From Rhodobacter capsulatus (lineage in GTDB: Bacteria > Pseudomonadota > Alphaproteobacteria > Rhodobacterales > Rhodobacteraceae), in assembly GCF_005144475.1 (NCBI RefSeq), contig NZ_SWJZ01000082.1, positions 1 through 64,000 of the forward strand: a stretch of 64,000 nucleotides of DNA. The letters run 5' to 3'. Under the pieces are notes generated by a model. The model did not search any database, had not been told where the DNA came from, and was given only the letters and a program-made list of their open reading frames with translations. The position numbers and the translations under genes are program-made. Positions 1-64,000 of the stretch are shown one piece after another; positions within the stretch are counted from its first letter, which is position 1; the number at the start of each line of letters is the position of its first letter.

Positions 1-47
1 AAAGCGGCTCGGAGACCGTGATGGGGCTGTCGGTCGATCAGTTCTGA
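1..47 (+). CDS. 3' end of an unidentified CDS (partial)
   Basis: The first bases read in one open frame (first full codon at base 3) as SGSETVMGLSVDQF followed by TGA at 45-47, just upstream of two strong hairpins that look like its terminator. Only 14 residues are visible, too few to assign a family. The reading rests on the sense-strand stop placed immediately before the hairpins and on normal high-GC codon use. It could be a chance frame. Confidence 0.35.
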   Translation, partial: SGSETVMGLSVDQF

Positions 48-62
48 TCCGGGCGCGGGTTT

Positions 63-110
63 CGCCTCGGGCTTGCGCCCGAGGCGACCCGCCGGGGGCT
101 CCGCCCCCGG
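63..110 (+). terminator. Tandem hairpins, probable terminator of the upstream gene
   Basis: Two perfect stem-loops follow the stop at 47. CGCCTCGGGC (63-72) pairs with GCCCGAGGCG (77-86) around a TTGC loop, and CCGGGGGC (92-99) pairs with GCCCCCGG (103-110). There is no long T tract, so termination strength is inferred. Confidence 0.55.
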
Positions 111-127
111 ACCCCCGGACTTCAGAT

Positions 128-149
128 GCGTATTTGACCCAAGAAGAAA
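128..149 (+). repeat. Dispersed intergenic repeat, single half-unit
   Basis: The sequence GTATTTGACCCAAGAAGAAA matches the same core found at 1776, 42620 and 55335. Here only one arm is present, next to G/C-rich hairpins, between the unidentified upstream gene and trcR. See the finding on the repeat family. Confidence 0.6.
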
Positions 150-179
150 CCAAACCCGGTCTTGCGTTTCGGACATGGA

Positions 180-213
180 AAAGGGGCCCCGCCGTCACCG
201 GAAGGGCCCCTTT
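180..213 (-). terminator. trcR terminator (possibly bidirectional)
   Basis: AAAGGGGCCC (180-189) pairs perfectly with GGGCCCCTTT (204-213), about 20 bp beyond the trcR stop codon. A/T flanks on both sides would make it work in either direction. Confidence 0.7.
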
Positions 214-232
214 CTTTGAAACGGCGGGACGA

Positions 233-994
233 TCAGCGGCGCGGATCGTGGCTGTCGTCTTCGTCCTCGTCGTCGTCGCCATGCGGCAGGTTGAAGAAGC
301 TGTCGGCATCCGAGAAGTCTTTCGGATCCTCCGCCTCTTCTTCGCGCGGGTCGTGGCCGAAGCCCTCGATCCCGGTGCCGGGCAGGCGCGGTTCGGTGGT
401 CATGCCAAGGCTCTGCTCGGTCGAGACCAGTTTGCGGCGCTCGTCATCGCTCATCACGCCCTCGGCGGCGCGTTTCTTCGCGGCCTTCTGCACTTCGCCA
501 TCCAGTTCCGACTGACGGCACAGGCCGAGCGCCACCGGGTCGATGGCGGTCATCGAGCCGATGTTCCAGTGCGTGCGTTCGCGGATCGAGGCGATGGTGG
601 GTTTCGTCGTGCCGACCAGGCGGGCGATCTGCGCATCGGCGAGTTCCGGGTGGAACTTGACCAGCCAGAGGATCGCATTCGGCCGGTCCTGCCGCTTCGA
701 CAGCGGCGTGTAGCGCGGGCCGCGGCGCTTGTCCTCGCCCAGGGCGGCGGCATTGAATTTCAGCCGCAGCTTGTAGACCGGGTCTTTCTCGCCCTTCTCG
801 ATCTCGCGCGGGTCGAGCTGGTTCGAGCCGACCGGATCGAAGCCCTTGACGCCAACCGCGACGTCGCCGTCGGCAATCCCCTGCACTTCCAGTTCGTGCA
901 TGCCACAAAAGTCGGCGATCTGTTTGAAGGTCAGGGTCGTATTGTCCACGAGCCAAACGGCGGTGGCCTTCGCCATCAGGGGCTTGTTCGTCAT
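233..994 (-). CDS. trcR: TrcR / DUF1013 cell-cycle transcriptional regulator
   Basis: This 253-aa protein opens with MTNKPLMAKATAVWLVDN and the segment FADFCGMHELEVQGIADG-like helix (FKQIADFCGMHELEVQ), which is characteristic of the DUF1013 family named TrcR in Caulobacter. A helix-turn-helix-like stretch (QIARLVGTTKPTIASIRERT) lies near residues 120-140. The C-terminal 50 residues are strongly acidic and end in a run of D and E. The family is near-universal in alphaproteobacteria and is described as a cell-cycle regulator; its DNA target cannot be read here. The start is chosen at the ATG preceded by AGAGGATCG. It is divergent from the RNase T2 gene and has its own terminator. Confidence 0.9.
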   Translation of the reverse strand: MTNKPLMAKATAVWLVDNTTLTFKQIADFCGMHELEVQGIADGDVAVGVKGFDPVGSNQLDPREIEKGEKDPVYKLRLKFNAAALGEDKRRGPRYTPLSKRQDRPNAILWLVKFHPELADAQIARLVGTTKPTIASIRERTHWNIGSMTAIDPVALGLCRQSELDGEVQKAAKKRAAEGVMSDDERRKLVSTEQSLGMTTEPRLPGTGIEGFGHDPREEEAEDPKDFSDADSFFNLPHGDDDEDEDDSHDPRR

Positions 995-1127
995 CGGAGC
1001 GATCCTCTACACATATCTCTCCCGGGCCGAGAAACCGGCTGCGGCCCGGTTCCCCCCGGCCGCGGTCCATTTCTGGTGGGGAATTGCCGGTTTATATAGG
1101 GCCGAATGGCTGCGGAGGAAAGAGAAA

Positions 1128-1763
1128 ATGAGGCTTTTCGCCATTTGTGCCGCAGGTCTGCTTGCCTGTCCTGCCTTTGCCGAGGGCGAGCGGGCGGGGG
1201 AGTTCGATTATTACGTCCTCGCATTGAGCTGGTCGCCCGGCTGGTGCGCGACCGAGGGCCGGGACCGGGCAGCGCGGCAATGCGACCCGGGCAGCGGTGC
1301 CGATTTCGTTCTGCACGGGCTTTGGCCGCAGTTCGAGGCGGGCTGGCCGAGTTACTGTCGCAGCGCGTCGCGCGATCCTTCGCGGGCGCAAACGGCGGCG
1401 ATGGCGGACATCATGGGGGCGGATGGCGCGGCCTGGTACCAATGGAAGAAGCACGGCCGCTGTTCCGGCCTTGCGGCGGCGGACTATTACGCCCGGGCGC
1501 GGCAGGCCTATGAGAGCATCGCCATTCCCGTTCCGTTTCAAGAGCTTGCGCAAGATGTCCGGCTGTCGGCCGCCGCTGTGGAAGCGGCGTTTCTGGCGGC
1601 CAATCCGGGGCTGTCGCCCGAGGGGGTGACGGTGACCTGTGCGGGCGAGCGGATCGACGAGGTGCGGATCTGTCTGACAAAGGATCTGCTGCCGCGGCCC
1701 TGCGGGGCGGATGTGCGGCGCGATTGCCGCAAGTCCGATGCGCTGATGGAGCGCCTGCGATAG
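1128..1763 (+). CDS. Secreted ribonuclease T2 family protein
   Basis: The 211-aa precursor has a signal peptide ending near CPAFA (residue 18), so it should act in the periplasm, where T2 enzymes cleave RNA to 3' nucleotides. Conserved active site 1 is present (LHGLWPQ, His63). Active site 2 reads WYQWKKHGRC with His109, but the usual HEW is YQW, so the acidic catalytic residue is replaced by Gln105. Cysteines at 40, 52, 77 and 112 could form the usual disulfides. The start is supported by GGAGGAA at 1113-1119. An upstream in-frame ATG at 846 would lie antisense inside trcR and is rejected. The activity of this variant is uncertain. Confidence 0.88.
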   Translation: MRLFAICAAGLLACPAFAEGERAGEFDYYVLALSWSPGWCATEGRDRAARQCDPGSGADFVLHGLWPQFEAGWPSYCRSASRDPSRAQTAAMADIMGADGAAWYQWKKHGRCSGLAAADYYARARQAYESIAIPVPFQELAQDVRLSAAAVEAAFLAANPGLSPEGVTVTCAGERIDEVRICLTKDLLPRPCGADVRRDCRKSDALMERLR

Positions 1764-1769
1764 GCGCCG

Positions 1770-1831
1770 AAAAGGGCGTATTTGGGCCAAGAAGAAGCCG
1801 CAGGGTTTTTTCCTGGTGCAAATCGCCCTTT
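1770..1831. repeat. Intergenic inverted repeat (paired arms), likely bidirectional terminator
   Basis: The left arm (1770-1796, containing GCGTATTTGGGCCAAGAAGA) and right arm (1806-1831, TTTTTTCCTGGTGCAAATCG then CCCTTT) are imperfect reverse complements with a loop of about 9 bases. The unit fills the gap between convergent genes for RNase T2 and quinone oxidoreductase, with A/T runs at the stem bases. Confidence 0.75.
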
Positions 1832-1843
1832 CCGGGGGCGTTC

Positions 1844-2833
1844 TCAGGACAGGCGCAGCACGATCTTGCCGATATGGGCGCTGGTTTCCATCCGCGCATG
1901 GGCGGCGGCGGCCTCTTCCAGCGCGAAGCTGCTGTCGTGCACCACCTTCACCTTGCCCGCTTCGATCATCGGCCAGACATGGGCGCGCAGCTGCCTTGCG
2001 ATCTCGGCCTTGGCGGTGTCGGATTGCGGGCGCAGCGTCGCGCCGGTGAGCGTCAGGCGGCGCAACATCACCTGGGCGAAGTTGATCTCAGCCTTCGGGC
2101 CCTCAAGGAAGGCGATGAAGACCAGCCGCCCGTCATCGGCCAGAGCCTTGATATTGCGGGCGATATAGCTGCCCCCCACCATGTCGAGGATGAGGTTCGC
2201 GCCGCCCTCGGCGCGCAGGATTTCGGCGAAATCGGTCTCGCGATAGTTGATCGCGGTGGCGCCAAGGCTGTCGCAGGCGGCGCATTTTTCCGCGCTGCCC
2301 GCGGTGGCCCAGACCCGGGCGCCGAGCGCGCGGGCGATCTGGATCGCCGTCGTGCCGATGCCCGAGGAGCCGCCGTGCACGAGGAAGCGCTCGCCCGCGG
2401 TCAGGCCGCCGCGCATCACCACGGTCGACCAGACGGTGAAGCAGGTTTCCGGCAGGCAGGCGGCGTCGCGCAGGCTGATCCCCGCGGGGACGGGCAGGGC
2501 ATGGGCGGCGGGGCAGGTGGCATAATCGGCATAGCCGCCGCCGGGCAGCAGCGCGCAGACCGGATCGCCGACCGCCCAGCCCGAGACACCGGGGCCAAGC
2601 GCTGCGACATGGCCCGAGCATTCGAGCCCGGGCAGGTCCGAGGCGCCCGGAGGGGCCTTGTAGGCGCCCGCGCGTTGCAGCGCATCGGGGCGGTTCACCC
2701 CGGCAAAGGCGATCTCGATCAGGATCTCGCCCGGACCCGGCACCGGCACGGCGCGACTGGCCGGTTTCAACACCTCGGGGCCGCCGGGGGCGGTGATCTC
2801 GATGCAGCGCATCGCTTGCGGCAGGGTGTTCAC
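1844..2833 (-). CDS. NAD(P)H-quinone oxidoreductase, zinc-independent MDR family (PIG3-like)
   Basis: About 329 aa of the medium-chain dehydrogenase/reductase fold. The catalytic N-domain starts MRCIEITAPGGPEVL, and the GroES-like region contains GVNRPDALQRAGAY. The nucleotide-binding domain has LVHGGSSGIGTTAIQIA (AxxGxxG type), followed by LDMVGG. The family reduces quinones or enones with NADPH. The start is probably the GTG at 2833, which overlaps the coq9 stop as GTGA and follows a G-rich SD-like stretch. The alternative ATG at 2812 lacks a ribosome binding site. It is cotranscribed downstream of coq9, which suggests a link to quinone metabolism, though that is inference. Confidence 0.87.
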   Translation of the reverse strand: MNTLPQAMRCIEITAPGGPEVLKPASRAVPVPGPGEILIEIAFAGVNRPDALQRAGAYKAPPGASDLPGLECSGHVAALGPGVSGWAVGDPVCALLPGGGYADYATCPAAHALPVPAGISLRDAACLPETCFTVWSTVVMRGGLTAGERFLVHGGSSGIGTTAIQIARALGARVWATAGSAEKCAACDSLGATAINYRETDFAEILRAEGGANLILDMVGGSYIARNIKALADDGRLVFIAFLEGPKAEINFAQVMLRRLTLTGATLRPQSDTAKAEIARQLRAHVWPMIEAGKVKVVHDSSFALEEAAAAHARMETSAHIGKIVLRLS

Positions 2834-3510
2834 GGCCTGTCCCCCCGCGGCGACAGGCTGCCCGGCGCCTGCATCGGTTCCGGCGCGCGAATCACATCGA
2901 GGACCCCGCGCAGGCCGGGCAGGCGCAAAAGCCCGCCCTTGAGTTTTTCGAACTGCAGCACGTTTTCGATCCGGTGATCGAGGAAGGCCCAGGTGTCGGC
3001 GCGATCGGGGCTTTCGTCGCCGATCCAGAACAGCACCGTCGCCGAGAACACGCCCGAAAGGGTCAGGCGCTTCGAATACCAGTTGTAATCGCGGCTTTCG
3101 TCGCCAAGGCCAAGCCAGATCGTGTCGGCGGTTTCCCAGACAAGGCGCCCGCCCAAGGCCATGTTCTGCGGCAAGGCAAAGGCGGAACTGGCGCGGCGGA
3201 CGAGTTCCGCATCGACCAGACCGATCCGCATCTTCACCGCCGCCGCGACCTTGTCCCGAAAACGAAGACCTTGAAAATCCTGCGCTTTCAGCGCCTCGGC
3301 CAGGGCGCGGTCGGCGCCTCGGTGGTATTCGGCGACCAGATCGATGGCGCCGCGCGGGCAGACCAGACGCGCCAGCGCCGGATCGACGCCCAGATCGGTC
3401 ACCGCCGCCGCAAAGGCCGGATCGGACCAGCCATCGAAAGGCACATGCGGGGTGATCGCCTCGAGCAGCTCGGCCCGCAGGCGCGATGCCTCCAAATGGT
3501 CGTTTTTCAT
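2830..3510 (-). CDS. COQ9 family ubiquinone biosynthesis protein
   Basis: This 226-aa protein carries the COQ9 signature: a conserved N-terminal helical segment (LLEAITPHVPFDGWSDPAFAAA), a central RFRDKVAAAVKMR, and the C-terminal TWAFLDHRIENVLQFEK. COQ9 is a TetR-like, lipid-binding accessory protein that presents ubiquinone precursors to the hydroxylase COQ7. The gene is divergent from rpsU and overlaps the following quinone oxidoreductase start by 4 bp, so the two are probably translated together. Length and motifs are typical for alphaproteobacteria. Confidence 0.9.
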   Translation of the reverse strand: MKNDHLEASRLRAELLEAITPHVPFDGWSDPAFAAAVTDLGVDPALARLVCPRGAIDLVAEYHRGADRALAEALKAQDFQGLRFRDKVAAAVKMRIGLVDAELVRRASSAFALPQNMALGGRLVWETADTIWLGLGDESRDYNWYSKRLTLSGVFSATVLFWIGDESPDRADTWAFLDHRIENVLQFEKLKGGLLRLPGLRGVLDVIRAPEPMQAPGSLSPRGDRP

Positions 3511-3534
3511 TGCTTTTCCCTTGCGCGGCAGCGG

Positions 3535-3563
3535 TGGACAAATGTCCGGACCTTTGCTATATG
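3535..3563 (+). promoter_or_regulatory. Predicted sigma-70-type promoter of rpsU
   Basis: TGGACA (3535-3540) and TATATG (3558-3563) are separated by exactly 17 bp and lie about 50 bp upstream of the rpsU start. Both hexamers are close to TTGACA/TATAAT, unusually good for this high-GC genome. Confidence 0.6.
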
Positions 3564-3615
3564 GCCGCTTCCTGCAAACTGATGCAACTCAAACTTAGGA
3601 AGGTGGTGACACCAC

Positions 3616-3822
3616 ATGCAGGTCAGCGTTCGCGACAACAACGTCGAACAAGCGCTTCGTGCCCTGAAGAAAAAACTTCAGCGCGAGGGGGTTTTTCGCG
3701 AAATGAAGCTCAAGCAGCATTTCGAAAAGCCGTCCGTGAAGAAAGCGCGCGAGAAAGCTGAAGCCGTTCGCCGTGCCCGTAAACTGGCGCGGAAGAAAGC
3801 TCAGCGCGAAGGCGCACTTTAA
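3616..3822 (+). CDS. rpsU: 30S ribosomal protein S21
   Basis: The 68-aa basic protein [20 protein letters not shown]... is a clear bS21, with the long Lys/Arg-rich C-terminal helix ([22 protein letters not shown]). S21 sits on the 30S platform near the anti-Shine-Dalgarno end of 16S rRNA and helps initiation. The ATG follows AGGAAGGTGGTG. The gene is monocistronic, with a strong promoter upstream and a rho-independent terminator downstream, consistent with high expression. Confidence 0.97.
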
Positions 3823-3861
3823 GAGGCGTTTGATAACGCTGGCGGGCTTGCCCGCACCGCG

Positions 3862-3898
3862 AACCCCCGTGGCCCTGCCAACGGGGGTTTCTGGTTTT
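3862..3898 (+). terminator. rpsU rho-independent terminator
   Basis: AACCCCCGT (3862-3870) pairs with ACGGGGGTT (3881-3889), followed by TCTGGTTTTT. It ends about 30 bp before the convergent chemoreceptor gene's stop. Confidence 0.8.
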
Positions 3899-3927
3899 TG
3901 GGGCCCGGGTTTGGGGCCGTGCCGGGC

Positions 3928-5634
3928 TCAGGCCACCCGGCGCTGCGCTGCCGCCACCGACTCGGTGCGAAAGAGCACCATCGCCTCGCGCAACTGCCCC
4001 GACATGCCCGAAAGCACCCGGCTTGCCGCCGTCGTCTCCTCGAACATCGCGACATTCTGTTGCGTCACCGCGTCCAGCTGCTCGACCGAACCGTTGATCT
4101 CGGTCAGCGCGCGCGCCTGTTCCTCGGCCGAGCGGGCGATTTCGGCGACCCGGGCGGAGATATTCTCCACCGCCGACACGATGCTGTCGAGCGTGGTGAC
4201 CATCTGATTGACCAGATCCACCCCGGTCTTCACCTGCCGTTCCGACGACTGGATCAGGGTCGAAATCTCGCGCGCCGAGGCCGAGGAGCGCTGCGCAAGG
4301 TCGCGCACCTCCGAGGCGACGACGGCAAAGCCGCGCCCGGCCTCGCCCGCGCGGGCGGCTTCCACCCCGGCATTCAGCGCCAGAAGATTGGTCTGGAAGG
4401 CGATGTCGTCGATGACCGAGGTGATCGAGGCGATCTGATGCGAGCTTTGCTCGATCTCGCCCATCGCCTGGATCGAGGCGTTGACGACATGGGTGCTGTC
4501 GCGCGCCATCTTTTCCGCCGCCTGCGCCGCCTGCGCGGCCGCGGTCGCCATCTGCGCCGCCGAACCCACCGAACTGGACAATTCATTCATCGCCGAGGCG
4601 GTATTGGCCAGCGCATGCGCCTGCCGTTCGGTCCGGGAGGACAGATTTTCCGACGCCGAGGTGATGTCGGCAATCTGCGCGGTGATCTCCTCGGAACAGG
4701 AGAGCGCCACCCCGATCGCCTGCGCCAGCTGGGTCACCGCGGCGTTGAAATCCTCGCTCAAAGAGCCGTAATCGCCGCCCTCGATCCGGGCCAGCCGCAC
4801 GGTCAGATCGCCGTCCGACAAGGCCCGCAACACGTCGCGCAGACGGGTGACGACCGCTTCCTGACGCGACGCATGGCTGTTGCGTTCATCGGCCAGACGG
4901 GCCGAAGCCTCCATCGCGCGGGCATTGGCCTCGGCGGCGGCGCGGGCGGTTTCCTCGGCCTCGGCGCGCAGCCCTTCGGCGTCCTGCGCCATCCTTTCGG
5001 ACTCGTGGCGGCGGGTTTCGGCCTGCGCGGCGGCTTCTTCGGCGCGGCGTTGCGCGGCCTCGGCGCTTTGAGAGATCTGTTGCACGCTGTCGAGCTGCGC
5101 GGAGAGCGAGGCTTCCATCCGTTGGCGATAAATCACGCTGGCGACCAGCACCGCGGTTTCCGCCACCACCACCGCGCCGTGGAACAGGGTGCGCAGGATG
5201 TTCGGCCACAGCTCCGTGCTGGGATAGACGAGGCTTGGCAGCAGAACGCTGAGCGTCAGGTGATGCAGCGCGATCGTCGCGGCCGAGATCAGCAGCACCC
5301 GAACATCGACCATCGCCCCCAGCGCCGCGAGGACGGCGAAATAGATCATGTGGCTGTCGATCTGCCAGGGATGCCCGGAGAGCGCCGCGGTGAAGGCGAT
5401 CGCCTGCCCCACAAGCCCCTGCGCGACCAGCATGCGGCCGGTCGTGGTGTCGCCGCGCAGCGTGCCAAGCCCCGCCACGGCCGCGAAACTCCAGGCGATC
5501 AGGGAAGCGGCGACGGCGGCCGTGCCGACCAGAAGCGCAACGCCGGTGACAAGGACGGCACAGGCGAGCGTGGCGATCAGGAACACGCGCAGCCGCATCG
5601 GGATCCTGTCCTGGTCCGTCGCAGGGATCATCAT
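3928..5634 (-). CDS. Methyl-accepting chemotaxis protein with polytopic N-terminal domain
   Basis: About 568 aa. The first ~190 residues form roughly six hydrophobic segments (for example [19 protein letters not shown] and [20 protein letters not shown]) with almost no periplasmic domain. This suggests sensing within the membrane or of an energy or lipid-phase signal. A coiled coil and a HAMP-like stretch ([13 protein letters not shown]) follow. The cytoplasmic signalling hairpin has [19 protein letters not shown], which binds CheA and CheW. No C-terminal CheR-docking pentapeptide is present (ends AQRRVA). The start ATG at 5634 is one base after the stop of the small upstream gene; the ATG at 5631 is equally possible. 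Confidence 0.9.
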
Positions 5635-5635
5635 G

Positions 5636-5926
5636 TCAGTATTCTCCACAAAACCGGGCGACCGACGCGGCATCGAGGACCGCCCAGGCCCCCGCCTCCG
5701 CAAGGCGCTGCGCGGCGGTCGGGTCCGTCGCAGCCACCATATGTCCGAGAGGTGCCCCGGTCGGGCCGATCAGCCGTGCGCCCGCCTGCGCGGCGACCAG
5801 ATCGGCGCTGCGCCAGGGGGGCACGACCATGACCCAGGGGCCCGCGCCCGATGCCTTGGCATCCAGCAGCGTCGCCGCCGGGGCGATCGTGATCGAGAGA
5901 GCCAGAACCAGGAATTCGAGTCGCAT
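5636..5926 (-). CDS. Small secreted protein of unknown function, paired with the chemoreceptor
   Basis: A 96-aa protein with an N-terminal signal peptide ([21 protein letters not shown]), then a short domain with PWVMVVPPW and [19 protein letters not shown] do not recognise the family. The ATG at 5926 has a clear SD (GGGCGGAGG); a longer frame to 5971 lacks one. The stop is one base before the chemoreceptor start, so the two genes are almost certainly co-translated. An exported accessory or ligand-binding role for the receptor is inference only. Confidence 0.75.
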
Positions 5927-5989
5927 CGGAACCTCCGCCCGGAAGCCTAGACGCAAGCTCTTAACAACCAATTTTCAGGCGTTTCCGGC

Positions 5990-6448
5990 TCAGATCGGCA
6001 GCGCGGTGGTCTTGAAGACGGTGCGCAGCGCGAAGGAGCTTTGCATCCCCTGCACCCCGGGCAGCCGCGCCAGCTTCGAGCGGTGGATGCGGGCGAAATC
6101 TTCGGTATCCTCGGCCACGACCTTGAGCAGATAATCGGCCGAGCCCGCCATCAGATGGCATTCGAGCACGTCGGGGATCTTTTTTACCTCGTGTTCGAAG
6201 GCTTCCAGCACCTCGTCGGCCTGACCCGAGAGCGTGATTTCGACAAAGACGGTGGTCGGGCGGCCGAGGCGGCGGGCGTCCACCAGCGCGACGTAATCCT
6301 TGATGTAGCCCTCGTCCTCAAGCCGCTGCACCCGGCGGTGACAGGCCGAGGCCGAGAGGTTGACCCGCTCGGACAGTTCCGCATTCGAGATGCGGCCCTG
6401 TTTTTGCAACACCGTCAGGATGCGGCGATCTGTGGCGTCAAGGGTCAT
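5990..6448 (-). CDS. aldR: Lrp/AsnC family regulator, probable AldR
   Basis: From the ATG at 6448 the protein is 152 aa. It has an N-terminal helix-turn-helix ([30 protein letters not shown]...) and a C-terminal RAM/ligand-binding domain ([17 protein letters not shown]). It is divergent from alanine dehydrogenase. In Rhizobium and mycobacteria the Lrp-type regulator next to ald (AldR) controls ald in response to alanine, so the assignment rests on context. An upstream ATG would extend it by 29 residues through the likely operator and has no SD. The length from 6448 is normal for the family. Confidence 0.85.
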
Positions 6449-6514
6449 GGGCGCGCAAGTTTCTTCGAAGGTTTTGCGGATCGGTGGAAGATATGCGCGC
6501 AGAAACGGGTGTTT

Positions 6515-6534
6515 TGCAAGCATATTTGAACGCA
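6515..6534. promoter_or_regulatory. Candidate Lrp-type operator between aldR and ald
   Basis: TGCAAGCATATTTGAACGCA is an imperfect palindrome with TGC/GCA ends and an AT-rich centre, the form of many Lrp/AsnC sites. It lies in the divergent gap, 54 bp from the ald start and 67 bp from the aldR start. The role is inferred from position and symmetry. Confidence 0.4.
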
Positions 6535-6587
6535 TTTTTCATGCCGACACGCGCAGAGTGGGGGCAGAAATGGCAGGGAGGAACGCC

Positions 6588-7706
6588 ATGAAGATCGGAT
6601 GCGTGAAAGAGATCAAGGCACAGGAATTCCGGGTCGGCATGACCCCGGCGGCGGTGCAGGAGGCGGTGGGGCAGGGCCATGCGGTCTTGATCGAGACCGG
6701 GGCGGGGCTTGGCGCGGGCTTTGCCGATGCCGATTATGTCGCCGCCGGGGCGGGGATCGCGGCCGATGCCGCGACGGTCTGGGCCGAGGCCGAGATGGTG
6801 GTGAAGGTGAAGGAACCGCAGGCCGCCGAGCGGGCGCAGCTGCGCCCCGGGCAGGTGCTGTTCACCTATCTGCATCTGGCGCCCGATCCGGAACAGACCG
6901 CGGATCTGCTCAGATCCGGGGCGACCTGCATCGCCTATGAGACGGTGACCGACCGTATGGGCGGGCTGCCGCTTCTGGCGCCGATGTCCGAGGTGGCGGG
7001 GCGGTTGGCGCCGCAGGTGGGCTCCTGGGCGCTGCAAAAGGCCAATGGCGGGCGCGGCGTGCTGATGGGCGGTGTGCCCGGGGTGCGTCCGGCGAATGTG
7101 GTGATCATCGGCGGCGGGGTCGTCGGCACGGCGGCGGCGCGGGTGGCGACCGGGATGGGGGCGCATGTGACGGTGCTGGACCGCTCGATCCCGCGGCTGA
7201 GCTATCTGGACGATGTCTTCATGGGGCGGCTGACGACGCAATATTCCGACCGCGCCGCCACGGCCGAGCTGATCCGGGATGCCGACATGGTGATTGGCGC
7301 GGTGCTGGTGCCGGGGGCGGCGGCGCCGAAACTGGTCAGCCGCGCGATGCTGAAGACGATGAAACCGGGCGCGGTGCTGGTCGATGTGGCGATCGATCAG
7401 GGCGGCTGCTTTGAGACCTCGAAGGCCACGACGCATCAGGATCCGATCTACGAAGTCGATGGAATCATTCACTATTGCGTGGCGAACATGCCCGGAGCCG
7501 TGGCCCGGACCTCGACGCTCGCGCTGGGCAATGCGACGCTGCCCTTCCTGCTGGCGCTGGCGAACAAGGGCTGGCGGCAGGCCTGCGGCGACGATCCGCA
7601 TCTGCTGGCCGGGCTCAATGTCCATGCGGGCCGGATCACCTGTGCCCCGGTCGGCGCGGCGCAGGGGCTGACGGCGATCGACCCGGTGACGGCGCTGAAG
7701 CTGTAA
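6588..7706 (+). CDS. ald: Alanine dehydrogenase
   Basis: A 372-aa NAD-dependent L-alanine dehydrogenase (alanine + NAD+ + H2O to pyruvate + NH4+ + NADH). The N-terminus [20 protein letters not shown] contains the conserved substrate residues. KVKEPQ carries the catalytic lysine region, and HLAPDPEQT the catalytic histidine. The Rossmann motif is [22 protein letters not shown]. Length is standard. GGGAGGAA precedes the ATG. It is likely controlled by the divergent Lrp-type gene, and a strong hairpin follows it. Confidence 0.96.
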
Positions 7707-7712
7707 GACATT

Positions 7713-7742
7713 CCCTGTTCCGGCGTGCAGGCCGGAACAGGG
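7713..7742 (+). terminator. Hairpin after ald
   Basis: CCCTGTTCCGG (7713-7723) pairs perfectly with CCGGAACAGGG (7732-7742). There is no U tract, so it may stabilise the 3' end rather than terminate fully before the GST gene. Confidence 0.6.
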
Positions 7743-7807
7743 GCTGTTCGCGGCTGCGGCTTGCGCGCGGGCGGATTTCGGGCAGTCTGAGCCGACAGGA
7801 GGCCCCC

Positions 7808-8509
7808 ATGACCGATCTTTCGTCCTTCCCGATCACCCGGCGCTGGCCCGCGACCCGTCCCGAAGTGATCCAGCTTTATTCCCTGCCGACGCCGAATGGC
7901 GTCAAGGTCTCGATCCTGCTGGAGGAGACCGGGCTGCCCTACGAGCCGCATCTGGTCAGGTTCGACACGCAGGACCAGATGACGCCCGAGTTCCTCTCGC
8001 TCAACCCCAACAACAAGATCCCGGCGATTCTGGATCCGAACGGGCCGGGGGGCAAGCCGCTCGCGTTGTTCGAAAGCGCGGCGATCCTGATCTATCTGGC
8101 CGAGAAATCAGGACAATTCCTGCCCGAGGCGCAGCGCTATCAGGTGCTGCAATGGCTGATGTTCCAGATGGGCGGCGTCGGGCCGATGTTCGGGCAGCTG
8201 GGCTATTTCCACGCCTATGCCGGCAAGGAGATCGGGGATCCCCGCCCGAAGGAACGCTACCGCGCCGAGGTGGCGCGGCTCTTGCGGGTGCTCGATGGCG
8301 TGATGGCCGACCGGGACTGGATCGCGGGCGACTATTCCATTGCCGATATCGCGATCTGTCCGTGGTTGCGCGGGTTGAACGTGCATTACAAGGTGACCGA
8401 TCTGGTCGGATGGGAGGATCTGCGCCACGTGCCCGCCTGGCTCGACCGGTTCCTCGACCGCCCCGCCGTGCAGCGCGGTCTGTTGGTGCCCGAACGCCCT
8501 CAGCCCTGA
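7808..8509 (+). CDS. Glutathione S-transferase family protein (YghU-like)
   Basis: A 233-aa GST. The thioredoxin-like N-domain (IQLYSLPTPNGVKVSILLEETGLPY) contains the glutathione-binding NNKIPAI and ESAAILIYLAEK motifs. The helical C-domain has DWIAGDYSIADIAICPWLRG. TPNGVKVS resembles the YghU/YfcG group, in which an Asn replaces the usual catalytic Ser or Tyr and which binds glutathione disulfide. The substrate is unknown. Its last 10 bases overlap the convergent hypothetical gene. Confidence 0.9.
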   Translation: MTDLSSFPITRRWPATRPEVIQLYSLPTPNGVKVSILLEETGLPYEPHLVRFDTQDQMTPEFLSLNPNNKIPAILDPNGPGGKPLALFESAAILIYLAEKSGQFLPEAQRYQVLQWLMFQMGGVGPMFGQLGYFHAYAGKEIGDPRPKERYRAEVARLLRVLDGVMADRDWIAGDYSIADIAICPWLRGLNVHYKVTDLVGWEDLRHVPAWLDRFLDRPAVQRGLLVPERPQP

Positions 8510-9153
8510 GACGGGCTTTCCGTCATGCCGCGGCCGACCCGTTCGGCGATCCGCGCGGCAAGCCAGGCCATCCAGCCCTCGGGCTGGGTGAAATGGAAGG
8601 GCGAGCCCTCGGGCATCGGGATCGGCGCCCCGGCCTGACGGGCCTCGGCCTCGCGGCGGGCGGCGGCGATGATCTGCGCCGGGCTGCGTTCCAGCGCGGC
8701 CATGGCCAGTTCGACCGCCTCCTCCCGTGTCAGGGCCGGATCGAACAGGTCGGGCTGCATCCCCACGGTTTCGATGAAGGTGCGCAGCCGCGATTGCGCG
8801 GCTTCGATGCGGGCGACGGCATGGTCGCGCTGATCGGCGCGGAAGGCGCGTTCGAGCGGCAGGGTTTCCTCGAACGACGACAGCTCTTCGCCCAGACCAT
8901 CGATCGCGGCGGCCAGTTCCATCGCCACTTTCGACTCCTGGCTCCGGGCGATTTCGCTGCGGCAGGCCTCGATCATGTCGCGCAGCACGGTGATCCGGTG
9001 CAGCGCGATCACATCGGCGGTTTCGGCAAAGGCAATGTCGCGCGCGGCGCGGCCAAGATCGTCCATCGCCGATTCGAGCGGGTAAAGCGCCCGGGCAGGG
9101 CGGGCGGCGCCGAAGATGTTTTCGGCAAGTGTCCAGGCAGCGTCGTGAAGCAT
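8500..9153 (-). CDS. Conserved hypothetical protein, helical
   Basis: A 217-aa, mostly helical, soluble protein with no signal peptide or membrane segment. It has many Ala/Glu/Arg heptad-like stretches (LAAAIDGLGEELSSFEETLPL, then residues 140-175) and a C-terminal FHFTQPEGWMAWLAARIAERV segment. I do not recognise a family. Codon use matches its neighbours, and it is flanked by a convergent GST and the suhB-like gene. It overlaps the GST stop by 10 bp. Confidence 0.7.
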   Translation of the reverse strand: MLHDAAWTLAENIFGAARPARALYPLESAMDDLGRAARDIAFAETADVIALHRITVLRDMIEACRSEIARSQESKVAMELAAAIDGLGEELSSFEETLPLERAFRADQRDHAVARIEAAQSRLRTFIETVGMQPDLFDPALTREEAVELAMAALERSPAQIIAAARREAEARQAGAPIPMPEGSPFHFTQPEGWMAWLAARIAERVGRGMTESPSQG

Positions 9154-9254
9154 GGTGCATCCCCTTCTGGTGATGCGGCCACCCTGTCATAACGGGGTGA
9201 ACAAGCGGTGAACGCGCAGCGCTGTGTTCGCGTTGCGTTCACGCTTTGGGCGGA

Positions 9255-10046
9255 TCAGTTCACGTCGCGGATGATCTTGCACAGCGGTTCGAACAGCTCG
9301 CCGTTGCCCGCGATCACCGTGCCGCTTTCGAAAATGCCGCGGTCGGCGCGCACCGGGCCGACGAAGCCGCCCGCTTCCTTGACCAGAATCAGGCCGGCGG
9401 CCATGTCCCAGGCGTTGATGCCGCGTTCCCAGTAGCCGTCATAGCGGCCCGAGGCGACATAGGCGAGGTCAAGCGCCGCCGAGCCGAAGCGGCGCACGCC
9501 CGCGCAGACCGGCATCAGCCGCGCCAGATCCTGCAGCGTCGCGGGCAGGGTGGACCGGCCGCCAAAGGGCACGCCGGTTGCAAACAGCGCCTCGATCATG
9601 TGGCGCCGCCCCGACACGCGCAGCCGGCTTTCGTTCATGAAGGCGCCAAGGCCTTTTTCCGCATAGTAAAGTTCGTCCTTGGCCGCGTCGAAGACGACGC
9701 CCGCGACGACCTCGCCCTTGTGTTCCAGCGCGATCGACACCGCCCAATGCGGCAGGCCGTGCAGGAAGTTCGTGGTGCCATCGAGCGGATCGACGATCCA
9801 GCGCCGGGTCGGATCTTCGCCCGCTTCCTCGCCGGTTTCCTCGCCCAGCCAGCCATAGGTCGGACGCGCGCCGCGCAGCTCTTCCTTGATGATCCGTTCG
9901 GCCTCGCGGTCGGCTTTCGACACGAAGTCCCCCGGCCCCTTGGAGGAAACCTGCAGGTTCTCGACCTCGCGGAAGTCCTTCACCAGAGCCCGCCCCGCCT
10001 TGCGCGCGGCCTTGATCATCAGGTTGAGGTTGGCACTGCCTTGCAT
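9255..10046 (-). CDS. suhB: Inositol monophosphatase family protein (SuhB-like)
   Basis: A 263-aa Mg2+-dependent, Li+-sensitive phosphatase fold. The metal-binding motifs are complete: GEE (Glu69/70), WIVDPLDGTTNF (Asp86, Asp89) and GINAWDMAAG near residues 212-221. The family hydrolyses inositol-1-phosphate and related sugar phosphates; E. coli SuhB also binds the transcription antitermination complex. In this genus the physiological substrate cannot be set from sequence. Length is typical. Confidence 0.92.
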   Translation of the reverse strand: MQGSANLNLMIKAARKAGRALVKDFREVENLQVSSKGPGDFVSKADREAERIIKEELRGARPTYGWLGEETGEEAGEDPTRRWIVDPLDGTTNFLHGLPHWAVSIALEHKGEVVAGVVFDAAKDELYYAEKGLGAFMNESRLRVSGRRHMIEALFATGVPFGGRSTLPATLQDLARLMPVCAGVRRFGSAALDLAYVASGRYDGYWERGINAWDMAAGLILVKEAGGFVGPVRADRGIFESGTVIAGNGELFEPLCKIIRDVN

Positions 10047-10107
10047 CGGGGGGGCTCCTTCGGTTCAAGCGCCTGCCTTACACGGCAGAGGTGAAGATTC
10101 CAAGAGG

Positions 10108-11304
10108 TCAGCCGCGGATCAAATCGGCGCGTTTCGGCAGGAACACGGTCAGCACGCCCATGACGGGCAGGGCCGAGCAGATCAGATAGACGGTGCGGAT
10201 GCCCCAATGGTCGGCCATCAGCCCCAGACCCGCCGCGGCGATGCCGCCCATGCCGAAGGACAGGCCGAAGAAGATCCCGGCCACCATGCCGACACGGCCG
10301 GGCAACAGTTCCTGTGCCAGCACGACGATGGCGGAAAAGGCCGAGGCGAGGATCAGCCCGATGCAGACCGTCAGCACGCCCGAGGCGACAAGCCCGACAT
10401 GCGGCAAGGCCAGGGTGAAGGGCAGCACGCCCAGGATCGAGATCCAGATCACCACCATCGGCCCGAAGCGGTCGGCGACCGGCCCGCCCAGCACGGTTCC
10501 GGCGGCCACCGAGCCGAGGAACAGGAACAGCATCAGCTGCGCGGTGCGGGTGTCGACGCCGAAGCTCTCGATCAGGTAGAAGGTGTAATAGGAATGCAAG
10601 GACGCCATGTAGGCGTTCTTCGAGAAGGTCAGGATCACCAGCACCGAGATCGCGGCGATGGTCCGGCCCTTCGACAGCGGCAGGGTCTTGTCCACCCCCC
10701 GTTTCGCCCGCGCGGCCAGATGGTCGGCATACCAGCGGCTGACCTGCACCAGCACGATCCCGGACAGCACGGCGAGCCCGGCAAAGATCGCGACCGAGGG
10801 GCGGCCAAAGGGCAGCACGACGAAAGCCGCCAGCAGCGGGCCGATCGAGGTGCCGAAATTGCCGCCGACCTGAAACACCGATTGCGCCAGGCCGAACCGC
10901 CCGCCCGAGGCGACGCGGGCGACGCGGCTCGATTCGGGGTGGAAGATCGCCGAGCCAAGCCCGACCAGCATCGCCGCCGCGATCAGCGCCGGGTAGCTGG
11001 GCGCAAAGGCCAGCCCCATCACGCCCAGAAAGGTGCAGCAGGACGCCAGCGGCAGCGACCAGGGCTGCGGCTTGGCATCGGTGTAAATCCCGATCGCCGG
11101 TTGCAACAGCGAGGCCGTGCCCTGAAACGCCAGCGTCAAAAGCCCGATCTGCCAATATTGCAGCGCGAAATCCGCCTTCAGGATCGGATAGATCGACGAC
11201 AGCATCGACTGCATCACATCATTGAGCATGTGACAGGCGGACACGGCCAGAAGGATCGGGAACACGGTCGCTTGCGCGGCGCGCGGCTGGGGAATGGCGG
11301 TCAT
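10108..11304 (-). CDS. MFS transporter, fosmidomycin-resistance (Fsr) type
   Basis: A 398-aa membrane protein with about 12 predicted membrane segments. The N-terminal HMLNDVMQSMLSSIYPIL and the loop GLGSAIFHPESSRVARVASGG are hallmarks of the Fsr subgroup, which exports fosmidomycin and related compounds. The central loop is basic (ARAKRGVDKTLPLSKGR). Drug specificity is inferred from family only. It is transcribed toward suhB with a 61-bp gap. Confidence 0.88.
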   Translation of the reverse strand: MTAIPQPRAAQATVFPILLAVSACHMLNDVMQSMLSSIYPILKADFALQYWQIGLLTLAFQGTASLLQPAIGIYTDAKPQPWSLPLASCCTFLGVMGLAFAPSYPALIAAAMLVGLGSAIFHPESSRVARVASGGRFGLAQSVFQVGGNFGTSIGPLLAAFVVLPFGRPSVAIFAGLAVLSGIVLVQVSRWYADHLAARAKRGVDKTLPLSKGRTIAAISVLVILTFSKNAYMASLHSYYTFYLIESFGVDTRTAQLMLFLFLGSVAAGTVLGGPVADRFGPMVVIWISILGVLPFTLALPHVGLVASGVLTVCIGLILASAFSAIVVLAQELLPGRVGMVAGIFFGLSFGMGGIAAAGLGLMADHWGIRTVYLICSALPVMGVLTVFLPKRADLIRG

Positions 11305-11400
11305 CGGAGGTCCTCGGGCTGAAGCCGCGATCTAACGCCGGTGTCGACAGCCCGTCACGCGCAACTTTGTGACGGTTACATCACCCTTGCGTGACGACCC

Positions 11401-12306
11401 CTACGCCCGTTGCAGCTTGACCGGCTCGGTCCGCGCCAGCCGCAGGAAATGCGCCATGTAAGGGGCGGTCACGTCTTCCTCGCGCGTCGCGGCATAAAGC
11501 CGCTTCGTCAGGCCGTGTTCCGTCACCCGCTTCGTCACGTAATCGGGCTGGTATTTCGCCTCGCGCAGCACCCAGTCGGGCAGCACCGCCACGCCCCGCC
11601 CCGAGGCGACAAGCATCAGGATGACGGTGGTCAGCTCCACCTGCCGATGCGCTTTCGGCTCCACTTTCGCGGGGGTCAGCAGCAGCGAGAACACATCCGA
11701 CCGCGCCCGGTCGATCGGATAGGTGATCAGCGTCTGATCGGCGAAATCCCGCGCCTCGACATAGGGTTTCGCGGCGAGCGGGTTGCTGGCGGACGCGATG
11801 AAGGTCGGCGAATAGTCGAAAAGCGGGTTGAAGGTGATGCCCTCGAGCCGATCAGGGTCGGAGGAGATCACCAGATCGACGTCTTCGCGCGCCAGCGCCT
11901 GCAGCGCGGTGAAGGCGAGGCCGGGGCGAATGTCGATGTCGATTTCCGGCCAGACGCGGCGAAAGGCTTCCAGCACCGGGAAAAGCCATTCGAAACAGGC
12001 GTGGCATTCGATGGCGATATGCAGCCGCCCGGCCCGTCCCTGCCGGATCGCGGCGAATTCCGCCTCGGTCGCGTCGATCTCGGGCAGGATGCGCTCGGCC
12101 AGACGCAGCAGCTTCAGCCCCGCGGCGGACAGGCGCAAGGGCTTGGAGCGACGCGCAAAAAGCTCGACCCCCGCCTGATCTTCCAGCCCCTTCACCTGAT
12201 GCGACAGCGCCGATTGCGTGATGTGCAGGATCTCGGCCGCCTTCGCGAGGCCGCCTGCATCGTGAATCGCCTTGATCGTGCGCAGGTGCCGAAACTCGAT
12301 GTGCAT
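11401..12306 (-). CDS. metR: LysR-type regulator MetR
   Basis: A 301-aa LysR family protein with an N-terminal winged HTH (FRHLRTIKAIHDAGGLAKAAEILHITQSALSHQVKGLE) and an effector-binding domain. It matches MetR in the LHIAIECHACFEWLFPVLEAFR region and sits divergently from metF. MetR activates methionine biosynthesis genes with homocysteine as coactivator. An inverted repeat abuts its start codon, which suggests autoregulation. Confidence 0.93.
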   Translation of the reverse strand: MHIEFRHLRTIKAIHDAGGLAKAAEILHITQSALSHQVKGLEDQAGVELFARRSKPLRLSAAGLKLLRLAERILPEIDATEAEFAAIRQGRAGRLHIAIECHACFEWLFPVLEAFRRVWPEIDIDIRPGLAFTALQALAREDVDLVISSDPDRLEGITFNPLFDYSPTFIASASNPLAAKPYVEARDFADQTLITYPIDRARSDVFSLLLTPAKVEPKAHRQVELTTVILMLVASGRGVAVLPDWVLREAKYQPDYVTKRVTEHGLTKRLYAATREEDVTAPYMAHFLRLARTEPVKLQRA

Positions 12307-12307
12307 T

Positions 12308-12322
12308 ATGAGGCGGCCTCAT
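12308..12322. promoter_or_regulatory. Perfect inverted repeat in the metR-metF gap
   Basis: ATGAGG-CGG-CCTCAT lies 1 base upstream of the metR start codon and 78 bp from metF. It does not match the E. coli MetR core (TGAA-N5-TTCA) but has the dyad form of LysR sites. A weaker TCTT-G-AAGA dyad lies just beside it (from 12328). Confidence 0.4.
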
Positions 12323-12399
12323 CACCTTCTTGAAGATTATGAATTTGTCTCACATCGCAGAATCGGCGACAAGGGGGCAACACAAAAAGGACGCCCCCG

Positions 12400-13266
12400 A
12401 TGACCACGCCGAAAGTCAGCTTTGAATTCTTCCCGCCGCAGACGCTCGACGCCTCGTTCCGGCTGTGGGAGACGGCGCAGGTTCTGGCGCCGCTGAAACC
12501 CGGGTTCGTCTCGGTCACCTATGGCGCGGGCGGCACCACGCGCAAGCTGACCCACGAAGCCGTGGCGGCGATCCACAAGAATTACGGGCTCAATGTCGCC
12601 GCGCATCTGACCTGCGTCGATGCGACGAAAGCCGAAACGCAAGAGATCATCGACGCTTACGCCGAGGCTGGCGTGACCGAGATCGTCGCGCTGCGCGGTG
12701 ATCCGCCGAAAGGCGCCGCCCGCTTCACGCCGCATGCCGAGGGTTTTGCCTCCTCGGTCGATCTGATCGAATGGCTGGCCAAGGACGGCCGCTTCACCCT
12801 GCGCTGCGGCGCCTATCCGGAACCGCATCCGGAAGCCGCCGACACGCTTGCCGATGTGCGCTGGCTGAAACGCAAATGCGAGGCGGGGGCGACCTCGGCG
12901 ATCACGCAATTCTTCTTCGAGGCCGAGACCTTCTTCCGCTTCCGCGACGCCTGCGTGAAGGAAGGGATCACCGCGAAGATCATCCCGGGCATCCTGCCGA
13001 TCCAGTCCTGGAAAGGCGCCAAGGGGTTCGCGCAGCGCTGCGGCACCTCGATCCCGGCCTGGGTCGAAGAGGCCTTCGATCATGCGATCCGCGACGACCG
13101 CGAGCAACTTCTGGCCACGGCGCTGTGCACGGAACTGTGCGACAACCTGATCGCGGGTGGGGTGGAGGATCTGCATTTCTACACGCTGAACCGGCCGCAA
13201 ATGACCCGCGATGTCTGCCATGCGCTGGGCGTGAACCCGGATGTGGTGCTGGAAAACGTCGCCTGA
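12400..13266 (+). CDS. metF: Methylenetetrahydrofolate reductase
   Basis: A 288-aa FAD enzyme that reduces 5,10-methylene-THF to 5-methyl-THF for methionine synthesis. Signatures are VSFEFFPPQ (catalytic Glu), SVTYGAGGTTR, HLTCVDAT, ALRGDPPKG and TQFFFE. It is divergent from metR, with AAAAAGGA upstream of the ATG and a strong terminator downstream. Length is typical for bacterial MetF. Confidence 0.96.
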   Translation: MTTPKVSFEFFPPQTLDASFRLWETAQVLAPLKPGFVSVTYGAGGTTRKLTHEAVAAIHKNYGLNVAAHLTCVDATKAETQEIIDAYAEAGVTEIVALRGDPPKGAARFTPHAEGFASSVDLIEWLAKDGRFTLRCGAYPEPHPEAADTLADVRWLKRKCEAGATSAITQFFFEAETFFRFRDACVKEGITAKIIPGILPIQSWKGAKGFAQRCGTSIPAWVEEAFDHAIRDDREQLLATALCTELCDNLIAGGVEDLHFYTLNRPQMTRDVCHALGVNPDVVLENVA

Positions 13267-13288
13267 AGTGACGTGACGGAACTTTTGC

Positions 13289-13309
13289 GGGGGGCTTCGG
13301 CCCCCTTTT
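13289..13309 (+). terminator. metF rho-independent terminator
   Basis: GGGGGC (13290-13295) - TTCG - GCCCCC (13300-13305), followed by TTTT: a UUCG tetraloop with a U tract. Confidence 0.85.
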
Positions 13310-13353
13310 CCGTTTCCTTCCCCTGCGTCACGCTGGCGCAAAGGGAGAGAGAG

Positions 13354-13845
13354 ATGACCGAACCGAACTATGCCGCGGGGCCCGCGGATTTCCTGACCCT
13401 GGCCGAGGTGCAGGCGATGACCGGGCTTGAGTACATGCGGGCGATGCTGGCGGGGCAGGTGCCCACGACCACTTTTGCGCGCGGCTGCAATTATCGCGTC
13501 ACCCGGGTCGAGCCCGGGCTGGTCGAGGTGACGGGCACGCCGGGGCACGATCACACCAATGCCTTTGGCGGCGTGCATGGCGGCTGGTATGGGGTGCTTC
13601 TGGATACGGCCCTGACCTGCGCGGTGATCACCGGGCTGAAGCGCGGGCAGTATCAGACGACGACCGAATACAAGGTCAACATGCTGCGCGCGATCCCGCC
13701 GGGCACCGAGGTCCGCGCCCTGGGCCGGGTCGAGCATGTCGGGCGGTCAACGGGCGTCGCACGGGGCGAGATTGTCGGCACCGCCGATGGCAAGACCTAT
13801 GCCCTTGGCACGGCGACCTGTCTGATCATGGGCGGTTCCGGCTGA
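13354..13845 (+). CDS. PaaI family hotdog-fold thioesterase
   Basis: A 163-aa protein with the hotdog thioesterase core HTNAFGGVHGGWYGVLLDTALTCAV and the strand TTTEYKVNMLRAIPPGTEVRA. Such enzymes hydrolyse acyl-CoA or aromatic acyl-CoA esters. The ATG at 13354 follows AAGGGAGAGAGAG; an upstream frame to 13273 runs through the metF terminator and is rejected. Its last 49 bp overlap the convergent DUF2235 gene. Confidence 0.88.
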   Translation: MTEPNYAAGPADFLTLAEVQAMTGLEYMRAMLAGQVPTTTFARGCNYRVTRVEPGLVEVTGTPGHDHTNAFGGVHGGWYGVLLDTALTCAVITGLKRGQYQTTTEYKVNMLRAIPPGTEVRALGRVEHVGRSTGVARGEIVGTADGKTYALGTATCLIMGGSG

Positions 13846-14945
13846 AACGGCACCAGCGCCAGTTCGGGTTTCGGGCCGCGGCGTTTCAACCCGGTGCCGA
13901 CGCGGATCCACCATTCCAGCTTGCGCTTGCGCACCGAATCGTGCAGCCGCTCCGACCCGTCCACGCCGACCCGGCGCGGCTGGCGCATGATGTAAAGCTT
14001 GCCCCAGCCGCCCCAGCTGCCGACCGAGGGCGCGGCGGGATCACAGGGAAAGTCCCCCCGCCAGCCCTGCGGCAGCGCCAGGCCCAGATTTTCCGCCTGC
14101 TCCAGCATCCAGACGAGGGGGATGTTCGACAAGGGCCGCGCCGCATCGTAATCGGCCAGCTGCCCGCCCACATCGGCATGGCAGCCGCGAAACCAGACCT
14201 GCTCGATCCGCGCCGCGCCGGTGCCGTTGCTGTTCCACAGCAGCGGCGACAGCACCGGCCGCGTTTCATGCAGCGCCAGCGCCTGAAACCCGTGCCGGAC
14301 CGACCGGCCCAGCCGGTGATCGTGAAACCGCACCCGATCCGCGCTCATCGTCCAGAACAGCGGCAGCCGCACGCCCAGCGCGGCGACGGTATCGAACACC
14401 CCCACCATCTCGATCGGCGCGGTGGGGTGACAGAGCGCATCGCGAAAGGCCACGGGCGAGACTTCGGCCCGGTAATGCCGCCAGGCCTGTTCGACATTGC
14501 GTTCGGTCGCGGCATCCTTGCGCAGCAGACCAACGCGGTCGATCAGCCCCGCCAGCGAGCGCGCCGCAAAGGCCCCCCGCGAATAGCCGATCAGGAAGAT
14601 TCGGTCGCCCGGACGGTAGCGCATCGCCAGCCAGCCATAGGCGCGCAGGATCTGCGCCTCCACCCCCCAGCCCAGCCAGATGTCCTTGATGTCGCGCCAT
14701 TCGCGATATTGCAGACCTTTGCCGTAATAGACCGAGGCCCGCGGCGAGGACCGGCGCAAAAAGCGGTAGATCATCCCGATCGAGGTCAGATGCGCCGGCG
14801 AGAGCGAGCCGAGCGTGCCATCCAGCAAGATGACATGATCGACCGATCCGCGCGCCGGTCGCGGGGGCGGACTTGGATCGACGCGCGCCGAACTGGCCTT
14901 GCGTTGCCGCCAGTTCCCGATCACGCGATGCAACAGTCCGACCAT
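13797..14945 (-). CDS. DUF2235 / Tle1-like alpha-beta hydrolase
   Basis: A 382-aa protein with the DUF2235 fold: VDHVILLDGTLGSLS near the N-terminus, the nucleophile elbow IFLIGYSRGAFAARSLAGLI (GxSxG), an acidic MVGVFDTVAALG, and GCHADVGGQL providing the late His/Asp. Tle1 effectors of type VI secretion are phospholipases of this fold, but no VgrG, PAAR, Tli or secretion genes are adjacent, and many DUF2235 proteins are not effectors. No signal peptide. The function is unknown beyond probable esterase or lipase activity. The 3' end overlaps the thioesterase gene. Confidence 0.82.
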   Translation of the reverse strand: MVGLLHRVIGNWRQRKASSARVDPSPPPRPARGSVDHVILLDGTLGSLSPAHLTSIGMIYRFLRRSSPRASVYYGKGLQYREWRDIKDIWLGWGVEAQILRAYGWLAMRYRPGDRIFLIGYSRGAFAARSLAGLIDRVGLLRKDAATERNVEQAWRHYRAEVSPVAFRDALCHPTAPIEMVGVFDTVAALGVRLPLFWTMSADRVRFHDHRLGRSVRHGFQALALHETRPVLSPLLWNSNGTGAARIEQVWFRGCHADVGGQLADYDAARPLSNIPLVWMLEQAENLGLALPQGWRGDFPCDPAAPSVGSWGGWGKLYIMRQPRRVGVDGSERLHDSVRKRKLEWWIRVGTGLKRRGPKPELALVPFQPEPPMIRQVAVPRA

Positions 14946-14978
14946 GACGCGACCCCATCGTCTGCGGCCCTGAATCTC

Positions 14979-15012
14979 AACGGCCTCGCCTCGAATTTAA
15001 GGCAAGGCCGTT
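14979..15012 (-). terminator. Hairpin downstream of the ornithine decarboxylase gene
   Basis: AACGGCCTCGCC (14979-14990) pairs, with one mismatch, with GGCAAGGCCGTT (15001-15012). It lies 60 bp past the decarboxylase stop on the minus strand and upstream of the DUF2235 gene. No clear U tract. Confidence 0.55.
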
Positions 15013-15070
15013 AATCCTCAATTACGCAGGCGCCAAAGTGTCGCGGATGTCGGCGCCTGTTGCTTTCGGG

Positions 15071-16216
15071 TCAGCCCTTCAGCGCCAGCGCGGTGACGAT
15101 TTCCATCTGCCCGAAGCCGTTGAAGCGGGTGTTGGTGGCCGAGCAATAGGCGCCCATGCCGTGGAACACCAGATAATCGCCCTCGGTCAGTTCGCTCGGC
15201 AGCGCGACGTCGCCCGGCAGACGGTCGACCGAATCGCAGGTCGGGCCGAAGACGATGCGTTCGACCATGTCGCCGCCGCGTTCGAACCCCTCGGGCGACC
15301 AGACCTCGATCCGCTCGATGTTGCCGATCAGCGGCAGTTCCGCCAGACCGCCATAGACGCCGTCGTTCAGGAACACATGCGTGTCGTCGCGCAGCGCCTT
15401 GACCTTGGTGATATGGGTGAAGGCATCCCCCACCAGACCGCGGCCGGGTTCGCAGACCAGAATCGGACGGTCACTGCCGAAGGCTTCGGTGGTGGCGCGG
15501 TCGATCAGCGCGAAGATGTCTTCGAGCACCGGCGCCGGGCCCATCTTGCGATGGTTCGGGAAGCCGCCGCCGACGTTCAGCCGATGCGCCTGCACCCCCG
15601 CGGTGGCACAGATTTCCGACGCGACCAGGATATAGGCCTCCCACGCCGCCGGATCGGTGCATTGCGTCCCCGGATGGAAGGTGAGCGAGGGGATGAACCC
15701 CGCCTCTGCCGCCCGGCGCAAAAGCTCCGCCGCCAGATCCGCGGTGGCGCCGAACTTGGCGCCGAAGTTGTAGGCCGCGCCCTGTACCGGCAGCTTGAAG
15801 CGCACCGAGATTTCGCAGCCCTCGGTGGGCACCAGCGCGATCAGCTTTTCAAGCTCGCTGCGCGAATCGACCGACCAGGTCTTCACCCCCGCCCGCACCG
15901 CATGGGCGATTTCCTCGCGGCCGCGGACCGGGTTGTGATAGTGCAGCGCGGCACCGGGTGCGAGACGACGGATCAGGTCGATCTCGAAGGGCGAGGCGAC
16001 GTCGAACCCCTTGACGCCCGCGGCGACGAGGTTCTGGATCACCATTTCATCCGGGTTCGACTTCACCGCATAGGTGACGACGCCCGGAAAGCCCTTCAGG
16101 AACCGCCGCGCGGTCGCCTGCAACGCGGTGGGCGAGAACACCAGCACCGGATGATCGGGTTGTTTCGTCCGGATGATTTCGGACGGTTGAGTCCAAATAG
16201 TTTTGGAAAGTCCCAT
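15071..16216 (-). CDS. speF: Ornithine (or lysine/ornithine) decarboxylase, fold-type III
   Basis: A 381-aa PLP enzyme of the eukaryotic-type (alanine racemase fold) decarboxylases, producing putrescine from ornithine. The PLP lysine is in VTYAVKSNP (Lys52), the glycine-rich phosphate-binding loop is LNVGGGFPNH, EPGRGLV follows, and the catalytic Cys327 is in FGPTCDSVDRLP. Lysine activity also occurs in close relatives and cannot be excluded. It is divergent from an Lrp/AsnC gene and has a long, structured 5' leader. The gene name follows the alphaproteobacterial speF usage. Confidence 0.9.
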   Translation of the reverse strand: MGLSKTIWTQPSEIIRTKQPDHPVLVFSPTALQATARRFLKGFPGVVTYAVKSNPDEMVIQNLVAAGVKGFDVASPFEIDLIRRLAPGAALHYHNPVRGREEIAHAVRAGVKTWSVDSRSELEKLIALVPTEGCEISVRFKLPVQGAAYNFGAKFGATADLAAELLRRAAEAGFIPSLTFHPGTQCTDPAAWEAYILVASEICATAGVQAHRLNVGGGFPNHRKMGPAPVLEDIFALIDRATTEAFGSDRPILVCEPGRGLVGDAFTHITKVKALRDDTHVFLNDGVYGGLAELPLIGNIERIEVWSPEGFERGGDMVERIVFGPTCDSVDRLPGDVALPSELTEGDYLVFHGMGAYCSATNTRFNGFGQMEIVTALALKG

Positions 16217-16335
16217 CGGCTTCTCCTCGCCAATAGAACGCAGCCACCTCTTGCCCCGGCTATGTTACGGGTGGGGAGACGCTTACGACGCGTTTCGACC
16301 TAACCCAGGCCAGGTGCGTATGAGCCGCCCTTTTC
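16217..16335 (-). promoter_or_regulatory. Candidate speF-type structured leader RNA of the decarboxylase gene
   Basis: The minus-strand leader has several potential stems. One is CGC-GTCGTAA-GCG, a compact hairpin near 16281-16293. Another is CCCC (16272-16275) pairing with GGGG (16255-16258) across ACCCGTAACATAGCC. A G-rich AGAGGTGGCTGCG follows near the SD (GGCGAGGAG). The speF motif is a known conserved RNA upstream of ornithine decarboxylase genes in alphaproteobacteria. I assign it by gene context and structure, without covariance evidence. Confidence 0.45.
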
Positions 16336-16408
16336 CTGCTCTCTCATGTTGCGCGATATGAGGCACATTTTCACCGATCAAAAGAGTAGAAATGCTGCGA
16401 TCTATCGT

Positions 16409-16414
16409 TATAAT
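16409..16414 (+). promoter_or_regulatory. TATAAT -10-like element in the decarboxylase/lrp gap
   Basis: A perfect TATAAT lies 36 bp before the Lrp gene start. No good -35 is visible at 17 bp. On the opposite strand the same site reads TATAAC downstream of TTGACC, so it may serve the decarboxylase leader instead. Confidence 0.35.
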
Positions 16415-16449
16415 GACGAAAGCATCGGTCAATCTGCAAGTGTTGCACA

Positions 16450-16881
16450 ATGGACGAACTTGATACGGCAATCGTGGGGCTTCTGTCGGGCGACGCCCGG
16501 ATTTCGGTGGCGACGCTGTCGCGCCGATTGAAGGTGGCGCGCTCGACGATTCAGGCCCGGCTGGAGCGGCTGGAGACCTCGGGGGTGATCGCGGGCTACA
16601 CCGTGAAGCTGGGCGAAGCGGCCCGGGCGGGGCGGCTGCGGGCCACCGTTTTGCTGATGGTGGAACCCCGCGCGCAGGCGGGCATCCTGACCCGGCTGAA
16701 GTCGATCCCCGAGGTCGAACGGATTTCGACCACCTCGGGCCGGATCGATCTTTTGCTGCAGGTGGCGGCGAATTCGACGGCGCAGCTGGATGTGGTGCTT
16801 GACCAGATCGGCGAGATGCAGGGGGTGCGCAGTTCCGAAAGCCTGATCCATCTGAGCACGAAGCTTGACCGGGCGGTCTGA
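16450..16881 (+). CDS. Lrp/AsnC family transcriptional regulator
   Basis: A 143-aa Lrp-type protein with an N-terminal HTH (MDELDTAIVGLLSGDARISVATLSRRLKVARSTIQARLE) and a RAM domain (VERISTTSGRIDLLLQVAA). Divergent pairing with ornithine decarboxylase suggests control of polyamine or basic amino acid metabolism, which is inference. It is distinct from the AldR-like protein at 5990. A perfect terminator follows 44 bp after its stop. Confidence 0.9.
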   Translation: MDELDTAIVGLLSGDARISVATLSRRLKVARSTIQARLERLETSGVIAGYTVKLGEAARAGRLRATVLLMVEPRAQAGILTRLKSIPEVERISTTSGRIDLLLQVAANSTAQLDVVLDQIGEMQGVRSSESLIHLSTKLDRAV

Positions 16882-16896
16882 GCGGCCGGTTGCGGC

Positions 16897-16991
16897 GCGG
16901 GGGTTTCACACCCCGTTCGACGGGAAAGCCTTCCACCGGAAGGCTTTTCGATCCCGTCTCACCCCGTGGGATATTTGCGCCAAGGTGAAAG
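16897..16991 (+). repeat. Intergenic repeat module with embedded terminator
   Basis: The unit begins GCGGGGGTTTCACACCCC (16897-16914), shared with the copies at 21045 and 49016, and ends in GGGATATTTGCGCCAAGG plus TGAAAG (to 16991). Between these lies a different hairpin (16925-16947). It lies between co-directional genes and lacks the inverted second arm. Confidence 0.65.
16925..16948 (+). terminator. Rho-independent terminator of the lrp-type gene
   Basis: AAAGCCTTCC (16925-16934) - ACC - GGAAGGCTTT (16938-16947) T: a perfect 10-bp stem with A/T ends, 44 bp after the stop. Confidence 0.85.
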
Positions 16992-17054
16992 CAGGACGCA
17001 GGGCTGTCATTCGAATCGTGCTAGGCTGAGGTGTCTTTTCATCCGGAGGTTTTC

Positions 17055-17825
17055 ATGTCCTTTCATGGTGTTCCCTGCTGGTTCGAGGTGATGGTGGCCG
17101 ACCCCGACGCGGCGCAGGACTTCTATGCCAAGGTCTTCGGCTGGGACTGGGTTGATGCCGGGATGGAGGGCTTCGATTACCGCCTTGCCCGGTCGGGCGC
17201 CGACCTGGTGGCCGGGCTGATGGCGCTCAAGGACTGCACCGAGGGGACGCCGCCGAACTGGACGCTCTATCTGGCGGCAAAGGATTGCGACGCGACGGCG
17301 GCGCAGCTGCGCGATCTGGGCGGGCAGGTGTTGAAGGCCCCGGCCGACATTCCCGGCACCGGGCGCTTCGCGGTTCTGGCCGATCCGCAAGGTGCGGTTT
17401 TCGGCATCCTCACGCCCCTGCCGATGGATCCGCCGCCGCCGGGCGGGGCCTGGAACCAGCGGGCGCCGGGCCATGGCGCCTGGATCGAGCTGATGACCCC
17501 CGATCCGAAAGCGGCGCTGGAAACCTATCGCAAGCTCTTCGACTGGCGCCCCGACATGCATGTCGACATGGGCCCGGCCGGGGTCTACCACGTCTTTGCC
17601 CATCGCGGCGCGCAGATCGGCGGCATGATGGGGCTGGGGCAGGCCCCCTGTCCGACCTGGCTGCCCTATTTCGGCGTCGCCTCGGTCACAAGGACGATCG
17701 CGGCGATCACGGCGGCGGGCGGCACCGTGCTGCATGGCCCCACCGAGGTTCCAGGTCCGGCCTATGTCGCCGCCTGCCGCGATCCGCAAGGCGCGCATTT
17801 CGCCATCGTCGGTCCCAATCGCTAG
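17055..17825 (+). CDS. VOC (glyoxalase/bleomycin resistance) superfamily protein, two-domain
   Basis: A 256-aa protein of two tandem VOC beta-alpha-beta-beta-beta units. Each starts with a WFEVMVADPDAAQDFYAKVFGWD-like repeat (second copy: WIELMTPDPKAALETYRKLFDWR) and ends with a DPQGA(V/H)F(G/A)I segment (residues ~115 and ~248). The pattern resembles the CFP-30-like 27-kDa group. The bound substrate is unknown. The ATG at 17055 follows CCGGAGGTTTT. Confidence 0.88.
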   Translation: MSFHGVPCWFEVMVADPDAAQDFYAKVFGWDWVDAGMEGFDYRLARSGADLVAGLMALKDCTEGTPPNWTLYLAAKDCDATAAQLRDLGGQVLKAPADIPGTGRFAVLADPQGAVFGILTPLPMDPPPPGGAWNQRAPGHGAWIELMTPDPKAALETYRKLFDWRPDMHVDMGPAGVYHVFAHRGAQIGGMMGLGQAPCPTWLPYFGVASVTRTIAAITAAGGTVLHGPTEVPGPAYVAACRDPQGAHFAIVGPNR

Positions 17826-17900
17826 GCCGAAACGTCTCAGAGGCTTTTCCTTGCAGGGGCTGCGCGCTAAACAGCCTCAAGCCCTGAAAGGACAGAACCG

Positions 17901-20900
17901 ATGAGCATGGAAAAGACCTTCGACGCGCGCGAAGCCGAGCCGCGGCTTTATGCGAAATGGGAACAGGCAGGCGCCTTCAAGGCCGGGGCCAATGCCTCGC
18001 GTCCGGAGACCTTCTGCATCATGATCCCGCCGCCGAATGTCACCGGCGCCTTGCACGTCGGCCATGCCTTCAACAACACGGTGCAGGACATCCTGATCCG
18101 CTGGCACCGGATGCGCGGCTTCGACACGCTCTGGCAGCCGGGGCAGGACCATGCGGGCATCGCCACCCAGCTGATGGTGGAGCGTGAACTGGCCAAGACC
18201 GGCCAGCCCTCGCGCGCGGACCTCGGCCGCGACGAATTCCTGAAAAAGGTCTGGGACTGGAAGGGCAAATACGGCTCGACCATCATCAACCAGCTGAAAC
18301 GGCTGGGCTCTTCCTGCGACTGGGAGCGCAATGCCTTCACCATGTCGGGCGCGCCGAATGCGCCCGCGGGCGAGGAGGGCAACTTCCATGACGCGGTGAT
18401 CAAGGTCTTTGTCGATCTTTACAACAAGGGCCTGATCTATCGCGGCAAGCGGCTGGTGAACTGGGACCCCCATTTCGAGACCGCGATTTCCGACCTTGAG
18501 GTCGAGAATATCGAAGTCGCCGGGCATATGTGGCACTTCAAATATCCGCTCGCGGGCGGGGAAACCTATGAATATGTGGAAAAGGACGCCGAGGGGAATG
18601 TGACCCTGCGCGAAACGCGCGGCTACATTTCCATCGCCACGACGCGGCCGGAAACCATGCTGGGCGATGGCGCGGTGGCGGTGCATCCGTCCGATGAACG
18701 CTATGCAGCCATCGTCGGCAAGCTCTGCGAAATTCCGGTCGGGCCGAAGGAACACCGCCGTCTCATTCCGATCATCACCGACGAATACCCCGATCCGACC
18801 TTTGGCTCCGGCGCGGTGAAGATCACCGGCGCGCATGATTTCAACGACTATCAGGTGGCCAAACGGGCGGGCCTGCCGATGTATCGGCTGATGGACACCC
18901 GGGCGAAGATGCGGGCCGACGGGGCGGATTACGAAACCTGCGCCCGCCGGGCGATGGAGATTTCGAAAGGCGCGGCCTTCACCGAAGCCGAAGTCGACAC
19001 GCTGAACCTGATCCCCGACACTCTGCGCGGCCTTGACCGGATGGAGGCCCGCAAGATCGTGGTCGAGGAGATCAACGCCGAGGGTCTGGCGGTGATGATC
19101 GCCAATCCGAAGGCGGGCGAGGAAGGCCAGCCGGACCTCATCCCTTACGTCGAAGCGAAACCGATCATGCAGCCCTTCGGCGACCGCTCCAAGGTCGTGA
19201 TCGAGCCGATGCTGACCGATCAATGGTATGTGGACGCCGAAAAGGTCGTCGGCCCCGCGCTCGACGCGGTGCGGAGCGGCAAGACGAAGATCATGCCCGA
19301 GGCGGGCGAGAAGACCTACTACCACTGGCTTGAGAACATCGAGCCCTGGTGCATCTCGCGCCAGCTCTGGTGGGGGCATCAGATTCCAGTGTGGTATGGG
19401 CCGAAAGTTGTCGACAGCTCTGGTGTTTCCCTATTCGGTCAACATGAGACTTTCTGCGCTTCAAACCAAGATGAGGCCATTGCTCTCGCCCATGCCCACT
19501 ATGGAAAGCTCCTTGAGGGCGAATTTAGCGTGGTCGTTCGCTCGCAGAATTTCATGGAAGCCGTCGGGGTTGAGAAACCCGGTGTCGGTCAAGAGAGTTT
19601 GGCTACTGGCGCGGGCTTCGACGCAAACGATCAAATTCAGATCGAGCTTTGGCGTGACGAGGACGTGCTCGACACTTGGTTCTCCTCGGGGCTCTGGCCG
19701 ATCGGCACGCTGGGCTGGCCCGAGGACACCGAGGAAATGCGCAAGTATTTCCCCACCGATGTTCTGGTGACGGGCTTCGACATCCTGTTCTTCTGGGTCG
19801 CCCGGATGATGATGATGCAACTGGCGGTGACCGGCGAAATCCCCTTCCACACCGTCTACCTGCACCAGCTTGTCCGCGACGAGAAGGGCAAGAAGATGTC
19901 GAAAACGGCGGGCAACGTCATCGACCCGCTCGAAATCATCGACGAATACGGCGCCGATGCGCTGCGCTTCACCAATGCCTCGATGGCCGCCATCGGCGGG
20001 GTGCTGAAGCTTTCGAAAGACCGCATCGCGGGCTATCGCAACTTCGGCACGAAACTGTGGAACGCCACCCGCTTTGCCGAAATGAACGGCGTCTTCGAGG
20101 CCGAGGTCGCGGGCATTCCCGCGCCCACGCAAACGGTGAACCGCTGGATCATCGGCGAAACCGCCAAGGTCCGGGCCGAGGTCGATGAAGCCTTCGCCGC
20201 CTATCGCTTCAACGATGCCGCGAATGCGCTTTACGGCTTTGTCTGGGGCAAGGTCTGCGACTGGTATGTCGAATTCTCGAAGCCGCTTTTCGATGGCGAA
20301 CACGCGGCCGAAACCCGCGAAACGATGCGCTGGGTGCTGGATCAGTGCTACATCCTGCTGCATCCGATCATGCCCTTCATCACCGAGGAGCTGTGGGGCC
20401 TGACCGGCACCCGCGCGAAGATGCTCGTGCATGGCGACTGGCCGAGCTATGGCGCCGAGCTGATCGACGCCGAGGCGGATCGCGAGATGAACTGGGTGAT
20501 CGCGCTGATCGAGGAAATCCGGTCTTCCCGCGCGCAGATGGGCGTGCCCGTCGCGATGAAGCTGCCGATGATGCTGGCCGAGGCCGATGGACAGGCCCGC
20601 GCGGCGCTGGCGCGCAACGAGGCGCTGATCCTGCGTCTGGCCCGGCTCGAGGCGATCACCGAGGGCGCGGTCGCCAAGGGCTCGATCTCGATCCCGGCGG
20701 CGGGGGCGCTGTTCGGCCTGCCGCTGGAAGGCGTGATCGATGTGGCGGCCGAAAAGGCCCGGCTGGAAAAATCGCTGGCCAAGGTCGAGAAGGAAGCGGC
20801 GGGGCTGAAGGCGCGGTTTGCCAACCCGAAATTCGTCGCCAATGCCGCCGAAGAGGTGATCGAGGAAGCCCATGATAACCTCGCCGCGCGCGAGGAAGAG

Positions 20901-20948
20901 GCGGCGAAGATCGGCGCCGCGCTGAAGCGTCTGGCCGAGCTTGGATAG
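17901..20948 (+). CDS. valS: Valyl-tRNA synthetase
   Basis: A 1015-aa class I synthetase. The HIGH-type motif is GALHVGHAF (around residue 50), the editing domain includes [11 protein letters not shown] and [17 protein letters not shown], the KMSKS motif is [10 protein letters not shown] (around residue 665), and the C-terminal coiled coil runs [20 protein letters not shown]. The linker between [11 protein letters not shown] and [12 protein letters not shown] is about 90 residues, much longer than the ~30 in E. coli. It is encoded by DNA of about 54% G+C (my count 161 of 300 for 19381-19680), against 63% and 70% in the 60 bases on either side. The frame and catalytic motifs are intact. Confidence 0.97.
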
Positions 20949-20953
20949 AAGAC

Positions 20954-20970
20954 GGGGGGCTCTGCCCCCC
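20954..20970 (+). terminator. valS terminator hairpin
   Basis: GGGGGGC (20954-20960) - TCT - GCCCCCC (20964-20970), followed by TCTTGCCTTC, 6 bp after the valS stop. Confidence 0.7.
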
Positions 20971-20995
20971 TCTTGCCTTCGGCAATTCACCCCCC

Positions 20996-21086
20996 GGGAT
21001 ATTTGGAGCAAGATAAAGGGCCGGAAGCTTTCATTTTATCTTGCCGGAAATATCCCACGGGGGTGCGGGGGTGTGAAACCCCCGCC
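20996..21086. repeat. Intergenic inverted repeat between convergent valS and the UbiA-family gene
   Basis: The left arm 20996-21017 and right arm 21035-21056 are reverse complements over 22 bases with three mismatches (outer parts GGGATATTT and GCAAGATAAA). The 42 bases at 21045-21086, read on the minus strand, are identical to 49016-49057 on the plus strand. Confidence 0.8.
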
Positions 21087-21098
21087 ACTGCCGCCGGT

Positions 21099-22538
21099 TC
21101 AGCCGCCCATCCCGAACCATTGCGCCCAAAGACCCGCCGCCCAGAACATCAGGCTCAGTGTCATCATCAGGATGCCGAGCCCGAACTTGTCGCGCAGCGC
21201 GAAGACGATCGGGTCGTGATCCTGCTTGCCGAACCAGCCGAGCGCCACCATGCGGACAAGCCACCCGCCCATCGGCAGCATCGCCAGCCACAAAAGCCAG
21301 GTGTCGGGGTAAAGCAGCCGCGCCTGATCCGAGATCGAGTAAAGAAAGAAGACCACCAGCGCGCCCACGACGCCGATCGCCGCGACATTGAGCAGATCGC
21401 CGCGGTCCGGGCGGCCATAGCCGCGGCCGGGCAGGGGCTCGTTTTCCGTGGCAAGGGTCAGTTCCGTCAGCCGCTTCACGCAGCCGAGGCTGAGGAAGAT
21501 CGGGAAGATGAAGATCAGCATGTAGATCGAGACATCGACCGCCCCCGCCGCGGCCCCGGCGACGACGCGCAGCGTGTAAAGCGCCGCCAGCGTGGTGATG
21601 TCGATCCAGCGCATGCGTTTGAGCTTCAGCGAATAGGCAAGCGACATCGCCATATAAAGCGCGAGGATGCCGAGGAAGCCCGCGTTCAGCGCCGCCGCAA
21701 GGCCCAGCGCCGTCAGCGCCAGACCGGCGCTGGCGATCATCCCCACCCTGATCGGCACCGCGCCGCAGGCGAAGGGGCGGCGGCATTTCACCGGATGCAG
21801 CCGATCGGCCTCGAGGTCGAGCAGGTCGTTGACGATGTAGATCGCCGAGGCGGCCAGCGAAAACGCCACCATCCCGATCAGGATCGGCAGCAGCGTGGCG
21901 GCGTCGAAACGATGCGCCGCGATCATCGGCAACAGCAGCAGCAGGTTCTTCACCCATTGATGCGGCCTGAGCGCCTTCAGAAGCGCCGCGGGTCTCCAGC
22001 CGCCGGGCAGGGTCACCACGCCGATGCCGCGCGCGGGCAGGGCGGCGGTCTCGGGCACCCGGCCCACCACCACCGCGGTTTCCGCATGTTCCCAGACCGC
22101 CATGTCGGTGGCCTCGTTGCCCGCATAGACGAAACCGCGCGGCCCGAAGACCCGCACCAGCGCCCCGGCCTTGGCCGCGCCCTTCAGATTGAGCCGCCCG
22201 TCCGAGGCGAAGATCCGCTCGGAAAGCCCGTGATCCGCCGCCAGCTGCGCCACCAGCCGCTGATCCGAGGCCGAGGCCAGACAGACCTCCCGGCCCTCGT
22301 TCAGCGCGCCGATCACCACCTCGGCCACGGCGGGGGAAACCGGCATCAGATCGGTGCGCAGGGGCCCCAGCGCGGCCAGTTCCGCCTTCAGCCGGGCGCG
22401 GTCGCGAAATGTGGTCGCCGCGATGCGCAGCGTGCGCAGCGGCGCGCGGCCCAGACCGGCCCAGAAGCTTTCCTGCAGCAGATCCGTGCGCAGAAAGGTG
22501 CCGTCGACATCCAGCACCAGCGGTTTGTCGTTGCTCAT
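21099..22538 (-). CDS. HAD-UbiA fusion, decaprenyl-phosphate phosphoribosyltransferase-like
   Basis: A 479-aa two-domain protein. Residues 1-190 are a HAD-family phosphatase (VLDVDGTFLRTD, then FVYAGNEATDMAVW). The rest is a UbiA prenyltransferase with eight or nine membrane segments and the Asp-rich motif IYIVNDLLDLEADRLHP. UbiA members of this subtype make polyprenyl-phosphoryl-phosphoribose from PRPP, and a fused phosphatase could remove the 5-phosphate, though this is inference. The ATG at 22538 has AAGGG at good spacing; the ATG at 22544 overlaps the preceding stop as ATGA. Confidence 0.87.
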   Translation of the reverse strand: MSNDKPLVLDVDGTFLRTDLLQESFWAGLGRAPLRTLRIAATTFRDRARLKAELAALGPLRTDLMPVSPAVAEVVIGALNEGREVCLASASDQRLVAQLAADHGLSERIFASDGRLNLKGAAKAGALVRVFGPRGFVYAGNEATDMAVWEHAETAVVVGRVPETAALPARGIGVVTLPGGWRPAALLKALRPHQWVKNLLLLLPMIAAHRFDAATLLPILIGMVAFSLAASAIYIVNDLLDLEADRLHPVKCRRPFACGAVPIRVGMIASAGLALTALGLAAALNAGFLGILALYMAMSLAYSLKLKRMRWIDITTLAALYTLRVVAGAAAGAVDVSIYMLIFIFPIFLSLGCVKRLTELTLATENEPLPGRGYGRPDRGDLLNVAAIGVVGALVVFFLYSISDQARLLYPDTWLLWLAMLPMGGWLVRMVALGWFGKQDHDPIVFALRDKFGLGILMMTLSLMFWAAGLWAQWFGMGG

Positions 22539-22540
22539 CC

Positions 22541-23410
22541 TCATCCCTTCGATGCGAAGACGCAGCCGTCGGTGACCAGTTCGGGCGGGCTGAGGCACAG
22601 GCCCCGCGCCACCTGCCAGGCCGCCAGCACCTTGGGCACGTAATCGCGCGTTTCGGCATAGGGCGGCACGCCGCCATTGCCTTTCACCGCGTTTTCCCCG
22701 GCATTGTAAGCGGCGATCACCATCAGCGGATCGCGGTCGAATTCCTTCATCAGCCAGTTCAGATAGGCGACGCCGCCCTTGATGTTCTGGCTCGGATCGC
22801 GGCTGTCGGAGACGGCGAAGCGGGTCGCCGTCGCCGGAATGAGCTGCATCAGCCCGACCGCCCCCGAGCGCGAGATCGCATCGGCCTGCCCGCCGGATTC
22901 GGTCGAGATCACCGCCAGCACCAGCGCGGGCGAGACCTCGGTGCCGATCGTCGCGGCGAGGATGTCGCGGCCATGCGTCTGGGCGATCGCCTGCAGGCTG
23001 GCCAGCCGCGGTCCCCGCACCGCCTGTCCGCCCGGGCCCATGCTCAGCGCGTCGATCGCCTGCTGGAATCGCCCCGAGCGGTCGGCAAGCGCGGGCGAGA
23101 CGACATTCCAGAACCAGGCATAAGAGGCCGCGCCGCCATCCGCCGTCCGGCCCGTCCCTGTTCCGGTGGCGGGCGGCGGGGTCGCGGTCAGCGGCGCGAA
23201 GGGTTTGGCCGCCTGGGCCGCCAGCGCCGCCGCCTGTTCCTCGGGGTTGATCTGGATCGTCAGGAACCGCGTCTGCCCGGCTTTCGGCGGCAGCACGCGG
23301 CGGGGCTCGAAATGATGCACGGTCGGCGATTTCGGGCCGATTTCGGCACGGGCGGGCACGACCGCAACGGTCGCGCTCAGGGCGAGACTGACGACAAATA
23401 TCCGGCGCAT
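22541..23410 (-). CDS. Lytic transglycosylase, SLT domain, exported
   Basis: A 289-aa precursor with a signal peptide (MRRIFVVSLALSATVAVVPARA), a Pro/Ala-rich linker (residues 60-95), and a family 1 SLT domain from about 150. The catalytic Glu is in VLAVISTESGGQADA, followed by GAVGLMQLIPATATRF and VIAAYNAGENAV. It cuts peptidoglycan glycan chains. It is divergent from the Tad pilus operon and upstream of the UbiA-family gene with a coupled stop/start. It may open the wall for the pilus, but that is inferred from position. Confidence 0.88.
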   Translation of the reverse strand: MRRIFVVSLALSATVAVVPARAEIGPKSPTVHHFEPRRVLPPKAGQTRFLTIQINPEEQAAALAAQAAKPFAPLTATPPPATGTGTGRTADGGAASYAWFWNVVSPALADRSGRFQQAIDALSMGPGGQAVRGPRLASLQAIAQTHGRDILAATIGTEVSPALVLAVISTESGGQADAISRSGAVGLMQLIPATATRFAVSDSRDPSQNIKGGVAYLNWLMKEFDRDPLMVIAAYNAGENAVKGNGGVPPYAETRDYVPKVLAAWQVARGLCLSPPELVTDGCVFASKG

Positions 23411-23819
23411 GTGCGCGATCCTGCTCTGGTGATCCGGTTTTGGACCTTTTGTCCGGCGAAGGCCGGTTGCGAGCACTATTCCCGAAACCCGGTCAAAAAC
23501 CAAGAAAAACGCGATTTCCATGCAAAGCCGGGGCGATATTCCCGCCGACCTGTTGCACGAAGGCTTGTCTGGCAGGCCCCGGGGCGGCTGCCGCCGGGCG
23601 TCGGTCCGATTCTCCGGCTGTCGTGACAAACCCGCGGCAATGACGCGGAAATGGTTAAGATTGCATTTACTTCGGCAGGTTTTCGGCCTTGCCGCGAAGA
23701 TATACCGCTTCCGCCCCAATCAGGTCACGATTCACCGCCAGAAAGAGCCCATACCGCGAGGCTGGATGCAACGAAGCCCGGCAGCAGCGCGGAGCAACCT
23801 GAACCGAAGGAGAGACCCG
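23411..23819. other. 409-bp divergent regulatory region upstream of the Tad pilus operon
   Basis: No convincing gene is present. The region is noticeably richer in A/T than the rest, especially 23640-23760. It contains the CtrA-like site at 23655, the TATACC at 23701-23706, and the flp1 SD (GAAGGAGAG) close to 23810. An ORF starting at 23520 reads into flp1 in frame but has no SD and includes the promoter region, so I do not call it. Confidence 0.6.
23655..23670 (+). promoter_or_regulatory. Near-consensus CtrA binding site
   Basis: TTAA-N7-TTTAC (TTAAGATTGCATTTAC) differs by one base from the CtrA consensus TTAA-N7-TTAAC. It lies 150 bp upstream of flp1. CtrA controls pilA and motility genes in Caulobacter and motility and gene-transfer genes in Rhodobacter; direct control of this operon is inference. 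Confidence 0.45.
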
Positions 23820-24014
23820 ATGAAATTCTTCAAACTCGCCCGCAAGATCCGCACCGAAGAAGACGGCGCCGTGACCGTTGACTGGGTCGTGCTGACCGCT
23901 GCCGTCGTCGGCCTCGGCGCTGCCGCCCTGACCCTGGTGCGCGGCAAGACCGAAGGTCTGACCGAAAAGATCGGCACCTACCTCGACAACGCCGAAGTCA
24001 AGACCACGTTCTGA
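23820..24014 (+). CDS. flp1: Flp-type (type IVb) pilin 1
   Basis: A 64-aa prepilin with a short basic leader (MKFFKLARKIRTEEDG) that would be cut after Gly16 by the CpaA/TadV peptidase. The mature hydrophobic helix is AVTVDWVVLTAAVVGLGAAAL. The canonical Flp Glu5-Tyr6 is replaced by Asp-Trp. Mature length is about 48 residues, very small as in other Flp pilins. A UUCG hairpin directly follows, suggesting that flp1 is expressed above the rest of the operon. Confidence 0.88.
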   Translation: MKFFKLARKIRTEEDGAVTVDWVVLTAAVVGLGAAALTLVRGKTEGLTEKIGTYLDNAEVKTTF

Positions 24015-24035
24015 TCTCCCTTCGGGATCGATCGC

Positions 24036-24059
24036 AAGGGCCGCCTTCGGGCGGCCCTT
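24036..24059 (+). terminator. Attenuating hairpin between flp1 and flp2
   Basis: AAGGGCCGCC (24036-24045) - TTCG - GGCGGCCCTT (24050-24059): a perfect stem with a stable tetraloop and only a weak T run (CGCCTGTTTC). It probably gives partial termination or 3'-end stability for the pilin mRNA. Confidence 0.7.
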
Positions 24060-24190
24060 CGCCTGTTTCGGGCTGATCTTGCGCATTGGGCGGCGGGTTC
24101 GTCGAAAAAAATGCGCCGATCCGCCCCAATTGTGCCGCCTTGCGGCGCCAGGATGGCGCAGAATTGCTCAGTGCAGAAGGGAACACCGAA

Positions 24191-24394
24191 ATGCGAGAAG
24201 GACTTTTGTCGGCCGCCCTGGTCGGGATCTGCCATGACGACGAAGGCGCCATCACCGTCGACTGGGTGGTGCTGACCGCGGCCGTGGTGTCGCTGGGCAT
24301 GGTTGCGGGCTCGCTGATCTGGAGCAATTCCGGCAGTGTCGCCCGCAATGTCGGAGATTTTCTGGACACGCAGTCGGTGAAGGCCACCTTCTGA
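24191..24394 (+). CDS. flp2: Flp-like pilin 2 (paralog)
   Basis: A 67-aa paralog of flp1. Leader MREGLLSAALVGICHDDEG, then AITVDWVVLTAAVVSLGMVAG and the shared C-terminus KATF. The leader is less basic and contains a Cys. Cleavage would be expected after the Gly of DDEG. The DW motif at +5/+6 is conserved with flp1. AGAAGGGAA precedes the ATG. It could be a second major pilin or a minor pilin that primes assembly. Confidence 0.83.
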   Translation: MREGLLSAALVGICHDDEGAITVDWVVLTAAVVSLGMVAGSLIWSNSGSVARNVGDFLDTQSVKATF

Positions 24395-24484
24395 TCCGCG
24401 GACGGCGGCGCTTGCGCGTTGCCGGGCCGGATGGTGTCTGGGCAGTGACCGAGGGTTCGGTCTGAAAGGGAAAAGGGGGCGCGG

Positions 24485-25360
24485 ATGCGTACGATTGTCG
24501 CTTTGGTGCTGGTGCTGGGTGTCGCCCTTGCCGGTCTTGCGGTCTACATGGCGCAGCAGCAGATCTCTCAGTTCCAGGCCGAACGGGACATGCTGGTGGC
24601 CGAACGGCGCAATGCGCCGCAACTGGTCGACGTGGTGGTGCTGCGCCGGCCGCTGGCCTATGGCGAACGCTTCACCGCCGCCGATCTGGGCGTGATCAAG
24701 ATGCAGGTGGGCCACCTGCCCGCGGGCATCTTCCACAGCGTCTCGACGCCCCAGGGCGCCCCCGAAGAGGCGCAGACCGCCTCGGTCTTCCCCGGCGGCG
24801 AGACCCGTCCGCGCGCGGCCCTGCGCGCCTATGACGCCTATGAGGCGATCCTGGCGAACAAGATCACCGCCCCCGGCGTCGATGCCGGGATCACCGCCAG
24901 CCTGTCGCCGAACATGCGCGCCTTCACCATTTCGGTCAACGCCACCACCGGGGTTTCGGGTTTCCTGCGGCCGGGCGACCGCGTCGATGTCTATTGGTCG
25001 GGCGAGGTGAACGGCGAACGGGTGACGAAGCTGATCGACACCAACCTGCGGCTGATCGCCATCGACCAGAGCGCCGATGCCGACCGTGCCGAGGAAACCC
25101 AGATCGCCACCGCGGTCACCGCCGAGGTGACGCCCGAACAGGTCGCCTCGCTGACGCTGGCGCAGGGCACCGGAGAGCTGACCCTGTCGCTTGTGGGCAT
25201 GCAGAACACCGCCGATCTGGGCGCGATCGAGATCGACCGCAACAAGCTTCTGGGCATTCAGGCGCAGGAGGCCGTCAAGGTCGAGGCCGAGCGGGTCTGC
25301 AGCATCAAGATGCGCAAGGGCACCGAAGTGGTCGAGATGCCGATCCCCTGCAAGGATTGA
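24485..25360 (+). CDS. cpaB: Flp pilus assembly protein CpaB (RcpC)
   Basis: A 291-aa inner-membrane-anchored periplasmic protein. It has an N-terminal segment (IVALVLVLGVALAGLAVYMAQQ), an SAF domain (VVVLRRPLAYGERFTAADL), and the conserved GFLRPGDRVDVYW motif followed by a DUF-type C-domain. CpaB links the secretin to the pilus machine. It carries two late Cys residues (VCSIKM, PIPCKD) that may form a disulfide. Second in the Tad order after the pilins. Confidence 0.92.
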   Translation: MRTIVALVLVLGVALAGLAVYMAQQQISQFQAERDMLVAERRNAPQLVDVVVLRRPLAYGERFTAADLGVIKMQVGHLPAGIFHSVSTPQGAPEEAQTASVFPGGETRPRAALRAYDAYEAILANKITAPGVDAGITASLSPNMRAFTISVNATTGVSGFLRPGDRVDVYWSGEVNGERVTKLIDTNLRLIAIDQSADADRAEETQIATAVTAEVTPEQVASLTLAQGTGELTLSLVGMQNTADLGAIEIDRNKLLGIQAQEAVKVEAERVCSIKMRKGTEVVEMPIPCKD

Positions 25361-25419
25361 GCGCGGCCGGTGCCGGGCACGGCCCGCGGCGGCGCGGCAG
25401 GAAACGGGCCGCCAAACCG

Positions 25420-25443
25420 GTTGATTCTTGCAAAAAAATCAAC
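25420..25443 (+). promoter_or_regulatory. Inverted repeat upstream of cpaC
   Basis: GTTGATT (25420-25426) and AATCAAC (25437-25443) form a perfect 7-bp dyad around a 10-base A-rich spacer, in the 175-bp gap between cpaB and cpaC. It could be an operator or a weak terminator (AAAAAA in the loop). Confidence 0.35.
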
Positions 25444-25535
25444 ACTCGGGCATTGTCTGCACCACACGGGTGAAAATCACCGATACCGGGCGACAGATCC
25501 GGGGGTAGCAGCGTGATCGGAGAGGCAGGATCACC

Positions 25536-26945
25536 ATGAAAATGAAGAGTTTCTTCGGGGCTTGCGCGCTGGGTGCCGCGCTGGCGACTGCTGTGTCCCT
25601 GCCGGTTGCCGCGGAGACGCTGCGCATCGTCTCGGGAACGGGCAGCACGCCGCTGGCGGTGCCGATGAACCGTGCCGTGGTGGTGGAAAGCGACCAGCCG
25701 TTTTCGGAACTGTCGATCGCCAATCCCGGCATTGCCGATGTCACCACGCTCTCCGACAAGACGATCTATGTGCTGGGCAAGGTTCCCGGCCGCACGACGA
25801 TGACGATTCTGGGCGCCGATGGCACGCTGCTGTCGAATGTCGAAGTGCAGGTCACCCCCGACATCGCCGAATTCAAGGAACGGCTGAAACAGATCCTGCC
25901 CGGCGAGAACATCGAGGTCCGCACCGCCAATGACGGCATCGTGCTGTCGGGCACCGTGTCGTCCTCGGCGAAACTGGACCGCGCGCTGGATCTGGCGCGC
26001 CGCTACGCGGGCGACCGGGTGTCGAACCTGATGAATGTCGGCGGCACGCAGCAGGTGATGCTGAAAGTCCGCTTCGCCGAGATGCAGCGCTCGGTGTCGA
26101 AGAACCTCGCCTCGTCGCTGGCGATGCGCGGCACGGTGGGCGGCGGCAATGCCCAGACCGGCGTCGTCACCGGCACCGGCAATTTCACCGCGACCGATGC
26201 GGTGGGCAATGCCTTCGACAAGGGCACGATGCCGATTTCCCCCAACACCCAGGGCGCGCTGGGTCTTGGCTTCACCGTCGGCAACATGGAGTTCGGCGTC
26301 CTGCTGGAAGCGCTGGAAAGCAAGGGCATGGTCCGCACCTTGGCCGAGCCGAACCTGACCGCGCTGTCGGGGCAGCAGGCGAAGTTCCTGGCGGGCGGCG
26401 AATATCCGATCCCGGTGGTGGACGACGATGGCGTGTCGATCGAATACAAGCCCTTCGGCGTCGAGATGTCCTTCATCCCGCGCGTCGTCGACGGCGATCT
26501 GATCAACCTCGAAATCGCCGCCGCCGTTTCCGCCATCGACACCTCGGTGACGATGTCGAACAACGGCACCACGGTGAACGCCTTCAAGCGCCGCGAGACC
26601 TCGACCACGGTCGAGATGCGCGACGGCGAAAGCTTTGCCATCGCCGGGCTGCTGCAGGACGATTTCAACGATCTGAACACGCAGATCCCGTGGCTGGGCG
26701 ATGTGCCGGTGCTGGGCTCGCTGTTCCGCTCGACCGCGTTCGAACGCAAGCAATCCGAGCTTGTCATCATCATCACGCCGCATCTGGTCACGCCGACGCA
26801 TGGCGAGGCGCTGGCCTTGCCGACCGACCGGATCCGGCTGCCCAGCGAATCCGAGCTGTTCCTGCGCGGCAAGACCGAGGGCGGTGCCGCGGGCGAAGTG
26901 GCGCGGCAGGATTTTTCCGGCTCCTACGGCTATGTGATGGAGTGA
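25536..26945 (+). CDS. cpaC: Tad secretin CpaC (RcpA)
   Basis: A 469-aa outer-membrane secretin with a signal peptide (ending PVAAE), the pilus-formation N-domain (ELSIANPGIADVTTLSDKTIYVLGKV), a BON-like stretch, and the secretin core (VMLKVRFAEMQRS, TALSGQQAKFLAGGEYPIPVV, FIPRVVDGDLINLEI). It ends in WLGDVPVLGSLFRSTAF and the LVIIITPHLV strand. It forms the ring through which the pilus leaves. The start is MKMKSFFGACALGAA. Confidence 0.95.
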   Translation: MKMKSFFGACALGAALATAVSLPVAAETLRIVSGTGSTPLAVPMNRAVVVESDQPFSELSIANPGIADVTTLSDKTIYVLGKVPGRTTMTILGADGTLLSNVEVQVTPDIAEFKERLKQILPGENIEVRTANDGIVLSGTVSSSAKLDRALDLARRYAGDRVSNLMNVGGTQQVMLKVRFAEMQRSVSKNLASSLAMRGTVGGGNAQTGVVTGTGNFTATDAVGNAFDKGTMPISPNTQGALGLGFTVGNMEFGVLLEALESKGMVRTLAEPNLTALSGQQAKFLAGGEYPIPVVDDDGVSIEYKPFGVEMSFIPRVVDGDLINLEIAAAVSAIDTSVTMSNNGTTVNAFKRRETSTTVEMRDGESFAIAGLLQDDFNDLNTQIPWLGDVPVLGSLFRSTAFERKQSELVIIITPHLVTPTHGEALALPTDRIRLPSESELFLRGKTEGGAAGEVARQDFSGSYGYVME

Positions 26946-26949
26946 CGGG

Positions 26950-27639
26950 ATGAAGCTGGGGGGCCAGAGGATGCGCTATGGGGTGATCGTCGCGGGCGCG
27001 CTGGCGCTGGCCGGGTGCAGCAGTGGCGAAGTGGGCAGCCAGTATGAAACCGGCGGCTTCGGCAATGCGACGATGAACAACACCCTGATGATGACCGGAC
27101 AACGCGATTTCGCCGTCAGCCTGACGCGCAAATTCGCCCAGGACGTGCCCAATACCGTCAACTTCGCCTTCAACTCGGATCAGCTGGACGGCACGGCGCA
27201 GGCGGCGCTCGTGCAGCAGGCGAACTGGATCCGGCAATTCCCCGAAGTGAAATTCCGCGTCTACGGGCACACCGACCTTGTCGGCTCGGATGCCTACAAC
27301 AAGGCGTTGGGCCTGCGTCGCGCCCGCGCCGTCGTCGCTTTCCTGACCGGGCAGGGGATTTCCCGGTCCCGGCTGGAAGCGGTCGTGTCCTACGGCAAGA
27401 CCCAGCCGCTGGTCTATGACCCGGGTCCGAATGCGCAGAACCGCCGCACCGTCACCGAGGTTTCGGGGTTGGTCAAGCGCACACCGCAATATCTGGATGG
27501 CCAATATGCGGAACTGGTGTTCCGGCAATATGTCGTCTCGGCCATGCCGGTCAGCATCATCACGCTGTCGACCGGCCAGAGCAACGGCGGCAGCGGCGGC
27601 GGCAGCGGTGGTGGCGCAAGCGGCGGCGCGCCGCAATAA
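26950..27639 (+). CDS. OmpA-family lipoprotein in the CpaD position
   Basis: About 229 aa (222 from the second ATG at 26971). A lipobox (LALAGC) is followed by an OmpA-like peptidoglycan-binding domain (VNFAFNSDQLDGTAQAALVQQANWI, VYGHTDLVGSDAYNKALGLRRA, NRRTVTEV). The tail is Gly/Ser-rich (NGGSGGGSGGGASGGAPQ). It sits where CpaD/RcpB is expected and probably anchors the secretin to the cell wall, which is inference. SD evidence does not separate the two starts. Confidence 0.86.
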   Translation: MKLGGQRMRYGVIVAGALALAGCSSGEVGSQYETGGFGNATMNNTLMMTGQRDFAVSLTRKFAQDVPNTVNFAFNSDQLDGTAQAALVQQANWIRQFPEVKFRVYGHTDLVGSDAYNKALGLRRARAVVAFLTGQGISRSRLEAVVSYGKTQPLVYDPGPNAQNRRTVTEVSGLVKRTPQYLDGQYAELVFRQYVVSAMPVSIITLSTGQSNGGSGGGSGGGASGGAPQ

Positions 27640-27662
27640 GCCCGACGCAGATCTTCGTCTCG

Positions 27663-27688
27663 GGCGGGCTTTGGCAACAAGGCCCGCC
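27663..27688 (+). terminator. Hairpin in the gap before cpaE
   Basis: GGCGGGC-TT (from 27663) pairs with AAGGCCCGCC (27679-27688), followed by TGTTTC. It lies in the 233-bp gap between the OmpA-type gene and cpaE and may lower expression of the downstream genes or mark an internal promoter. Confidence 0.45.
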
Positions 27689-27872
27689 TGTTTCATCGAT
27701 CGTCGCCAAATACCCCACAATTGGAACAATCCGGCCCAAATGTTGCCCTGATTGGCCGCGACCTTCGGACAGCAGGAAATGGCGCGTCCCCGAGTCGTGC
27801 CCCTTTCGTGGCTGTGCCGGGCGCAGGCTTCCCCGGTTCCGGTCGCGAAATGCGTAACAAAGGACCGAGGCA

Positions 27873-29135
27873 ATGAGTGCAGCAGCAAGTCTTTCTCCGG
27901 AACCGGCCCCGATCGTGGCCTGCACGGTCTCGCGGGACGTCTCGAATTTCGACCTGCTGATCGAGGACATGGAAGCCGAATTGGGCGAAAGCTGGGGCGA
28001 CCTGACCTTCGAGGATGCGGTGGTCTTCCTCAACCAGCCCGATTCCGAACTGCTCGAATTCATCGCCATCGCGGTCGACAACGAGGATGAAAACAACCTC
28101 GCGCGGATTTCCGGCATCATCGGCACCGCCAAGGAAAAGGGCATCCGCGTCATCCTGATCGCCGAGGAAGTCAGTCCGATCGCCCTGCATCAGCTGCTGC
28201 GTCTGGGCGCCGATGATTTCGTGCCCTATCCGCTGCCCGAAGGCGCCCTGCACGAGGCGATCGAGCGGCTGGGCCAGTCCGATCTGCCGCCCGAACTGCC
28301 CGCTGCCGCCGCGCCGCCCGCCTTCAAGGCCTCGGGCGGGCGCGATGGCGTCGTGTTGCCGGTGCATGGCCTGTCGGGCGGGGTGGGGGCGACGACCTTT
28401 GCCGTCAATCTGGCCTGGGAACTGGCCACGCCCGAGGCCTCGAAGAAATCCCCGGCGCCGGCGCCGCGGGTCTGCCTGCTCGATTTCGACCTGCAATTCG
28501 GCTCTGCCTCGACCTATCTGGACCTGCCGCGCCGCGATCTGGTGTTCGAGATGCTGCAGGATACCGCGCATATGGATGCCGAAAGCTTCAATCAGGCGCT
28601 TCTGACCTTCAACGACCGGCTGCATGTGCTGACCGCGCCGTCGGAAATGCTGCCGCTCGACATCCTGACCGCCGAGGATATTTCCCGCATCATCGAGATG
28701 GCGCGGTCGAATTTCGATTTCGTGGTGATCGACATGCCGACCACCGTCGTCAGCTGGACCGAAACCGTGCTGAGCCAGGCGCATCTTTACTTCGCGCTGA
28801 TGGAGCTGGACATGCGCTCGGCGCAGAACACGCTGCGGATGATCCGGGCGCTGAAGGCGGAAAACCTGCCGATCGAGAAGCTGCGCTTCGTGCTGAACCG
28901 GGCGCCGAAATTCACCGATCTGTCGGGCAAGTCGCGGGTGAAGCGGCTGGCCGAAAGCCTGGATATCGGGATCGAGGTGCTGTTGTCGGATTGCGGCCGG
29001 ATCGTCACCCAGGCCAATGACCACGGCCTGCCGCTGGCGCTGTCGGCGGCCAAGGCGCCGCTGCGCAAGGAAATCCAGAAACTCGCCCAGTCCATCGTCG
29101 AATTGAACCGCGCCGCGGAAGCCGCCACGGCCTGA
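27873..29135 (+). CDS. cpaE: CpaE/TadZ pilus localisation ATPase-like protein
   Basis: A 420-aa protein with an atypical receiver domain (ARISGIIGTAKEKGIRVILIAEE..) and a MinD/ParA-like domain from ~155. The P-loop is GLSGGVGATTFAVNLA near residues 166-180. Both lysines of the deviant Walker A motif (KGGVGKTT) are replaced, by Ser and Ala. CLLDFDLQFGSAS and FDFVVIDMPTTV are the other switch motifs. TadZ/CpaE positions the machine at the pole. ATP hydrolysis is doubtful here. Confidence 0.9.
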   Translation: MSAAASLSPEPAPIVACTVSRDVSNFDLLIEDMEAELGESWGDLTFEDAVVFLNQPDSELLEFIAIAVDNEDENNLARISGIIGTAKEKGIRVILIAEEVSPIALHQLLRLGADDFVPYPLPEGALHEAIERLGQSDLPPELPAAAAPPAFKASGGRDGVVLPVHGLSGGVGATTFAVNLAWELATPEASKKSPAPAPRVCLLDFDLQFGSASTYLDLPRRDLVFEMLQDTAHMDAESFNQALLTFNDRLHVLTAPSEMLPLDILTAEDISRIIEMARSNFDFVVIDMPTTVVSWTETVLSQAHLYFALMELDMRSAQNTLRMIRALKAENLPIEKLRFVLNRAPKFTDLSGKSRVKRLAESLDIGIEVLLSDCGRIVTQANDHGLPLALSAAKAPLRKEIQKLAQSIVELNRAAEAATA

Positions 29136-29154
29136 GCCGAGCCCGGAGATCGCC

Positions 29155-30624
29155 ATGTTCTCGCGTTACAAGAAATCCGCCACCGCTGCGCCCACCGGGG
29201 GGGCCCTTGCCGCCCGGCCTGCCGCCGCGGCCCCGGTGCCGCAGGTGCCGATCGCCGCCGCGCCCGAGCCGCCGAAACCCGGCGTGCAGCGCCGCGTGAT
29301 GCCCGGGGCGCCGGTGTCGGCGCAGGCGGCCGCCGCCGACAAGGAACGCAAGCGCAAGGAGCGCATGGGCGAGCTCAAGGTCGAGCTGCACAAGCGGCTT
29401 TTGGAAAACCTGAACCTTGCCGCGCTGGAACATGCCTCGGAAACGGAGCTGAAATCCGAGATCGCGGCGATCTCGGGCGAGGCGATGACCGAGATGTCGG
29501 TGGTGCTGAACGCCGCCGAACGGCTGAGCCTGCATCAGGAACTTTACGACGAGGTGATGGGCCTTGGCCCGCTCGAGCCGCTTTTGAAGGACGAGACCGT
29601 CTCCGATATTCTGGTGAACGGGCCCAATCAGATCTTTGTCGAACGCTTCGGCAAGCTGCAGCTGTCGGATGTCACCTTCAAGGACGAAAAGCACCTGTTG
29701 CGGATCATCGACAAGATCGTCTCGGCGGTCGGCCGTCGCGTCGATGAATCAAACCCCTATGTCGACGCCCGTCTGGCCGACGGTTCGCGCTTCAACGCGA
29801 TGGTGCCGCCGGTCGCGGTGGATGGCTCGCTCGTCTCGATCCGGAAATTCAAGAAGGACAAGCTCGCCATCGACGATCTGGTCCGCTTCGGCGCCTTCAC
29901 CGAGGAGATGGCGGCCTATCTGCAGGCCGCCGTGGCGACGCGTCTGAACGTGATCGTCTCGGGCGGGACGGGGTCCGGGAAAACCACGACGCTGAACGCG
30001 CTGTCGAGTTTCATCGACAACTCCGAACGCATCCTGACGATCGAGGACACGGCCGAATTGCAGCTGCAGCAGACCCATGTCGGCCGGATGGAAAGCCGCC
30101 CGCCGAACGTCGAGGGCAAGGGCGCGGTGACGCAGCGCGACTGTTTGCGCAACGCGCTGCGGATGCGTCCCGACCGGATCATCGTCGGCGAAACCCGCGG
30201 CGAGGAAGTCATCGACATGTTGCAGGCGATGAACACCGGCCATGACGGCTCGATGACGACGATCCACGCCAACAACGCCCGCGACGGCATCTCGCGTCTG
30301 GAAAACATGGTCGCCATGGCGGGCATCGAAATGCCGCTCAAGGCCGTGCGCAGCCAGATCGCCAGCGCGGTCAACCTGATCGTGCAGGCCTCGCGTCTGC
30401 AGGACGGCTCGCGCCGGATGGTCTCGATCACCGAACTGACCGGGATGGAAGGCGACGTGATCTCGATGCAGGAAATCTTCCGCTACGAACGGCTGGGCCT
30501 TGCGCCCGACGGCAAGATCATCGGCCGCTTCACCGCGACCGGGGTGCGCAGCCATTATTCGGACCGGTTCCGGCAATGGGGCTATGACCTGCCCGCCGCG
30601 ATCTACGAACCGGTTCAGGACTGA
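29155..30624 (+). CDS. cpaF: Tad pilus motor ATPase CpaF (TadA)
   Basis: A 489-aa secretion ATPase of the VirB11/PulE family that drives pilus extension and possibly retraction. It has a Pro/Ala-rich N-terminus, an all-helical region around [14 protein letters not shown], the [19 protein letters not shown] strand, Walker [18 protein letters not shown] (about residues 266-282), the Asp box [14 protein letters not shown], Walker [14 protein letters not shown], and the His box [16 protein letters not shown]. All motifs are intact. Confidence 0.97.
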
Positions 30625-30635
30625 CAGGGGGCGCC

Positions 30636-31604
30636 ATGATCATTTCCGCCACGCCGATCATCTATGGGCTGATCTTCGTCGCCGTGCTGCTTCTGGTCGA
30701 GGGCATCTATCTGCTGGTCTTCGGCAAGTCGATCTCGCTCAACAACCGGGTGAACCGCCGCCTTGAGCTGCTCGACAAGGGGCAGCGCCGCGAACAGGTG
30801 CTGGAGCAGCTCCGCAAGGAGGCGACGCAGCATTCGAAGGCGCAGGGCATTCCGCTTTATTCCCTGCTCGCCTCGAAGGCGCAAAAGGCCAATATCGCCT
30901 TTTCCCCGATGGCGCTGATCGGCGTGATGGCGCTGGTCAGCTTCGTCGCGTTTCTGGGCCTGACGCTGGGCACCGAGGCCTCGCCCCCGGTGCGGGCGGC
31001 GCTGGCGGTGGGGATGGGCGTCGGCGGGGTCTATTTCTGGGTCAACGGCAAGGCCAACAAGCGGCTGAAACTGGCCGAGGATCAGCTTCCCGACGCGGTC
31101 GAGCTGATGGTGCGCAGCCTGCGCGTCGGCCATCCGCTGGCTTCGGCGATTCAGGCGGTGGCGCGGGAAATCCCCGATCCGCTGGGCACCGAATTCGGCA
31201 TCATCGCCGACGAGGCCGCCTATGGCCGCAATGTGGTGGATTGCCTGCGCGATCTGGCCGAACGGCTCGACATGCAGGATCTGCGCTTCCTGGCCGTGGC
31301 GGTGTCGATCCAGCAGACCTCGGGCGGCAACCTGGCCGAGGTGCTGGAAGGTCTGGCCAAGGTGATCCGCTCGCGGTTCCGGCTGTTCCGTCGCGTCCGC
31401 GCCATCACCGCCGAGCCGAAATGGTCGGGCATTTTCCTGTCGGGCTTTCCGGTCGCCGTGCTGGTGGTGATCCAGGTGGTGGCGCCCGATTACTATGACA
31501 ACGTCAAGGACACGCCCTCCTTCGTTCCGGCCGCGCTGATCGTCTTCGCGCTTCTGGCGGCGAATGTGCTGTTCATGAAGATCATGACGACGATCAAGGT
31601 CTGA
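30636..31604 (+). CDS. tadB: Tad inner-membrane platform protein TadB
   Basis: A 322-aa T2SSF-domain membrane protein with N-terminal membrane segments (PIIYGLIFVAVLLLVEGIYLLVF; FSPMALIGVMALVSFVAFLGL) and the conserved cytoplasmic domain LPDAVELMVRSLRVGHPLASAI and SGGNLAEVLEGLAKVIRSR. Two C-terminal segments follow. With TadC it forms the base on which CpaF acts. 11 bp after cpaF and 10 bp before tadC. Confidence 0.94.
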   Translation: MIISATPIIYGLIFVAVLLLVEGIYLLVFGKSISLNNRVNRRLELLDKGQRREQVLEQLRKEATQHSKAQGIPLYSLLASKAQKANIAFSPMALIGVMALVSFVAFLGLTLGTEASPPVRAALAVGMGVGGVYFWVNGKANKRLKLAEDQLPDAVELMVRSLRVGHPLASAIQAVAREIPDPLGTEFGIIADEAAYGRNVVDCLRDLAERLDMQDLRFLAVAVSIQQTSGGNLAEVLEGLAKVIRSRFRLFRRVRAITAEPKWSGIFLSGFPVAVLVVIQVVAPDYYDNVKDTPSFVPAALIVFALLAANVLFMKIMTTIKV

Positions 31605-31614
31605 GGAGACAGGG

Positions 31615-32628
31615 ATGTCCGCACAAGCGATCACCGAGATGCTGACCGGCTGGCTGGGTCCGATGGGCCCGGTCATTGCCGTTGCGGCGCTGGGCGCCGT
31701 TCTGGTGCTGGCGGCGCTGCCCGCGCTTTTGTCGAAACGCGAAGACCCGCTCGACAAGCTGCGCAAAAGCATCGCGGCGGGCGGCGGCACGGTCGGTGCG
31801 GCGCAGGCGACGACGAAAAAGGCGCAAAAGCTGCGCAACACCTCGGGCCCCGACAAGCTGCAGAAATTCGCCGGGTTTCTGGAACCGCAAAGCAAGGAAG
31901 AAATGTCCGAAAGCCGGAAATGGCTGCACAAGGCGGGTTATCGCGGCCCGCATGCGGTGCGCCATTTCCACGCCGTGCAATTCGCGCTGGCGATCTCGTT
32001 GCTGGGCCTCGGCGTGCTTTACGTGCTGTTTTACAATGCCGGACACGAAATCCCGCTGGAATCGACCAATGCGATCGCGGCGATCCTTGGCCCGGCGGTC
32101 GGCGGCTATTACGCGCCGCGCCGCTGGGTGAACCAGCGCGTCGCCGCCCGCACCCAGGAAATCCAGGACGGCTTTCCCGATGCGCTCGACATGCTTCTGG
32201 TCTGCGTCGAGGCGGGGCAATCGCTCGATCAGGGCATCATCCGGGTGTCGAAGGAACTCGCCAATTCCTATCCCGCGCTGGCCGAGGAATTCGAGACCGT
32301 CGCCCACGAGATCAAGGCCGGTCTGGACAAGCCCACCGTGCTGCGCGCCTTTGCCGAACGCTCGGGCGTGTCCGATGTCGCCTCCTTCGTCACCGTGATG
32401 ATCCAGAGCCAGCAATTCGGCACCTCGATCGCCGAGGCGCTTCGGCTTTACGCCGCCGACATGCGCGACAAGCGGATCATGCGCGCCGAGGAAGCGGCGA
32501 ACAAGATCCCGACCAAGATGACGCTGGGCACGATGCTCTTCACCGTGCCGCCGCTGCTCATCATCCTTGTCGGCCCCTCGGTCCATGATATGATGGAAAA
32601 CTTCGCCGCCATCGGTGGTGGCCCTTAA
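31615..32628 (+). CDS. tadC: Tad inner-membrane platform protein TadC
   Basis: A 337-aa partner of TadB. It has the T2SSF motif FPDALDMLLVCVEAGQSLDQGI and QSQQFGTSIAEALRLYAADMRDKR, with membrane segments at the N-terminus (GPVIAVAALGAVLVLAALPALL), middle and C-terminus (MLFTVPPLLIILVGPS). A long basic linker (residues 35-100) follows the first membrane segment. Confidence 0.94.
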   Translation: MSAQAITEMLTGWLGPMGPVIAVAALGAVLVLAALPALLSKREDPLDKLRKSIAAGGGTVGAAQATTKKAQKLRNTSGPDKLQKFAGFLEPQSKEEMSESRKWLHKAGYRGPHAVRHFHAVQFALAISLLGLGVLYVLFYNAGHEIPLESTNAIAAILGPAVGGYYAPRRWVNQRVAARTQEIQDGFPDALDMLLVCVEAGQSLDQGIIRVSKELANSYPALAEEFETVAHEIKAGLDKPTVLRAFAERSGVSDVASFVTVMIQSQQFGTSIAEALRLYAADMRDKRIMRAEEAANKIPTKMTLGTMLFTVPPLLIILVGPSVHDMMENFAAIGGGP

Positions 32629-32638
32629 GATGTGATCC

Positions 32639-33202
32639 ATGCGCCTGACCCGTTTCGCGCCGCTTGCCGCGCTGTCGCTGTGCCTTCTGGCCGCCTGCAT
32701 GCCGGGCGGCCTTGGCGCGTCGAAGGGCAGCCCCTTTGCCCCCGGCGCGGCCGAGGGCGAGGGCGTTGACGGGTTGATCGTCGGGCATCGGCTGATGGCG
32801 GCGGGCGAATACGAACTGGCGCTGAAGGCCTATTACCGTGCCGCGGGCGAGCAGGGGGCGACGGTCGATGTCCTGTCCGCGATCGGCTCGGCCGATCTGA
32901 AGCTGGGCCGTCTGGGGCAGGCCGAACAGATCCTGCGCCGCGCCACCGAAAAGGACGAACGCTTCGTGCCCGCCTGGAACAATCTTGGCGTCGTGCTGAT
33001 GGAACAGGGCAAGGCCGCCGAGGCGGCGCGGGTGTTCCAGATCGCCTATGGGCTCGACAGTGGCGAATCCGACGCGATCCGGCAAAACCTGCGCCTGGCC
33101 CTCGCAAAGAAAGAGAAACCCGCCTATGATCCGCCGACGGACCGACCGTTCAAGCTGGTGCGGCGGGGGGTTGGAGAATACCTTCTGCTGACCGAGCAGT
33201 GA
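32639..33202 (+). CDS. TPR lipoprotein, TadD-like 1
   Basis: A 187-aa lipoprotein (lipobox LLAAC, Cys20) with two or three tetratricopeptide repeats (KLGRLGQAEQILRRATEKDERFVPAWNNLGVVL). TadD-type pilotins help secretin assembly. The C-terminal basic tail (FKLVRRGVGEYLLL) is unusual. It is 10 bp after tadC and precedes a second TPR lipoprotein. Confidence 0.85.
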   Translation: MRLTRFAPLAALSLCLLAACMPGGLGASKGSPFAPGAAEGEGVDGLIVGHRLMAAGEYELALKAYYRAAGEQGATVDVLSAIGSADLKLGRLGQAEQILRRATEKDERFVPAWNNLGVVLMEQGKAAEAARVFQIAYGLDSGESDAIRQNLRLALAKKEKPAYDPPTDRPFKLVRRGVGEYLLLTEQ

Positions 33203-33227
33203 GGCACGAGCAAGAGGACGCAGCAAC

Positions 33228-34088
33228 ATGCGCCACCCGATCATCCTTGTGCTCCTTGCGGGCTGTTCCTTCGCGCTTGCCGGCTGCATGGGCCGCGACA
33301 AGGCCGAGGTCGACAAGGCGCTCGACTCGGTCAATGCGGTCGATGCGACGAACCTGTCGGACATCATGCTGACGGTGGGCGACCCGCGCGAGGCGGTGGC
33401 CTATTTCACCCGCGCGACGAACGAACACCCCGAGCGGATCGACCTGCAGCGGGGGCTGGGCAAGTCGATGGTGCGGGCCGGTCAGGCCGAAGCCGCGATC
33501 GGCGTCTGGACCCGGGTCATCGCCATGCCCGAGGGCGGCAATGACGACAAGGTGGCGCTGGCCGATGCGCAGATCCGGGCGGGCAAGTGGGAAGCGGCCA
33601 AGGCGACGCTGAACACCATTCCGCCGACGCACGAGACCTTTGAACGCTACAAGCTCGAAGCGATGGTCGCCGACAGCGAGAAGAACTGGAAGAAGGCCGA
33701 CAGTTTCTACGAGACCGCCGCGGGGCTGACGACGCGGCCCTCGGGGGTGCTGAACAACTGGGGCTTTTCCAAGTTGACGCGCGGCGACGCCAAGGGCGCC
33801 GAGACGCTGTTCTCCGAGGCGCTGAGCTATGATTCCACCTCGTTCACCACCAAGAACAATCTGGTGATGGCGCGGGCGGCGCAGCACAAATACGATCTGC
33901 CGGTGGTCGACATGACCCAGACCGAACGGGCGAAGCTGCTGTATACGGCGGCGCTTTCGGCGATCAAGCAGGGCGATGTGACGATCGGCAAGGGTCTGTT
34001 GCAGGATGCGGTCGATACCTCGCCGGTCTATTTCGAGGAAGCGGCACGGGCGCTTGAAGCGCTGGATGCCGGGGGCAAGCGGGGCTGA
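33228..34088 (+). CDS. tadD: TPR lipoprotein, TadD-like 2
   Basis: A 286-aa precursor with two possible lipoboxes (LLAGC, Cys13; LAGC, Cys20). The body holds several TPR units (YFTRATNEHPERIDLQRGLGKSMVRAGQAEAAIGVW; NNWGFSKLTRGDAKGAETLF). It probably acts with the preceding lipoprotein in outer-membrane assembly of the secretin. One base separates its stop from the next start. Confidence 0.86.
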   Translation: MRHPIILVLLAGCSFALAGCMGRDKAEVDKALDSVNAVDATNLSDIMLTVGDPREAVAYFTRATNEHPERIDLQRGLGKSMVRAGQAEAAIGVWTRVIAMPEGGNDDKVALADAQIRAGKWEAAKATLNTIPPTHETFERYKLEAMVADSEKNWKKADSFYETAAGLTTRPSGVLNNWGFSKLTRGDAKGAETLFSEALSYDSTSFTTKNNLVMARAAQHKYDLPVVDMTQTERAKLLYTAALSAIKQGDVTIGKGLLQDAVDTSPVYFEEAARALEALDAGGKRG

Positions 34089-34089
34089 G

Positions 34090-34593
34090 ATGCTGGGTCT
34101 GAGCGTGTCGCAATCGGCTCTGGCGCTGTTCGTCGCCGTGCTGCCGATCTGCGCCTGGGTAAGCTATACCGATCTGAAATACATGAAGATCCGCAATGTC
34201 GCGGTGCTGGCGCTGATGGCGGTCTTTGCCGTCGTCGGCGTTCTGGTGCTGCCGCTGGAGGTCTGGGCCTGGCGCTGGCTGCATCTGCCGGTGGTTCTGG
34301 TCATCGGCCTTGTGCTGAACATGGCGCTGGGCGTGGGCATGGGCGACGTGAAATTCGCCGCCGCAAGCGCACCGTTCTTTTCCGCCGATCCGGGCCGGGT
34401 GATGCTGGCGATCGTGCTTTTGCAGGTCTGCCTGATCCTGGCCTTCGTCACCCATCGCATCGCCCGCGCCATTCCGGCGGTGCGGGCGGCGACGCCCGAC
34501 TGGGCCAGCTGGGGGCATCGGAAATTCCCCTTCGGCCTGGTGCTGGTGGGCACGCTGCTGAGCTATCTCGGGCTGATCGCCGCGCTCACCTGA
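34090..34593 (+). CDS. cpaA: Prepilin peptidase CpaA/TadV
   Basis: A 167-aa inner-membrane aspartyl protease of the type IV prepilin peptidase family, without the N-terminal methylase half, as usual for TadV. The catalytic Asp28 is in [12 protein letters not shown] and Asp86 in GVGMGDVKF. About five membrane segments. It should cut Flp1 and Flp2 after the leader Gly. It is the last gene of the operon and overlaps the convergent ispE by 8 bp. Confidence 0.93.
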
Positions 34594-35452
34594 TCTGCGG
34601 CGCGGCTTTCTGCGCCTGATCGCCAAGGCTGCCATGCGCGCTCCACCAGCCCGGATGACGGGCGGCCAGCGTCGCTTGCGCCGCTGCGGCCTCGGCTTCG
34701 GTGCCGAACAGACCAAAGCAGGTCGCCCCCGATCCCGACATCCGCGCCAGTTTGCAGCCGGGCAGGGCGGCAAGCACCGCCAGAACCTCGGCGATCACCG
34801 GGGCCTGCGCCACGGCCGGGGCCTGCAGGTCATTGCGCTGCGCGGAAAGCCAGGCGATGCAGGCATCCGCATCCCCAAAGGTCGGGATCTCGGGCAGGGG
34901 CGGATTGTCCTTGCGGCTCAGCGCCTTGAAGACCGAGGGCGTGGGCACTTCGACGCGCGGATTGACCAGAACCGCGGGCAGGGCGGGCAGGGCGACCGGG
35001 GTCAGATCCTCGCCGATGCCGCGGGTGCGGGCCGGGCGCGGATCAAGGCACATCGGCACGTCGGCGCCCAGTTTCAGCACCGCGCCCGCCTCGGGCAGGG
35101 GCTGTCCGGTCAGCGCCGCCATGCCGCGCAAGGCCGCCGCCGCATCCGACGACCCGCCGCCGATCCCCGAGGCCGCAGGCAGGCATTTCTCCAGCGTCAC
35201 CGCCGCCCCCGCGCCAAACAGCGCCGCCGCCTTCAGCACCAGGTTTTCCGGGCCCGCGGGCACGGCCGCGCCTTCGGGGCCGGACACCTTCAGCCCCAGC
35301 CCCAGCCCCTCGGCCGGGGCCAGCGTCAGCCCGTCGCCCACGGGCGAAAAGGCGACCAGACTGTCAAGCAGATGATAGCCATCGGCGCGCTGGCCGGTGA
35401 CATGCAGGGCCAGGTTGACCTTGGCCGGGGCGAAAACGTCAATTCTGCGCAT
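34586..35452 (-). CDS. ispE: 4-diphosphocytidyl-2-C-methyl-D-erythritol kinase
   Basis: A 288-aa GHMP kinase of the MEP isoprenoid pathway. Substrate motif [29 protein letters not shown] loop [21 protein letters not shown]-terminal [12 protein letters not shown]. It starts 14 bp inside the end of the TPR gene (start 35452, TPR stop 35439), so the two are translationally coupled. Length is typical. Confidence 0.95.
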
Positions 35453-37157
35453 GGTCCGGGTGCAGCGGCGCGGCACCTTCCTCCTTCAGCACGGCATCCA
35501 GCCCGACTTCGAGCTTGCGGCGGACGCGGTTGGGGTCAAGATCGGGCGAGGGCCCCAGATTGAGCGCCCGACGCCACTGGAATTCCGCCTCGCGCTGGCG
35601 TCCGACGGCCCAGTAGACATCGCCCAGATGGTCGTTCAGCAACGGATCGGCCGGGGTCAGCTCGACCGCCTTTTCCATCTGCACCACCGCTTCGTCATAG
35701 CGGCCCAGCCGGTAATAGGCCCAGCCCAGACTGTCGGTGATATAGCCGTCATCCGGCCGCCCGGCGACGGCCTTTTCGATCATCTTGAGCGCTTCTTTCA
35801 GGTTCTGCCGCTTCTCCACATAGGAATAGCCCAGATAATTCAGCACCATCGGCTGATCGGGGGAAAGCTTCAGCGCCTCGCGGAAGCCCTTTTCGGCCTT
35901 GTCCCACTGCCCCGAACGTTCCTGCGCGATGGCGCGCGAATACCACAGGCTCCAGTCGGTCGGGCGCGGCGTGCCGGTCAGCGCGATCGCCTTGTCATAG
36001 GCCGTGGCGGCCTCGGCGTAGCGTTCCTCGCGACGCAGCGTGTCGCCCAGCGAGGACCAGGCATTGGGCAGGTCGGGATGGCTGCGGGAAAGCTCTTCGA
36101 GCACGCCGATCGCCGCATCGGATTGCCCGGCCGAGACCATCGCCTGCGCCCGCCCCAGTTCGGCGGCATAGAAGGCGGGATTGTCCGGGCCGATCTCGGC
36201 ATAGGCGGCGATCGCCAGATCATATTGTTCCTGCGATTCCAGGATGTCGGCGATCAGCAGCGCGGCATCGACATCGTCGGGGCGCAGCCACAGCGCCAGC
36301 CGGGCATGGATCAGCGCGAAACCGGGCAGCGAATCCGCGCTCAGCGCCAGCGCGACCGACTGGAACACCTCCGCCACGCCGTCGCGGGCCGATCCGATCC
36401 GGGTGAAGGGCAGGGTTTCCCCGGCCGCCAGCTGCTTGCGGATCGCGGCGATCTCGGGCGGGGCGGTGTCGCCATAGGCCCGATCGATCAGCGCCACCGC
36501 ATCACTGTCGCGTTCCAGCTGCGAGAGCACCTGCGCATGGGCCAGAATGCCGCGCCGGGTGCCGTTGAAGTAATCGGCATATTTGCCGGAAAAGATCTTC
36601 TCGGCGCCCTCGTGATCGCCGACCAGCGCCGCGGCCAGCGCGCGGTGATAGGCGGCAAAGCCCTCGAGCCCCTCGATCTTGCCCAACGCCTCAAAGCTTT
36701 CCATCGCCTCGGACATCTTGCCCGCGCCCGCCAGCGCCCAGGCCTTGTAAAGCCCGCCCACCAGCTGACCGGCATCGCCGCCGCGGTCCAAAAGCGCCTG
36801 GCCCGCGGCGAAATCGCCCGAGCGCGCCGCCTCGGCCAGCATCACCAGCACCGCCACCTGCGAGGGCTGCTTGGCGGTGACCATCTGCGCCGCCAGATCG
36901 CGGGCGGCGGTCATGTCACCCAGCGACAGAAGGCTGACCAGCAGCCCTTCCTGCACCCGTTCATCGGTGGGATTGTCGGCCAGAAGGCGTTGATAATAGG
37001 TCGCCGCCGCGGCGTAATTGCTGTCCGTCGCCGCCGCCTGCGCGGCCAGATAGGCGCCCGCATCCTCGGACCGGACCGCGGTCGCGGGCAGGGCCAGGCC
37101 AAGCCCAAGGGCCGCGGCAAGGCAGAGAACAGGCGAAAGTCGGGAAAGGAAGGGCAC
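35439..37157 (-). CDS. Exported TPR-repeat protein
   Basis: A 572-aa precursor from a GTG at 37157 preceded by AAAGGA at good spacing. Signal peptide [26 protein letters not shown]. The rest is a long array of tetratricopeptide repeats (clearest at the C-terminus: [32 protein letters not shown]). It probably scaffolds a periplasmic or outer-membrane complex. The longer frame to 37358 has no start signal. It lies upstream of and overlaps ispE, as is common in Rhodobacterales. Confidence 0.85.
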
Positions 37158-37267
37158 GGATGGGTCCTTTTGATCGGGCTGGCCCAAAAGGTAGCGAGGC
37201 CCATCGTGCAAAGCAATCGGGGGCGGCGAAAGCCCCCCCCGCAACACGCCGATGTGACGCGCAAGAC

Positions 37268-38929
37268 TCACATGTTGGGGTAGTTCGGCCCGTCGCCGCC
37301 CTGCGGCGTGGTCCAGGTGATGTTCTGCGACGGATCCTTGATGTCGCAGGTCTTGCAATGCACGCAGTTCTGGAAGTTGATCTGGAACTTCGCCTGATCG
37401 CCCTCGCCCAGCACCTCATAGACGCCCGCCGGGCAGTAGCGCTGCGCCGGTTCCGCATAGTCGCGCAGGTTGACCGTCAGCGGGATCGCGGCATCCTTCA
37501 GCCGCAGGTGGCAGGGCTGGCTTTCCTCGTGGTTGGTAAAGGCGAAGCTGACATTGGTCAGCCGGTCGAAGCTGATCTTGCCATCGGGTTTCGGATAGTC
37601 GATCGGCGCGAAATCCTTGGCCAGCCCGGTATGGGCGGCGTCGGTCTTCTTGTGCTTGAGCGTGCCGAAGAAGGAAAAGCCCAGCAGCGCATTCGTCCAC
37701 ATGTCGAGCCCGCCGAGGAACATCGAGGCCCAGATCCCCCACCAGGACCACATCGGCTTGACGTTGCGCACCGGGATCAGATCCTTGGCGATGGCGCCCG
37801 AGCGGACATCGGCCTCGTAATCCACCAGCTCGTCGCCTTCGCGCCCGGCCTTGATCGCTTTCGCGGCGGCATCGGCGGCGGCAATGCCCGAGAGCATCGC
37901 ATTGTGGTTGCCCTTGATCCGCGGCACGTTCACGAACCCCGCCGAGCAGCCCAGAAGCGCCGCCCCCGGCACGGTCAGTTTCGGGATCGACTGCCAGCCA
38001 CCCTCGGAAATCGCCCGCGCGCCGTAAGCCACGCGCTTGCCGCCCTCCAGCAGCTGCGCCACCATCGGGTGATGCTTGAAGCGCTGGAATTCCATATAGG
38101 GGTAGAGATAGGGGTTCTGGTAGTTCAGGTGCACCACAAGCCCGATATACACCTGATTGTTTTCAATGTGATAGATGAAGGACCCGCCGCCCGCGTTATG
38201 GTCAAGCGGCCAGCCCATCGTGTGCGACACCGTGCCCTCGCGGTGCTTCTTCGGGTCGATCTCCCAGATTTCCTTCATGCCGATGCCGAATTTCTGCGGG
38301 CATTTGCCGTCGGACAGGTTGTAGCGCTCGATCAGCTGTTTGGAGAGCGAGCCGCGCACCCCTTCGGCGAGGAAGACATATTTGCCGCGCAGCTCCATCC
38401 CGGGTTCGTAATTCGGGCCCGGCGTGCCATCGGCGGCCAGCCCCATTTCCCCCGCGACGACCCCGGCGACGCGGGTGTTGCCCGCGGCGTCCTTGTCCCA
38501 GACCAGTTCCGAGCACGACATGCCCGGGAAGATCTCGACGCCCATGCCCTCGGCCTGTTCGGCCAGCCAGCGGCAGACATTCGCCATGGACACGATGTAA
38601 TTGCCGTGATTCGACATCAGCTTCGGCATCGGCCAGTTCGGGATGCGGGTCTGCCCGGCGGAGGAAAGCAGGAAGAAATTGTCTTCCTTGACCGGCGTCG
38701 TGATCGGCGCGCCCTTTTCCTTCCAGTCCGGAATGAGCTTGTTGAGGCCCCGCGGGTCCAGAACCGCGCCCGAAAGGATATGCGCGCCGACCTCGGAGCC
38801 CTTTTCCAGCACGACCACGTTCAGATCCGGGTCGATCTGCTTGAGCCGGATCGCCGCAGAAAGCCCCGACGGACCGGCCCCCACGATCACCACATCGTAT
38901 TCCATCGACTCGCGTTCGATCTCGGCCAT
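37268..38929 (-). CDS. etfD: Electron transfer flavoprotein-ubiquinone oxidoreductase
   Basis: A 553-aa ETF-QO that passes electrons from ETF (fatty acid and amino acid oxidation) to ubiquinone. FAD-binding VVIVGAGPSGLSAAIRL at residue ~12, the ubiquinone-binding region GGGSFIYHIENNQVYIGLVV, and a C-terminal 4Fe-4S site (RYCPAGVY and NCVHCKTCDIKD with TWTTPQGGDGP). The ATG at 38929 follows GAAGGAG. Functionally related to the beta-oxidation genes 4 kb away. Confidence 0.96.
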   Translation of the reverse strand: MAEIERESMEYDVVIVGAGPSGLSAAIRLKQIDPDLNVVVLEKGSEVGAHILSGAVLDPRGLNKLIPDWKEKGAPITTPVKEDNFFLLSSAGQTRIPNWPMPKLMSNHGNYIVSMANVCRWLAEQAEGMGVEIFPGMSCSELVWDKDAAGNTRVAGVVAGEMGLAADGTPGPNYEPGMELRGKYVFLAEGVRGSLSKQLIERYNLSDGKCPQKFGIGMKEIWEIDPKKHREGTVSHTMGWPLDHNAGGGSFIYHIENNQVYIGLVVHLNYQNPYLYPYMEFQRFKHHPMVAQLLEGGKRVAYGARAISEGGWQSIPKLTVPGAALLGCSAGFVNVPRIKGNHNAMLSGIAAADAAAKAIKAGREGDELVDYEADVRSGAIAKDLIPVRNVKPMWSWWGIWASMFLGGLDMWTNALLGFSFFGTLKHKKTDAAHTGLAKDFAPIDYPKPDGKISFDRLTNVSFAFTNHEESQPCHLRLKDAAIPLTVNLRDYAEPAQRYCPAGVYEVLGEGDQAKFQINFQNCVHCKTCDIKDPSQNITWTTPQGGDGPNYPNM

Positions 38930-39101
38930 CTGGGGGCTCCTTCGTTCAGGCAGCAGCAGCGCGTTCCGGGGTGGTGGTAACGCGAATGGGAACATGAAGC
39001 AATTGTTACGCAGCGCTGCGACGCAACAATGTTTCGCATCTGCAGAACGGCCACGCCGGTCCGGATGCGGCACCCGGTCGGCGGAAAACGCCCTGCCACC
39101 C

Positions 39102-39130
39102 TTGACACCGGACCCGCTTGGCGGATTTAC
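39102..39130 (+). promoter_or_regulatory. Possible greA promoter
   Basis: A perfect TTGACA (39102-39107) lies 75 bp upstream of greA. The -10 region at 17 bp (ATTTAC) is poor. Confidence 0.3.
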
Positions 39131-39181
39131 CTCACAGGGCTAAGAAGAAGAATTGGCAGCCAGCACAGGTCAAGGACCGCC

Positions 39182-39652
39182 ATGGAAAAGATACCGATGA
39201 CGCGCGCCGGCTACGACGTGCTCGACGAGGAACTGAAAACGCTGAAGTCCGTGGAACGGCCCGCCGTCATCAAGGCGATTGCCGAGGCGCGCGAACATGG
39301 CGACCTTTCCGAAAACGCCGAGTATCACGCCGCCCGCGAAAAACAGAGCTTCGTCGAGGGCCGGATCAAGGAACTCGAATCGGTTCTGAGCCGCGCCGAG
39401 GTGATCGACACGGTGAAGCTGTCGGGCTCGATCAAGTTCGGGGCCACGGTGACGCTTGTCGACGAGGACACCGACGAGGAACGCACCTATCAGATCGTCG
39501 GCGAGCACGAGGCCGATCTGGAACGCGGTCTTCTGAACATCAAGTCGCCGCTGGCGCGGGCGCTGATCGGCAAGGATGAAGGCGACAGCGTCGAGGTCCG
39601 CACCCCGGGCGGGCAGCGCAGTTACGAGATCCTGTCGGTCCGTTTCCTGTAA
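39182..39652 (+). CDS. greA: Transcription elongation factor GreA
   Basis: A 156-aa protein. The N-terminal coiled coil has the catalytic tip acidic residues ([25 protein letters not shown]) and the C-terminal FKBP-like domain ends [32 protein letters not shown]. It stimulates transcript cleavage by backtracked RNA polymerase. Length and motifs are typical. Confidence 0.97.
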
Positions 39653-39676
39653 GCGGATCTGTACAAAGGTGGCGAG

Positions 39677-40717
39677 ATGGGCGAGCCCCAGTCCGAGCGC
39701 AAGACCCCCGAGAGCGGTGCGGTGCCATGGTCGCCCGCGCCGCTGCCCGCGGCTGCGGCCTCGAACCGCACGGCATGGGTGGCGGGCGGGCTGACGGCGC
39801 TCTGGCTGGCGCTGGTCGGCGCCGTCTGGCTGTTCATGCCCGCGGGCGAGGTCTCGGGGCTGACGGCCGCCTCGCTGGTGGTGACGGTCGTGGGCGTCCT
39901 GCTGCCGGTGGTGATGATCTGGGTCGCCGCCGTCACCGCCCGCACGGCACAGGAAATGCGCGCCGAGGCGCAGGCGCTCAAGGTCGCGCTGGAGGCGATG
40001 CGCTCGGCCTGGCTCAATCAGAACCAGATCCGCGGCGGTCAGGCGCTGGAAAAGAAGCTCGACGAGGTGGCGATCGCCGCAAGGCAGGCGGAATCGGCGC
40101 TGGCGACCTTTTCGACGCGCCGCGACAATGCGGCGACGCATCCCCCGGCCGACCGCAAGGCGGCGTTGGCCGTGCCCAAGCCCGCGGCCCCGGTCGATGA
40201 CCAGCCCCGGCTGGCCCTGGGCACGCCCGCCGAAGAGTTCAAGACGCCGGTTTCGGTGGCCGATTTCATCCGCGCCATGCAGTTCCCCGACAATGCCGAG
40301 GACAAGGAGGGCTTCCGCGCCCTGCGCCGGGCGCTGGAAGACCGGACGATGGCGAAGCTTTTGCGCGCGGCGCAGGATGTGCTGAACCTGCTGGCGCAGG
40401 ACGGCATCTACATGGACGATCTGAAACCCGACCGCGCCCGGCCCGAGTTGTGGCGCCGCTTTGCCAAGGGCGAGCGCGGCCGCGAGATTGCCGCGCTCGG
40501 CGGCGTGCGGGATCGCTCGTCGCTGGCGCTGACCTCGGGGCGGATGCGCGCCGACACGATCTTTCGCGATGCGGCGCATCATTTCCTGCGCCAGTTCGAC
40601 CGCACCTTCACCGAATTCGAGCAGAACGCCAGCGATCAGGAAGTCGCGGAACTGGCGGAAACCCGCACCGCCCGCGCCTTCATGCTGTTGGGCCGCGTCA
40701 CCGGCACATTTGATTGA
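39677..40717 (+). CDS. Conserved membrane protein of unknown function
   Basis: A 346-aa protein with two membrane segments (TAWVAGGLTALWLALVGAVWLF; AASLVVTVVGVLLPVVMIWVAAV). A coiled coil (residues 90-150, EMRAEAQALKVALEAMR) and a soluble C-terminal domain rich in helices (DNAEDKEGFRALRRALEDRTMAKLLRAAQDVL) follow. I recognise it only as a Rhodobacterales-type conserved hypothetical. It lies 24 bp after greA and ends at a strong shared terminator. Confidence 0.8.
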   Translation: MGEPQSERKTPESGAVPWSPAPLPAAAASNRTAWVAGGLTALWLALVGAVWLFMPAGEVSGLTAASLVVTVVGVLLPVVMIWVAAVTARTAQEMRAEAQALKVALEAMRSAWLNQNQIRGGQALEKKLDEVAIAARQAESALATFSTRRDNAATHPPADRKAALAVPKPAAPVDDQPRLALGTPAEEFKTPVSVADFIRAMQFPDNAEDKEGFRALRRALEDRTMAKLLRAAQDVLNLLAQDGIYMDDLKPDRARPELWRRFAKGERGREIAALGGVRDRSSLALTSGRMRADTIFRDAAHHFLRQFDRTFTEFEQNASDQEVAELAETRTARAFMLLGRVTGTFD

Positions 40718-40735
40718 AGAACGGGTGACTGAAGA

Positions 40736-40755
40736 TCGGGGCCCGCAGGCCCCGA
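40736..40755. terminator. Bidirectional terminator between convergent genes
   Basis: TCGGGGCC (40736-40743) - CGCA - GGCCCCGA (40748-40755), followed by CCTTTGGG, between the membrane protein gene and the tryptophanase-family gene. Confidence 0.7.
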
Positions 40756-40765
40756 CCTTTGGGCC

Positions 40766-42211
40766 TTACAGGCTGTCGCCGAAATCGGCGCGGAACTTCG
40801 CCGCCAGTGTCTGTTGCCAGTCGCCCAGCGGATCCAGCCGCCCGTAGAAGAAGCGCAGGATTTCCGGTTCCTCGACAAAGACCAGCCCGCCGATCAGATC
40901 GCGGTTCTGATACAGCCAGTCGATCCGGTCGATGGCATATTTGACCTGAGACAGGGTGAAGACCCGCCGCGGCATCGCCAGCCGCAGCAGTTCCATGTTC
41001 GAATAGACTTCCGTCCCGTCCGGGTTGCGCTGTTCCGACAGCGAGCCGCGTTCCATGCCCCGGATTCCGCTGGCGATGAACAGCGCCGAGGCCAGCGCCC
41101 CGGCGGGATATTGCGACTGCGGGATATGCGGCAGGAAGCGCATCACGTCGATATGGCAGCCAAGGCCCCCGGGCGGGGTGATCACCGGCACGCCGCGCTT
41201 GTCGAGTTCCCGCACCATGTAGTCGATGAAGAGCGGCCCTTGCGAAATCATGTCCACGTCCATGGTTTCCTCAAGGCCCACGGTCAGCGCCTCGATTTCG
41301 CGCACCGACATGCCGCCATAGGTCAGGAAGCCCTCGTAGAGCGGCACCAGCACCCGCATCTTGCGGTAAAGCTCTTCCGAGCGGATGCAGATCGCGCCGC
41401 CCCGCGCGCAGCCCAGCTTGCGCGCCGAGAAATAGATCACGTCGCACAGATCGGCGATCTGCCGGGTGATCGCGGCAATGCTCAGATCCTTGCAGCTGTC
41501 CTCGCGGGTCTTGTTGAACCACAGGTTGTCGGCCAGAAGCGAGGCATCCAGAACGAAGAGCATCCCGTGCGTGTCGCAGGCGGCGCGGATCTCGCGCAGG
41601 TTGGCAATCGAGATCGGTTGCCCGCCAATCAGGTTCGTCCCCGCCTCCATCCGCACGAAGGCGATCTTCTCGGCGCCATGGGTGGCGACCAGCGCCTCGA
41701 GCTTGGCAATATCCATGTCGCCCTTGAACGGATGGGTCGAGGTGACCTCAAGGCCGCGGTCATGGGGTATTTCTTCGACCGTGCCGCCATTGAGCACGAT
41801 ATGCGCCTTGGTGGTGGTGAAATGGTAGTTCATCGGCACGATCATGCCCGGCTTCACCAGCACCTGAGAGAGGATGTTTTCGCAGGCGCGGCCCTGGTGG
41901 GTGGGCAGGATGAAGGCCATCCCGAACAGCTCGACCAGCTTCGCCGCGAATTTCTCGTAGGTGGCGGATCCGGCATAGCTGTCATCGGCGACCATCATCG
42001 CCGCCATCTGCCGGTCGGACATCGCGTTCACGCCGCTGTCGGTCAGCATGTCCATGAAAATGTCGCGGTTTTGCAGCAGGAAGGTGTTGTTGCCCGCCGC
42101 GGCGATCGCCGCCAAGCGGTCCTCGATCGGCGCGAGGGTGAGCTTTTGCACCACCCGCACCTTGTGCATTTCCAGCGGCACGGTCTCGCCGCCATAGAAT
42201 TTCACGACCAT
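40766..42211 (-). CDS. Tryptophanase / beta-eliminating lyase family enzyme (divergent)
   Basis: A 481-aa fold-type I PLP enzyme. It retains family blocks: LLTDSG-like DMLTDSGVNAMSDRQMAAMM, IPTHQGR-like FILPTHQGRACEN, GGQPISIANLR, the PLP lysine in FSARKLGCARGG, and ELLRLAMPRR. The DSAR block of E. coli TnaA is DASL here, so the PLP-contacting Arg is missing, and SGSRSYY is AGSATYE. It could be a tryptophanase making indole and pyruvate or a lyase of another specificity. GGAGGAA precedes the ATG. No TnaC-like leader peptide with Trp is visible. Confidence 0.82.
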   Translation of the reverse strand: MVVKFYGGETVPLEMHKVRVVQKLTLAPIEDRLAAIAAAGNNTFLLQNRDIFMDMLTDSGVNAMSDRQMAAMMVADDSYAGSATYEKFAAKLVELFGMAFILPTHQGRACENILSQVLVKPGMIVPMNYHFTTTKAHIVLNGGTVEEIPHDRGLEVTSTHPFKGDMDIAKLEALVATHGAEKIAFVRMEAGTNLIGGQPISIANLREIRAACDTHGMLFVLDASLLADNLWFNKTREDSCKDLSIAAITRQIADLCDVIYFSARKLGCARGGAICIRSEELYRKMRVLVPLYEGFLTYGGMSVREIEALTVGLEETMDVDMISQGPLFIDYMVRELDKRGVPVITPPGGLGCHIDVMRFLPHIPQSQYPAGALASALFIASGIRGMERGSLSEQRNPDGTEVYSNMELLRLAMPRRVFTLSQVKYAIDRIDWLYQNRDLIGGLVFVEEPEILRFFYGRLDPLGDWQQTLAAKFRADFGDSL

Positions 42212-42379
42212 CTCTTCCTCCCCGGGCCGGTGGCCCTGTTTCCCGCGGCGATTGAGCGCCAGAGCGCGGCTCCGATCAATCCGCGGCACCTGCGGCACAA
42301 GATCACGGCGAGGCGGCGTGCCCTCTGGCCTTCGCCGCCGCCGCCGCTTAGCTTGCGGCGGTCACAAGGGATCAGATCC

Positions 42380-42592
42380 ATGCCCAAACGCCTGCGCCTG
42401 ACGCGCCGCTTTCCGGTGGCGCTGACGAATGACGCCTATCGCGTGCTGCACCGCTTCGCCGAAGACGCCGGGCTGAGCCCGGACGAGGCGCTGTGCTTTC
42501 TCTTCGAGCATTTCAACTCGGTCACGCATCATGAAAATCTTGCGGTGCGGCTGCGGCTGTTCAAGGCGGAACTCGAGGATCGCAAGGCCTGA
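42380..42592 (+). CDS. Small basic protein of unknown function
   Basis: A 70-aa protein, MPKRLRLTRRFPVALTNDAYRVLHRFAEDAGLSPDEALCFLFEHF..., with an Arg-rich N-terminus and a helical body resembling ribbon-helix-helix-type DNA-binding proteins in size and layout. AAGGGA lies 8 bp before the ATG. It is divergent from the tryptophanase-family gene, so a regulatory role is possible but unproven. The longer frame reaching to 40814 is an antisense shadow. Confidence 0.6.
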   Translation: MPKRLRLTRRFPVALTNDAYRVLHRFAEDAGLSPDEALCFLFEHFNSVTHHENLAVRLRLFKAELEDRKA

Positions 42593-42617
42593 GGGCGCGC
42601 TTGCGGCCGGTCTCGGC

Positions 42618-42645
42618 AAGGGCGTATTTGGGCCAAGAAGAAACG
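42618..42645 (+). repeat. Intergenic repeat arm (left)
   Basis: GCGTATTTGGGCCAAGAAGA preceded by AAGG, identical over this core to 1776-1795. Confidence 0.75.
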
Positions 42646-42815
42646 GCAATCGCAAGAGGAAGGGGGCGGGTGCGCCCCGGCTGACGGAGGTCACTCAAGC
42701 CTCTGAGGAAGGTCATTCCCCGCGCCGGGGCGGCTTCTCTTTGGGCGGTCATCGGCTCGCCAGCCTGTACCGCGCGCCCAGCTTGGCAGGGCATGGTTAA
42801 CAAAAGATTGCGCTG

Positions 42816-42844
42816 CGTCTTCTTGGCACAAATACGCCCTTTTC
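42816..42844 (-). repeat. Intergenic repeat arm (right, inverted)
   Basis: On the minus strand it reads AAAAGGGCGTATTTGTGCCA followed by AGAAGACG, matching the left arm at 42618 except for one central base and the last bases. The arms are about 170 bp apart here instead of about 10. Confidence 0.75.
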
Positions 42845-42991
42845 GCCGGTCGTGCCCTCGCTCCCTCGTGACGTTGCGCCACTTTGTCGCCAGGCTACTT
42901 ACGCGCACGTCAATTCGTTGCAATATGGGTGCCGACGCGGGGCTTTCCGCGACGGGAGCAGGCCCGGCCTCGTCCGGGCAGAGGAGGATCG

Positions 42992-44203
42992 ATGACCGAA
43001 GCCTATATCTATGACGCCTGCCGGACGCCGCGGGGCAAGGGGCGCGCTGATGGCAGCCTGCATGAAGTCACCTCGGTCGCGCTGTCGGCGCGGCTGCTCG
43101 ATGCGGTGGCCGAACGCAACGGCCTGACGGGTCCCGCGGTCGAGGATGTGATCTGGGGCAATGTCACGCAGGTGGGCGAGCAGGGCGGCTGTCTGGCGCG
43201 CTCGGCGGTGCTGCTCTCGGGGCTTGATGAATCGATCCCGGGGCTTTCGATCAACCGCTTTTGCGCCAGCGGCATGGAGGCGGTGAACCTCGCCGCCAAT
43301 CAGGTCAAGGCGGGGGCGGGCGCGGCCTATATCGCGGGCGGCGTCGAGATGATGAGCCGCGTCGCCATGGGCTCGGACGGGGCGGCGATCGCCGTCGATC
43401 CGTCGCTGGCGATGAAGACCTGTTTCGTGCCGCAGGGGATTTCCGCCGATATCATCGCCACCGAATACGGCTTCACCCGCGAGATGGCCGATGCGCTTGC
43501 GGTCGAGAGCCAGCGCCGCGCCGCCGAGGCCTGGGCCGAGAACCGTTTCGCGAAATCCATCGTGCCGGTGAAGGATCAGAACGGGCTGACGATTCTGGAC
43601 CGCGACGAATATTTGCGTCCCGGCACGACGATGGAGGATCTGGCCAAGCTCAAGCCCGCCTTCAAGGACATGGGCGAGGTGATGCCGGGCTTCGACAAGG
43701 TGGCGATGCTGAAATATCCGCATCTGGAGCGGATCGCGCATATCCACCATGCGGGCAATTCCTCGGGCATCGTCGATGGCGCGGCGGCCGTGCTGATCGG
43801 CTCGAAGGAGTTCGGCGAGGCGCATGGGCTGAAGCCGCGCGCCCGTATCCGCGCCACCGCGAAGATCGGCACCGATCCGACGATCATGCTGACCGGCCCT
43901 GTCCCCGTCACCGAAAAGATCCTGCGCGACAGCGGCATGTCGATCCGCGACATCGACCTGTTCGAGGTGAACGAGGCCTTTGCCGCCGTCGTTTTGCGCT
44001 TCATGCAGGCTTTCGACGTTAGCCAGGACAAGGTCAACGTGAACGGCGGCGCGATGGCGCTGGGTCATCCCTTGGGCGCGACGGGCGCGATCATCATCGG
44101 CACGCTGCTGGATGAGCTGGAACGCCGCGATCTCTCCACCGGGCTGGCGACGCTGTGCATCGCCAGCGGCATGGGCGCGGCCACGATCATCGAGAGGGTC
44201 TGA
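42992..44203 (+). CDS. fadA: Acetyl-CoA acyltransferase (thiolase)
   Basis: A 403-aa thiolase with nucleophilic Cys91 in INRFCASGMEAVN, NEAFAAV, the GGAMALGHPLGATGA block, and the second Cys in TLCIASGMGAA. It cleaves 3-ketoacyl-CoA to acetyl-CoA. It is first in an operon in which its stop overlaps the cupin start (TGATG), and the last gene is a FadJ-like multifunctional enzyme. The SD is GAGGAGGATC. Confidence 0.93.
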   Translation: MTEAYIYDACRTPRGKGRADGSLHEVTSVALSARLLDAVAERNGLTGPAVEDVIWGNVTQVGEQGGCLARSAVLLSGLDESIPGLSINRFCASGMEAVNLAANQVKAGAGAAYIAGGVEMMSRVAMGSDGAAIAVDPSLAMKTCFVPQGISADIIATEYGFTREMADALAVESQRRAAEAWAENRFAKSIVPVKDQNGLTILDRDEYLRPGTTMEDLAKLKPAFKDMGEVMPGFDKVAMLKYPHLERIAHIHHAGNSSGIVDGAAAVLIGSKEFGEAHGLKPRARIRATAKIGTDPTIMLTGPVPVTEKILRDSGMSIRDIDLFEVNEAFAAVVLRFMQAFDVSQDKVNVNGGAMALGHPLGATGAIIIGTLLDELERRDLSTGLATLCIASGMGAATIIERV

Positions 44204-44700
44204 TGCCCAAGCTCGACCTGTCCAAGGCCCCGGTGAAGACCGGCTCGATCTACCCGGCGCCCTATGCCGTGCAGATGGCCGGGCGGTCCTCGATCCGGCT
44301 GGGCGATCTGGCCGGGCTGACGCAGTTCGGCGTCAACATCGTGACGCTGGAACCGGGCGCGGCGGCGTCCTTGCGGCACTGGCACCTGCGCGAGGATGAA
44401 TTCGCGCTGGTGTTGGAAGGCCGCCTGACGCTGATCGAGGACGCGGGCGAGACCGAGATGACCCCGGGCGATTGCGCGGCCTGGAAGGCGGGGACGGCGA
44501 ACGGGCATCGCTTCGTCAACCGCGCCGACGTGCCGGGCAAATTCCTGATCGTCGGGACCAAGGCCGCCGAGGAGGTGGCGACCTATTCCGACGTCGACAT
44601 GCAGATTCACATTGCGGGCGGCAAGGCCCGCTTCACCTACCATGACGGCAGCGATTGGGCGGGCCCCCGCGACCTTGCGCCGAAGGGAGAGAGCAAATGA
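44203..44700 (+). CDS. Cupin-domain protein within the beta-oxidation operon
   Basis: A 165-aa single-cupin protein. Motif 1 is LRHWHLREDEFALVLEGRL (metal His, His, Glu present) and motif 2 is PGDCAAWKAGTANGHRFVN (His). The core matches the 'cupin 2' family often annotated as transcriptional-regulator-like or sugar-binding. Function is unknown. It is translationally coupled on both sides (TGATG with the thiolase, ATGA with fadJ), so it probably serves the same pathway. Confidence 0.85.
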   Translation: MPKLDLSKAPVKTGSIYPAPYAVQMAGRSSIRLGDLAGLTQFGVNIVTLEPGAAASLRHWHLREDEFALVLEGRLTLIEDAGETEMTPGDCAAWKAGTANGHRFVNRADVPGKFLIVGTKAAEEVATYSDVDMQIHIAGGKARFTYHDGSDWAGPRDLAPKGESK

Positions 44701-46883
44701 CCGATTTCACCTGCGAGTTGGGCGCCGATGGCGTCGCCATCCTCACCTGGGATGTGCCCGGAAAGTCGATGAACGTGATGAGCCTCGAGGGCTTTGCCCA
44801 GCTCAGTGCGCTGGTTGACGGCTGTCTGGCCGATCCGGCCTGCAAGGGCATCATCCTGACCAGCGGCAAGAAGGATTTCGCCGGCGGCATGGATCTGAAC
44901 GTCATCGCCAAGATGCGCGAAGGCGGGGCGGAGGCGATCTTTGCGGGCGTGATGCAGATGCATGCCGTGCTGCGCAAGATCGAACGCGCCGGGATGGACC
45001 CGAAGACGCTGAAGGGGGGCAAGCCGATCGCCTGCGTCCTGCCGGGCACCGCCTTGGGCATCGGGCTGGAACTGCCGCTTTCGTGCCACCGCATCTTCGC
45101 CGCCGAGAACCCGAAGGCGAAGATCGGCCTGCCCGAGATCATGGTCGGCATCTTCCCCGGCGCGGGCGGCACGACGCGGCTGGTGCGCAAGATGGGCGCG
45201 ATGATGGCGGCGCCGTTCCTGCTCGAAGGCAAGCTTTCCGACCCCAAGGCCGCGAAAGCGGCGGGGATCATCGACGAGGTCTCGGCCGATCCGATGGCCG
45301 CCGCGCGCGACTGGGTGCTGAAGGCGACCGAGGCCGATCTGGTCAAGCCCTGGGATGCCAAGGGCTACAAGATGCCCGGCGGTGCGCCCTATCACCCGGC
45401 AGGTTTCATGACCTATGTCGGCGCCTCGGCGATGGTTTCGGCCAAGACCATGGGCGTCTATCCGGCGGCCAAGGCGCTTTTGTCGGCGGTCTATGAAGGG
45501 GCGCTGGTGCCCTTTGATCAGGCGCTGCGGATCGAGGCGCGCTGGTTCACCAAGGTGCTGATGAACCCGTCCTCGACGGCGATGATCCGCTCGCTTTTCA
45601 TCAACAAGGAGGCGCTGGAGAAGGGCGCGAACCGGCCCAAGGTCGCCGATCAGTCGGTGCAGAAACTGGGCGTGCTGGGCGCGGGGATGATGGGGGCGGG
45701 CATCGCCTATGTCGCCGCCAATGCGGGCATCGAGGTCGTGCTGATCGACAGCACGCAAGAAGCCGCCGAGCGCGGCAAGGCCTATTCGACCGGCATCCTC
45801 GACAAGGGCATCCAACGGCGCAAGGTGACCGAGGCGAAGAAGGCCGAGGTGCTGGGCCGGATCGCCGCCACCACCGACTATGCCGCGCTGGCGGGTTGCG
45901 ATCTGGTCGTCGAAGCCGTGTTCGAAGATCCGAAGGTCAAGGCCGAGGTGACGGCGAAAGCCGAAGCGGTGATCCCCGACACGGCGATCTTTGCCACCAA
46001 CACCTCGACCCTGCCGATCTCGGGTCTGGCCAAGGCCTCGAAACGACCGGAAAACTTCATCGGCATCCATTTCTTCAGCCCGGTGGACAAGATGATGCTG
46101 GTGGAGATCATCCGCGGCAAGGACACCGGCGAGATCGCCGTGGCGAAGGCGCTCGATTTCGTGCGCGCGATCCGCAAGACCCCGATCGTCGTCAATGACG
46201 CGCGCTTCTTCTACGCCAACCGCTGCATCATCCCCTATATCAACGAGGGCATCCGCATGGTGGCCGAGGGGGTGAACCCGGTGCTGATCGAGAATGCCGC
46301 GAAGCTGGTCGGCATGCCGCTGGGGCCGCTGCAGCTGGTCGATGAAACCTCGATCGATCTGGGCGTGAAGATCGCCAAGGCGACCCGGGCCGCGATGGGC
46401 GAGGCCTATCCCGACAGCGCGGTCGATGCGGTGGTGTTCTGGATGGCGGACCAGGGGCGGCTGGGGAAAAAGGCCAATGCCGGGTTCTACGCCTATCCCG
46501 AGGGCAAGCGCGGCGGCATGTGGGAGGGGCTGGCGGCGCAGTATCCGCGCGCCGCGGAGCAACCCGAGCTGACCCATGTGCAGCATCGGCTGCTGATGGT
46601 GCAGGTGCTGGAAGCCGTCCGCGCCTTTGAACAGGGCGTCTTGACCGACATCCGCGAAGGCGATGTCGGCGCGATCCTGGGCTGGGGTTTCGCGCCCTGG
46701 TCGGGCGGCCCCTTCGCCTGGCTCGACATCCTTGGCGCGGCCCGCGCGGTCGAGATCTGCGATGCGCTTGCCGCCCAATACGGCGCCCGTTTCGAAACTC
46801 CGGCGCTTCTGCGCGACATCGCCGCCAAGGGCGACAGCTTCTACGGCCGCTTTGGCGCGGGCACGGCGGCGCAGGCCGCCTGA
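44697..46883 (+). CDS. fadJ: FadJ-type multifunctional enoyl-CoA hydratase / 3-hydroxyacyl-CoA dehydrogenase
   Basis: A 728-aa fusion. The crotonase domain at residues 1-190 has TSGKKDFAGGMDLN and the oxyanion and catalytic Glu region (KIGLPEIMVGIFPGAGG). The NAD-binding dehydrogenase domain from ~320 has VLGAGMMGAGIAYVAA. The C-domains have HFFSPVDKMMLVEII. It hydrates and oxidises acyl-CoA intermediates, feeding the thiolase of the same operon. NADH and ETF electrons link to ETF-QO. A terminator follows. Confidence 0.95.
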   Translation: MTDFTCELGADGVAILTWDVPGKSMNVMSLEGFAQLSALVDGCLADPACKGIILTSGKKDFAGGMDLNVIAKMREGGAEAIFAGVMQMHAVLRKIERAGMDPKTLKGGKPIACVLPGTALGIGLELPLSCHRIFAAENPKAKIGLPEIMVGIFPGAGGTTRLVRKMGAMMAAPFLLEGKLSDPKAAKAAGIIDEVSADPMAAARDWVLKATEADLVKPWDAKGYKMPGGAPYHPAGFMTYVGASAMVSAKTMGVYPAAKALLSAVYEGALVPFDQALRIEARWFTKVLMNPSSTAMIRSLFINKEALEKGANRPKVADQSVQKLGVLGAGMMGAGIAYVAANAGIEVVLIDSTQEAAERGKAYSTGILDKGIQRRKVTEAKKAEVLGRIAATTDYAALAGCDLVVEAVFEDPKVKAEVTAKAEAVIPDTAIFATNTSTLPISGLAKASKRPENFIGIHFFSPVDKMMLVEIIRGKDTGEIAVAKALDFVRAIRKTPIVVNDARFFYANRCIIPYINEGIRMVAEGVNPVLIENAAKLVGMPLGPLQLVDETSIDLGVKIAKATRAAMGEAYPDSAVDAVVFWMADQGRLGKKANAGFYAYPEGKRGGMWEGLAAQYPRAAEQPELTHVQHRLLMVQVLEAVRAFEQGVLTDIREGDVGAILGWGFAPWSGGPFAWLDILGAARAVEICDALAAQYGARFETPALLRDIAAKGDSFYGRFGAGTAAQAA

Positions 46884-46899
46884 GCCCCCGGATCACGCG

Positions 46900-46935
46900 A
46901 AAGGGGGCGGTGCCGCGGGCATCGCCCCTTTTCCT
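46900..46935 (+). terminator. Terminator after fadJ
   Basis: The AAAGGGG-G-CG / CG-CCCCTTTT arms pair with an inner TGCC/GGCA helix. The T run (CCCCTTTTCC) lies 40 bp after the stop. Confidence 0.65.
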
Positions 46936-46977
46936 TTGCGCCCGCGCAGCCTAGCTTTGGCTCAAAGGAGTGACCCC

Positions 46978-48993
46978 ATGACCAATCCGCTTCTGGCCGA
47001 GGGCCTTGGCCCCTTCGCGCTTCCCGATTTCGCCGCGATCACCGACGCCGATTTCGGCCCCGCCTTCGATCAGGCCCTGACCGAGGCGCGCGCGAATATC
47101 GCCGCCATCGCCGAAAATTCCGAACCGCCGAGTTTCGCCAACACCATCGAGGCGCTCGAACTGGCCGAAGGCCTGCTCGACCGGGTGTCGGGGGTGTTCT
47201 ACAATCTGGCGGGCGCCGACAGCACCCCCGCGCGTGAGGCGCTGATGCGTGATCTGGCGCCGAAGATGGCGGCCTTTGCCTCGGAAGTGACGATGAACCG
47301 GCCGCTCTTCGCGCGGATCGAGACGCTCTGGGCCGCCCGCGACGGTCTGGATCTGAGCCCGGAACAGGCCCGGGTGCTGGAGCTTTATCACCAGATGTTC
47401 CTGCGCTCCGGCGCGGCGCTGCAGGGGGTCGATGCCGACCGGATGAGCGAGATCAAGGAACGTCTGGCGGTGCTGTCGACCGCCTTTTCGCAAAACCTGC
47501 TGGCGGACGAACGCGACTGGTTCCGGCCGCTCGCCGAAGACGAGTTGCAGGGCCTGCCCGATTTCGTCATCGCCGCCGCGAAGGCGGCGGGCGAGGAGCG
47601 CGGGCAGGCGGGTCCGGTGCTGACGCTGAACCGCTCGCTCATCGTGCCGTTCCTGCAGTTTTCTTCCCGCCGCGATCTGCGCGAACTGGCCTATGAGGCC
47701 TGGGGCGCGCGCGGGGCGAATGGCGGGCCGACCGACAACCGGCTGATCGCGGCGGAAATCCTGAACCTGCGCGAGGAACGCGCGAAGCTTTTGGGCTATG
47801 ACAGTTTTGCCGCCTACAAGCTTGACCCCGAGATGGCGAAGACCCCCGCCACGGTTCGCGATCTCTTGATGCGGGTCTGGGCGCCCGCCAAGGCCGCCGC
47901 CGAGGCCGATGCGGCGAAACTGACGGCGATGATGCATGAAGACGGCATCAATGGCGATCTGGAGGCCTGGGACTGGCGCTATTATTCCGAAAAGCGCCGC
48001 GTCGCCGAGCATGATTTCGACGAGGCGGCACTGAAACCCTATCTCTCGCTCGAGGCCATGCTGGCGGCGATGTTCGACACCGCGAACCGGCTTTTCGGGC
48101 TCGACTTCCGCCCGATCGCGGGGCCGTTCTATCACCCGGATGTGCGCGGCTGGGAGGTCAGCCGCAAGGGCCGCCATATCGCGGTGTTTCTGGGCGATTA
48201 TTTCGCGCGGCCTTCGAAGCGTTCGGGCGCCTGGTGTTCGGCGATGCGGTCGCAAAAGAAACTGGGCGGCGAGACCCGGCCGATCGTAGTGAACGTGTGC
48301 AACTTCGCCAAGGGCGATCCCTGCCTGCTGAGCTACGATGACGCGCGCACGCTGTTCCATGAATTCGGCCATGCGCTGCATCAGATGCTGTCCGACGTGA
48401 CCTATCAATTCGTCTCGGGCACCTCGGTCGCGCGGGACTTCGTGGAGCTGCCGAGCCAGCTTTACGAACATTGGCTGGAAGTGCCCGAGGTGCTGGAGCG
48501 TCACGCCCGGCACTGGCAGACCGGCGCGCCGATGCCGAACGCCCTGCGCGACAAGCTTCTGGCGGCGGCGACCTATGATCAGGGCTTCTCGACGGTGGAA
48601 TTCGTCGCCTCGGCGCTGGTCGATCTGGCCTTCCACGAAGGCGCGGCCCCCGCCGATCCGATGGCGCTGCAGGCGCAGGTTCTGGCCGGGATCGGCCTGC
48701 CGAAGGCGATCCGGATGCGCCATGCCACCCCGCATTTCGGCCATGTCTTCAGCGGCGACGGCTATTCCGCGGGCTATTACAGCTACATGTGGTCCGAGGT
48801 GATGGATGCCGACGCCTTCGCCGCCTTCGAGGAAACCGGCGATGCCTTCGACCCCGCCACGGCGGAACGGCTCGAACGCTGCATCCTCTCGGTGGGCGGA
48901 TCGGTGCCCGCCGATGCCGCTTGGCTGGCCTTCCGCGGTCAGACCCCGGGGGTCGAGGCGTTGCTGAAAGGCCGCGGTCTTCTGAACGCCTGA
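46978..48993 (+). CDS. dcp: M3 family oligopeptidase (Dcp/PrlC type)
   Basis: A 671-aa cytoplasmic zinc metallopeptidase with LFHEFGHALHQML (His461, Glu462, His465) and typical N-terminal helices (TDADFGPAFDQALTEARANIAAIA). It degrades short peptides and signal-peptide remnants. Dcp and PrlC are hard to separate by eye, and the LEVP..VLERHARHWQTG region fits either. The ATG at 46978 follows AAAGGAG. An upstream in-frame extension to 46663 would run inside fadJ and is rejected. Confidence 0.92.
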   Translation: MTNPLLAEGLGPFALPDFAAITDADFGPAFDQALTEARANIAAIAENSEPPSFANTIEALELAEGLLDRVSGVFYNLAGADSTPAREALMRDLAPKMAAFASEVTMNRPLFARIETLWAARDGLDLSPEQARVLELYHQMFLRSGAALQGVDADRMSEIKERLAVLSTAFSQNLLADERDWFRPLAEDELQGLPDFVIAAAKAAGEERGQAGPVLTLNRSLIVPFLQFSSRRDLRELAYEAWGARGANGGPTDNRLIAAEILNLREERAKLLGYDSFAAYKLDPEMAKTPATVRDLLMRVWAPAKAAAEADAAKLTAMMHEDGINGDLEAWDWRYYSEKRRVAEHDFDEAALKPYLSLEAMLAAMFDTANRLFGLDFRPIAGPFYHPDVRGWEVSRKGRHIAVFLGDYFARPSKRSGAWCSAMRSQKKLGGETRPIVVNVCNFAKGDPCLLSYDDARTLFHEFGHALHQMLSDVTYQFVSGTSVARDFVELPSQLYEHWLEVPEVLERHARHWQTGAPMPNALRDKLLAAATYDQGFSTVEFVASALVDLAFHEGAAPADPMALQAQVLAGIGLPKAIRMRHATPHFGHVFSGDGYSAGYYSYMWSEVMDADAFAAFEETGDAFDPATAERLERCILSVGGSVPADAAWLAFRGQTPGVEALLKGRGLLNA

Positions 48994-49015
48994 GGGACCG
49001 GTTCCGACCGGCAGA

Positions 49016-49148
49016 GGCGGGGGTTTCACACCCCCGCACCCCCGTGGGATATTTCCGCCAAGGTGAAAGGGAACCCGGGCTCTGCTTTCACCTCGGTGCA
49101 AATATCCCGGGGGGAGCCTCCGCAGGAGGCCGGGGGGCAGCGCCCCCC
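49016..49148. repeat. Intergenic inverted repeat between convergent dcp and CDF gene
   Basis: The left arm 49046-49069 (GGGATATTTCCGCCAAGG then TGAAAG) is the reverse complement of 49085-49108 with few mismatches. The upstream part 49016-49057 is identical to 21045-21086 on the other strand. GGGGGGC-AGC-GCCCCCC (49132-49148) ends the unit and recurs at 55415. Confidence 0.8.
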
Positions 49149-49155
49149 GCCTTGC

Positions 49156-50037
49156 CTAACCTTGCCAGACATCCATGTGGATGATCACATCGGTCTGCGG
49201 ATAGGCCTCGCGGATCGCGCGTTTCAGGCTGCGGGCGATCGCATGGGCCGCGTCGAGCGATTGCTCGCCATCCAGCTCGATATGCAGCTGCACGAAGACC
49301 CGCGCGCCGGCCGTGCGGGTGCGCAGGTCGTGAAAGCCGCGCACCCCGGGCCAGAGCGCGGCGATCTCGGCGATGCCCTGCACCACATCGGCGGGGGCGG
49401 CGCGGTCCATCAGCGCGTGCCAGCTGGCGATGCCGATCTGCAGCGCGCCGCGCAGCATCAAAAGCGCCGCGAAAATCGCGATCACGCTGTCGGCCCGCGA
49501 CCAGCCGAACCGCGCCGAAAGACCCAGCGCCAGAATCGCCCCCAGCGTCGGCAGCAGATCGCCCACGTAATGCAGCATGTCGGCCGCCACGACCTTGTTG
49601 CCGGTCAGCCGCGCCACGCGGCGTTGCCACAGCACCAGCGCCGCCGTCAGCCCGGCCGAAACCGCCATCACCGCGATCCCCGCGCCCTCGGCGGCAAGCG
49701 GCACCGACGGCGCCAGCAGCCGCTCGGCCGAAGCCCAGAGGATCAGCCCGCCCGAAGCCGCGACAAAGATCGCCTGACCGAGCGAGACCAGATCCTCGAC
49801 CGAACTGTGCCCGAAGGTGTGATCGTCATCGGCGGGCCGCGCCGCATAGACGATCGCCGCCAGACCCGCGGCCGAAACAAAAAGATCCATCGCCGAATCG
49901 GCCAGAGACGCCGCGATCGACAACGCCCCGGTGGCCAGCAGCGCCCAGAGCTTCAGGCCGACCAGCACCGCGGCGACCGAGACCGAGGCGAACCCCGCCG
50001 AGAGGTTCAGTTTCTGCGAAGGGGCATCATAGGGCAT
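49156..50037 (-). CDS. Cation diffusion facilitator (FieF-like)
   Basis: A 293-aa protein with six membrane segments. Metal-site residues are in LADSAMDLFVS (TM2) and HYVGDLLPT (TM5, HxxxD), with HTFGHSSVEDL and a C-terminal dimer domain (VFVQLHIELDGEQSLDAAHAIARSLKRAI). It exports Zn2+, Fe2+ or Co2+ by proton antiport; the metal cannot be set by sequence. It ends 8 bp from the repeat. Confidence 0.92.
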   Translation of the reverse strand: MPYDAPSQKLNLSAGFASVSVAAVLVGLKLWALLATGALSIAASLADSAMDLFVSAAGLAAIVYAARPADDDHTFGHSSVEDLVSLGQAIFVAASGGLILWASAERLLAPSVPLAAEGAGIAVMAVSAGLTAALVLWQRRVARLTGNKVVAADMLHYVGDLLPTLGAILALGLSARFGWSRADSVIAIFAALLMLRGALQIGIASWHALMDRAAPADVVQGIAEIAALWPGVRGFHDLRTRTAGARVFVQLHIELDGEQSLDAAHAIARSLKRAIREAYPQTDVIIHMDVWQG

Positions 50038-50088
50038 GCGCGACTCGGGGCTGGGATGCGGGCCCTGTCCCTAACCGATCTGCCCGCC

Positions 50089-50709
50089 TCAGTCACGGAG
50101 TTCCTCGGGGTCGACGCCCCAGATCGCGGTTTTCGGCACCCAGCCGTCGGCCTCCTCGGCGCTGATCTCGCACCAGTCCGGGGTGCAGCTTTCCAGCTGG
50201 GCCACCGCCCCCATTTCCGCCAGCGCCACCACGGCCGATTTCGCATCGGCGCGGGCGTGCAGCTCGGTCATGTCATCCTCGACGATCACCGTGCGCACGC
50301 CCGACAAAAGCGCGTAATGCACCCAGCCGCCCGCGCCGTCGCGGTCTTCGACCCGGCGCCAATGGCCGAATTCCGCGGTGACCCGCAAGGGCATGCCGGG
50401 ATGGGTGAAGACCCAGTCGATGCGGTGCGACAGCGAGGGGCCGCGCCGCGCGTTGCCCTCGGAGCCCTTGAGCGAGACATAGCGCGGCAGCGGCAGGTTC
50501 GTCACCGGACCGCGGCCGCTTTGCGCGGCCAGCGCCTGCGCCACCGCCTCGTCCGTGGGCGTCGGGCTGTCATCCAGCTCCTGCGCGGGGGCAGGCAGCG
50601 TGCCAAGTCCCAGCGCCGCGGCCAGGATCAGCCCCGCCAGCCTGGGCGACAGGTGTCGTTCACGATCGCGCGCGCAACAAAATTGCGCTAACACGCCAAA
50701 AATCGTCAT
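50089..50709 (-). CDS. Exported SH3-domain protein
   Basis: A 206-aa precursor. The N-terminal signal is preceded by a short Cys-containing stretch (MTIFGVLAQFCCARDRERH) and then [20 protein letters not shown]. Two bacterial SH3-like segments follow, with SEGNARRGPSLSHRIDWVFTHPGMPLRV and AVAQLESCTPDWCEIS. Such domains often bind peptidoglycan. The start ATG has GGAGAGAGC. A start after the Cys-rich part is also possible. Confidence 0.82.
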   Translation of the reverse strand: MTIFGVLAQFCCARDRERHLSPRLAGLILAAALGLGTLPAPAQELDDSPTPTDEAVAQALAAQSGRGPVTNLPLPRYVSLKGSEGNARRGPSLSHRIDWVFTHPGMPLRVTAEFGHWRRVEDRDGAGGWVHYALLSGVRTVIVEDDMTELHARADAKSAVVALAEMGAVAQLESCTPDWCEISAEEADGWVPKTAIWGVDPEELRD

Positions 50710-50796
50710 TTCTGCTCTCTCCGGGCCTTGTAACTTGCCCCTTTGACGGTCAATTTGCACGCAAGCACACGAGTTTGGAAGAGAGGAGAGACAACC

Positions 50797-51783
50797 ATGC
50801 CCGCACCGCGACTGAGTGTTGTCGTGACGCGACGGTTGCCCGAGGTGGTCGAAACGCGGATGAAGGAACTCTTCGATGTCACCCTGCGGGAGACGGACGA
50901 GAAGATGACCCGCGAGGAGTTGGTGGCGGCGATGCAGCGGGCCGACGTTCTGGTGCCGACACTGACCGATCACATCGATGCCAACATGCTGGCCGCGGCG
51001 GGTAACCGCTTGCGTCTGATCGCGAATTTCGGCGCCGGGGTGGATCACATCGATGTCGCCTCGGCGCGCTCGCGCAATGTGCTGGTGGCGAATACACCGG
51101 GCGTGGTGACCGAGGACACCGCCGACATGGTGATGTCGCTGATCCTGGCCGTCACCCGGCGCATCCCCGAGGGGCTGGCCGGGATGGCGCGCGGCGACTG
51201 GCAGGGCTTCGCGCCGATGGCGAATCTGGGCGGGCGGATCGGCGGCAAGCGGCTGGGCGTCATCGGCATGGGCCGGATCGGTCAGGCGGTGGCCCGTCGT
51301 GCCGCCGCCTTCGGGATGGAGATCCATTACCACAACCGGCGCCAGCTGCGCCCCGAGACCGAGGCCGATCTGAAGGCGACCTTCTGGGACAGTCTTGACC
51401 AGATGGTGGCGCGGATGGACGTGATTTCGGTGAACTGCCCGCACACGCCCTCGACCTTCCATCTGCTCAACGCGCGGCGGCTGAAGCTGATGAAGCCCTC
51501 GGTGGTGATCGTGAACACCTCACGCGGGGAGGTGATCGACGAAAACGCGCTGGTGCGGGCGCTGAAGGCCGGAGAGGTGGCCGGGGCGGGGCTGGATGTC
51601 TATGAGCACGGCGCCAACATCAACCCGGCGCTGCGCGAGCTGCCCAATGTGGTGGCGCTGCCGCATATGGGCTCGGCCACGCGCGAGGGCCGGATCGAGA
51701 TGGGCGAGAAGGTGATCTTGAACATCAAGACCTTTGCCGATGGCCATCGGCCGCCGGATCTGGTCGTGCCCGGCTTGCTGTAA
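50797..51783 (+). CDS. D-2-hydroxyacid dehydrogenase (glyoxylate/hydroxypyruvate reductase type)
   Basis: A 328-aa enzyme with NAD(P)-binding LGVIGMGRIGQAVARRAAAFG and catalytic Arg and His in NFGAGVDHIDV and VALPHMGSATREGR. It most resembles glyoxylate/hydroxypyruvate reductases of this superfamily. NADH versus NADPH preference is not clear from the NRRQ segment after the Rossmann motif. SD GAGAGGAGAG. A strong terminator follows. Confidence 0.9.
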   Translation: MPAPRLSVVVTRRLPEVVETRMKELFDVTLRETDEKMTREELVAAMQRADVLVPTLTDHIDANMLAAAGNRLRLIANFGAGVDHIDVASARSRNVLVANTPGVVTEDTADMVMSLILAVTRRIPEGLAGMARGDWQGFAPMANLGGRIGGKRLGVIGMGRIGQAVARRAAAFGMEIHYHNRRQLRPETEADLKATFWDSLDQMVARMDVISVNCPHTPSTFHLLNARRLKLMKPSVVIVNTSRGEVIDENALVRALKAGEVAGAGLDVYEHGANINPALRELPNVVALPHMGSATREGRIEMGEKVILNIKTFADGHRPPDLVVPGLL

Positions 51784-51786
51784 GCG

Positions 51787-51813
51787 AAAGGGCGGCCGCG
51801 GGGCCGCCCTTTT
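51787..51813 (+). terminator. Rho-independent terminator after the hydroxyacid dehydrogenase
   Basis: AAAGGGCGGCC (51787-51797) pairs with GGCCGCCCTTT (51802-51812), then T. Confidence 0.85.
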
Positions 51814-51839
51814 CACAGTCTTTCGATCACGGGGCGGCT

Positions 51840-52589
51840 TCACATCGTCAGCCGGACGGCCCGCCCGTTCTGGCGGTCGGGGCTGACGGCGGCCAGCGAC
51901 AGGGTCGAATAGGCGCCCTCGCGCGCCTGCGCGGCTTTCTGCTGGCTTTGCATCTGTTCCTGCGCATTCGGTTTGTCGGTCAGGCTGGTGCCACGCCGGG
52001 CGCGTCCCTCGGCCAGGGCCTGATCGCTCATCTGCCGCAGGGCGTCGTCCTGCTTGCTGACATCGGTGCGGGTCTGCGCCAGATCGGTCTTTTGCGCCAG
52101 CGGCGAGGTCTGTTCGATCAGCGCGTTCAGCTCTTCGACATTGCCGCCGGGTTTGCCGCCCGCCTGCTGGTCCTTGAGCACCTCGACCGGGGTCGGCTCG
52201 CGGTCCTTCATTTCGCTGGCGGCTTCCACCGCGATCTTCTTGACCGAATAGACGGCCCCGGCGGGCTGGGCCTCGGTGCTGGCGATTTCCCGTCTCAGCC
52301 TGTCGGAGGCCGGGTTTTCGGGCATCTTGCCCGCCTCTTGCGAGATGTCGCGCAGGCCGCCCAGCGGGGTGCTGTCGCGGCTTTTGGCCAGCGTCACCGG
52401 GCCGAGCAGCGTTGCTTCGACGACCTGCCCCATCAGGCTGCGCGACGGCGCGCTGTTGCCCGAGACCGCCCCGGCCGCCGTGGCGGGGCCGCCGGTGCTT
52501 GCCGCCGGTTGCGCGGCAGCCGCGCTGCCCGCCCCGCGCGAGACGGAGGGAACGGAAGAGACGGCAGAGACGGAAGCAACGAGCGACAT
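51840..52589 (-). CDS. Low-complexity hypothetical protein
   Basis: A 249-aa protein. The N-terminal ~55 residues are Ser/Ala/Gly-rich (MSLVASVSAVSSVPSVSRG...), the middle has a charged helical region (DRLRREIASTEAQ, ASEMKDREPTPVEVLKDQ), and the C-terminus is Gln-rich (NAQEQMQSQQKAAQAREGAY). There is no signal peptide or membrane span. It resembles disordered or secreted accessory proteins, but I do not recognise a family. It lies convergent with the dehydrogenase, just past its terminator. Confidence 0.7.
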   Translation of the reverse strand: MSLVASVSAVSSVPSVSRGAGSAAAAQPAASTGGPATAAGAVSGNSAPSRSLMGQVVEATLLGPVTLAKSRDSTPLGGLRDISQEAGKMPENPASDRLRREIASTEAQPAGAVYSVKKIAVEAASEMKDREPTPVEVLKDQQAGGKPGGNVEELNALIEQTSPLAQKTDLAQTRTDVSKQDDALRQMSDQALAEGRARRGTSLTDKPNAQEQMQSQQKAAQAREGAYSTLSLAAVSPDRQNGRAVRLTM

Positions 52590-52779
52590 GGCAGCCTCGG
52601 ACGACGATTACCGTGCAACCTTACACCCGAAGGCGTCGCAGATCATGGAAAAGCTCACCAAATGGTAAACTTGCGGCGGCGTGAGGGGGGCATGTCGTTT
52701 TTTGCCATCAAATGTCGGCGACGCTTGCCCGAAGCTTCGCCAACCTGCGACAACGGGGGAAACGCTTCAGGAGTGTCCG

Positions 52780-55278
52780 ATGAAGACCCATGTCAAAGCC
52801 CTTGTCGTCGGCGGCGGTGCCGTTGGCTGTTCGATTGCCTATCACCTGGCCAAGGCGGGCTGGGAGACGATGCTTGTCGAGCGCGACGAGCTGACCTCGG
52901 GCTCGACCTGGCACGCGGCCGGTCTGCTGCCGCTCTTCAACATGAGCTATGCGACGACGCATATCCACAAATACTCGGTCGATCTTTACAAGCAGCTGGA
53001 GGCCGAGACGGGCCTGAACGCGGGCTTTTCGGTTTGCGGCAACCTGCGCATGGCGCAGACGCAGGACCGGATGGACGAATACATGCTCTATTCGAGCGTG
53101 GCGGAAACTGCGGGCGTCTATCACGAATTCCTGACGCCCGCGCAGATTGCCGAACGCTGGCCGCTGGTGCGGACCGATGACCTGAAGGGGGCGCTGTTCC
53201 ACCCGCAGGACGGCTACATCAACCCCGCCGATGTGACCCAGGCGATGGCCAAGGGCGCCCGGCAGCGCGGTGTGGACATTGTCCGCAAGCTGCAGGTGAA
53301 CGGCTACAAATGGACCGGCTCCGAATGGATCGTGACGCTGGAAAAGATGGTCGAGAAGGGCGGCAACCTTGTCGGTTCCGGCGAGCTGATCGACGTTCAC
53401 GCCGAACATGTGGTGACGGCGACGGGCAACCACGCGCAGCGCACGGCGCGGCTTCTGGGCATCAAGATCCCGGCGATTCCGGTCGAGCATCAGTTCATCG
53501 TCACCGAGCCCGATCCGATGCTGCAGGAATGGCGCAAGTCGAACCCGGAACACCCGGTTCTGCGCGATGCCGATGCGAAATGGTATGTCCGCGAGGAACG
53601 TGGCGGCTGGATTTTGGGGCCCTATGAGAAGGGCGCCCCGGCCCGGTTCCTGTATGACGTGCCGGAAACCTTCCGCGCCGATCTCTTCCCGCTCGATCTG
53701 GAACGGATCGAGGCGGAATACATGTCGATGATCCACCGGCTGCCGTCCTCGGAAACCGTTGGTCTGAAAGACGATTTCAACGGCCCGATCTGCTACACGC
53801 CCGATGGCAACCCGCTGGTCGGCCCCGCGCCCGGTCTGCGCAACATGTGGCTGGCGGAAGGCTTCAGCTTCGGCATCACCGCGGCGGGCGGCACCGGCTA
53901 TTATCTGGCGCAGCTGATGGTGAATGGCGAGGCCGAGATCGACATGGCTTCGCTGGACCCGAAACGCTACGGCAGCTGGATGACCAGCGAATATGCCGCG
54001 CGCAAGAACGAGGAATGCTACGATCACGTCTTCATCCTGCACCACCCCGATGAAGAACGCGAAGCCTGCCGCCCGCTGCGCACCGCGCCCGCCTATGACC
54101 GGCAACTGGCCTTGGGCGCGCAGATGGGGCAGGTGAACGGCTGGGAACGGCCGAACTACTATGGCCCGCTCGATGCGGCCCCGGATTTCGATCACAATTC
54201 CCGCAGCTTCCGGCGCGGCGCCTGGTGGCCCCATGCCGTGGCCGAGGCCACCGCGATCCGCGAAACCGCAGGCATCATCGACGCCTCGGCCTTCACCAAG
54301 CATCTGCTGCGGGGCCCCGGGGCGACGGCCTTCCTGGACCATTTCACCTGCAACAAGCTGCCCGCCGTGGGCCGGATCAACCTGACCTATGCGCTGACCG
54401 ATGCGGGCACGACGCGGACGGAATACACCATCGTCCGGCTGGCCGAGAATGAGTATTACCTGATCTCGGCCGGGGCCTGGACGGCTTATGACTATGATTT
54501 CCTGCAGAAATCGGCCGATGATTTCATGGCTTCGGGCGGTGGTTACATCGATATCCACGATGTCACGACGCAATGGGGCGTCTATGCGCTGGCCGGTCCG
54601 AATGCCCGCGCGATCCTCGCCGAAATCGTCAAGGATGCGAATCCGGAAACTGTGCTGGGCAACAAGCGCTTCCCTTGGCTGAGCTGCCGCAACATCGAAC
54701 TGGGCATGTGCCCGGTCCGCGCGATCCGCGTCGCCTATACCGGCGAACTCGGCTGGGAGTTGCACTATCCGATCGAATTCGGCCGCTACCTCTGGGATCT
54801 GATCTGTTCGGTTGGGGAAAAACACGGGCTCAAACCGGTCGGCGCCCGGGCGCAGAACTGGCTGCGGCAGGAAAAATCCTACCGCGCCTTCGGCAACGAA
54901 CTGGGCCGCGATGCGACGCCGATGGAGGCCGGGCTCGACCGTTTCATCGACCTGTCCAAGGACTTCCGCGGCAAGCAGGCCATGCTTTCGACCGGCATCC
55001 GGGCGAAATGCGTGACGCTGCTCATTGACGGGCCGGCGGACACCGATCCCTGGGGCAAGGAAGCGCTGATCCACAACGGCGAAAAGATCGGACGTCTGAC
55101 CTCGGGCGGCTGGTCGGTGGCCTTCGGCAAGCAGATCGGCATGGGCTATGTCCGCCCCGATCTGGCCGAGGTCGGCACGAAGCTGAAGGTGAAGATCCAG
55201 CTGAAGGAATGGGATGCGGTGGTGACCGAAGACAGCCCGCATGACCCGACGAACGCCCGCATCCGCAAGGATGGCTGA
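52780..55278 (+). CDS. GcvT-fused FAD-dependent oxidoreductase (dimethylglycine/sarcosine dehydrogenase type)
   Basis: An 832-aa two-part protein. The N-terminal FAD (DAO) domain has ALVVGGGAVGCSIAYHL and the covalent-flavin motif SGSTWHAAGL (His45). A GcvT-type tetrahydrofolate domain occupies the C-terminal half (GVYALAGPNARAIL, GELGWELHYP). Relatives demethylate dimethylglycine, sarcosine or related N-methyl compounds and pass the methyl group to folate; the substrate is not fixed. The ATG follows AGGAGTGTCCG. The longer frame to 52681 is not supported. Confidence 0.9.
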   Translation: MKTHVKALVVGGGAVGCSIAYHLAKAGWETMLVERDELTSGSTWHAAGLLPLFNMSYATTHIHKYSVDLYKQLEAETGLNAGFSVCGNLRMAQTQDRMDEYMLYSSVAETAGVYHEFLTPAQIAERWPLVRTDDLKGALFHPQDGYINPADVTQAMAKGARQRGVDIVRKLQVNGYKWTGSEWIVTLEKMVEKGGNLVGSGELIDVHAEHVVTATGNHAQRTARLLGIKIPAIPVEHQFIVTEPDPMLQEWRKSNPEHPVLRDADAKWYVREERGGWILGPYEKGAPARFLYDVPETFRADLFPLDLERIEAEYMSMIHRLPSSETVGLKDDFNGPICYTPDGNPLVGPAPGLRNMWLAEGFSFGITAAGGTGYYLAQLMVNGEAEIDMASLDPKRYGSWMTSEYAARKNEECYDHVFILHHPDEEREACRPLRTAPAYDRQLALGAQMGQVNGWERPNYYGPLDAAPDFDHNSRSFRRGAWWPHAVAEATAIRETAGIIDASAFTKHLLRGPGATAFLDHFTCNKLPAVGRINLTYALTDAGTTRTEYTIVRLAENEYYLISAGAWTAYDYDFLQKSADDFMASGGGYIDIHDVTTQWGVYALAGPNARAILAEIVKDANPETVLGNKRFPWLSCRNIELGMCPVRAIRVAYTGELGWELHYPIEFGRYLWDLICSVGEKHGLKPVGARAQNWLRQEKSYRAFGNELGRDATPMEAGLDRFIDLSKDFRGKQAMLSTGIRAKCVTLLIDGPADTDPWGKEALIHNGEKIGRLTSGGWSVAFGKQIGMGYVRPDLAEVGTKLKVKIQLKEWDAVVTEDSPHDPTNARIRKDG

Positions 55279-55285
55279 AACAGGC

Positions 55286-55310
55286 GGGCCGGGGGAAACC
55301 CCGGCCCTTT
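55286..55310 (+). terminator. Terminator after the GcvT-fused oxidoreductase
   Basis: GGGCCGGGG (55286-55294) - GAAA - CCCCGGCCC (55299-55307) TTT. Confidence 0.85.
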
Positions 55311-55332
55311 CGCGTCGGGTCTGCCGTCGCAA

Positions 55333-55431
55333 GGGCGTATTTGGCCAAGAGGAAACCCTGCGGTTCACCTTGGCGCAAATATCCCGGGGGGAGTCCCGCA
55401 GGGACGGGGGGCAGCGCCCCCCCCTTTTTTC
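55333..55431. repeat. Intergenic inverted repeat between convergent genes
   Basis: The left arm 55333-55357 (GGGCGTATTTGGCCAAGAGG) is of the first subtype and the right arm 55362-55385, read on the minus strand (GGGATATTTGCGCCAAGGTG), is of the second, so this copy is a hybrid. It continues into GGGGGGC-AGC-GCCCCCC followed by CCTTTTTT, a strong terminator-like end. Confidence 0.78.
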
Positions 55432-55434
55432 GCT

Positions 55435-56268
55435 TCAGCGCTGGGCGCGGGCGGCGAGCCAGCTTTCCCACGTCCCGCGCGCGCCCGCGAAAGCGTTGAT
55501 GTCGACGATGCCGCCGACGCCGGGCACGACGCCGGTGCCGGTATATTGCCAGAAGGTCCAGCGCTCGCCCGGGTAGCGCTCGGAGGGATGCGCCGTCACC
55601 GCGCGCAGCCAGAAATCCACCCCCGACAGGCTGCCCAGATCGTTGTCCTTGTAGAAATCGGGCGTGGTGTAGACGACGGGTTGGGTGCCGTAATGGCGTT
55701 CGAGCAGGCTCAGGAAGGTCCGCATTTCCGAGCGCACCGTGGCGGCATCGGGGCGCGCCTTGCAGCTGGGCGAATCGGGGTTCCATTCGATGTCGAGCAC
55801 CGGCGGCAGATCGCCTGCGACTTTCGGAATGTTGCGGATGAACCAGGCCGCCTGTTCCGAGGCCGGGCGGCAGAAATAGAAGAAGTGATAGCCGCCGACC
55901 GGCACGCCCGCCGCCCGCGCCGCGCTGGCGTTCAGATCGAAGCCCGGATCGACGCGGTCGCCGCCCTCGGTCGCCTTGAGCCAGGCAAAGGACACCCCCG
56001 CCCGCCGCGCCGCCGCCCAGTCGATCGCGCCCTGATACCGCGAGGCGTCAAGCCCGTGCACCGCATAATGCGCGGGCGTGATGCCCTGCCATTCATGCGG
56101 ATCGGTGTCGCCAAAGCTCGAGGGCAGGCCCGGAGCGCGGTGATCGGCGGCGTCAAGCCTGCCGGGGGTCTCGAGCCGCCCCTTCACCGGACCGGAATCC
56201 GGTCGGCCGCCGCAGCCAAGAACCAGCGCGCAAAGCGCCGTGGTGAAAAGGATCGTGGAAATCCGCAT
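55435..56268 (-). CDS. GH25 lysozyme-like lipoprotein
   Basis: A 277-aa lipoprotein (lipobox LVLGC, Cys19) with a glycoside hydrolase 25 fold. GLDASRYQGAIDW, SFAWLKATEGG, GYHFFYFCRP and PPVLDIEWNPDSP carry the typical acidic residues. It may act as a muramidase in wall turnover or against competitors. It precedes the repeat and its stop lies 4 bp from it. Confidence 0.9.
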   Translation of the reverse strand: MRISTILFTTALCALVLGCGGRPDSGPVKGRLETPGRLDAADHRAPGLPSSFGDTDPHEWQGITPAHYAVHGLDASRYQGAIDWAAARRAGVSFAWLKATEGGDRVDPGFDLNASAARAAGVPVGGYHFFYFCRPASEQAAWFIRNIPKVAGDLPPVLDIEWNPDSPSCKARPDAATVRSEMRTFLSLLERHYGTQPVVYTTPDFYKDNDLGSLSGVDFWLRAVTAHPSERYPGERWTFWQYTGTGVVPGVGGIVDINAFAGARGTWESWLAARAQR

Positions 56269-56316
56269 GCCTGCCTCTGCCCGTGCTGGTCTGATTTGGC
56301 CCAAGGGTGACGCAAA

Positions 56317-56340
56317 ACGCCCCCGCTGTCACGGGGGCGT
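56317..56340 (-). terminator. Terminator of the AhpD-like gene
   Basis: ACGCCCCCG (56317-56325) pairs with CGGGGGCGT (56332-56340). On the minus strand a TTTT run follows. Confidence 0.8.
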
Positions 56341-56367
56341 GGCCGGGCTGGCGGAAATTTGCGACGC

Positions 56368-56727
56368 TCAGGCGGTGGTGGTGCCCGGTTGCTCGGCGGC
56401 GAGTTCGTCCCAGCAGGCAAGGGCATGCGCCGCATACATCATCGCCGGGCCGCCGCCCATCTGGATCGCCACCGCGCAGATGTCGGCCAGCTCTTCGCGG
56501 GTGCCGCCCGCGCGCATCATCGCGCCGATGTGAAAGCCGATGCAGGGCTCGCAGCGCTGCGCGATGCCCATGGCCAGCGCGATCCATTCCTTCTGCCGCT
56601 TGTCCATCACCCCGTTCTCGGTGATGGCCTTTTCCATTTCGCCAAAGCCGCGCATCGCCTCGGGGATGACCTTGCGCATCACCCGCAGCTCGCCGCGCAT
56701 CGTCTCGATCTTCGTCTTGTAGCTCAT
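56368..56727 (-). CDS. Carboxymuconolactone decarboxylase / AhpD-like protein
   Basis: A 119-aa protein with the AhpD-type redox motif QRCEPCIGFH (Cys59, Cys62, His66). The family includes alkylhydroperoxidase helper AhpD and decarboxylases. CxxC with the spaced His favours peroxidase-type redox activity, though the partner is not present nearby. It lies 46 bp after the DAO-family gene on the same strand. Confidence 0.9.
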   Translation of the reverse strand: MSYKTKIETMRGELRVMRKVIPEAMRGFGEMEKAITENGVMDKRQKEWIALAMGIAQRCEPCIGFHIGAMMRAGGTREELADICAVAIQMGGGPAMMYAAHALACWDELAAEQPGTTTA

Positions 56728-56773
56728 CTGGGCCTCCTTATTTGAGACCTAGATATATTCACAGGTTGGAATG

Positions 56774-57847
56774 TCAATCGAAACGCGACGGGGCGAGCGC
56801 AGACAGAAGCACGCGGTCAAGCGCGGGGGCACGGCCCGCGATCAGATCGGCGACCAGCTCGGCCGCCGCAGGCGCCAGCTGGAAGCCATAGCCGCCCTGA
56901 CCGGCCAGCCAGAAAAAGCCGGGGGCCGCGGTGTCAAAGCCGATCACCGGGGCGCGGTCCGGCGCAAAGGTGCGCAGCCCGGCCCAATTCGCCAGCAGCC
57001 GCGTCACCGGGGCGGTCACCGCCTCCTCATAGCGCGCCAGCCCCTCGGCCAGCACCATGTCATCGGCCCAGGCGTCCTGCGGTTCGGCCGGGTCCTCGTC
57101 GGCGGGCGAGACGATCAGCGCCCCGGCATCGGGTTTCATGTACCAGTCCTCGCCCCCGCCGATCACCATCGGCCAGCGGCGCACCTCCATCCCCTCGGGG
57201 GCGGGGATCCGCGCCATCGAGCGGCGCAGCGGCGTGAAGCCGAGGGTCTTCACCCCGGCCAGCGCGGCCACCTGATCGACCCAGGCGCCCGCGGCATTGA
57301 TCAGGATCTTCGCGGTGAAGACGAGGCCCCCGGCCTCGACCTCCCAGCCGGTGGGCAGGCGGGTGATCCGGGTGGCGCGGGACCGGGTGCGGATCGTCGC
57401 GCCAGCCGCCCGGGCCTCGCGGGTGTAGCGGGCCAAAAGCGCGTCGGTGTCGATGTCCTTCGCCCGGTCGGCGTAACCGGCAAAGGCCACCGTTTCGGGG
57501 TTCAGGATCGGCCAGAGCGCCTGCGCCGCGGGGATCGTCAGCTCTTCCAGTTGAAAATGCTCAAGATGGTCGCGGAACCGGGCCTCGTGCCCCGCGTCAT
57601 CCACCACCATCAGCCCGCGCGGGGTGAGCAGCCCGGACCCTTCGTAAAAGTCCTGCGAGGCGAGCGAGAGCGCCACCACCACCGGATTGCCGTAGCGCGG
57701 TTCATAAAGCGCGGCCGAGCGGGCGGAGGCGTGATAGGCCAGATCGGCCTCGGCCTCGAGCAGGGTCAGGCTGCCGAGCGGGGCCAGACGGGCGGCCGCG
57801 GACAGCCCCGCGATGCCACCGCCAAGAATGAGAAAATCGGTCTGCAT
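56774..57847 (-). CDS. FAD-dependent amine oxidoreductase (DAO family, DauA-like)
   Basis: A 357-aa protein with the N-terminal FAD motif FLILGGGIAGLSAAARLA and the SARSAALYEPRYGN region seen in D-arginine dehydrogenase-type enzymes. GYGFQLAPAAAEL near the C-terminus is the second FAD contact. It may deaminate D- or glycine-type amino acids. The substrate is unproven. A small lipoprotein gene starts 93 bp upstream on the other strand. Confidence 0.88.
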   Translation of the reverse strand: MQTDFLILGGGIAGLSAAARLAPLGSLTLLEAEADLAYHASARSAALYEPRYGNPVVVALSLASQDFYEGSGLLTPRGLMVVDDAGHEARFRDHLEHFQLEELTIPAAQALWPILNPETVAFAGYADRAKDIDTDALLARYTREARAAGATIRTRSRATRITRLPTGWEVEAGGLVFTAKILINAAGAWVDQVAALAGVKTLGFTPLRRSMARIPAPEGMEVRRWPMVIGGGEDWYMKPDAGALIVSPADEDPAEPQDAWADDMVLAEGLARYEEAVTAPVTRLLANWAGLRTFAPDRAPVIGFDTAAPGFFWLAGQGGYGFQLAPAAAELVADLIAGRAPALDRVLLSALAPSRFD

Positions 57848-57940
57848 GGCAGCAGGTTAGTGGGGCGCCCGGGCAAAGAAAAGGGAGATTGCATCGCGGC
57901 TTGTCGCGGGCGTAGGCTGAGCGCAGCCAAGGAGGGTGCG

Positions 57941-58021
57941 ATGAAACAGGTTTGGATGCTTGGACTTCTGCTGGCTCTGGCGGCTTGCGGCGACAGCGTG
58001 CCGCTGGTGCCGTTCCTTTGA
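57941..58021 (+). CDS. Very small lipoprotein (26 aa)
   Basis: The sequence MKQVWMLGLLLALAACGDSV then PLVPFL has a basic start, hydrophobic core and lipobox (LAAC, Cys16). Cleavage would leave an 11-residue lipopeptide, CGDSVPLVPFL. AAGGAGGG lies 4 bp before the ATG and a perfect 11-bp terminator hairpin begins 9 bp after the stop, so this is very likely an expressed micro-gene. Family unknown; the Gly at +2 does not match the inner-membrane Asp rule. Confidence 0.72.
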   Translation: MKQVWMLGLLLALAACGDSVPLVPFL

Positions 58022-58029
58022 ACCAAAAC

Positions 58030-58055
58030 GGCCGGAACGAGGTTTCGTTCCGGCC
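58030..58055 (+). terminator. Terminator of the micro-lipoprotein gene
   Basis: GGCCGGAACGA (58030-58040) - GGTT - TCGTTCCGGCC (58045-58055), followed by TGTCC. It is shared with the convergent beta-barrel gene that ends at 58091. Confidence 0.8.
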
Positions 58056-58090
58056 TGTCCTCTCGCGCGCGGGGGCTTTCTGGTCGTGGC

Positions 58091-58792
58091 TCAGAGCCCC
58101 GGCCATATCGCCAGAACGCCGCGCTGGTCGAAGGTGGCGCCGCGCTTGGCGCCGAAATTGAACTGGGCCCCAAGGCCGAAGTAGGTTTCCGACCCGGCAT
58201 TCTCGATTTCGGCGCTGCCAAGCTGGGCGGTGAGCGCAAAGCTGTCGATCCGGTATTCGGCTTCCAGTTGCGCCCGTGACAGGTCGTAGCCTTCGACGTC
58301 GAGAGTGTCGTAGGACGCGCCAAGGGTGAAAGCCTCGGTCGCGTCATAGCCGACGCCGATCCCCATCAACGTCCCGTCGATGTTGGCAAACTCTCCACCG
58401 GCGACATAGGCGTCTCCGTTGAACTGGCCTTGTTCGAAGCCGACTTCGGCGCCGTAGAAATTGTAGCCCTTGCCCTCGATCTCGTCACGGCCGAAGAAGG
58501 CCCCAAGCGAGGCGTTCTCGCTGGCATGATAAAGGCCGTGCAGCGCAACGCTGGCGGTGTCGGCATCCGAGAGGCCGAAGCGGCCAAGCGACAGATCGCC
58601 CTGCAGGCCGAAGTTGCGGTCGAAGCCGAGCTCAAGACTGCCCGAAAGGGCGGTCTTGCTGACGGTGCCTGCGTTGTCGTCGGTGAAGGCGCTGTAATCG
58701 ATGCCAAGGCTGGCGCCTGTGACTTCTGCGGCCTGAGCGGCCGGGGCGCCGAGCGCGCCACATGCCAAGATGCAAAGGAAAATGCGTTTCAT
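58091..58792 (-). CDS. Exported beta-barrel-like protein
   Basis: A 233-aa precursor with a signal peptide (MKRIFLCILACGALGAPAAQA). The rest is alternating, Gly/aromatic-rich strands (GSLELGFDRNFGLQGDLSLGRFGLS, GYDLSRAQLEAEYRIDSFALTAQLGS) typical of small outer-membrane barrels, but without a terminal Phe (ends IWPGL). Function is unknown; it could be a channel or adhesion barrel. Confidence 0.82.
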   Translation of the reverse strand: MKRIFLCILACGALGAPAAQAAEVTGASLGIDYSAFTDDNAGTVSKTALSGSLELGFDRNFGLQGDLSLGRFGLSDADTASVALHGLYHASENASLGAFFGRDEIEGKGYNFYGAEVGFEQGQFNGDAYVAGGEFANIDGTLMGIGVGYDATEAFTLGASYDTLDVEGYDLSRAQLEAEYRIDSFALTAQLGSAEIENAGSETYFGLGAQFNFGAKRGATFDQRGVLAIWPGL

Positions 58793-58920
58793 TCCTGCCT
58801 CCAAAATTGTTGTTTGGACGATCCTAGGCAGGACAAAGGGGGTGCACAACCTTGGATTGCCGCTCCTTGTGGCGACAACGTGACGCACCGCAGTATGATG
58901 TAGTGGCCCGCAAGATATGG

Positions 58921-58947
58921 AGCACGGAGCCGCTGGGGCTCCGTGCT
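58921..58947 (-). terminator. carB terminator
   Basis: AGCACGGAGCC (58921-58931) pairs perfectly with GGCTCCGTGCT (58937-58947), 7 bp beyond the carB stop. Confidence 0.8.
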
Positions 58948-58953
58948 GTGAGA

Positions 58954-62286
<3,333 letters not shown>

Positions 62287-62505
62287 GGGGGGCCCCTTCA
62301 TGGCATGGCGCGGCAAGACGCACCGGGCCGTGGGGGTCCGGTGCGCAAATTGATGGGGGTTATAGTCAGGTCGCGGCGCGGTGCAAGCATCATTCCATGC
62401 GCGGCGGGCGGATTTGACCGCGGCCGCGGGCGGGGTGGCTTGACTTTGCCCGGCCTTCGCGGTTGATCGGGCGTCGATACGACAAGCCCGGGAAAGGGGA
62501 GAGTG

Positions 62506-64000
62506 ATGCACGCCTATCGCAGCCATACCTGCGCCGCCCTCAGCGCCGCGAATGCGGGTGAGGAAGTTCGTCTGTCCGGCTGGGTGCATCGGGTGCGAGA
62601 TCACGGCGGCGTGCTCTTCCTCGACCTGCGCGACCATTACGGCATCACGCAGATCCTGTGCGACGGCGACAGCCCGGCCTTTGCGGCGCTGGAAAAGGTC
62701 CGCGCCGAATGGGTGATCCGCATCGACGGCAAGGTGAAGCTGCGCGATGCCTCGCTGGTGAACACCAAGATCCCGACCGGCGAGATCGAAGTTTACGCGA
62801 AAGAGATCGAAGTTCTGGGCCCGGTCGAGGGCGATCTGCCGGTGCAGGTCTTCGGCGAGCCGGAATATCCGGAAGAAACCCGGCTGACCTATCGCTTCCT
62901 CGATCTGCGCCGCGACAGCCTGCATCAGAACATGATGCTGCGCTCGAACGTGGTGCGCTCGCTGCGCAACCGGATGTGGGACCGCGGCTTCACCGAATTC
63001 CAGACGCCGATCATCACCGCCTCCTCGCCCGAAGGGGCGCGCGACTTTCTGGTGCCGTCGCGGCTGCATCCGGGCAAGTTCTATGCCCTGCCGCAGGCGC
63101 CGCAGCAGTTCAAGCAGCTGATCATGGTGGCGGGGTTTGATCGCTACTTCCAGATCGCGCCCTGCTTCCGTGACGAAGATCCGCGCGCCGACCGCAGCCC
63201 GACCGACTTCTATCAGCTCGACATCGAGATGAGCTTCGTCAAGCAGGAAGACGTCTTCGCCGCGGTGCAGCCGGTCATTCAGGGTCTTTTCGAGGAATTC
63301 GGAAAAGGCAAAAAGGTCGATCCGAACTGGCCGCTGATCGCCTATCGGGATTCTCTGATGTGGTATGGCTCGGACAAGCCCGACCTGCGCAACCCGATCA
63401 AGATGGCCGATGTGTCGGAACACTTCAGGGATTCCGGCTTTGCGATTTTTGCGAAACTTCTGGAAAACGACGGCACGGAGGTTCGGGCGATCCCCGCGCC
63501 CACGGGCGGCTCGCGCAAGTTCTGTGACCGGATGAATGCGTTTGCCCAGGCGAACGGGCTGCCGGGCATGGGCTATATCTTCTGGCGCAAGGCCGAGGAC
63601 GGGTCGATGGAAGCCGCCGGTCCGATCGCCAAGGCGCTGGGCGCCGAGCGCACCGAAGCCATTCGCACGCAGCTGTCGCTGAACGAGGGCGATGCCGTCT
63701 TCTTCCTCGGCGGCAAGGCCGAGCAGTTCGAATCCGTCGCGGGCAAGGCCCGCAACGAGATCGGCCGCGAGCTGGGCCTGACCGAGACCGACACCTTCCG
63801 CTTCGCCTGGATCGTCGATTTCCCGATGTACGAGAAGACCGACGAGGGCAAGATCGACTTCTCCCACAACCCGTTCTCGATGCCGCAAGGCGGTCTCGAG
63901 GCGCTGATGGGCGATCCGCTCAAGGTCTATGCCTATCAATATGACCTCGCCTGCAACGGCTATGAGCTGGTCTCGGGCGGGATCCGCAACCACCGCCCCG
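62506..64000 (+). CDS. aspS: Aspartyl-tRNA synthetase (3' end beyond the window)
   Basis: The first 498 residues of a class II synthetase, open to the end of the window. OB-fold anticodon domain ([22 protein letters not shown]), motif 2 [24 protein letters not shown], and the start of the bacterial insertion domain. It charges tRNA-Asp; many alphaproteobacterial AspRS enzymes also mischarge tRNA-Asn, which cannot be decided from the visible part. GGAAAGGGGAGAG precedes the ATG, and TTGACT at 62440 may be its -35 hexamer. It is divergent from carB. Confidence 0.95.

Follow-up and report, generated by a model that had tools for sequence, protein, structure and literature searches.

A micro-gene of Rhodobacter capsulatus belongs to a conserved family of predicted ultra-short lipoproteins with a common C-terminal end

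The micro-gene and its signals

The DNA analysed here, a stretch of 64,000 nucleotides from Rhodobacter capsulatus (the window), contains a very short open frame between a divergent gene for an FAD-dependent oxidoreductase and a convergent gene for an outer-membrane beta-barrel protein (Table 1). The earlier note on this DNA had proposed that the frame is a micro-lipoprotein gene with an 11-residue lipopeptide as its product, and the 26 codons, the lipobox (L13-A14-A15-C16) with its cysteine at position 16 and the strong Shine-Dalgarno sequence (SD) are all present as it had claimed. The proposal is strongly supported by conservation in the genus, by a C-terminal motif that runs through the bacterial family and by purifying selection, and we take it as practically certain that this is a real, conserved gene with selection on it.

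Table 1. Features at and around the micro-lipoprotein gene, in window coordinates
Feature	Position	Strand	Remark
FAD-dependent oxidoreductase gene (DAO, PF01266)	56774..57847	-	divergent, upstream of the micro-gene
-10-like TAGGCT	57913..57918	+	predicted promoter; possible -35 TTGCAT at 57889-57894, spacing 18
Shine-Dalgarno AAGGAGGG	57929..57936	+	strong; ATG 4 bases downstream
Micro-lipoprotein gene	57941..58021	+	26 codons plus TGA; start ATG at 57941, stop at 58019-58021, read from the sequence; encodes MKQVWMLGLLLALAACGDSVPLVPFL
Signal peptide MKQVWMLGLLLALAA	57941..57985	+	ends in lipobox LAA|C; predicted cut by signal peptidase II
Predicted mature lipopeptide CGDSVPLVPFL	57986..58018	+	11 residues; core motif C..[VI]Px[VI]Px[IVL]-stop
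Perfect 11-bp hairpin	58030..58055	.	flanked by convergent genes; resembles an intrinsic terminator on the minus strand
Outer-membrane beta-barrel protein gene (Porin_4 / OMP_b-brl)	58091..58804	-	convergent, downstream of the micro-gene
carB	58954..62286	-	recurrent neighbour of the micro-gene; 1110 aa from the Met used (putative start)

Genes of 24-27 codons tend to be skipped by gene finders. When the window was filtered loosely for ATG frames of 18-60 codons that resemble short lipoproteins, the micro-lipoprotein was joined by a single, implausible candidate at 22024, and no other frame in the window has the C-terminal ending of the family. A longer in-frame reading of 416 aa from 56771 runs antisense through the oxidoreductase gene and is no rival. 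Further away (52681-55278) lies a large fused oxidoreductase and aminomethyltransferase (DAO, FAO_M, GCV_T), which we take to be sarcosine- or dimethylglycine-dehydrogenase-like.

The micro-lipoproteins possess the features of bacterial lipoproteins, namely a positive n-region, a hydrophobic core and a lipobox, and we consider their lipidation very likely. Most of the 64 distinct member peptides start with M-K or M-R, and the lipobox of the first 71 loci has Leu (67), Val (3) or Ile (1) at -3, Ala (33), Ser (26) or Thr (12) at -2 and Ala (61), Gly (8) or Ser (2) at -1; these lipobox and start counts are partly circular, because the 71 loci were picked by a motif and start filter.

A scan for consensus promoters found none upstream of the micro-gene. 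Of 14 loci of the genus, 13 have the hexamer TA[GA][GAC]CT upstream, seven of them at -28 and six at -29 to -40, but overall it is present in no more than 22 of 111 loci, a set that counts one genome twice (L013, L070); in the genus it may be a local form of the -10 element. In 106 of the 111 loci the 20 bases before the start contain at least an SD-like AGG, GAG or GGA.

According to the earlier note the gene has its own perfect terminator. The hairpin is indeed perfect (-22.3 kcal/mol; 4 of 200 shuffles fold equally well). The T-rich tail, however, belongs to the minus strand, so that the hairpin would serve at least the convergent gene at 58091-58804. Nor is it a family-wide feature: folding after the stop passes z < -2 in eight genus loci out of 14 and in 25 of 111 loci overall, against 16 of 110 upstream controls, for which reason we reject the hairpin as a conserved part of the family. 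Where the earlier note had suggested testing conservation of SD, frame and hairpin as one unit, the unit that is conserved consists of SD and frame, while the hairpin is common in the genus only.

Conservation and selection within the genus

A DNA query of 461 bases has matches in 14 of the 17 other genomes of the genus, and the match includes the frame in 13 of them. When the other four genomes were searched with a profile, one further copy turned up (in G007), so that the frame is present in 14 of the 17; neither search found a copy in G004, G010 or G014. In two genomes the matching DNA comprises little beyond SD and frame (query positions 230-324 in G005 and 209-322 in G008). Given that the gene was found in at least 85 of 395 genomes of the family and was not found in three of the 17 other genomes of the genus, it is not essential everywhere.

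Codons were compared among 13 frames of equal length from the genus (78 pairs). Over the whole frame pS is 0.49 and pN 0.22; the ratio pN/pS is 0.27 in the mature part, which reveals purifying selection, 0.65 in the signal part, and 0.97 and 2.04 in the two shifted frames. Among the four closest species the mature part is without any amino-acid change at a pS of 0.18. Judged by codon comparison, the frame behaves like one that is translated and whose peptide is important in its mature part, and we infer that the micro-gene is a stand-alone, translated gene of a family of ultra-short lipoproteins. The alternative, a small RNA or leader in which the open frame arose by chance, could appeal to the hairpin directly downstream in Rhodobacter; it conflicts with the excess of synonymous change, which is restricted to the coding frame, and with the hairpin not being conserved in other genera. 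Rfam holds no family that matches the micro-gene at cut-off, only two weak matches at chance level, and on the codon pattern and the Rfam result we reject this explanation as next to impossible.

The same comparison bears on a role in signalling between cells, by a released signal peptide or a lipopeptide; the earlier note had considered signalling lipopeptides conceivable. Enterococci provide a precedent, since short hydrophobic peptides from lipoprotein precursors act there as pheromones; in that case the message is the signal-peptide part. In the micro-lipoproteins it is this part that drifts and the anchored part that is conserved. We found nothing that speaks for a signalling lipopeptide in this family and regard such a role as extremely unlikely.

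A common C-terminal end across the family

The genus profile (A1) also picked up short frames in other genera, and these share the ending. A survey of 395 genomes of the bacterial family gave a match at E <=5e-4 in 120 genomes, and full-length matches, which reach column 22 of 24, in at least 85; this is a lower bound, as up to 21 candidates per genome were scored. All 85 were inspected, and in each of them the stop follows directly after the motif. Across the order, a wider profile has a match at E <=0.001 in 175 of 390 genomes, an unsorted count that includes matches to signal peptides.

We regard as members those proteins that possess the lipobox, the motif and a stop straight after it. The motif took its present form in two steps. 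Of 40 loci from among these 85 genomes, 37 fit its strict version, the exceptions being CGIPGVPLV, CGMPFVPFM and CGGVPLIPGI, and it was widened accordingly; a further 17 loci, among them CASFDVPLIPWF, CDIPFVPFF and CSGLLGVPVVPII, contained exceptions that led to a second widening (Phe as last residue, Leu at -7, a mature length of 13). Both sets, like L228-L229, were chosen by profile score alone. The final motif, C-x(1-5)-[VILM]-P-x-[VI]-P-x-[IVLFM]-stop, permits any residue at -5 and -2 and forms the C-terminal end in 139 of 139 genomes, the window genome included, all of them genomes with inspected full-length matches and not a random sample. Loci that match in the signal peptide only, the lipoproteins encoded between argH and lysA (L053, L057, L059, L202), L201, duplicate loci and second copies are excluded from this table.

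Both prolines of the motif are invariant across the 139 genomes. Position -7 is occupied by Val (113), Ile (24), Met (1) or Leu (1), position -4 by Val (119) or Ile (20), and positions -5 and -2 mostly by Phe or Leu. Ile ends the peptide in 114 genomes, Val in 15, Leu and Phe in 4 each and Met in 2, and the residue after the cysteine is Gly in 107, Asp in 22, Asn in 5, Ser in 3, and Ile and Ala in one each. Mature lengths are 9 (90 genomes), 10 (25), 11 (20), 12 (3) and 13 (1), encoded as a rule by frames of 24-27 codons. The commonest mature peptide is the nonapeptide CGVPFVPFI (22 of the 139 genomes); the CGDSVPLVPFL of the window is a long form within the family. The search for PLVPF-type C-termini after a lipobox in Rhodobacterales, which the earlier note had recommended, has thus turned up a conserved ending in 139 genomes of one family. 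Processed as predicted, these proteins would constitute a conserved lipoprotein family with a mature product of only 9-13 residues, encoded, despite the tiny size of the gene, in a laboratory organism, Rhodobacter capsulatus (whose locus L121 has the identical peptide).

How specific are these matches? A decoy profile with the mature part reversed matched in 4 of 198 genomes at E <=0.001, never past column 17, and three of the four matches fall on signal peptides of genuine members. Applied to a comparable sample of 198 genomes at the same threshold, the genus profile was matched up to its last column by 17 members; column 24 was also reached in four non-members, two of them argH-lysA lipoproteins and two long frames. 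Outside the family we found no member. The class survey (385 genomes, the family included) gave three outside matches at E <=1e-4, which end at column 18-20 of 25. In the phylum survey 13 of 299 genomes match at E <=5e-4, eight of them outside the family; one of the eight reaches column 22, and it is not a member because it continues as CTWVPLAPNAKG in a long frame.

The codon pattern for the 11-residue form was found in 17 contigs among the genome contigs of 84,980 species, including those of Rhodobacter capsulatus, R. viridis, R. maris, Pseudorhodobacter and Sinirhodobacter. The titles of 16 contigs name Rhodobacterales-type organisms. The remaining one, L133 (JACXUS010000323.1), bears the title of a Sphingomonadales MAG; its peptide and upstream bases are those of L014, a genome of the genus, and the title is therefore probably wrong. 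Plasmid records gave no match to a 24-residue member at E <=1, a weak test with so short a query.

In Pfam, NCBIfam and PHROGs we found no model that describes the mature part; PHROGs gave only weak matches, to the signal part. LPAM_1 (PF08139) is matched at E <=1 by 31 of the 64 members. The micro-lipoproteins share the signal peptide and lipobox of this model, which, however, covers the attachment site only and does not define a family. Four strings of the C-terminal motif are absent from the open-licence papers searched, and for small proteins or small lipoproteins of Rhodobacter, Rhodobacteraceae or alphaproteobacteria the same literature contains nothing on the gene among the matches listed.

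Genomic neighbourhood

According to the earlier note, no gene in the vicinity gives the micro-gene a role. This holds as far as function is concerned; the micro-gene nevertheless has a recurrent neighbour, the gene at 58954-62286, which from its sequence we take to be carB, for the large subunit of carbamoyl-phosphate synthase. With the window product as tblastn query, carB was found within about 3 kb of the micro-gene in at least 41 of 120 loci (window excluded), a lower bound because most loci have a flank of about 1.5 kb or less. Within the genus it is convergent with the micro-gene in 14 of 14 loci, 57 to 1276 bases apart, and in other genera it lies upstream on the same strand in 27 of 106 loci, at 113 to 3033 bases. 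This shared neighbourhood, as read from gene order, supports common descent of the micro-genes rather than a role, and carbamoyl-phosphate synthase is without a link to the envelope. In two loci of other genera (L111 and L115) the micro-gene follows carB by about 180 bases and stands just before a convergent AcrB-type pump gene.

The remaining neighbours change. The FAD-dependent oxidoreductase accompanies the micro-gene in nine loci, all of the genus, and a protein similar to the product of 58091-58804 was found in 4 of 120 loci. The contexts in other genera include ketoacyl synthase III with FMN reductase, DUF3422 with an ArsC family protein, UvrB with Usp, MscS with enoyl-CoA hydratase, and AcrB. 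With adjoining genes varying by genus, no single partner gene beside the micro-gene accounts for its conservation, and a role as operon member or leader was dropped for the same reason. The motif and the stop, and to some extent the proximity of carB, are retained from genus to genus, which shows that comparison by itself is enough to certify micro-genes as small as these.

The changing neighbourhood is also relevant to the entericidins, which the earlier note had suggested as possible relatives. Entericidins are likewise short lipoproteins, and a short, hydrophobic product would suit a membrane-active peptide, a small toxic lipoprotein of the entericidin or lysis-protein kind. However, none of the 64 members matches the entericidin model of Pfam at E <=1, which disagrees with that suggestion, and the micro-gene has no constant paired gene that could act as antidote. 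The strict conservation of one motif over many genera would moreover be unusual for a toxin, and we consider this reading very unlikely.

Relationship to LptM

The best named matches of the micro-lipoproteins are the LptM models: 38 of the 64 members match that of Pfam and 60 that of NCBIfam at E <=1, the best NCBIfam match having an E of 2.1e-4. The window protein scores 16.2 bits against a cut-off of 27.3 in Pfam (PF13627) and 14.8 against 27.7 in NCBIfam (NF047847), and seven further members reach 14.9-20.6 bits against the NCBIfam cut-off of 27.7. In the window protein the model match extends to residue 17 and in the other seven to residue 17-18, i.e. to Cys-Gly or one residue further.

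In this bacterial family we take the locus of LptM to be the slot between two genes that are, by their sequences, presumably argH and lysA. In the window genome this slot (G000, contig C91) is occupied by a different lipoprotein of 46 aa, L187 (CGVDGPPKPPQ...), in G003, G009 and G011 it is likewise filled by a separate lipoprotein, and in G021, of the same family, the protein in the slot exceeds the Pfam cut-off for LptM. We therefore reject an identity of the micro-lipoprotein with LptM, as its matches, where scores and ranges are listed, stay below cut-off and end near Cys-Gly and the slot is otherwise filled; going by gene order, the positional LptM is another gene, that of the argH-lysA lipoprotein. 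A counterpoint is that the argH-lysA lipoproteins fit the LptM model less well (E 0.11-0.54, or no match) than the micro-lipoproteins do. The presumed LptM of this clade seems to have drifted so far that LptM models barely match it or miss it.

LptM is a small lipoprotein whose mature form, like most micro-lipoproteins, begins with Cys-Gly, and LptM-like genes were reported in 57% of Alphaproteobacteria (PMC10567701). In the structure of the LPS translocon complex of E. coli, LptM is resolved for no more than its ten N-terminal mature residues, which dock in LptD (PMC12644819). Removal of residues 44-67 leaves co-purification with the translocon intact, while removal of residues 22-30 strongly impairs binding (PMC12644819). 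In this known case the docking part is thus an acylated N-terminal stretch of about ten residues. LptM differs from the micro-lipoproteins in being longer and in its argH-lysA slot; the micro-peptides end after 9-13 residues, have a motif of their own, lie elsewhere in the genome, remain below the cut-offs wherever scores are listed and, in the window genome, coexist with an argH-lysA lipoprotein.

By analogy, the micro-lipoprotein may work like LptM, and the family might consist solely of a counterpart to the acylated N-terminal docking stretch of LptM. It may even have taken over the work of LptM. As a concrete version of this, the micro-lipoprotein could be a second, minimal LptM-like subunit that binds the LptD barrel of the LPS translocon, beside the positional LptM or in its place. 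Its predicted form is that of the resolved part of LptM, an acylated cysteine with about ten residues (PMC12644819), and the argH-lysA lipoprotein L202, which reads CGADGAPFVPT, has PFVP in common with the micro-lipoproteins. The better fit of the micro-lipoproteins to the NCBIfam model points the same way, yet the seven matches with known ranges cover no more than Cys-Gly or one residue beyond it, and the filled slots, with the G021 protein above cut-off, speak against it as well, so that we hold this version to be unlikely.

Possible function of the lipopeptide

Our best reading, for which we consider the chances about even, is that the micro-lipoprotein is an acylated docking peptide of an envelope complex. 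The precursor would be exported by Sec, diacylated by Lgt at Cys16, cut by LspA and probably N-acylated by Lnt, and then sorted to a membrane, most likely the outer membrane because the residue after the cysteine is usually Gly. In E. coli, Asp in this position keeps a lipoprotein in the inner membrane; with Asp in 22 of the 139 genomes, one fixed location is not assured. The product would be a lipid anchor bearing a peptide C-G-(x)-V-P-F/L-V-P-F/L-I of 9-13 residues, in most cases 9, with a free carboxyl end. Docking is suggested by the conservation of the prolines, of the hydrophobic residues between them and of the exact C-terminus, while the signal peptide drifts. The lipopeptide may lie as an extended, lipid-anchored strand in a groove of a larger envelope complex and act there as a subunit or assembly aid, in the manner of the ten N-terminal mature residues of LptM in LptD.

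That the C-terminus is fixed suggests a partner that reads the last residue or its carboxyl group. PDZ domains recognise hydrophobic C-termini in this way, and the lipopeptide could accordingly be a C-terminal ligand for a periplasmic PDZ protease or sensor of the DegP, DegS, RseP or CtpA type, with the lipid tethering the ligand to the membrane. No other part of the peptide is as tightly constrained as the C-terminus, and all 139 genomes have a hydrophobic last residue and the stop in the same place. On the other hand, Pro is found at -3 in all 139, which is untypical of DegS ligands with their YxF ending, and we give this possibility little probability.

In a more specific form of the docking reading, which we offer tentatively and consider well short of an even chance, the members would form an unannotated family of Rhodobacter and its relatives whose entire mature product is a lipid-anchored ligand of about nine residues, with a C-terminus that is read, which holds open, plugs or stabilises an envelope machine such as the LPS translocon, BAM or a PDZ protease. 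Such a ligand would amount to an LptM-like protein reduced to its working tip. The family thereby raises the question of which envelope complex needs a lipid-anchored nonapeptide.

Two variations on the general pattern were seen among the members. Two genomes possess two different copies of the micro-gene each (L091 and L198 in G541; L199 and L200 in G341), and two loci, L218 (G962) and L224 (G122), have longer aromatic endings (CASFDVPLIPWF and CSTFDVPLVPWF), which perhaps represent a second subtype.
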